From IMG/VR virus record IMGVR_UViG_3300035698_002285, positions 1-27,824 of that record: a stretch of 27,824 bases of DNA. One strand, 5' to 3'. Origin of the DNA: a virus. Position numbers and translations under genes: made by a program. A model generated the notes under the pieces. It saw nothing but the letters and a program-made list of their open reading frames with translations. It had not been told where the DNA came from and did no database searches. Within the stretch, counting starts at the first letter, position 1. Every line of letters begins with the position of its first letter. Positions 1 through 27,824 of the stretch are shown here, piece by piece.

Positions 1-31
1 CTATCCATTCATTGTAAGTGCGTGTTTCCAT
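1..31 (-). CDS. Small protein, N-terminal fragment (runs off the window)
   Basis: Only the first ten codons (METRTYNEWI) are in the window and the frame stays open at the edge. The start is chosen because an AGGAGG ribosome binding site lies just upstream on the minus strand (about positions 39-45), in the same arrangement as the four minus-strand genes that precede it. It appears to be the next member of the small-gene array. No function can be given from ten residues. Confidence 0.55.
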   Translation of the reverse strand, partial: METRTYNEWI

Positions 32-77
32 TGTAAAGCCTCCTAAATATAGTGTTAGTAAATAGTTAAACAGCATA

Positions 78-107
78 CAACACCTGCCAATAGCATGGCA
101 GGTGCTG
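78..107 (-). terminator. Strong stem-loop after a minus-strand gene, probable terminator or attenuator
   Basis: Read on the minus strand, CAGCACCTGCCA (107-96) pairs with TGGCAGGTGTTG (89-78), giving a 12-bp stem with one G-U pair and a 6-nt loop. It lies just past the stop codon of the 115-315 gene. The bases after the stem (TATGCTGTTT) are only partly U-rich, so termination may be incomplete. The stem could instead stabilise the upstream message or attenuate readthrough into the next gene at position 31. Confidence 0.6.
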
Positions 108-114
108 AGGGCTG

Positions 115-315
115 TTATACAACCGGCGGCATTTTACAATGATATAGTTCTTTTGCGTTAGATATTAGCTGTTTTGCCAGTTCTATGGTGATATGGTGAT
201 AATCAGCAAAGCCAGCAGAACTAACAAAGTTGTTTATCCAGTCAATATATAATGCCTTATAATCTGGATAACCGATTTTCGTTACTAATTCGCATAAGCC
301 AAGTGTAATAGTCAT
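115..315 (-). CDS. Unrecognised 66-residue protein
   Basis: Small protein with mixed helical composition and no signal peptide or membrane segment. It contains GYPDYKALYIDWINNF and ends HCKMPPVV. The ATG at 315 is chosen because a TTGGAG ribosome binding site lies about 9 nt upstream. An in-frame TTG at 330 is part of that binding site, so it is not a likely start. It belongs to a minus-strand array of small genes with matching leaders, in the place where phages often carry early accessory genes. I do not recognise the family. Confidence 0.6.
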   Translation of the reverse strand: MTITLGLCELVTKIGYPDYKALYIDWINNFVSSAGFADYHHITIELAKQLISNAKELYHCKMPPVV

Positions 316-347
316 TTTAATAATCTCCAATAAAAGTATAGTTTATA

Positions 348-539
348 TTAGCTATCATTTTCGGCATAAGCAATAAACGCATCTTCCATAGTAAACAGAA
401 CCTTTGACGATAAACTCATAACCTCCATAGCATAGACAATACCGCCCTTTAACGATATATATGCATGGCGGCATAAGCCAATACCATATTTACTTAATAC
501 TTGCTGATGGTAACTACTGATATTAGATGCATAATTCAT
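348..539 (-). CDS. Unrecognised 63-residue protein
   Basis: Small soluble-looking protein containing SLKGGIVYAMEV and ending AFIAYAENDS. The ATG at 539 has a strong TTGGAGG binding site about 7 nt upstream, and the next gene on the same strand starts 32 nt past its stop. No domain is recognised. It is probably transcribed with its neighbours from the promoter near 1108-1136. Its membership in a uniformly spaced array is the main reason to think it is real. Confidence 0.6.
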   Translation of the reverse strand: MNYASNISSYHQQVLSKYGIGLCRHAYISLKGGIVYAMEVMSLSSKVLFTMEDAFIAYAENDS

Positions 540-608
540 AATAAACCTCCAATATAGGCATAATCGCCAGCAAATACCCTAATCAAAGGATATCTGCTGA
601 TGATTGTA

Positions 609-851
609 CTATACTTTGCTAAAATCTAAGACTTTGCGTGTTTCGGCTGGTGGATAATCTAAAAGACCTAAAACCGTTATTTTACCGGTTCTGTTGTCGA
701 TATCATGCTGTAAAATCGGGATGTTGTTATTGTCATAATAGGTTGTATAGCTGCCGAAATACTCGCTGTTTTCGGTGCATTTAGTCCATTTACCATGATA
801 TTGTTGGCAGTACGCCTTAATGTCCTTGTTTGTTCTAAGCCGGATAATCAT
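609..851 (-). CDS. Unrecognised 80-residue protein
   Basis: Basic, tyrosine-rich small protein (KAYCQQYHGKW near the N-terminus, then EYFGSYTTYYDNNNIP). Two cysteines and no membrane segment are present. The start at 851 is supported by TTGGAGGTGTTA just upstream, nearly identical to the leader of the neighbouring 888-1064 gene. The pattern of short strands and turns suggests a small beta fold, but that is inference. No family is recognised. Confidence 0.6.
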   Translation of the reverse strand: MIIRLRTNKDIKAYCQQYHGKWTKCTENSEYFGSYTTYYDNNNIPILQHDIDNRTGKITVLGLLDYPPAETRKVLDFSKV

Positions 852-887
852 AAGATAACACCTCCAATAGAAAGTATTGATTTTAGT

Positions 888-1064
888 TTATTCAAAACGA
901 TTATAAAAGTGCAAAAACCTTGTTTTAGCTTCTGGCAGGTTTTTGACGTAATTACAAGCTAGCGGGTCAACAGTATTATAACACTGGCCATAATCCCCCT
1001 TTGCTGTTTTAGCAGATAAATAAAATCCTTTGTCTGTAATCTTAGTAATAACGTGTAAAATCAT
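888..1064 (-). CDS. Unrecognised 58-residue protein, first gene of the minus-strand array
   Basis: Reading from ATG at 1064 to TAA at 888-890 gives a 58-residue protein beginning MILHVITKITDKG and ending TRFLHFYNRFE. An ATGGAGGTGTTAA leader lies just upstream and matches the other genes of the array. Only about 36 nt separate it from the next gene. It is the promoter-proximal gene of the minus-strand unit. It has two cysteines, no membrane segment and no recognised domain. Confidence 0.6.
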   Translation of the reverse strand: MILHVITKITDKGFYLSAKTAKGDYGQCYNTVDPLACNYVKNLPEAKTRFLHFYNRFE

Positions 1065-1084
1065 GATTTAACACCTCCATAAGT

Positions 1085-1100
1085 GAAGCATAATTGCTTC
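1085..1100. promoter_or_regulatory. Inverted repeat GAAGCA-TAAT-TGCTTC in the minus-strand leader
   Basis: A perfect 6-bp inverted repeat with a 4-nt loop lies just downstream of the predicted -10 element, about where the minus-strand transcript would begin, and upstream of the binding site for the gene at 1064. It could be an operator for a repressor or a 5' hairpin in the message. The sequence alone does not decide. Confidence 0.35.
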
Positions 1101-1107
1101 TGTATAT

Positions 1108-1136
1108 AGTATCGGTTATAACCATAAGATAATCAA
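1108..1136 (-). promoter_or_regulatory. Probable sigma70-type promoter for the minus-strand small genes, with a palindrome in the spacer
   Basis: On the minus strand, TTGATT (1136-1131) and GATACT (1113-1108) are separated by 17 nt, each matching four of six consensus bases. The spacer contains the perfect 10-bp palindrome GGTTATAACC (1114-1123), a common place for an operator. Together with the inverted repeat at 1085-1100 this suggests a regulated promoter. The gene-free interval 1065-1254 separates divergent genes, so a plus-strand promoter is also expected there, but I could not identify one. Confidence 0.4.
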
Positions 1137-1254
1137 CAACAAAATAAATTAATTTCACAATATATAGTGTGTTTCCGGCGATAAAACAAGGATAGTAGAA
1201 AATAAATAAAATCAACCATCAATAGAATGTAATTATTAAAGCATAGAATAGACC

Positions 1255-1707
1255 ATGAGCAGAGAGATAACAGAGAAACAGAGAGCATGGACAATTGCAA
1301 TGTACACGGTTGGGGGTGATACATTCGGCAATGGAATAGAAAGTGCAAGAACTGCGAAGTATAGCGGAAACAATAACACACTTAAACAACGAGCATATGA
1401 ATTAGTAACTAATAGTAACGTGATTAAGCTGAAAGAGCAGATACAAGCCAAAACAGCTAAGAAGATTGAATATAATGAAGACAAAGGTATCTCTCTGCTG
1501 CACGAAGCTCTCGCAATGGCTAAGAGCCAATCCAACGTAGCAGGCTACGTCTCCGCTATACGCGAGCTTAACAGTATGTGCGGTTATAACCATACTAACC
1601 TACACAACGACACTCAGCAGCCATCAGAGCTAACTGCAGACGCAAGGGCAGAGCTTAAGCGCCTTGCAAGGCAGGCTACCAACATCAAGCTCGCTAAGAA
1701 GGCTTAG
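1255..1707 (+). CDS. terS: Terminase small subunit-like protein
   Basis: This 150-residue protein resembles the Terminase_2 type of small terminase subunit, which recognises the packaging site and recruits the large subunit. Visible features are an N-terminal helical segment (about residues 8-60) with the pattern ESARTAKYSG then LKQRAYELVTNSNVIKLKEQI, which is typical of the family's DNA-binding region, followed by a helical middle (HEALAMAKSQ) and a lysine/arginine-rich tail. The length is usual for the family. The ATG at 1255 has only a weak upstream purine stretch and is the first start after a stop-rich divergent region. It is the first plus-strand gene, and the large subunit follows about 1.3 kb later. 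The match is by pattern, not by strong identity. Confidence 0.7.
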   Translation: MSREITEKQRAWTIAMYTVGGDTFGNGIESARTAKYSGNNNTLKQRAYELVTNSNVIKLKEQIQAKTAKKIEYNEDKGISLLHEALAMAKSQSNVAGYVSAIRELNSMCGYNHTNLHNDTQQPSELTADARAELKRLARQATNIKLAKKA

Positions 1708-1786
1708 CAGGCCTGCCAGTGGACAAACGCAGGTAGATGGCTATATCCGTCCGGCAGAGAGAGAAAGTAGGCTCAGTGGGCAGAGA

Positions 1787-1812
1787 GGGGGGTGGGGGAG
1801 GGGGCGAGGGGG
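1787..1812 (+). other. G-quadruplex-forming tract
   Basis: Four runs of five or more guanines lie on the plus strand (1787-1792, 1794-1798, 1800-1804, 1808-1812), separated by loops of T, A and CGA. This fits the G-quadruplex consensus with very short loops. It lies in non-coding DNA (1708-1901) just after the terminase small-subunit gene, in a local GC-rich island within AT-rich surroundings. A role in packaging-site recognition or cleavage, in transcription or in replication is possible but not shown. Confidence 0.75.
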
Positions 1813-1901
1813 CGTGTCGGATGTATATATATACCGCACCTCAATATAACCTATTTTATCCAATACAAGACAAGGAAGGTAGCTTATGAAACGAGAAGAC
1901 G

Positions 1902-2048
1902 ATGGACAACTATTACAAGCCTGACCCGATGTTGAGTGTGATTCACCCTGAGCTATATGAGTTTCAATGTCTCAGATGGCACGAAATGTATTTAGCCGAG
2001 GAGGAGTCTAACGTAAACAAAGGACTTATGTCGCCTGTTTTTGAGTAA
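1902..2048 (+). CDS. Unrecognised 48-residue protein, 3' end rewritten by an insertion
   Basis: Reads from ATG at 1902 (preceded by GAGAAG) to TAA at 2046-2048. It begins MDNYYKPDPMLSVIHPELYE and continues with an acidic WHEMYLAEEESN segment, a natural-looking composition. Near its 3' end lies the left copy of a 16-bp direct repeat (2013-2028). Joining the gene across to the right copy (2417-2432) would instead end it in TTQI and a stop just before the binding site of the next gene. I infer that the present C-terminus was created when the T5orf172 gene was inserted. Function unknown. Confidence 0.5.
   Translation: MDNYYKPDPMLSVIHPELYEFQCLRWHEMYLAEEESNVNKGLMSPVFE
2013..2028 (+). repeat. Left copy of 16-bp direct repeat flanking the T5orf172 gene
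   Basis: The sequence gtaaacaaaggactta is repeated exactly at 2417-2432, 404 bp downstream. The two copies bracket the T5orf172/GIY-YIG-like gene, as a target-site duplication or a recombination scar would. Confidence 0.8.
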
Positions 2049-2090
2049 AAACCCGCCTGAGGCTCTGGAAATACGGGAGAGTAGATTTTT

Positions 2091-2420
2091 ATGGCAAAAA
2101 AAGGAAGAATATATCTTGTCCGATGTGGCGAAACAGATTACTACAAAATTGGAATAACCACAAATTCTGTTAAAGACAGACTTACTGGGCTACAAGTTGG
2201 TTGTCCGATAGAACTCGTTATGGTTACGTTTATAGAGTGTAGCGATTATGTGGAGCAGGAAGAGTATTTGCATAGCAAATTCGACAAAGACAGGGTTCGC
2301 GGGGAATGGTTTAGTCTATCTGCTCATAAAGTAGGTTTGGTAATTAGCGAGATGGCAACGATAGAAACACGGGATATAAATATTGCCAATAGCATTGGGC
2401 TTGTGCGCCCTACGGAGTAA
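2091..2420 (+). CDS. T5orf172 / MUG113-type GIY-YIG-like nuclease
   Basis: A 109-residue protein built almost entirely of a T5orf172-type domain, a branch of the GIY-YIG nuclease fold. Visible motifs are IYLVRC then YYKIGIT (about residues 7-23), which stand for the GIY and YIG strands. They are followed by the arginine-bearing helix DRLTGLQVGCP (29-39) and the family signature E-x-x-LH-x-F then R-x-x-GEWFSL (about 58-76). The length suits a single-domain, free-standing protein. Such proteins act on DNA and are frequently mobile in phages. It lies between the terminase subunits and is bracketed by a 16-bp direct repeat. Its TAA stop lies within the right repeat copy. The ATG at 2091 follows GGGAGA at a usable distance. 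Nuclease activity is inferred. Confidence 0.8.
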   Translation: MAKKGRIYLVRCGETDYYKIGITTNSVKDRLTGLQVGCPIELVMVTFIECSDYVEQEEYLHSKFDKDRVRGEWFSLSAHKVGLVISEMATIETRDINIANSIGLVRPTE

Positions 2421-2432
2421 ACAAAGGACTTA
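2417..2432 (+). repeat. Right copy of 16-bp direct repeat flanking the T5orf172 gene
   Basis: Exact copy of the repeat at 2013-2028. It supplies the stop codon of the T5orf172 gene, so the insertion boundary and the end of the gene coincide. Confidence 0.8.
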
Positions 2433-2458
2433 CGACACAGATTTAAGGGAGAACAGAA

Positions 2459-2635
2459 ATGGAATTAAAACGATGTGATTACTGCGGTGCTATTGCCAGC
2501 GCCAAGAACAAGGACTGGGTAGTTGTTAAGGGCTATTACGGCGGTGGTACGGGCAAGGATATGTGTAACGAGTGTTACCATCCCCTTGAGCTTGCCAACG
2601 CTCGTCAGGAGGCTGTTAACGATGTACAAAGATAA
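2459..2635 (+). CDS. Small zinc-finger-like protein (58 residues)
   Basis: Reads from ATG at 2459 behind AAGGGAGAAC to TAA at 2633-2635. Two Cys-x-x-Cys pairs are visible, CDYC at residues 6-9 and CNEC at 36-39, separated by a glycine-rich loop (YYGGGTGKD). This is the arrangement of a treble-clef or zinc-ribbon type site. The last 14 nt overlap the next gene, whose AGGAGG binding site lies inside this reading frame, so the two are probably translationally coupled. Zinc binding is inferred from the cysteines. The partner and role are unknown. Confidence 0.65.
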   Translation: MELKRCDYCGAIASAKNKDWVVVKGYYGGGTGKDMCNECYHPLELANARQEAVNDVQR

Positions 2636-2870
2636 GGGCAAGCAGCGTGAGGAGATTAAGTTGGCTACTCGCAGGTACAGGTCAAAGGTATCACCAAAGG
2701 TATCACCGGAAGCGACTATTGTGATACCCAAGATTCCTCCTTGTCCTGCTGGCGAAAGCCAGAGCGTGTGGAACTTCAAACACAGAGAGATAATGAAAGA
2801 CTTACTAACGAGAATTGTGGAAGTCGGCTTGGTGCTATTTGTGGTTTGGATTCTGACAGGTTGCTCATAA
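2622..2870 (+). CDS. Unrecognised 82-residue protein with C-terminal membrane segment ending in a lipobox-like motif
   Basis: The start at 2622 is chosen because AGGAGG lies 9 nt upstream. A longer frame from 2523 is a shadow of the zinc-finger gene. The N-terminal half is strongly basic (KDKGKQREEIKLATRRYRSK), followed by a Val/Ser/Pro-rich linker containing a 12-bp tandem duplication. Residues about 63-80 form one hydrophobic segment (VEVGLVLFVVWILTGCS) that ends the protein. LTGC resembles a bacterial lipobox but sits at the C-terminus, two residues before the stop. It could be a tail-anchored inner-membrane protein or the remains of a lipoprotein such as an outer spanin. No family is recognised. 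Confidence 0.6.
   Translation: MYKDKGKQREEIKLATRRYRSKVSPKVSPEATIVIPKIPPCPAGESQSVWNFKHREIMKDLLTRIVEVGLVLFVVWILTGCS
2683..2706 (+). repeat. 12-bp perfect tandem duplication
   Basis: The unit caaaggtatcac occurs twice in direct succession and keeps the reading frame, encoding a duplicated Lys-Val-Ser-Pro in the linker of the membrane-anchored small protein. It looks like a recent slippage event. Confidence 0.85.
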
Positions 2871-2882
2871 GGGAGAACAAAC

Positions 2883-2996
2883 ATGACTAAAGGGACATGG
2901 AAAGTCTTGCGTAGGATTTTGGATTGTCTAAGCGATGTGATTCTTGCTCAGTTGATACTTGAATGTAAGGTTGTTTTGAGGGAGAGGAAGAAATGA
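2883..2996 (+). CDS. 37-residue peptide coupled to the large terminase
   Basis: Reads from ATG at 2883, behind AAGGGAGAAC, to TGA at 2994-2996, where it overlaps the terminase ATG as ATGA. The peptide is one amphipathic helix (RRILDCLSDVILAQLILECK) with basic ends. The clear binding site and the four-base overlap suggest that it is translated. It may act mainly as a coupling leader for the large terminase. No family is recognised. Confidence 0.5.
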   Translation: MTKGTWKVLRRILDCLSDVILAQLILECKVVLRERKK

Positions 2997-4642
2997 CAGA
3001 CCTCCTTGACGACCCGCTACTGAATGATAAGATGATGCAGGCCGATTCCTGTTATTGGGCGTTGGCTAACAAGATAAAACTGATGGGCAATACTACCTTT
3101 ACTCTTGACGGGTGCAGGTACATGGAACTCATTATGAGCGACGAGTCTAGGTACATTTCAGTTATGAAGGGTACTCAGGCTCGCATTACTACCGCTTTCA
3201 TGCTCCGTAGTATTCACGCACTTGTGAACGGATTATATCCACAGGGCGTGATTTATTACTTTCCGTCCAGAGATGCAGTAGAGGATTTCAGTAAGACAAG
3301 ATTTACTCCTTTGATTAACGATAATCCATGTATTCGCAAGCACTTGAAGAGTACTGACAGCGTTTTCGCCAAAAAGGTTGGTAAAGCATTTCTTACTTTG
3401 AAAGGTGCTACAGCAACTAAGAATCTCAAGGGCAGGAAGAAAGACAGTTCTGCTGTAAGGTCTACTCCTGCCGACGAGGTTATTAGGGACGAGCGAGACT
3501 TATTCGATGATACAATGGTCGAGATGACCAAAGACAGGCTATTGAACTCTGATTTCAAACGAGAGGTGGATTTAGGTTCGCCCACAATGCCCGACTTTGG
3601 TATTGCTAAGACATTCAACATTTCAGACCAGAAGAATTCAATGTCGAAATGCGAGGCGTGCGGGGGATATACTTGTCTAGTAGATGAGTTTCCTAACTGT
3701 ATGAAGTATAAGAGGAGCGATACGCATGAAGATTTTGCTCCTTATTTTGCGTGCATTAAATGCGGTGCTGTGATTCCTGTTCTAGACCAAGAGTTCGTAG
3801 CGAAATATCCTGGCAGGGAAATATCAGGTTATCATATACCCCATCTTATCACGCCTAAATGTGAAGCTAAGTTAGTAATGAACAGGTGGGAAGAGGCTCA
3901 GGCCGACGGTAGCAAGATGGGTACGTTTTACAATAGTATCCTAGGCTTACCATATATAGCGTCTGAGGACAGGCTTACCGAGCCTGACGTATATGCGTGT
4001 TGTGGTAACGATATAATGAGAACTGGTATAAGTATTTCTCAGGCTGCAATGGGTGTGGACGTAGGAAAGAGTTACCATACTGTAGTTATAGGAGAGAAGG
4101 TAGATGAGAAACGGGCGAAAATTATTTACATGGCAAGAGTTAAAGGTTTCGACGCGGTACATGACATTGCCAAGAAGTATAACGTCAAGTCAGCGGTTGT
4201 TGACATCAGACCCTATGAGGAGAGCTTTACGAAATTCCAAGCGTCAGAACCATATAGAGTCTTTGGCGCAGAGTATAAGGACAAGCAAAGAGAGTTTCTC
4301 AAGACGGACGAAAAATCTGGTGTTTACTCTCTACTCCGAAACCAAATCTTTGATAAGACGCACGCTTGGTTTAAGAGTAAACAAATTGAGATTCCTCGCA
4401 GGTGTGAAGAAGTTAACGAGTTTGCCAAGCAGGTATGTAATTGTGCGAAGGTATTAGAGGAAACCGAACAGGGCGATAGAGTTTATAGGTACATCAAATT
4501 GGGCGACGACCACTATCGTTCCGCTGTGAACTATTTGTATATGGCCTTGGGCGACCTGACCAGTTATCAGGGCATGGGCACAGTTGGTTATCAAGGTGGC
4601 AAAAAGAAGGGCGGATACGACCCGCTGGAGTGGGGCTTGTGA
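2993..4642 (+). CDS. terL: Terminase large subunit, GpA-like
   Basis: This 549-residue DNA-packaging motor subunit resembles the lambda GpA branch. The N-terminal ATPase has a P-loop-like segment KGTQARIT (residues 59-66), where related proteins have the pattern KS-x-QVG-(K/I)-(S/T), followed by GVIYYFPS (85-92) and a Walker B-like ADEVIRDERDLFDD (160-173). A zinc-binding insert follows (C220, C223, C254, C257). The C-terminal nuclease has the acidic set D356 (GVDVGKS), D404 (AVVDIRP) and D505/D506 (GDDHYRSAVNY). The start has GGGAGAGG upstream and overlaps the preceding peptide as ATGA. The P-loop lacks the usual GK(T/S), which is odd. GpA-type terminases usually cut at cos sites. Confidence 0.9.
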   Translation: MTDLLDDPLLNDKMMQADSCYWALANKIKLMGNTTFTLDGCRYMELIMSDESRYISVMKGTQARITTAFMLRSIHALVNGLYPQGVIYYFPSRDAVEDFSKTRFTPLINDNPCIRKHLKSTDSVFAKKVGKAFLTLKGATATKNLKGRKKDSSAVRSTPADEVIRDERDLFDDTMVEMTKDRLLNSDFKREVDLGSPTMPDFGIAKTFNISDQKNSMSKCEACGGYTCLVDEFPNCMKYKRSDTHEDFAPYFACIKCGAVIPVLDQEFVAKYPGREISGYHIPHLITPKCEAKLVMNRWEEAQADGSKMGTFYNSILGLPYIASEDRLTEPDVYACCGNDIMRTGISISQAAMGVDVGKSYHTVVIGEKVDEKRAKIIYMARVKGFDAVHDIAKKYNVKSAVVDIRPYEESFTKFQASEPYRVFGAEYKDKQREFLKTDEKSGVYSLLRNQIFDKTHAWFKSKQIEIPRRCEEVNEFAKQVCNCAKVLEETEQGDRVYRYIKLGDDHYRSAVNYLYMALGDLTSYQGMGTVGYQGGKKKGGYDPLEWGL

Positions 4643-5019
4643 TTGTCCATCGTCCCGATATTGACCTTGCCATTCTCTCATCGAGGTTTACCGAGTGTGG
4701 CGATTACACTAAAGAGGTTATTCTTGAAGAGCTTGAATACTATCAGAAACTTCCAGACTTTCTTGTGTTGCTATCGAAAGATGGTGATATTATTACTGGC
4801 TTCCTTATCGGTTATCGTGTACGGAATAGTTTATGGCTTGCACAGGTTTGGAATAGTGGTTCACTTTCTGTTAGTAGGAAAACTGTTAGTATCGCAAAAG
4901 AGTGGGCAAGAGAGAGGGGAATGACAAGTATAACAGCTGAAACAAAACGAAACGAAATGAAAGCTATGGGTCGCTATGGCTTTGCCGAATTCAGTGTAAT
5001 TTTAAGGGTAGATTTATGA
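4639..5019 (+). CDS. GNAT-fold acetyltransferase-like protein
   Basis: A 126-residue protein from the GTG at 4639, which overlaps the terminase stop as GTGA and has TGGAG about 9 nt upstream. An earlier in-frame GTG at 4630 is possible but has no binding site. The GNAT-like pattern is the hydrophobic strand pair around DGDIITGFLIGY, the helix SIAKEWARERG and the ending ETKRNEMKAMGRYGFAEFSV, which is characteristic of the last strands of the fold. The usual acetyl-CoA motif (Q/R-x-x-G-x-G/A) is not evident. GNAT-like proteins are common beside terminase and portal genes of podoviruses. The role is unknown and may be structural. Confidence 0.65.
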   Translation: MIVHRPDIDLAILSSRFTECGDYTKEVILEELEYYQKLPDFLVLLSKDGDIITGFLIGYRVRNSLWLAQVWNSGSLSVSRKTVSIAKEWARERGMTSITAETKRNEMKAMGRYGFAEFSVILRVDL

Positions 5020-5261
5020 AATTTTATAATGACTTCTGGGAGAGCGTATTCAAGAGATATAAAGGTGGTTCTGCAAAAGCTCCACCGCCACCTGCTCCCA
5101 CCCCTACTCCTCGCCAGTTAGACGAGGATGTTGCCCAGAAGGACAGGGACAGGCGCAGACAGAGGATTGCCGCTGTCGGTAGAAAAGGTACGATTTTGAC
5201 CGAGGGTCAGAGCCTTGCCAGTGGCTCTAACGCAACCATTTTAGGCCGGAGTTCTGCATAA
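5016..5261 (+). CDS. Small proline-rich phage protein upstream of the portal
   Basis: An 81-residue protein with a charged N-terminus (FWESVFKRYKGG), a proline run (about residues 22-33), a basic helix (KDRDRRRQRIAA) and a C-terminal GRKGTILTEGQSL then TILG pattern. The G-R-x-(S/G)-T-I-L-T motif followed by a closing I-L-G recurs in small proteins next to portals or internal virion proteins of many podovirus-like phages. It overlaps its upstream neighbour (ATGA) and the portal (TAATG). It is probably a minor head or portal-associated protein. No biochemical role is known to me. Confidence 0.65.
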   Translation: MKFYNDFWESVFKRYKGGSAKAPPPPAPTPTPRQLDEDVAQKDRDRRRQRIAAVGRKGTILTEGQSLASGSNATILGRSSA

Positions 5262-6958
5262 TGCCTGAAAAATCTTTAGCCGAAAATCTACGACTGCGAA
5301 TGAAGCAGTTGTTAGAAGAGAAAGAATACTACGAAGACGTACAGTACGATATAGCTCGTTACGTTAATCCTCGCCGAGAACTCTTGAGAGACTCACAGCG
5401 TTACGACGATAAGGGCGAGGCGAGGGGTAAGATGTCTTATAGTGGAGTTCCCAACTCTGCCCTTAATGTATGGGTTGATGGTATGCAAGGCCATTTGGTT
5501 AGTCAGTCGCTAAGATGGTTTAAGAATATTACATCAAGTCCAGTATTAAACAGAGTTGACGAGGTAAAGAAATACCTTCAACTATACGACGAAGCTATGT
5601 ATAGCGAATATAATAGGTCGAACTTCTATTCAATTCTCGGTGAGTGGTTTAGAGATGCTGGCTCAACAGGTACTGCCTCATTATTCACAGAAGAGGATAT
5701 AGGCAATAACAAAGCAGTACATATACCTATCCACCCAAGAGAGATATTTATATCTGAGAACAGGTACGGAAATGTAGACGTAGTATTTCGCAAGTTCTTC
5801 CTGACAGCAAAGCAAGCCGTACAGAAATTTGACGAAACGAAACTATCAAATGATGTAGTTGATAACGCCGAGAAACATCCAGAAAAAAGACACGAATTTA
5901 TCCATGCAGTATTTCCTAATACAGATAGAATGTTTGGTAGCCTATTATCTAAAGACAAAAAGATAAGTTCAGTTTATATCCAGTCGGAATCAAAGAAGAT
6001 TGAGGGCGATGGCATCTTAAAGCAATCTGGTTTCGACAGGAATCCTTATGCAGTTTGGCGATTCAGAAAGAACTCAGACGAGATTTATGGTTACTCTCCC
6101 GCTGCAGATGCAATGGTTGAGATTAAGAAAATCCATCAAATGAGCAAATCGCTACTCAAAGCTGCTCACTTAGCTGTTGCGCCTGCCCTTAATATACCGG
6201 AACACATGAGGGGTAATACAAGAATAGAGCCTGACGGCGAGAACTATTTTGAGCGTGGCGGCGACAAGGCAAGTACAATACATACAGGGATGAATTATCC
6301 AATCGCCATTGATAGAGAAGAAAAGACACAACGTATTATCGAGGACGCTTACAGGGTAGAGTTCTTCTTAATTCTTGCCCGTGCCGAAAGAGAGATGACC
6401 GCTACCGAAATTATGGAACGTGCCTCTGAAAAAGCTGTCCTACTTGGCCCGCAACAAGACAGACTTTATTCTGAGGGTCTTGTTCCTGCTAATGAAAATG
6501 TCCACGCAATAGCCGACCAAGCAGGAAGACTACCCGAACCACCACAGATTTTAATTGATGCAGCAGAAGAAGCAGAACGATTTGGATTACCTCCTGTAAG
6601 ATTAAGTTTACAGTTAATAGGCCCACTGGCACAGGCGAGGAAACGCCAAGCAGAAATGCAACCACTTAAAATTGGCTTAAACGAATTAGCTCAAGCCTCA
6701 GCAATCTACCCGAAAGTCTTAGACAAAGTTGACCCAGACAAGTTGGCAGAGCGAATACTTGACAGCGCCGACTTCCCGCAAGATATTCTTCGCACAGACG
6801 AGGAACTTAGAGAGCTACGAGAAAAGCAGGAAGCAGAACTACAGCAGGCACAGCAAATGCAACAAGCACAAGGAATGGCAGATGCAGTTCCTAAGTTGTC
6901 GAAAGCACCAGAACCCGGTAGCCCCGCCGAACTTATTGGACAACAGTTAGGAGTATAA
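5261..6958 (+). CDS. Portal (head-tail connector) protein
   Basis: A 565-residue podovirus-type portal protein. It forms the dodecameric ring at the capsid vertex through which DNA is packaged and the tail attaches. Recognisable parts are the N-terminal helix RMKQLLEEKEYYEDV then IARYVNPRR (13-39), the segment VDGMQGHLVSQSLRWF (72-87), EIYGYSPAADAM (274-285) and the typical late helix REMTATEIMERASEK (377-391) with LLGPQQDRLYSEGL just after. The C-terminus is glutamine-rich (about 525-540), as in many portals. It starts at a TAATG overlap after the proline-rich protein and is followed by the Bbp19-like gene in the same manner. The length is normal for T7-type connectors. Confidence 0.93.
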   Translation: MPEKSLAENLRLRMKQLLEEKEYYEDVQYDIARYVNPRRELLRDSQRYDDKGEARGKMSYSGVPNSALNVWVDGMQGHLVSQSLRWFKNITSSPVLNRVDEVKKYLQLYDEAMYSEYNRSNFYSILGEWFRDAGSTGTASLFTEEDIGNNKAVHIPIHPREIFISENRYGNVDVVFRKFFLTAKQAVQKFDETKLSNDVVDNAEKHPEKRHEFIHAVFPNTDRMFGSLLSKDKKISSVYIQSESKKIEGDGILKQSGFDRNPYAVWRFRKNSDEIYGYSPAADAMVEIKKIHQMSKSLLKAAHLAVAPALNIPEHMRGNTRIEPDGENYFERGGDKASTIHTGMNYPIAIDREEKTQRIIEDAYRVEFFLILARAEREMTATEIMERASEKAVLLGPQQDRLYSEGLVPANENVHAIADQAGRLPEPPQILIDAAEEAERFGLPPVRLSLQLIGPLAQARKRQAEMQPLKIGLNELAQASAIYPKVLDKVDPDKLAERILDSADFPQDILRTDEELRELREKQEAELQQAQQMQQAQGMADAVPKLSKAPEPGSPAELIGQQLGV

Positions 6959-7203
6959 TGACAAAAGAAATAGACGTTGAGTTAACTTCGTATCGCACTT
7001 GCTTTTCAACTGACGCAGGCAAGAGGGTTCTAACTGACATTCTATGCCAGTCAGGTTACTTCGATACTAACTTGCATACCGAAGGCGAAGTAGCAGTACA
7101 GAACTTCGCTAAGAAAATAATCAAAAAATTAGGTATAGGCGATACGCCGCAGAAGGCTGGCGAGTATGTACATAATCTGTTCAATTTAAGGATAGGCAAA
7201 TGA
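6958..7203 (+). CDS. Bbp19-like small structural protein
   Basis: An 81-residue protein with the pattern Y-x-x-x-F-x-T-x-x-G-(K/R)-x-V-L-x-D (YRTCFSTDAGKRVLTDILC, residues 12-30), which resembles the Bordetella phage Bbp19 family, followed by an amphipathic C-terminal helix region. Members usually lie between portal and scaffold genes, as here. It starts at a TAATG overlap with the portal, and its stop overlaps the next ATG as ATGA. The family's role is not well defined. Confidence 0.6.
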   Translation: MTKEIDVELTSYRTCFSTDAGKRVLTDILCQSGYFDTNLHTEGEVAVQNFAKKIIKKLGIGDTPQKAGEYVHNLFNLRIGK

Positions 7204-7358
7204 CAAAGAAAAAGGTAGAGAAGAAAGAACCAATACGAGTGGTTAAAAAAATCGACAAAGACCACGAAGAATTATTAGCAAGAGTAAAGCGACTCGAATG
7301 GCGGGTCGATAATATTATAGAACTGCACGATAAGTGCAAGAAGCTGAAAGGTATATAA
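7200..7358 (+). CDS. 52-residue lysine-rich coiled-coil protein
   Basis: Reads from ATG at 7200 (ATGA overlap with the Bbp19-like gene) to TAA at 7356-7358, one base before the scaffold ATG. The N-terminus is highly basic (MTKKKVEKKEP). From about residue 19 it forms a heptad-rich helix (EELLARVKRLEWRVDNIIEL), so a small coiled-coil oligomer is likely. Its position between portal and scaffold suggests a head-assembly or DNA-binding accessory, which is inference. Confidence 0.65.
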   Translation: MTKKKVEKKEPIRVVKKIDKDHEELLARVKRLEWRVDNIIELHDKCKKLKGI

Positions 7359-7359
7359 G

Positions 7360-8121
7360 ATGGCAGAAGAAACTGGAACGAGTCTGCTTAGTACGGAAAG
7401 TACTGAGACAGGTAACTCCGAACAGGGAACGCAACCTTGGTACGGAGAAGAAAGTAAGGCGGTAGTAGAAACAAAAGGTTGGAAAACGCCCGACGATGTA
7501 ATTAGGGGCTACTCGGAACTTGAAAAAACAATGGGTGGCCGATTAAAAATGCCTACCCCAGAGAGTTCCGCCGAGGAAATCAGAGCGTTCTATTCAAAAA
7601 CTGGTTGTCCTGAAAATCCTGACGGTTACGAAATTGCTATACCTGAAGAACTGGCAAACTTTCGTGACGAGGGAATTGAAACAGTAATTAAGGAAATAGC
7701 TTGTGAACAAGGAGTAAGTAAGCAAGCCCTTGAAACCATTGTTAAAGGTTATTACGACAAAGTTCAATCTGATATGATTGCTGGCCGTGAGGCTGGCGAG
7801 AAAGCGTTAAAAGAAGAACTTGGCGACAAGTACGATGAGTCAATTAAGATTGCTCAAAGATTCTGCGAAACTTGCAGTGACGAGTTCAGAGAGTTAATGG
7901 AACGGTCAGGAATCGGTAATAACCCGATAGTCATTAAGGAATTTCTTAATAAGGGCAAGCAGACAATTAGCGATACTCTTATCAATGGTAGTGCTACTGG
8001 CGACCAAGAGGAAAAATACGAACCACGCTATCCCAATAGCCCGACGATGTATGCTTCCGGGGAAGACGAGGAAAGCCAAAAGGGTCGTGCATGGCACGAA
8101 AAGCGTGGATATAAATATTAA
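7360..8121 (+). CDS. Capsid scaffolding protein
   Basis: A 253-residue acidic, largely helical protein directly upstream of the major capsid gene, in the position of T7 gene 9. The N-terminus is disordered and Ser/Thr/Glu-rich. The segment KGWKTPDDVIRGYSELEK (residues 39-56) followed by G-x-x-x-x-x-P-x-P and then YSKTGCPENPDGYEI (73-87) is the usual opening of podovirus scaffolds. A helical middle and a charged C-terminus ending HEKRGYKY would contact the capsid protein. The coding region is separated from the preceding gene by one base. Confidence 0.85.
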   Translation: MAEETGTSLLSTESTETGNSEQGTQPWYGEESKAVVETKGWKTPDDVIRGYSELEKTMGGRLKMPTPESSAEEIRAFYSKTGCPENPDGYEIAIPEELANFRDEGIETVIKEIACEQGVSKQALETIVKGYYDKVQSDMIAGREAGEKALKEELGDKYDESIKIAQRFCETCSDEFRELMERSGIGNNPIVIKEFLNKGKQTISDTLINGSATGDQEEKYEPRYPNSPTMYASGEDEESQKGRAWHEKRGYKY

Positions 8122-8305
8122 AATATAACTCTCCGCAAGGATAAAGGGTTGTATTATAGAAATCTCAGATAACCTGTAACGGCCTGAGTATAAGCGTGTA
8201 AGTCACGCTGGCGACTGAACATATCAGTAAGTAGTAGTCGAGCAATAGATTCGGTAACTCCTGCGATAATAGAGAAAGTCTAACTATTTTTAAGGAGGCT
8301 ACCTA
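8122..8305 (+). promoter_or_regulatory. 184-nt untranslated leader before the capsid gene with several potential stems
   Basis: This is the only long non-coding stretch in the head operon. Possible stems are CTCAG/CTGAG (8164-8168 with 8184-8188), AGCGTG/CACGCT with a 5-nt loop (8193-8198 with 8204-8209) and CGACT/AGTCG (8212-8216 with 8236-8240). The last competes with ACTGA/TCAGT (8214-8218 with 8224-8228). TAAGGAGG lies just before the capsid ATG. TATTAT at 8152 is -10-like but has no matching -35. A role in message processing, stability or high capsid expression is inferred. No known RNA family is recognised. Confidence 0.4.
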
Positions 8306-9340
8306 ATGGCCGAAAAAGATTTAACCGCACGAGAAAATTTACTTCTCGCTGCAAAAATGACCCACAACAACGAGATAATCGACGTTGCCGAGGTCTTAAA
8401 TGAAACAAATGATATTGTTCAGGATGCTATCGTTCAGCAGGCTAACGATATTACATCACACGTTGTATCAAGACGAACTGCACTTCCCGCCGTCAACTGG
8501 GTTAAGGTTGGTAACGGCTGGAACGCAACCACTGGTTTGCTTAATCAGGTTCGTGAGGAAATGGGTATGCTCAAAGCTAGATACCTGTGCCCAGAAGACG
8601 TTATGCGTCTTCAGCCGAACCCCGCTAAGTATCGTATGCAACAGGAACGTGCCTACATTGAATCAATGGGGCAGGAACTTGCCAATACGTTAGTTGGCAA
8701 TTATAGTTCCGGTGCTTTGTCACCAACCGCTGCACCTCCAGAGGAATTTGCTGGCTTCCAGCGTAGATACGCTACGCTCGGAACTTCAGACTCCGCTTAC
8801 GTTGCTAATAACGGCGACTCAGGCGGTAGTGATAATACCTCAATCTGGTTTGTCCAATGGAAACCGGGTGGCGCATATCTGATTTATCCTCGTAATACTG
8901 AGGGTGGCGGATTAAAGAAGAAAGACGAAGGTAGAGTTTATACCTCTGGTGATAATGCTGTTGCCTCTACGTCTGCAACTGCACCTAACCCAACCAATTC
9001 GCTCTGGGCTTATGTAACTGAGTTCAGCTGGGACGTTGGCCTTTGCGTTGAAGATACTCGATGTGTGAAACGTCTTGCAAATATTGATAGTGTTTCAACT
9101 GAGACTAATACTCTCAATGAGGACAAGATTATCGAAGTTAGAAATAACTTCAAGTCTAACGATACTATCTATATGTATTGCAACGAAACCGTGTTTACTC
9201 AACTGCAAATTCTCGCCAAGGACAAAACAAACGTCCATTGGACAGAGAACAATCCGTTTGGTAAACCTCAACTTTACTTCCTCGATATGCCGGTACGTCG
9301 CTGTGACGCTATCACAAATGTCGAACCTTCATTAACATAA
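8306..9340 (+). CDS. Major capsid protein
   Basis: A 344-residue podovirus major capsid protein, presumably with the HK97 fold. Family-typical parts are RRTALPAVNWVKVGNG (56-71, the N-arm to E-loop region), IWFVQWKPGGAYLIYPR (180-196) followed by GGLKKKDEG, and WDVGLCVEDTRCVKRLANID (242-261), the usual GL-x-(V/I)-x-D-x-R-x-V-x-R-(I/L)-ANID signature. A Ser/Gly-rich disordered stretch lies around 160-178. It has a strong TAAGGAGG site and a long leader, as expected for the most abundant virion protein. It is followed by the cement-type gene. Confidence 0.93.
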   Translation: MAEKDLTARENLLLAAKMTHNNEIIDVAEVLNETNDIVQDAIVQQANDITSHVVSRRTALPAVNWVKVGNGWNATTGLLNQVREEMGMLKARYLCPEDVMRLQPNPAKYRMQQERAYIESMGQELANTLVGNYSSGALSPTAAPPEEFAGFQRRYATLGTSDSAYVANNGDSGGSDNTSIWFVQWKPGGAYLIYPRNTEGGGLKKKDEGRVYTSGDNAVASTSATAPNPTNSLWAYVTEFSWDVGLCVEDTRCVKRLANIDSVSTETNTLNEDKIIEVRNNFKSNDTIYMYCNETVFTQLQILAKDKTNVHWTENNPFGKPQLYFLDMPVRRCDAITNVEPSLT

Positions 9341-9351
9341 GGAGATTTATT

Positions 9352-9801
9352 ATGGCACTATTTGATGCTATGTTTGAATTTAGTGATGAACAAGCTGTGA
9401 CCGCAACTGCTGTTGCGACGAACTCTATTGATTTTCAGGCGTCAGACCTCGAAATGGGCGCTGGCGAACCTGTTTATCTTAACGTAAGAGTTGGCGAAAC
9501 CGCCTTTACTACAGGTGGAGATAATGACGGAACATTAGTCGTATCTCTTGTGTACGAAGGCACTACGCCAGTTGACACAAGTTCTACCGTACTGTACTCT
9601 ACAGTGGCGTGGGCAGAGGCAGCCCTGACAGCCGGAGCGTGGGTTTTAAGAATGGCATTGCCCGTTGACTATGATAAGGAGAGGTTTGTTGGACTCCTGT
9701 ACACCACAGCTAACGATATAACAGGTGGTACTATAAACGCTTGGCTCGACCACGGGCCACAGTCGAGTTACGACACTCAAGTAACTACGTCTAATATCTA
9801 A
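9352..9801 (+). CDS. Bbp16-like capsid decoration (cement) protein
   Basis: A 149-residue beta-rich protein directly after the capsid gene. Its opening, FSDEQAVTATAVATNSIDF (residues 10-28) followed by LEMGAGEPVYLNVRV (33-47), matches the Bbp16-type pattern of Bordetella phage and relatives, thought to stabilise or decorate the capsid. It then has a strand-rich core with LVVSLVYEGT and the closing segment around WLDHGP. A GGAG site lies just upstream of ATG at 9352. Its stop overlaps the glycosyltransferase start as TAATG. Confidence 0.75.
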   Translation: MALFDAMFEFSDEQAVTATAVATNSIDFQASDLEMGAGEPVYLNVRVGETAFTTGGDNDGTLVVSLVYEGTTPVDTSSTVLYSTVAWAEAALTAGAWVLRMALPVDYDKERFVGLLYTTANDITGGTINAWLDHGPQSSYDTQVTTSNI

Positions 9802-10415
9802 TGAATATACTTCTGGGAATACCTTTAGCACCTGACAATCTGGTTAATAGCCGGTTGTCGAGTGTAGTAGAAAAATGGGACGGCGTGGAAGTTTTCTACG
9901 CCCCCTCCCATTCTCCTGCTCTTGGCAGGGACAAAGCTGTCCAACACGCTTTATATAAGATTCCAAGACCATCTCACATCTTGTTCATTGACTCAGATAT
10001 TATTGTAAGGCCGAACACACTTAGAAGATTGTTGTCCCATAATAAGGATATTATCTGTGGCGTGTCGCCCCTTGCCATAAGAGGTGTGTTGTCTTGGAAC
10101 GTCAGTCGTAACACCGATAAGAAATCTCTCTTTCCCGTTGGAATAAACGAGTTGCCAGACAATTTGTTTAAGGCAACTAAGATAGGCTTCGGCACAGTAT
10201 TAGTAAAAACAGAGGTCTTTGATAATCTTCAATGGCCGTATTGGAAACACGAATATGTGCAGGGCAATATTCTAAGGGGTGAGGATATTTATTTCGGTGA
10301 TAAGGCTCTTGACGCAGGATATGATTTATGGGTAGACCCTAAAGTAAAATGCGAACACAACCGCACGGTTGGTTTGCTAAGTATAATAAATAATTTGAAA
10401 GGAAAGTTACAATGA
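9801..10415 (+). CDS. GT-A-fold glycosyltransferase-like protein
   Basis: A 204-residue protein of the phage-associated family 2-like glycosyltransferases. It shows the N-terminal strand MNILLGIPLA and ALGRDKAVQHAL (40-51). The metal-binding DxD motif is FIDSDIIV (62-69), followed by KIGFGTVLVKTEVF (127-140), the acid pair in RGEDIYF (159-165) and the late histidine of CEHN (184-187). These are the donor-sugar and metal-binding positions of a GT-A enzyme. There is no signal peptide or membrane anchor, so it should act in the cytoplasm. The stop overlaps the next ATG (ATGA). The substrate could be a virion protein, a lipid-linked sugar or DNA. Coupling to the next gene is suggestive only. Confidence 0.75.
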   Translation: MNILLGIPLAPDNLVNSRLSSVVEKWDGVEVFYAPSHSPALGRDKAVQHALYKIPRPSHILFIDSDIIVRPNTLRRLLSHNKDIICGVSPLAIRGVLSWNVSRNTDKKSLFPVGINELPDNLFKATKIGFGTVLVKTEVFDNLQWPYWKHEYVQGNILRGEDIYFGDKALDAGYDLWVDPKVKCEHNRTVGLLSIINNLKGKLQ

Positions 10416-12595
10416 AAAAGTTTTTAATTATAATGCTCTTCATTGTCTTTGTGGCCCAACCGTGTTTGGCAGCGTTTACTACGTCTATTGATAATAAGAA
10501 AACGTACAAGAACGCATATCGCTGGACAGGCAAACCGAAAGATTTACTTTTGGACTGGGCAACAGAGGTTGAAGACAGAATAGATGGTAGTACTGGCGTG
10601 GAGTATATATACTTCATTCCAAGTTCTGCACCTTCCGCAACAGAGGGTAATTTTTATTACAACTCTATTACACAGAACGTATCTTATCATAATGGTACAA
10701 CGTGGCAGACACTTGGTATATCGTCTAGTGGAACATTAGACGAGGCGTACAATTCTGGCTATGGTATCGACGTTGACGGAACTGCTGTAACAATGACAGT
10801 TGGCGACGGAGATAACAACGCTGGCCTGATTGTTGCCCAGAACGATAGTACAAATGACCCTGACGCAATGAATATCACAAGTGCCGCTGACGCCACAACT
10901 GCTGTTGGTTTGCAGATTGACTGTACGGCTGGCTTTGACCTTCAGGGTACAAGTGACTCGTGGAGCGTGTCTATTGCTGGTCTGTTTGACGGCGAAGGTT
11001 TGACAGGTTTGACTAACTCGCAAGGAATCTTATTTGACACTAACGCTGAGATTCAGTTTGGCGATGCAAGCGAAGATGTTGCGATGGCCTTTAGTTCAAA
11101 TACGCTAACATGGGCTACTGATACCGGAGTTGATTCAATGGCATTTGGTGTAGTTGATGACCTTGAAGGCGTTGGCACTATTGTATTTGACGCCGCTGCT
11201 TCAACTATCACTTTAACCGCTGATGCTGGTGCTGAGGATTTAACTATATCTCAGGCTGGTGCTGTCGATGCAAGCCTTATTCTTTCGTCTGCTGGAACTG
11301 GAACTGATGCACTTAGTTTAATTAGTTCTGCGGCTGATATTAAGATTAACTCCGCCGACAACATTGATATTGACGCTGCTGATAATATAGCAGTTGATAC
11401 TGCTGGTGGAACTTTTGTGCTTACTACTATTGGTGGTGATATTACTATCGACGCCTCTGACAAATCTGTAGTCATTAGAGGAACAGAAGCCGCTGCTGAT
11501 GCAGTTACTATTGTAGCTGATACTGCTGCTGGTGGTATTGATATTTCGTCACAGGCCGATGTTGATATTACAACTGCTGGTGCTGCTGGCGAGGATATTA
11601 CTATTGCCAATACTGGCGGTTCTGTCAATATCACAGCAAGTGAAGCTGACGCTGGTGCGATTCTTATTCAAGCATCTGCTGCTGGTGGAGACTTGAATCT
11701 TGACTCTGTTCTCGGTAGAATTGAAATAGAGGCAGAAGAAGATGCTGCAAATGCAGTTTATATTATCGCTGATGGCGGCACTACAAGTACAATTAAGATA
11801 CATAACGATACTGGTAGTGCTGACGACTCTGTTTACTTAGCGTCTGATGTTGGTGGTATTACCCTTAACTCCGCCGCTGGCTCAGTTGATATTGAAGCTG
11901 TAGGTGCAGGTGATGGTGATATTATCCTTAGCGCTGGTGACATTTTAACGCTAACATCAGTTGATACCAAAATCTTTGATGGTGCTACCGCTGAAACTTG
12001 GATAGTTGAGGGTACAGCCGATGACCACGAGGCTTCTGTAGTATTTACAGACCCAACCGCTGACGTTATATGGACGTTCCCAACTGCTGGTGCTGATACG
12101 TTTGCAGTAATGGCTTCCACTCTTGCTTCAAATGCGCCTGAGATTGGGAACTCTGTTTCTGGTGGAACTAATCAGTTGATTTTTGAAGGCACTGCCGACG
12201 ACCACGAAACTATCCTGACTGCTAACGACGCAACAGCAGATGCTACACTTGCATTTCCTAACGATAGTGGCGATGTAGTTTATGCCCCAGAGGGCGTAGT
12301 TGACTATGCCGCTGGTGCAGGTGCATTACCTATAACGCACGCCATAATCACCTATGCAAGTCAAGGTGGAGCAGAGGCTCTTACGTTGGCTGACGGTAAG
12401 CCTGGTCAGATATTAAGTGTTAATCACGATACTGATGGCGGTAATGGTGTAATCACTCCCGCAACAGCACTTGGTTATACCTCTATTGACCTTGCTGACG
12501 ATGGTGATATGGTTACATTTATGTTTGTAGATACTCAAGGTTGGATAATTATAGGTACTGCCGGTAACGCAGCGCCTCCAGCTGTAACACCTTAG
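10412..12595 (+). CDS. Large signal-peptide-bearing beta-repeat protein
   Basis: A 727-residue protein with a clear Sec signal peptide: KK at residues 2-3, a hydrophobic core at 4-14 and probable cleavage after Cys-Leu-Ala at 20. There is no lipobox. Residues 22-110 look like a short globular head (YKNAYRW, LLLDWATEVEDRIDG). Residues about 130-515 are Ala/Gly/Asp/Thr-rich with recurring short D-I-x-I-(D/N/T) strands (for example ADNIDIDAADNIAVDTAGG), consistent with a beta-helix or beta-solenoid. Two related blocks beginning (V/F)EGTADDHE occur at about 532-567 and 591-625. The C-terminus resembles a fibre-tip domain (FVDTQGWIIIGT). It may be an exported adhesin, an enzyme or a fibre. Export is unusual for a virion protein. 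An intrinsic terminator follows. Confidence 0.7.
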   Translation: MKKFLIIMLFIVFVAQPCLAAFTTSIDNKKTYKNAYRWTGKPKDLLLDWATEVEDRIDGSTGVEYIYFIPSSAPSATEGNFYYNSITQNVSYHNGTTWQTLGISSSGTLDEAYNSGYGIDVDGTAVTMTVGDGDNNAGLIVAQNDSTNDPDAMNITSAADATTAVGLQIDCTAGFDLQGTSDSWSVSIAGLFDGEGLTGLTNSQGILFDTNAEIQFGDASEDVAMAFSSNTLTWATDTGVDSMAFGVVDDLEGVGTIVFDAAASTITLTADAGAEDLTISQAGAVDASLILSSAGTGTDALSLISSAADIKINSADNIDIDAADNIAVDTAGGTFVLTTIGGDITIDASDKSVVIRGTEAAADAVTIVADTAAGGIDISSQADVDITTAGAAGEDITIANTGGSVNITASEADAGAILIQASAAGGDLNLDSVLGRIEIEAEEDAANAVYIIADGGTTSTIKIHNDTGSADDSVYLASDVGGITLNSAAGSVDIEAVGAGDGDIILSAGDILTLTSVDTKIFDGATAETWIVEGTADDHEASVVFTDPTADVIWTFPTAGADTFAVMASTLASNAPEIGNSVSGGTNQLIFEGTADDHETILTANDATADATLAFPNDSGDVVYAPEGVVDYAAGAGALPITHAIITYASQGGAEALTLADGKPGQILSVNHDTDGGNGVITPATALGYTSIDLADDGDMVTFMFVDTQGWIIIGTAGNAAPPAVTP

Positions 12596-12609
12596 TAATT
12601 AGTTTTTAG

Positions 12610-12640
12610 GGGCGGGTGTAAAAACCCGTCCTTATTATTT
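12610..12640 (+). terminator. Intrinsic (Rho-independent) terminator
   Basis: GGGCGGGT (12610-12617) pairs with ACCCGTCC (12624-12631) across a 6-nt loop, with one G-U pair, and is followed directly by TTATTATTT (12632-12640). It lies 14 nt after the stop of the 727-residue gene, inside the late gene run, so downstream genes depend on readthrough, antitermination or another promoter. Confidence 0.75.
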
Positions 12641-12652
12641 ATGCGGGACGAA

Positions 12653-12874
12653 ATGACAGTAGACAATATACAATGGCGACAGCCAATACCCGGTACGAGT
12701 TCAAGTAACGCCTCTGTTGTAGAGGGTTCTATTGAGCATGGCGGGGAAAGTGTGCTTTTAATTGCAGATATGACAGCACAGCAGTTGGCGATAGAAACTC
12801 TGCTAGTAATGAAAAAAATAGAATACCATTTGTCGCTAATGACAGATGCGAATTTAGAGAATTGTAATTTATAG
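12653..12874 (+). CDS. Unrecognised 73-residue protein
   Basis: The ATG at 12653 is preferred because GGGA lies 5 nt upstream. An in-frame ATG at 12641 directly abuts the terminator U-tract and has no binding site. The protein begins MTVDNIQWRQPIPGTSSSNA and continues with a short strand region (SVLLIADMTAQQ) and a C-terminal helix ETLLVMKKIEYHLSLMT. Small helical proteins of this type between structural genes are often minor virion or chaperone components, but I recognise no family. Confidence 0.55.
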   Translation: MTVDNIQWRQPIPGTSSSNASVVEGSIEHGGESVLLIADMTAQQLAIETLLVMKKIEYHLSLMTDANLENCNL

Positions 12875-12886
12875 GAGTATATAATT

Positions 12887-13447
12887 ATGCCTACCATAAA
12901 TGGGCCAAACGGAACAGCCGCACATATTACTGTCGAGAATATGTTAGAGACAAGGGCAGTAACGGTATCAGAAGAGCATCACACAAACGAACTTGAGGGC
13001 AGTGCATATACTTGGTACTTCACAAACGACCCAACAGCCAATGATGATGCAATCTTTTATATCAAGAATAATGACGACAAAAACCTTATCCTAGAGGGAA
13101 TAGATTTGTATGTAACGTCCGACGTCGAAGTGTATATAAAAATTGGCGGCTCAGGAGTTTACGCCACAGCTACTACTGCTGTTGTTGGTACAAATCTTAA
13201 CGCAGGAAGTGGTAATGTTGCCGACGCTACCGCTGGTCACTCAGAAGACATAGAGGGCGCAGGTAGTACGTTTACAGGTGGAACAGAATGTATGAGATGG
13301 AAATACACAGAGGGAACTACTTATGATACTCATAATATTAACTTCCCAATGGATATTATAATCCCAAAGAATCAGATATTTACTTTGTTTGTTGGTACTG
13401 CCGCTGTTGTTGTTAATGGCACTCTTTATGGATACTTCCACGAATAA
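12887..13447 (+). CDS. Unrecognised beta-rich structural protein (186 residues)
   Basis: Acidic beta-rich protein with a short N-terminal region (PTINGPNGTAAHITVENML), a strand region (YTWYFTNDPTANDDAIFYIK, LILEGIDLYVTSDVEVYIKI), a Gly/Ala/Thr loop and the closing IIIPKNQIFTLFVGTAAVV. It resembles small phage head- or tail-decoration proteins in composition, without a recognised domain. ATAGGAG precedes ATG at 12887, and the stop overlaps the next gene as TAATG. It is likely a virion component, by position. Confidence 0.65.
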   Translation: MPTINGPNGTAAHITVENMLETRAVTVSEEHHTNELEGSAYTWYFTNDPTANDDAIFYIKNNDDKNLILEGIDLYVTSDVEVYIKIGGSGVYATATTAVVGTNLNAGSGNVADATAGHSEDIEGAGSTFTGGTECMRWKYTEGTTYDTHNINFPMDIIIPKNQIFTLFVGTAAVVVNGTLYGYFHE

Positions 13448-14553
13448 TGATTAAAAGTACAATAGCAAATAGTGATGGCGCTACAGTTGCTGTTAATACT
13501 GACACAGGTGAAGATACTGCGATTGTAGTTGCTACCCGTCCACACAAAACTCCTGCTCTTAAAATCGGGTTCTTAATGAACGCCACTTACGGTTCTGCTA
13601 TGAACCAAGATGGTGCTTTCGGTGGAACGTCTATCTTAATAGCAGATGGAGATTCTACGCCTTGGTCATTTACACAGAGTGCGGGTAAGTGGACAGAAGA
13701 TAGTACGGATAGGTTTTATGCTGGCACAAAGAGTGTTAAGTGCGCCAATCCTGCGGTAGGAGATACTGCAACATTCACAAACCAAGCAGGCGGTGCAGGT
13801 ACAGATATAGTTATGGCAGGTTACGCTGCTTTTTCAATGTGGATAAATGTTGATAAGGATTGGCTACTTGGAACAGAAGTGTTATTCCAAGGTGTTGCCG
13901 ATGGCGCATTGGTTGGTAATTCAGTAGACCTTAGCGACTACTTTGATTATCTATCTTATGATTCGTGGCATTATGTTGTGATACTAAAAGCAGACCTTGG
14001 TTTAACAGCTACGAATATTGACGCTATTCGGTTCACACAGGGTTCAAAGGCTGGTAAGAAGCCTAAGTTTTATCTCGACTTGGTTACACTTGAAGAAAAT
14101 GGTTCTCCTATTGAGTTCAATATAGAGTCTGACAAGGGAACGTGGTTTCATATAGACACCGTTCATATCACAATGGCAGATAATGTTGATAGCGAGATTG
14201 ACACAGGATTAAATACAAAAGTTCCTACAATGTACGGATTATCTTACGACAAGTTTCTTGGTATGGCATCAAGCGAGGGGTTGGAATTTGAACTATACAG
14301 GGACGATGTGTTGGTTTCAGGTTCTTCTTTGCAAGTTTCTAATCTTGGCGCAATACTAACACTGCCTGACGCAAAGATAACTAATGCAATAGCAGATGGA
14401 ACAAATACATTGATTTCTCTTGAAAGAAAGTTGTCTGTTCCTATTATATTAAAGGCAGAAGAAAACGACGAACTAAGGGTAACACTTAACGATGATTTTA
14501 GCGTGTTACTAATGATGAAGTTTTCAGTTATGGGATATTCGGAGATTCGATAG
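13447..14553 (+). CDS. Putative virion protein with a jelly-roll or lectin-like domain (368 residues)
   Basis: Beta-rich protein starting at a TAATG overlap. Residues about 60-220 have the layout of a laminin-G or carbohydrate-binding jelly-roll: WSFTQSAGKWTEDSTDRFY, GTKSVKC, AAFSMWINVDKDW, DSWHYVVILKADLGL and FYLDLVTLEE. The C-terminal third (HIDTVHITMADNVDSEI to the end) looks like a second beta domain that could contact the previous 186-residue protein's partner. The domain assignment comes from strand pattern, not from a clear signature. The stop TAG overlaps a GTG start of the next tiny gene. A surface-exposed decoration or receptor-binding role is inference. Confidence 0.6.
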   Translation: MIKSTIANSDGATVAVNTDTGEDTAIVVATRPHKTPALKIGFLMNATYGSAMNQDGAFGGTSILIADGDSTPWSFTQSAGKWTEDSTDRFYAGTKSVKCANPAVGDTATFTNQAGGAGTDIVMAGYAAFSMWINVDKDWLLGTEVLFQGVADGALVGNSVDLSDYFDYLSYDSWHYVVILKADLGLTATNIDAIRFTQGSKAGKKPKFYLDLVTLEENGSPIEFNIESDKGTWFHIDTVHITMADNVDSEIDTGLNTKVPTMYGLSYDKFLGMASSEGLEFELYRDDVLVSGSSLQVSNLGAILTLPDAKITNAIADGTNTLISLERKLSVPIILKAEENDELRVTLNDDFSVLLMMKFSVMGYSEIR

Positions 14554-14663
14554 TGGCAAAAGCAAAAGCAGGTACACCTAAACGAGACGGTTCCGGCAAA
14601 GGTCGCAGGGCTAATGCTGGCAGAGGTTGTGGTGGACGAAGAAAAACTGGAAGGGGTAGATAA
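14553..14663 (+). CDS. 36-residue Arg/Gly-rich basic peptide
   Basis: Reads from the GTG at 14553 (overlapping the preceding stop as TAGTG) to TAA at 14661-14663, which overlaps the ATG of the gp11-like gene as TAATG. The peptide contains PKRDGSGKGRRANAGRGCGG and ends RRKTGRGR. It has no acidic residue except one Asp and has a single Cys. The PKRDGSG opening with a GRG repeat recalls small metal- or nucleic-acid-associated phage and bacterial peptides. The exact overlaps at both ends argue for translation. It may bind DNA or RNA, or act as a virion-packaged basic peptide. Confidence 0.65.
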   Translation: MAKAKAGTPKRDGSGKGRRANAGRGCGGRRKTGRGR

Positions 14664-15472
14664 TGGCCAGTAGTGTAACAGTAGTATGCAATCTCGCACT
14701 TCAAAAAATGGGACAAGCGTTAGTAGATGACGCCGAAACTCCTGGTACTTCTGTAAATGAAATCAAATGTAATAATATATATCCGCAAATTCGTGACGAA
14801 ACCCTAATAGACGGGCCAGAGTTGGGCTGGAAATTCGCCACAATGACATATCACGGCATAGACGACCATAGTGTAGCTATCAGTTCTATTGCCGATAGTG
14901 CTACGACAGGTGAGATTACAATAACCACAAGTGCGGCACACGAATTGGTTGTTGGCGATAAGGTAGAACTTGCCGGAGATACTGGTTACGACAGTGAATA
15001 TGTTGTCAACACAGTAGGTGCAACAACTACATTTGAGGTTACTGCAACATTCGCTGCAACTGGAACAGGTACGGCTCACTGGCGGTCAGACGATTATACA
15101 TACCGCTATGCAGTACCAACGAGTAAGAAAGTGGTATCAGTTAAGGTTGGAGGGTTAGAGATTTCAGATTGGGTTCGTGAGGGTAGTTGGGTTTATACAA
15201 ACCAAGAGTCCACTGAGGTTGATATGAAAATAATCAAGGCCATTACTGATGTAACCTTATTCCCCGATTGGTTCGTGAGAATAATGGTTCTACGGCTTGC
15301 GAGAGAGTTGCATTACAGTATGACGCAGGACTTGAAAGCAATCCAACTGCTCGATGTAGAACTTGACAGAGCTACGGTAAAAGCAATAGCAATGGACGAA
15401 AGACAGAAATACCACCAAGAGAAATCAAGCTCTTGGCAAAATATAGGTAATACTCAAGACACAATAGAATAG
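14663..15472 (+). CDS. Gatekeeper / tail tubular protein A-like (gp11-like) with an inserted beta domain
   Basis: A 269-residue protein with the usual gp11-type opening, VCNLALQKMGQ (residues 8-18), then EIKCNNIYPQIRDETL and GWKFAT (55-60), and the usual closing half (YAVPTSKKVVSVKVGG, WFVRIMVLRLARELHYSMT). In T7 this protein rings the bottom of the portal and joins it to the nozzle. Between about residues 66 and 143 lies an extra beta domain (EITITTSAAHELVVGDKVEL) seen in many environmental phage tail proteins. The remaining length fits the family. It lies upstream of the nozzle gene, separated by two unknown genes. The start is at a TAATG overlap. Confidence 0.8.
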   Translation: MASSVTVVCNLALQKMGQALVDDAETPGTSVNEIKCNNIYPQIRDETLIDGPELGWKFATMTYHGIDDHSVAISSIADSATTGEITITTSAAHELVVGDKVELAGDTGYDSEYVVNTVGATTTFEVTATFAATGTGTAHWRSDDYTYRYAVPTSKKVVSVKVGGLEISDWVREGSWVYTNQESTEVDMKIIKAITDVTLFPDWFVRIMVLRLARELHYSMTQDLKAIQLLDVELDRATVKAIAMDERQKYHQEKSSSWQNIGNTQDTIE

Positions 15473-15481
15473 GAGTAAACA

Positions 15482-15901
15482 ATGGAAGACAGTAATATGA
15501 CAATCGCATCTGTGATACCAACAATACAAGGTACGCCGTCAAGATTACGTAAGGTGGTATTCACACAGACTGCGGCAGGCGCGGCAGGAAACGCTACCAC
15601 AACCTTTCCGATAAACGGAGAATTGCTAAGAGTTGAAGCGTCCGGTGGTGATGGTGGGTGGGACTTTACGCTTAACGATGGAATTGCAAACGTCTTTACC
15701 ATTACGGGTGTTGATACTGCTGGCGTAACTAATACATATCCTGCATACCAGACAGCCGCAGGCGGAGCCGTTGTAGATGACGATTCTAACTTTGCCTATG
15801 GCATACCAATGGTAGACCAGACCTTGTTATGTACTATCGCAAATGGCGGTACTGGTGTTTGTATTATCACAGTGACGTATAGAGCAAGTGATTCCATATA
15901 A
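15482..15901 (+). CDS. Unrecognised 139-residue beta-rich protein
   Basis: Beta-rich protein with strands RKVVFTQTAAG, ATTTFPINGELLRVEASGGD, NVFTITGVDTAG and LCTIANGGTGVCIITVTYRA. It has the look of a small virion surface or fibre-attachment protein. AGGAGT precedes ATG at 15482, and the stop overlaps the next ATG as TAATG. The pair of genes 15482-16449 lies between the gatekeeper and nozzle genes, which are adjacent in T7, so these are accessory tail or head proteins. No family is recognised. Confidence 0.65.
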   Translation: MEDSNMTIASVIPTIQGTPSRLRKVVFTQTAAGAAGNATTTFPINGELLRVEASGGDGGWDFTLNDGIANVFTITGVDTAGVTNTYPAYQTAAGGAVVDDDSNFAYGIPMVDQTLLCTIANGGTGVCIITVTYRASDSI

Positions 15902-16449
15902 TGCCAAGCCCACTCACTACCTATACACATCGTCTGTATATAGCCAGGGGTGCTGCGACGAATGATACGCAGATTGACTTGACTACTGCAGGCGATTTCG
16001 CTAATAAGCCTACTACGACGTTAGACCTACAGACTAAAGACGTAGTGACGCCACAAGATGCGCCTGTACCAGCAGAACTCAAACCTAACGGATTGAGATT
16101 TCTATTTTGTGGTGACGGCTCAGAGAACGAAACATTCAACTGGCACTTATTAGCGTGGGGTAATGAAAATTGGCCTGCTAAGTATATCGGTACTGGTACT
16201 GGTACGTGGGGAACGCAGGGAGTAGTAGCATTTCCGCATAACGGGGTTACTACGAATATGGTCTGGGCAGACACCTTAACTGTAACGTGGTACAACTGGC
16301 CTAAGGGGATAGTTTCGACAGAAGAGACTGGCCATAATTCAGTTGCCGAGGTTTGGCTTGACGGATGCGGGTCGAGGTACTGGCGAATTGAACTAACTGA
16401 TAATACTAATGCGGCCACAATCGGCGCAGTCTTTTATGGATATTGGTAA
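15901..16449 (+). CDS. Unrecognised 182-residue beta-rich protein
   Basis: Beta-rich protein rich in Trp (FNWHLLAWGNENWPAKYIG, WADTLTVTWYNWPKG, YWRIEL) with the C-terminal segment AEVWLDGCGSRYWRIE. The order of strands suggests a jelly-roll, possibly a carbohydrate-binding or decoration protein, but this is inference from composition. It starts at a TAATG overlap with the 139-residue gene and ends at TAATG with the nozzle gene. The paired arrangement suggests that the two products work together. Confidence 0.65.
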   Translation: MPSPLTTYTHRLYIARGAATNDTQIDLTTAGDFANKPTTTLDLQTKDVVTPQDAPVPAELKPNGLRFLFCGDGSENETFNWHLLAWGNENWPAKYIGTGTGTWGTQGVVAFPHNGVTTNMVWADTLTVTWYNWPKGIVSTEETGHNSVAEVWLDGCGSRYWRIELTDNTNAATIGAVFYGYW

Positions 16450-18533
16450 TGGCTAAAACGAATAAGATTTTACAGTCTTTGAATAGTGGCGAGCTATCTC
16501 CCCTGATGGACATGCGCATCGACCAGACTAAGTATCAGATGGGCTGTCGTACAATGGAGAACTTCTACCCACTGATTTACGGCGGGGCAGAGCGCAGGCC
16601 GGGTACATACTTTATTGGAGAGGCAAAAGACAGTTCAGTTAAATGCAGGTTAATTGACTTTATATTTTCAGTTGACCAAGCATACATATTAGAATTTGGC
16701 AATCAATACATAAGAGTTTACGCTAATAACGGCAGGTTCGTAGGGAAACTCGCCGCAGATACTTCCGCTTGGAATGGTACGAGTACAACGTACTATGCAG
16801 GCGACTTAGTTATAATGTCCGATGTCATTTACAGATGTATTATCGGGCACGTATCAGACAGCGCAACAGGTGGTGACGGTACAGGCGGTACTCCTGACGC
16901 TGGCGCAAACCCTATTCAATGGGCGGTGGCATCTCTAACATCAGATTCATACCCCATTTACGAGATTCCTTCTCCCTACCTTACGGCGGATTTGTTCGGC
17001 CTCAAAACCGAGCAGTCCGCCGATGTTATGTACATCACACACCCCAATTACGAGTCGAGAAAACTGTCGAGAACAAACGCAACAACATTTTCTCTGGTAG
17101 AATTAGATTTTCGCACCGGCCCATTCCAAAACCTCAACTCTATATCAACCGCACAAATCACCCCATCGGCCACTACCGGCTCAATTACCCTAACCGCTTC
17201 AGGAACAAATAAGGATGGCTCTGATTTTGAACCGTTTGTAGATAGCACAACGGCAGGACACCAACCGTCACTGGACGGTGAAGAAACAGATACCAACATA
17301 GGAACATCTCAAACCAACAAATCTATTACTGGTACATTATTCAAAATAGTTCATTCAATGGAGGCAGGGGAAATTGATGAATCGTTCACTGCGATTGGTA
17401 CGTCTGATTCTCTCTTGGTGTATAAAGGTGTTAAATGGGATTTTGTAACTAATGGCACTTGGAGTGGCACAATAAAATTAGAGAGAGCTTATATAGAAAC
17501 TCCTACTGTATGGGAAACTATTGCTACAGTAGTTTCAGAGAATAATAATAACGCAGCAATAGACGGAGTAGAGGAAGTTGACGACGCTTATTATCGTATG
17601 AACGCTACTGCTTTTACTTCTGGTTCTTCTAACTGTCAATTTTCAGTAAGAGACACATCTCATATAGGGATAGTTGAAATAACCAATATAACTTCTTCTA
17701 AAGTTGCTACCGGAACTGTTAGGACAACTCTTGGCTCTACCGATTTAACGCATAGATGGGCAGAGGGTTATTGGTCTAACTATCGTGGCTGGCCTTATTC
17801 GGTAGCAATTTCGAGTGAGGAAAGATTAACCTTTGCCGGTTCTGAGAGTTTCCCGCTAACGGTCTGGGGTTCGGTATCAGGTGATTATACTGATATGACC
17901 GCAGGTTCGTTAGACGATGACGCACTTGTCTTTACGCTCGTAGGTTCTGGCAGACAGAATGTGATACGATGGATAGTCTCCAAAAACGCTCTAATCTTAG
18001 GCACTTACGGTGGCGAGCATTTGCTCGGTGCAAGCGACGATAAAGAAGCTATGACGCCTACAAATGTTACCGCTAAGATACAATCTACTTACGGTTCAGA
18101 CGATGTGCAAGCACTTCTCGTTGGCGATAGTATTCTCTTTATCCAGAGAGGTGGTCGTCGGTTAAGGGAAATGCACTACGAGTTTGAAAAGGACTCAATG
18201 ATAGCAGAGGACTTAACTGTCTTTGCGAACCATATTACCGAAAGCACAATAGACGAAATTGCTTACCAGAGAACACCTGACCCTATGGTATGGTGTGTTC
18301 GTGGCGATGGCCAGATGGCCGTTCTTAGTTACGAGCGAAGTCAGGATATATGGAGTTGGTGTAGATTAACTACAAGCACGAATCTTGCAGGTACTCAAAC
18401 TGAAAGCGACTTTGAAAGCGTTGCTATAATACCAAGTGGCGGAGAGGAAGATATTGTTTATACTGTCGTTAATCGTACCATAGGAGGTTCGCCTAAAAGA
18501 TATATTGAATATTTTAGCACGAGAAGCTTTTAG
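16449..18533 (+). CDS. Tail nozzle protein (tail tubular protein B-like), N-terminal part
   Basis: A 694-residue protein with the very characteristic opening LNSGELSPLMDMRIDQTKYQ (11-30) and NFYPLIYGGAERRPGT (38-53), then FSVDQAYILEFGNQYIRVY. A short chitin-binding-like insert (W-x-x-x-x-x-Y-x-x-GD-x-V and RCIIGHVS) spans about 103-163. A long beta region ends with GSPKRYIEYFSTRSF. In related phages the chain continues past this point into a C-terminal module. Here it stops at TAG, which overlaps the GTG of the next gene. The ATG at 16449 is chosen for its TAATG overlap. An upstream TTG frame is not needed. Confidence 0.85.
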   Translation: MAKTNKILQSLNSGELSPLMDMRIDQTKYQMGCRTMENFYPLIYGGAERRPGTYFIGEAKDSSVKCRLIDFIFSVDQAYILEFGNQYIRVYANNGRFVGKLAADTSAWNGTSTTYYAGDLVIMSDVIYRCIIGHVSDSATGGDGTGGTPDAGANPIQWAVASLTSDSYPIYEIPSPYLTADLFGLKTEQSADVMYITHPNYESRKLSRTNATTFSLVELDFRTGPFQNLNSISTAQITPSATTGSITLTASGTNKDGSDFEPFVDSTTAGHQPSLDGEETDTNIGTSQTNKSITGTLFKIVHSMEAGEIDESFTAIGTSDSLLVYKGVKWDFVTNGTWSGTIKLERAYIETPTVWETIATVVSENNNNAAIDGVEEVDDAYYRMNATAFTSGSSNCQFSVRDTSHIGIVEITNITSSKVATGTVRTTLGSTDLTHRWAEGYWSNYRGWPYSVAISSEERLTFAGSESFPLTVWGSVSGDYTDMTAGSLDDDALVFTLVGSGRQNVIRWIVSKNALILGTYGGEHLLGASDDKEAMTPTNVTAKIQSTYGSDDVQALLVGDSILFIQRGGRRLREMHYEFEKDSMIAEDLTVFANHITESTIDEIAYQRTPDPMVWCVRGDGQMAVLSYERSQDIWSWCRLTTSTNLAGTQTESDFESVAIIPSGGEEDIVYTVVNRTIGGSPKRYIEYFSTRSF

Positions 18534-20470
18534 TGACTGTTAAATCTAATGCACACTTCGTTGATAGCGACATACAGGGAACGTCCGGTTTAGACGACTG
18601 GACGTCAAGTACCCGTGACTATGCGCCAGAAGTTATAGTTGGTTACTATCCAGCAATACTTAATGGCGCATCAATATCAAAATATAGCAATACTGGTGCA
18701 TTAGATACGGACTGGGCAACTTCTGGAAGTTGGGAGTATCTAACAAGCCCTTTAACTTGGTCGTATCACGGTATGTCCCCTACAAGTGACAACGGGTTGG
18801 TTGTTTGTCATCACGATGTGGCGAGTTCAGAAGAAACAGATGTACGATGGTCAAAATTTGAGGGCGCAAGTGGTACGCTGTCAGCAGGAGATACTATAAC
18901 GGTTGATGGAAAAGGTACAGCAGTTATTGTGTATATCCGATACGATAGCGCAACGAAAGGACTTGTCTATTTTGACACTTTAACTGGTAGCGAATTTGCC
19001 AATAATGATACTTTTTACAATGGCGCAAACAACGCTGATATTTTTGGCAATCCAATTAAACGCCCACAGATTACAAAACTTGATTCTGATGGTGTTATTG
19101 ATACAACTTGGGGTTATAGTGGCCGAATGGTATGTAGTACCGATTCTTGTGGCGTTACAGTTGACGACAATGACAATGCTTATATTTCTATAAGTGATAT
19201 TAGTTCAGAACAGTTAATGAAAGTAAATTCTGATGGCATCGTACAGTGGTCTTTTAGCCACGCATCGGCTGACCGTACCGACCATTATTGTGCTACGCCT
19301 TTCACTTATAATGGCACGGAACTTATAGCTTGTGGAATGCGCACAGAGAGTATAGGTGGCACGTATTACGGTCTTTGTGCTGTTAATGCTTCAACTGGCG
19401 CACTACAAACGGACTGGGGTACAAACGGTTACGCATGTACGGGAAATACATCAACTCATGTTTATAGTATTAGAGTAGATTCTAATAATAAAATATACTG
19501 CCATAGAAACATATATGGTTCTGGTACAAATTTATATAGTGTGGTAAGGTTAAACTCAGATGGCTCCGTTGATACGAACTGGGGAGTTAATGGTTACGCT
19601 GGATTTGAACAGTCACCGATAAGTAATAGTAAATATAGTTGGAACAATACCATAGATTTTATAAATGGCAAAATCTATACTATTGCTTACAATGCTCCCG
19701 AAGGTACTAAAGATAGGGGTACGGTTTATTTAGAATCTTACGATGGTGCAGGAACAGCTACAAGACTACAAACCTTTTCAGGATTTGGCAATGAACCTGC
19801 AAAGTGTGTTGTTGGCGGTGGCGGGTTGGTGTTTATTGGTGGCAATTCATACGACTTAGAGGGTGACGGTGCTGCTTCGGTGTATTATTACGCCTATAAC
19901 GGTGTGTACGCAGGACAATTAACGCCTATCGCTGGCGACCCATCAGTAACACATATTATAAAAATTATCGACGAAGACGCCGATGACGCTCTATTTTACA
20001 ATGAACAGGCACGTACTACGGCCTACCCAACTGACCACGCCCACTTAAACGGGCAGACAGTACAGGTCTTAGGTGACGGCTCATATCTCGGCACAGACGT
20101 AGTAACAGGCGGAGATATAGACCTTGACGACAATACTACCACTAATCACGTAGGATTAGCTTACACAAGCACCATAAAACCAATGAAGATTGACGGTGAG
20201 GCCACCGTAAAGAGAATTGGTAAGATTATACCTAATTTCCACGAAAGCGTAGGAGGGGACTACGGTGACGCTACAGACAATTTGTACTCAATCGTAATCA
20301 GAGATAGTAATGACCCAATGGACATAGAGGGCGAACTTAATACTGGACACGTAGAGTTGCCTTTTGATGGCAAGTATCAGAGGGATGCAGATATAATAAT
20401 AACCCAAGACGAACCGCTACCAATGAAAATTTTAGGTATTGGCGTAGACCTTTCGCAGGAAAGTATTTAA
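18533..20470 (+). CDS. Nozzle C-terminal module split by a delta-60 repeat (beta-propeller-like) insertion
   Basis: A 645-residue protein starting at GTG in TAGTG. Residues 4-26 (KSNAHFVDSDIQGTSGLDDW) and about 486-645 (AHLNGQTVQVLGDG, HVGLAYTSTIKPM, DADIIITQDEPLPM) are the two ends of the nozzle C-terminal module that normally follows directly on the N-terminal part. Between them lie about 450 residues with delta-60-like repeats, seen as L-x-S-(D/N)-(G)-x-x-D-T-x-WG-x-x-G at 48-66, 179-199, 281-301 and 337-357 plus a weaker one at 228-240. Such repeats usually form beta-propellers. The insert could bind a receptor or decorate the tail. Separate translation from the N-terminal part is inferred from the frame. 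Confidence 0.75.
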   Translation: MTVKSNAHFVDSDIQGTSGLDDWTSSTRDYAPEVIVGYYPAILNGASISKYSNTGALDTDWATSGSWEYLTSPLTWSYHGMSPTSDNGLVVCHHDVASSEETDVRWSKFEGASGTLSAGDTITVDGKGTAVIVYIRYDSATKGLVYFDTLTGSEFANNDTFYNGANNADIFGNPIKRPQITKLDSDGVIDTTWGYSGRMVCSTDSCGVTVDDNDNAYISISDISSEQLMKVNSDGIVQWSFSHASADRTDHYCATPFTYNGTELIACGMRTESIGGTYYGLCAVNASTGALQTDWGTNGYACTGNTSTHVYSIRVDSNNKIYCHRNIYGSGTNLYSVVRLNSDGSVDTNWGVNGYAGFEQSPISNSKYSWNNTIDFINGKIYTIAYNAPEGTKDRGTVYLESYDGAGTATRLQTFSGFGNEPAKCVVGGGGLVFIGGNSYDLEGDGAASVYYYAYNGVYAGQLTPIAGDPSVTHIIKIIDEDADDALFYNEQARTTAYPTDHAHLNGQTVQVLGDGSYLGTDVVTGGDIDLDDNTTTNHVGLAYTSTIKPMKIDGEATVKRIGKIIPNFHESVGGDYGDATDNLYSIVIRDSNDPMDIEGELNTGHVELPFDGKYQRDADIIITQDEPLPMKILGIGVDLSQESI

Positions 20471-21009
20471 TGGCAACTTTAGCAAATGCACATTTTGTTG
20501 ATTCAGATATAACAGAGGGTACGTCAGGCTCGGACGATTGGAGTTCTGGCTCTGGCTCTACCCTGCAAGAAAGGACTACCGCCTTTCCAACGGACAGGGC
20601 GCACCTTAACGGCCAGACTGCCGATATACTCGATGATGGCGTGGTTGCAACCGACCAAGTTGTTTCAGGTGGTGCAGTTTCAGGTATATCTGGCACATAC
20701 CATATAGGGTTGAACTTCGTTTCTACTGTAAAGCCAAGCAAACTTGACATTGAGGGTATGGGTATAATACTCACCAAGAAGATTACTAAGGCTATTGTGA
20801 GTTTCTATAACACGCTAAAGGGTAAGGTAGGCGTGGATTCAACTGCTATGGAAACCGTTGATTTTGGCACTACATTATTCTCAGGAGTAAAGGAAGTGCC
20901 TATGGCAGACGGTTATGACCGTGACGCTGATATAATAGTCCAGCAGGACGAGCCATTACCAATGCTGTGTAGGGGATTAGTATTAGATACAGGGGTGCAT
21001 AATCCGTGA
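20470..21009 (+). CDS. Second, uninterrupted copy of the nozzle C-terminal module
   Basis: A 179-residue protein that aligns with both ends of the preceding protein: residues 5-26 (ANAHFVDSDITEGTSGSDDW) with its N-terminus, and 36-179 (RTTAFPTDRAHLNGQT, HIGLNFVSTVKPSK, DRDADIIVQQDEPLPM) with its C-terminal 160 residues, without the repeat insertion. This is the canonical form of the C-terminal module of podovirus nozzle proteins. It starts at a TAATG overlap and ends as GTGA with the next gene. Sequence divergence between copies shows that the duplication, or acquisition, is not recent. Whether it replaces or accompanies the repeat-bearing form in virions is unknown. Confidence 0.8.
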   Translation: MATLANAHFVDSDITEGTSGSDDWSSGSGSTLQERTTAFPTDRAHLNGQTADILDDGVVATDQVVSGGAVSGISGTYHIGLNFVSTVKPSKLDIEGMGIILTKKITKAIVSFYNTLKGKVGVDSTAMETVDFGTTLFSGVKEVPMADGYDRDADIIVQQDEPLPMLCRGLVLDTGVHNP

Positions 21010-21440
21010 TAGAGCATATACCATACAATCCTGAACACGCTAAGAATATAATCGAGAACGGCGCAGTTGGAATGTGCTTTGTAGACCAAGGGCAGATAGA
21101 TACTCTTGCCGAAATGAAAATGAACGGCATTGCATATACTTGTATGCAGAACGACAGGCCGATAGCTTGTGGCGGGTTTGAGTATATGTGGACTGGTGTT
21201 GCTCAGGCTTGGTTTCTATGTGTAAAAGACATTAACCCTTTGGTTATAAAAGAGAATAAACGTAAGTTTCTTGAGATTGTCAAAGATGCAAACCTACACA
21301 GAGTACAAGCTCCATTAAGGTCAGACTTTCCCGTAAGCGTTAGATTTGCAGAATATATAGGTTTCACGAAAGAGTCAGTTATGAAAAATTATCACCCTGA
21401 TGGGACAGACGCTCTTATGTACGTATTAGGAGAAATATAA
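21006..21440 (+). CDS. GNAT-like protein in the T7 gp13 position
   Basis: A 144-residue protein starting at GTG in GTGA. The order of elements is GNAT-like: the strand around IAYTCMQNDRPIACGGFEYM (117-180 nt into the gene), then AWFLCVKDINPLV, the helix ENKRKFLEIVKDANLHRV and the last strand region ADFP-like SVRFAEYIGFTKE. A clear acetyl-CoA motif is missing. T7 gp13 and the DUF2833 family have this fold and lie, as here, between nozzle and internal virion genes. It is probably needed for assembly of the internal core rather than acting as an acetyltransferase. This is the second GNAT-like gene in the window. Confidence 0.7.
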   Translation: MIEHIPYNPEHAKNIIENGAVGMCFVDQGQIDTLAEMKMNGIAYTCMQNDRPIACGGFEYMWTGVAQAWFLCVKDINPLVIKENKRKFLEIVKDANLHRVQAPLRSDFPVSVRFAEYIGFTKESVMKNYHPDGTDALMYVLGEI

Positions 21441-21940
21441 TGCCATTTTTTGTACCGCTATTATTTATTGGTGGTGCTGTTGCCGGTGGCGTTGCCACAC
21501 ACGAAGCTGGCCAACAGGCCAAGCGTGACGCCAAAGCACAACAGGAGCTTGCGAACCGAAACGCCCTACTCAAAGAGCGACAGGCAAAGGCTGAGCGTGA
21601 ACGTGCGCAAGAAGAAGCTCGTCAATTTGAGAAAGAGGGCGAGGCTTTACAGGGTACACAGCAGGTTACACTTGCAAAGGGCGGAGTATTAACTGAAATA
21701 GGCACACCTGCTCTTGTACTGGAAGAAACTGCACAGGAACTTGAAGCTGATAGGCTAAAGATACTCAAAGAGGGTTTTCTCGCCGAGAGCTTCAGGAAGT
21801 CAGAAGCAGAGAACTTGAGATTCCAAGGCAGAATAGCAAAGGCAAAGGGTAGTGCCGCCGCAAGAGGCGCAACTTATAAGGCCGCCGGTTCACTACTCAC
21901 TGGTTTTGGCCAAGCAGGATATATGAAAAGTCAAGCATAA
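21440..21940 (+). CDS. Internal virion protein, gp14-like
   Basis: A 166-residue protein. The N-terminus is a single hydrophobic, Gly/Ala-rich membrane-type segment (FFVPLLFIGGAVAGGVA, residues 3-19). The rest is a long charged coiled coil (AQQELANRNALLKERQAKAE) and then the signature VTLAKGGVLTEIGTPALVLEE (about 76-96), found in gp14-like and P22 gp7-like ejection proteins. Such proteins leave the virion with the DNA and help cross the outer membrane. The C-terminus is Ala/Gly-rich. It starts at a TAATG overlap after the gp13-like gene. Confidence 0.75.
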   Translation: MPFFVPLLFIGGAVAGGVATHEAGQQAKRDAKAQQELANRNALLKERQAKAERERAQEEARQFEKEGEALQGTQQVTLAKGGVLTEIGTPALVLEETAQELEADRLKILKEGFLAESFRKSEAENLRFQGRIAKAKGSAAARGATYKAAGSLLTGFGQAGYMKSQA

Positions 21941-21949
21941 GGATACAAG

Positions 21950-23392
21950 ATGCCGAGAATACCTCAATATCGACAAAAGAGATTACCAAGCACCAACGTA
22001 GGCGCTGCACCTATCAACGTAGACCCGTCAATAGGAACGGCTGAACAGCAAGGATTAGCTGCGCTTGGGCAGGGGATAGGAAACTTTGCACAGTCGATGT
22101 TCAAGATTGAACAGTTAAACAATAAGAGCAAAGACCTATTAGCAGAATCTCAACTTAAAACAGCAACTCAATCGGCAGAAATTGAATACCAAAGTCTTAC
22201 TGAACAAGACGGTGATACCAAGAACTGGGCGGGATATAGAGAACAGGTCACAAAAGGATTACTTGAAACATCTAAGTCGTTAGATTTTGGAACGAAAAAT
22301 TCAAGACAAGTTGCCGATTCAATGATGACAGGTTGGTCGGATATATTCGCTAAGAAATCAGAATTAGGCATAGTTAAGAAGAACACTAAAGACGCAATAG
22401 ACGTTACTAAATCACAGTACGTTAGTACAATGAGTTCGCTCGATGATAGCGAATATCAGAAAGAGTTAAGTGGCCTTGCCGAAGATTCTTACAGAGAAGC
22501 GTTAGGCACAACATTCTCTCCTGACAAAGTTGATTTGCTCGTCAAGTCCGCACAAGAAGACGGCGCAAAGGGCAGAGCTATAAACCTTGCCGCACAAGGG
22601 GAATTTGGCGAAGCGAAGAAACTACTTGACGATACTGAATTTATCGACCCGAAAGATAGGGTGTCGGCAAAGAATGATATTGATAGAATGGAGCGTAAAA
22701 AGAACACTGCAACAAAACAGGCTACTGGCCAAACTTATGCAGATTTTAGTAAAAAGATTGTAAATGACGACTTGAGTTTCGATGATATAAATTTAAGTAA
22801 ATTGTCAACATCACCAGATGGTGGCGACAAAGCATTATGGCAAGGTTATCTTAAAGGTTCTAAGGTTGAACCATCAACAACCAATGAACCAAAGGGACAT
22901 AAAAATGTAACTGGTGCAGTTCTTGACGCTTCACTTTTAGAGAAGTCTCCTAAAGAAGCCTACGATGTCGTTATGGACGAATACTATAATAAACATTCCA
23001 TCACAAAAGACCAACGAGATTGGGCTATAAATAAAATAGAAAACCCATATCCAACGCACCTTGTTGCTGATATTAAACAAGGATTAAACAGCGTTGCTTC
23101 AAGAGGAATTGATAGGTTTAATCAAAAAGCTAAAACTAAAGCAAATGAAGATTTGGTTAAATGGGTTGATGAGCTTATTAGACAAGATAAAGTGCCAATG
23201 TTCGATTTCGGAAAGAAGCTCGAAGCTATGGGTACTTACTATTTATGGGGCAGAGAAGATTATCTTAGAGATATTGGAGATGTCGTAAATCGTGGTGGCC
23301 AACAATTTGAAATAGTAGGATATACAGACGATGGCGAAGCAATAGTAGATGACTATAACCCAGACCTACCTTTTATACCAAGGCTTGATTGA
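21950..23392 (+). CDS. Internal virion protein, gp15-like
   Basis: A 480-residue protein. The N-terminus is basic (PRIPQYRQKRLP) followed by an opening seen in gp15-like ejection proteins (IGTAEQQGLAALGQGIGNFA). The remainder is largely helical and charged, with long heptad stretches. A C-terminal GDVVNRGGQQFEIVGYTDDGE motif resembles the closing domain of some phage ejection proteins. It lies between gp14-like and gp16-like genes, in T7 order, 9 nt after the former, and its TGA overlaps the next ATG as TGATG. It probably forms part of the DNA-ejection conduit. The assignment rests on order and composition more than on motifs. Confidence 0.7.
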   Translation: MPRIPQYRQKRLPSTNVGAAPINVDPSIGTAEQQGLAALGQGIGNFAQSMFKIEQLNNKSKDLLAESQLKTATQSAEIEYQSLTEQDGDTKNWAGYREQVTKGLLETSKSLDFGTKNSRQVADSMMTGWSDIFAKKSELGIVKKNTKDAIDVTKSQYVSTMSSLDDSEYQKELSGLAEDSYREALGTTFSPDKVDLLVKSAQEDGAKGRAINLAAQGEFGEAKKLLDDTEFIDPKDRVSAKNDIDRMERKKNTATKQATGQTYADFSKKIVNDDLSFDDINLSKLSTSPDGGDKALWQGYLKGSKVEPSTTNEPKGHKNVTGAVLDASLLEKSPKEAYDVVMDEYYNKHSITKDQRDWAINKIENPYPTHLVADIKQGLNSVASRGIDRFNQKAKTKANEDLVKWVDELIRQDKVPMFDFGKKLEAMGTYYLWGREDYLRDIGDVVNRGGQQFEIVGYTDDGEAIVDDYNPDLPFIPRLD

Positions 23393-26300
23393 TGCCAGCA
23401 TTACTTAAAGATATTCCACGTGGAAATTTAACACAAGACGAGGCAGAGGCTCTCGCTAATGGCACATTTGATTATGCCGATAGAGAGAAAGTTTCGCTCA
23501 GAGAGGCAAGGGTTAAATGGGGACAGGAATTACAGGCAAAACTTGACAGGGAGGGTCTTGAAGAAGTAAATAAGGCTTTTGGTTCAAACCACGAAATACA
23601 ATATCCACCGTTTAGTTTCGGAAATCTCGAAGATACAAGAGGTGAGTTTACTTTCAAGGAAAAAGCCTTTGAGCTTACTAAGGCCGGACAAAGAGGCGCT
23701 GGTGCAATTATAAAGCTGCCCGGTGTTGCACTTAAAGCTCTCGGCGAAAGCGCACCTAATCGTGCAGAGATAGAAGAACTGCAAAACTCTAAATATGCAA
23801 TTAACAGATTCCGTGGCAGGGCTTATGAGAATTGGCCTATCAATAAAGGTGTTCGTAAAGGTTACGATGCGCTTCGCAGGGCAGGTAACGCATATATCGC
23901 AAGTGTAAATAAGCGAATGGAAACCGAATCTATTGAATCGCAAATGGTAAAAGAGCAACCATTCTTATCTGCGCCAATTTATCGAACCTTGTCAGCAACT
24001 GCTGAATCAGCACCTACTTACGGACTGGCAATAGCCACTTCAATATCTACTGGTAACCCAAATATAGGTTTGTATATTTTAGGTTCTACAACTGCAAGTT
24101 CTGCTTATGAAGGGTATAGGCAAAATGGCGTTGACCCAGACTTAGCTTTAATCGGCGCAACCCTCGAGGGTTCTATCGAGATGTTGACAGAGAAAATTCC
24201 TATGGATATGCTAATGAAGGGTGGCGGTAAGCCATTTTTAATGAGGGCATTGAAGATAGGAACTGCCGAATCATTTCAGGAACTATTCGCACAGTTAGGT
24301 CAGAATTATACTAACGCAGTTATACAAGACGTTGACCCAGAAAACTACACTACTGTATTACAGGCCGCACAGCAGGAGTGGTCTATTATAAGTAATGGTT
24401 GGCAAGACGCTATGGCCGCTGGATTCCTTATGGGTGGCGGTGCTGCTGCATTTGCACCTGCTCCAAGTACAGGACTAAAATCTGCCGATGAAATGAGAAG
24501 TGGATACGGAGTTTCGCCTCGCAACGAAGGCGAATTTCTGTATATGGTTGACCAGATTAAGAAAAAGGTTAAGGCTGTTGAAAAACAAGCTAAAGAGGCC
24601 GAAAAACCAGCAGAAAAGAAACCTGTAACAGAAACTAAACCTACTGAAGCCCCGTCTACGAAGACTGCGGAGGTGGAGAAGAAATCACTACTCGATAATC
24701 TCAATACCAAAGAACGAGCCGAACTCGAAACCCTTGAAAAACAGTTGTCTGACAAGGTGCGAAATCAGCTTAGTATTGGCCTTGACCCTGATACATTTAT
24801 TCTTGCTACTAAGATAGGTGGTTTTTACGTTAAGGCTGGATACAGGGCGTTTAAGGATTGGTCGGCGCAAGTCAGGGCAAGGGTTGGAGATATTTCAGAT
24901 TATACATTAAGAACTATCTACTCTGCCCTAAGAGAACAAAACGAGGGACTTGACACTGACGCTGATATTGATACTATTCTTGAAATAGGCGAGGGTGAAG
25001 TTAGGACTCGTGGGACATCGGTTAGCGTTTTTGCACAGGCTATCGAAGACGAAATGGTAGAGGAAAATAACGCTCGTTACGATGACGTCCCTGATTATCG
25101 ACAAATGAATATGGCAGAGCAAGCTAATAAAGCTGGTGTGCTTATAGAAGAAGATATAGAAAAGGCCAAGCGAATAGCGTTCTATCAAGAGCCTGCACCG
25201 CAAGGACTGTTCCCAGAGAATGTATTTACCGGATTAAGAGTTTATGCAAGAGAATCCTTAGATATAGACCTATTGATGGATTTAGCTCTCAAGGAAGATG
25301 TGGTTCGTGAGCATACTATTATGGGTAAGCGCATTAAATCTCTCGACACCGACCAGAACTACGCCGACCCTGTAAATGCTATACGAGAAATTGTAGAAGC
25401 TCGAAAAGAAGAATTGGTTCGCAAGGGTAAGGATATATCTGCCCTTGAAATTAAACTTAGAGATTTACAGGCCGAACTGGACAGAACAAGAAAAGCAAGT
25501 GTAGCTTACACAGCAAAAGCTAAACGGCAATATGGCAAAACAAATGCACTTGTAACTCGCTCTGAATATGACACTATTATAGCAAGACGCAAGGTCGAAG
25601 ATGGCGGTTTCGCTGGCCGTGCAGGTGGTGTTGCTTATGTGCCTAATACGCAAGACTTTACTGACATAGCAAAAATAGCAACATTTCATCTTGAGGCTAT
25701 GGGCAGAGATTTCGCCAAATGGTCTTACCAAATGACAAGGGACTTTGGTGAGTGGATTGAACCTCATCTGCAAGGTGAATACGACAAAGCAATTAAAGCG
25801 GCACAGGACAAAGGTGTTGTAATAAAAGAATCTAAACGCCTTGCGACCAAAAAGAAACGTCTTGCAACAACTACAAAAAAACTTGAATCTAAGTTCGCTG
25901 AAAAAGACCTCGCCAAAACGCCACAGTTCCCGATAGAGCTTGACGAAGAAGGGCAAAGACTTCAATCTGAATATGATATAGCAAGAGAGAAAATGAAGGC
26001 TGCACAGGCCGTTGCTAATATCATAACAGAGGAAGAGGTTCGTATTATAGCCCAGCTATCGAAAGATGTTTCTGATAATAAGAATAAAATGGAAAAATCA
26101 GAGCGGAGAAAACAAGGCGAAGGGGCTACTGATACAGAACTGGAATATGGCGTAGCAATGGCTATGTTCTTGGAATATGTGAACGACCTGAAATCGGTAG
26201 CTAATAAACGTACAATGAAAGAGGTGGTTAAGAATTACCTTGCTAATCCAGTAGATTTCGTAAGTGATTTAGCAGGAACATTTAAGGCCGCAAAAGCGTC

Positions 26301-27423
26301 ACTTGACAACAGCTTCCATTTAAGACAGGGACTACCAACTTTCCTGAAAGCAATTACAGGTCACATACCATCAGCTAAAATATGGTGGAATACATTCACG
26401 AAATCATTCAAGATAATGTGGAACACGTTGCGTAAACGTAAGGCTATGCAACTTATTACGGCAGAGATTATTTCTGACCCTGACTACGACTTGTTAAAAA
26501 AGAGTAAAGTCGCACTTCACGTAATCGAAGAAGAAATACCAGTAGATATTCCAAGTAGAATACCATTGGTTGGAATGTTGTTTAGAATGGGAGAGAACGC
26601 ATTTGTAGGCTCTGCTCGGTATATGAGGTATCGGTTAGCCAAACAGTATCTTGACGTATGGCGAAAAAGTGGAAAAGAACTAACCAAAAAAGAATTAGAG
26701 AGCATAGGAAGACTTGCGAACTCTCAGACGGGTCGAGGCGAAACGTCATCTAAAAGTCAAAACCCTGGATTACTTAACAACCTATTCTGGTCGCCAAGAA
26801 ATCTTAGAGCTTATGTGGACATATTAACGGTACATTCTTTCGATAGAAATATGAGTGCATTTGCACGAAAGCAGGCAGCATACAATTTAGTTAGATATAT
26901 TTCTGGTGCGGCTATGATACTTGCTATGGCTAAATGGGCTGATGAAGATAGCGTAACTTGGGATACAAATAGTTCAGATTTCGGAAAGATTAAAATAGGC
27001 AATACACGATTTGCCGTTGGCGGAGGAATGGCAGTTCTGGTTGTTTTAGCCTCAAGATTGTATACCAGAAAATTTACAAGTAGCACTACTGGCAAAACAA
27101 AATCTATTGACACTGGAAAATTTGGTGCAATAACTGGCAAGGATTTGTTGTGGAACTTCCTCGAAAACAAACTATCTCCGGCTGCTGCGATGGCAGTTAC
27201 AATGATTAACCAAGTGACAAGAGAGGGTGATAAACTAACGATACCACAAATGGCTAACGATGCGCTCACACCATTAATTATTCAAAATGTATTTGAGACT
27301 GGCTCTGTGGAAGACTCTGCAAACGTGTTGGCTGCGTTAATGGCCGAAGCTTTGGGTGTGAATGTCCAAACGTATGAACCTGATAGTAAGAAACAAAGGA
27401 CAAAGGACAGGAGGTCATACTAA
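23392..27423 (+). CDS. Large internal virion / DNA-ejection protein, polyvalent-protein-like
   Basis: A 1343-residue protein, chosen from ATG at 23392 in a TGATG overlap. A TTG three bases earlier is ignored. Domains seen: an N-terminal charged helical region (1-190); an Ala/Gly-rich amphipathic domain (about 195-355) like those of large polyvalent proteins; a Lys/Glu/Pro linker (390-435); a module with YVKAGYRAFKDWSAQV (about 480-495) and a related module (HLEAMGRDFAKWSYQM, about 763-778); a helical stretch; and a C-terminal membrane-prone region (about 1165-1225, with YISGAAMILAMAKWAD and GGGMAVLVVLASRLY). There is no lysozyme or transglycosylase motif that I can find, unlike T7 gp16. It lies last before the fibre gene, as T7 gene 16 does. 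Confidence 0.75.
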   Translation: MPALLKDIPRGNLTQDEAEALANGTFDYADREKVSLREARVKWGQELQAKLDREGLEEVNKAFGSNHEIQYPPFSFGNLEDTRGEFTFKEKAFELTKAGQRGAGAIIKLPGVALKALGESAPNRAEIEELQNSKYAINRFRGRAYENWPINKGVRKGYDALRRAGNAYIASVNKRMETESIESQMVKEQPFLSAPIYRTLSATAESAPTYGLAIATSISTGNPNIGLYILGSTTASSAYEGYRQNGVDPDLALIGATLEGSIEMLTEKIPMDMLMKGGGKPFLMRALKIGTAESFQELFAQLGQNYTNAVIQDVDPENYTTVLQAAQQEWSIISNGWQDAMAAGFLMGGGAAAFAPAPSTGLKSADEMRSGYGVSPRNEGEFLYMVDQIKKKVKAVEKQAKEAEKPAEKKPVTETKPTEAPSTKTAEVEKKSLLDNLNTKERAELETLEKQLSDKVRNQLSIGLDPDTFILATKIGGFYVKAGYRAFKDWSAQVRARVGDISDYTLRTIYSALREQNEGLDTDADIDTILEIGEGEVRTRGTSVSVFAQAIEDEMVEENNARYDDVPDYRQMNMAEQANKAGVLIEEDIEKAKRIAFYQEPAPQGLFPENVFTGLRVYARESLDIDLLMDLALKEDVVREHTIMGKRIKSLDTDQNYADPVNAIREIVEARKEELVRKGKDISALEIKLRDLQAELDRTRKASVAYTAKAKRQYGKTNALVTRSEYDTIIARRKVEDGGFAGRAGGVAYVPNTQDFTDIAKIATFHLEAMGRDFAKWSYQMTRDFGEWIEPHLQGEYDKAIKAAQDKGVVIKESKRLATKKKRLATTTKKLESKFAEKDLAKTPQFPIELDEEGQRLQSEYDIAREKMKAAQAVANIITEEEVRIIAQLSKDVSDNKNKMEKSERRKQGEGATDTELEYGVAMAMFLEYVNDLKSVANKRTMKEVVKNYLANPVDFVSDLAGTFKAAKASLDNSFHLRQGLPTFLKAITGHIPSAKIWWNTFTKSFKIMWNTLRKRKAMQLITAEIISDPDYDLLKKSKVALHVIEEEIPVDIPSRIPLVGMLFRMGENAFVGSARYMRYRLAKQYLDVWRKSGKELTKKELESIGRLANSQTGRGETSSKSQNPGLLNNLFWSPRNLRAYVDILTVHSFDRNMSAFARKQAAYNLVRYISGAAMILAMAKWADEDSVTWDTNSSDFGKIKIGNTRFAVGGGMAVLVVLASRLYTRKFTSSTTGKTKSIDTGKFGAITGKDLLWNFLENKLSPAAAMAVTMINQVTREGDKLTIPQMANDALTPLIIQNVFETGSVEDSANVLAALMAEALGVNVQTYEPDSKKQRTKDRRSY

Positions 27424-27824
27424 ATGAGAGGCCGCTACACACCCATAGTTGACATTTCTGATTCCACTAATCTCTCTGCCTCTAGCCCAATCACCCTGAC
27501 CGGCGATGACATTGGCTTAGACCACAGCGATGTTGACCATAGTCTGTTAGACAATCTAGCCTACGCTGACGCAGGCCATACAGGCTTTGTAAGTGACGGC
27601 CTCTTTGACGCCGACACCTTCCTCTACGCCAGCGCAGACAATACACCGCTTGCCACATCGCCCGAAGATGTCCTCAAGGCTCTGTCAGGCCACGCAGGGG
27701 CTGCGTTTGGCTGGAACAACCAAGACGTAAATGGTATCAAAGAACTTACGGCAAGCGGGCTCACCTCTACCGACGATATTACAATGCAAGGCCATTTGCT
27801 AACTTTAGGCAGTACGGCAGGGGC
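27424..27824 (+). CDS. Tail fibre-like protein (3' end outside the window)
   Basis: ATG at 27424 follows AGGAGG closely, and the frame stays open for 133 codons to the edge. The N-terminus (MRGRYTPIVDISDSTNLS) leads into a D/H-rich segment LDHSDVDHSLLDNLAYADAG and HTGFVSDG, a pattern common in environmental phage tail fibres, and then Ala/Thr/Asp-rich repeats. It occupies the T7 gene 17 position. Local GC rises to about 53-58% in hand-counted lines, against about 37% in the end of the preceding gene, and codons end in C far more often, so it may have been acquired separately. Confidence 0.65.
   Translation, partial: MRGRYTPIVDISDSTNLSASSPITLTGDDIGLDHSDVDHSLLDNLAYADAGHTGFVSDGLFDADTFLYASADNTPLATSPEDVLKALSGHAGAAFGWNNQDVNGIKELTASGLTSTDDITMQGHLLTLGSTAG

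Follow-up and report, generated by a model that had tools for sequence, protein, structure and literature searches.

The tail nozzle encoded in the window, a 27,824-base contig of an uncultured podovirus from IMG/VR analyzed over its whole length, is divided among three genes: an N-terminal chain (N) and two homologous C-terminal modules (M1 and M2), of which only M1 is interrupted by a large insert. We consider it probable, at roughly 60%, that N and M2 form a two-chain nozzle, that M1 is an exchangeable adhesin anchored via a duplicated nozzle C module, and that the junction between the N and C parts is a site of host recognition. The three genes together tile the PHROG-376 nozzle profile. 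In profile searches, residues 1 to 694 of N (P0001), residues 484 to 641 of M1, and residues 6 to 174 of M2 matched phrog_376 with E values of 4.5e-148, 8e-26, and 8e-21, respectively. N extends to position 535 of the 712-position profile, and the missing C-terminal part is present twice, on separate genes (Table 1). The single continuous chain typical of PHROG-376 is therefore broken in the window, at the overlapping stop/start junctions TAGTG (N/M1) and TAATG (M1/M2). The three genes are co-directional, and the overlap between N and M1 likely couples their translation. The sequence-only reading had proposed such a divided nozzle, and its coordinates, stops, and starts for the three genes proved exact.

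Table 1. Features of the nozzle region, in window coordinates.
Feature	Coordinates	Strand	Evidence
Adaptor (tail tubular A-like), upstream partner of the nozzle	14663..15472	+	phrog_394, E 1.8e-19
Nozzle N, 694 aa, stop TAG, ends at the propeller-to-platform junction	16449..18533	+	phrog_376 1-535/712
N/M1 stop/start overlap (TAGTG)	18531..18535	+	Sequence
M1, nozzle C module with insert, GTG start, 645 aa	18533..20470	+	phrog_376 545-708; orthologue in L002
M1 C module, first part (..NAHFVDSDI..DDW), 5' of the insert	18533..18610	+	Alignment of four module heads
M1 insert, ~457 aa, delta-60/DUF5122 repeats	18611..19984	+	TIGR02608; PF17164; self-repeats
M1 C-module core	20027..20467	+	C-core HMM, 4e-59; single-chain-only HMM, 136 bits; modelled strands
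M2, plain nozzle C module, ATG start, 179 aa	20470..21009	+	phrog_376 540-707; L002 orthologue
Acetyltransferase-like gene 3' of the nozzle	21006..21440	+	phrog_4177, E 4.9e-26

The gene order of the window (terminase, portal-like connector, protease-like protein, major capsid protein, adaptor, nozzle region, acetyltransferase, and internal virion proteins) matches that of the Pelagibacter podoviruses, epsilon15, and BPP-1. The neighbors of the nozzle region belong to phrog_394, phrog_4177, and phrog_418, which corresponds to the adaptor, acetyltransferase, and internal protein placement of a PHROG-376 nozzle. The adaptor precedes the nozzle also in HTVC010P, epsilon15, BPP-1, and Carin1, and an annotated acetyltransferase follows the nozzle in HTVC028P, HTVC035P, and Skadi-1. 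Elsewhere in the structural cluster, positions 10412 to 12595 encode a repeat-rich 727-aa protein with a Sec-signal-like N terminus. It had no PHROG match and a weak, sub-threshold Pfam match and is conserved at positions 857 to 3040 of the nearest relative of the window, contig IMGVR_UViG_3300033143_002343 (L002). A glycosyltransferase-like gene (9801 to 10415; phrog_1574, weak GT2 match) lies among the head genes and adjoins a phrog_427 protein.

N is homologous by sequence to the solved tail nozzle 8ck1_A of the Carin1 type (E 6.7e-69). M1 and M2 also match 8ck1_A, as does a C-module profile, which aligns with 8ck1 residues 672 to 825 (E 1.4e-42). The cores of M1 and M2 are 42% identical, and an alignment of four module heads showed that the M1 head preceding the insert is like that of M2 (NAHFVDSDI..SG.DDW). 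The proposal of two homologous modules is borne out by these matches, and both cores are nozzle modules by sequence rather than unrelated folds. AlphaFold modelled the strands of the M1 core with a pLDDT of mostly 80 to 92. The M2 head (residues 1 to 39) was unordered when M2 was modelled alone, as would be expected if M2 needs N. In a Foldseek search, the isolated M2 model had no significant PDB match, with T7-like nozzles only at ranks 12 and 13 (E about 1.7). N itself contains an extra stretch of about 65 residues (P0001 residues ~107 to 163; window 16767 to 16937) that matches CBM_5_12 below threshold; single-chain relatives have LamG domains as large as ~550 residues at this position.

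At the site of the break, the junction in cultured single-chain nozzles spans about 30 residues, and epsilon15, Carin1, Skadi-1, and MW202898 have an extra 65 to 90 residues exactly there. In T7 gp12, the fiber dock lies between the propeller end and the C-terminal platform and links the two, and strands from the 45 N-terminal residues form part of the platform barrel (PMC6702177). By topology, the break may correspond to the position of the fiber dock and the C module to the platform; this equivalence is put forward by analogy, given that the isolated M2 model had no significant fold match. If the T7 plan holds, a C module would be incomplete by itself and should require an N chain as its partner. 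The nozzle would then be built from two chains, N as the propeller part and a separate C module resembling the T7 gp12 C-terminal platform, with M2 as the regular module completing it. The break would lie where other nozzles have a small docking domain and would serve as the host recognition site in this clade.

Known nozzles resemble this arrangement in part. T7 gp12 and P-SCSP1u gp23, which had no significant sequence match to the nozzle proteins of the window, are hexameric nozzles with a dock between the propeller end and the platform, where fibers attach (PMC6702177, PMC10575957). However, each is one chain with an unduplicated platform, and the fiber is a separate, non-covalent trimer. 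The nozzle of Cobetia phage Carin1 (gp36; 8ck1_A by sequence) is clearly homologous to N and to the C modules and has an insert of about 80 residues at the same junction, but it is a single 830-aa chain with one C module. The tail tubular protein B of the Pelagibacter podoviruses HTVC010P, HTVC028P, and Skadi is likewise a PHROG-376 nozzle in the order adaptor, nozzle, acetyltransferase, and internal protein; unlike in the window, it is encoded by one gene with one C module and lacks a large insert at the junction.

The M1 insert occupies about residues 27 to 486, after which the nozzle core resumes, and M2 is intact, in agreement with the earlier suggestion that about 450 residues of delta-60-like repeats interrupt only one module. 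Family searches show that the insert contains delta-60 repeats: it matched TIGR02608 with an E value of 6.8e-15 in three stretches, summing to 54.7 bits against a family cutoff of 76.5 bits. The match to PF17164 (DUF5122 beta-propeller; E 1.2e-5) reached 25.9 bits, just below the cutoff of 27. At least five self-similar repeats are present in the insert (at residues 44, 176, 223, 278, and 333), and the best repeat pair scored 56, compared to a 95% shuffle limit of 39. The insert is likely a beta-propeller, a label that comes from these sequence families because the AlphaFold model of the insert is of low confidence (pLDDT mostly below 50). Foldseek matches of the low-confidence M1 model were weak, and those at the top were to propeller folds, namely, GH43 and sialidase catalytic domains. 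Searches found no viral relatives of the insert and, by sequence, no match to it in the PDB. Its domain type and its variability suggest that the M1 insert would act as a receptor-binding adhesin.

This variability is evident from L002, in which a search of related metagenomic contigs recovered the same N, M1, and M2 order (M1 orthologue at L002 8621 to 10228); the M1/M2 form is known from these two examples. Between the window and L002, N is 78% identical, the M1 core 67%, and M2 85%, with dN values of 0.19, 0.24, and 0.11, respectively, and synonymous change near saturation. These values indicate that all three are under purifying selection, M2 most strongly, and M1 changes roughly twice as fast as M2. 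The L002 M1 insert is a domain of about 350 residues that bears a GLUG motif (PF07581) and is unrelated to the delta-60 insert of the window. One site of one module thus holds two unrelated repeat domains, giving M1 the character of a variable surface-binding-type domain on a conserved tail anchor. As judged from this comparison, the insert has been swapped as a unit, with both copies of the module remaining conserved, which is the strongest single hint of a role in host recognition. In the window and L002, M1 would thus fill the break as a duplicated C module into which an adhesin domain, either a delta-60 propeller or a GLUG repeat, is inserted, and the nozzle module of M1 itself would anchor the adhesin on the tail. 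Of the six nozzle positions, some would be taken by M1 in place of M2, or else M1 would dock beside them.

The place of M1 relative to the ring depends on how the two modules are related. An HMM built from single-chain nozzles only scored the M1 core at 136 bits and the M2 core at 101 bits, and this single-chain nozzle character of both favors M1 in the ring. M1 and M2 could, as the sequence-only reading had mainly suggested, be interchangeable subunits of one hexamer, each completing the N platform, with the ratio of plain to decorated modules set by coupled translation; the shared head strand and the coupling of the genes agree with such a mixed ring. However, in the C-core tree the M1 proteins of the window and L002 form one pair and the M2 proteins another (both 100/99, within a 13-row clade at 99/99), and the duplication therefore predates the split of the two phages. 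The extent of core divergence between these two old orthologous lines, together with the approximately twofold faster change of M1, favors separate roles, and we regard the mixed ring as rather unlikely. A nozzle made of M2 throughout, with M1 next to it as a tail-anchored adhesin, agrees with the data just as well as a mixed ring does.

Overlapping stop/start junctions can mimic frameshifts, but the chance that the layout reflects an assembly error, a frameshift, or a decaying gene is negligible. It is reproduced in the independent contig L002 at saturated synonymous divergence, the N/M1 junction of L002 holds about 500 bp and another gene, and there are four other contigs with a split nozzle, two of them of 37 and 48 kb. 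An assembly error at the junction was rejected on the occurrence of the split in six contigs. A programmed frameshift from N into M1 was also rejected, since the -1 frame is not open 5' of 18533 and the 500-bp stretch at this position in L002 is unrelated.

The sequence-only reading had also raised a receptor range switch, in which one C module or the other is expressed or recombined. The link to host recognition is supported by the insert exchange and by the genes found in the gap of four relatives described below, but the switch in the DNA sense is not. Tandem homologous modules of which only one is decorated would suit a switch, but there are no inverted repeats flanking M1 and M2 and no near-identical M1-M2 repeats in the window, and site-specific inversion was rejected on this basis. 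Of the window genes scanned, none was identified as a recombinase or a reverse transcriptase. Neither repeats nor, in that scan, an enzyme pointed to a recombination-switched tail protein or a diversity-generating retroelement (DGR). The modules are moreover co-directional and translationally coupled, in an order kept in L002, which makes a switch very improbable.

We collected further relatives by a major capsid search (29 loci) and a nozzle core search (26 loci). Four of these (L042, L051, L081, and L082) also have split nozzles; each has a single C module, separated from the N half by other genes. The break in L042 contains a gene for a 537-aa pectate-lyase-type spike (PF12708, E 8e-14), and the breaks in L051, L081, and L082 contain genes for short fibers with gp53-like tips (PF21882). 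All four nested genes encode an N-terminal anchor ending in GTH (DGTH, or NGTH in L082); of the 17 loci scanned, which include the window and L002, no others have this motif. As in the window, the nozzle is split near the same junction with a recognition gene in the break; in contrast, the fiber or spike is separate and GTH anchored, and the break lies about 20 profile positions further, at 553 to 556 versus 535 to 540 in the window and L002. The different cut positions (535/540 versus 555/556) indicate that the two layouts may have arisen separately. In L079, a single-chain member, a gp53-like fiber gene lies just 3' of the nozzle, and in several further single-chain members the nozzle chain itself contains lectin-like LamG domains. 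A 1,500-aa single-chain nozzle (L075:697-5199) has LamG domains at two sites, one of them within the C module. In three cases, the nozzle N and M2 genes of these contigs apparently start at ATC (L002:6001), ATA (L002:10225), and ATT (L042:4799), as judged from conserved N termini and the lack of an in-frame upstream ATG, GTG, or TTG. Two of the three overlap the preceding stop and one follows AGGAG, and rare near-cognate starts thus appear to be used at coupled tail genes.

In these four relatives, a free fiber or spike gene takes the place of M1 at the same locus. M1 could by the same token lie outside the hexamer, as a separate tail adhesin docking on the adaptor or the nozzle rim in place of the fiber gene of the relatives. 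The equivalent gene position, the absence of the DGTH anchor from the window and L002, and the faster evolution of M1 are consistent with this alternative. However, the platform core of M1 is complete, which exceeds what a simple anchor would be expected to require, and to our knowledge there is no precedent for a nozzle module acting as a fiber anchor. We consider a position outside the hexamer plausible, with the odds somewhat against it. The contigs are incomplete, and a conventional fiber gene could be located elsewhere, which counts against our preferred reading of N and M2 as the nozzle and M1 as its anchored adhesin.

That the nozzle is one chain in related phages, as had been assumed, held for all 13 annotated records in which gene continuity was checked and for other members of the clade, but not for five other uncultured relatives, in which it is split. 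C-module searches of 50,697 GenBank phage records located the module at one place per record, with no duplicated C module seen, and a scan of genome contigs with the N alignment gave no confirmed match. One 10-row clade (100/99) of the N-core tree contains both split and unsplit members, intermixed. The hypothesis that all six splits form one clade of single origin was rejected (approximately unbiased [AU] test, p 0.0002), with at least three changes needed, indicating repeated splitting or re-fusion.

An HNH endonuclease gene (L002:8081-8539, minus strand; phrog_2340, E 4.7e-15) is located in the N/M1 gap of L002, where it overlaps the end of the N gene with its 3' end. Phage genes split beside homing endonucleases have been reported, for example in T4-related phages (PMC2988022). 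The L002 gap resembles these cases; unlike in them, no such gene is present there in the window or the other split relatives, where the gap holds recognition genes. The L002 endonuclease may have driven the split or the exchange of cassettes. More elaborately, a heteromeric nozzle of plain and adhesin C modules might form a receptor-binding, DNA-gating ring, its splitting and exchange driven by a homing endonuclease at the N/M junction of which L002 kept a copy; this combination is speculative and, in our view, quite unlikely.

The kinds of components involved, namely, the PHROG-376 nozzle, delta-60 and GLUG repeats, and fiber tips, are already known, and a search of a literature library found no description of a split nozzle or of this arrangement. 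The arrangement bears on how receptor binding triggers nozzle opening in podoviruses. With a recognition domain in a nozzle module, or encoded within a broken nozzle gene, sensing and gating may be mechanically joined. Natural two-chain nozzles would be of use here, as the platform could be added or omitted in vitro. The arrangement would also provide a route for phages to swap host recognition domains with the channel kept intact, and the tail nozzle itself appears to be a place where host recognition is swapped.
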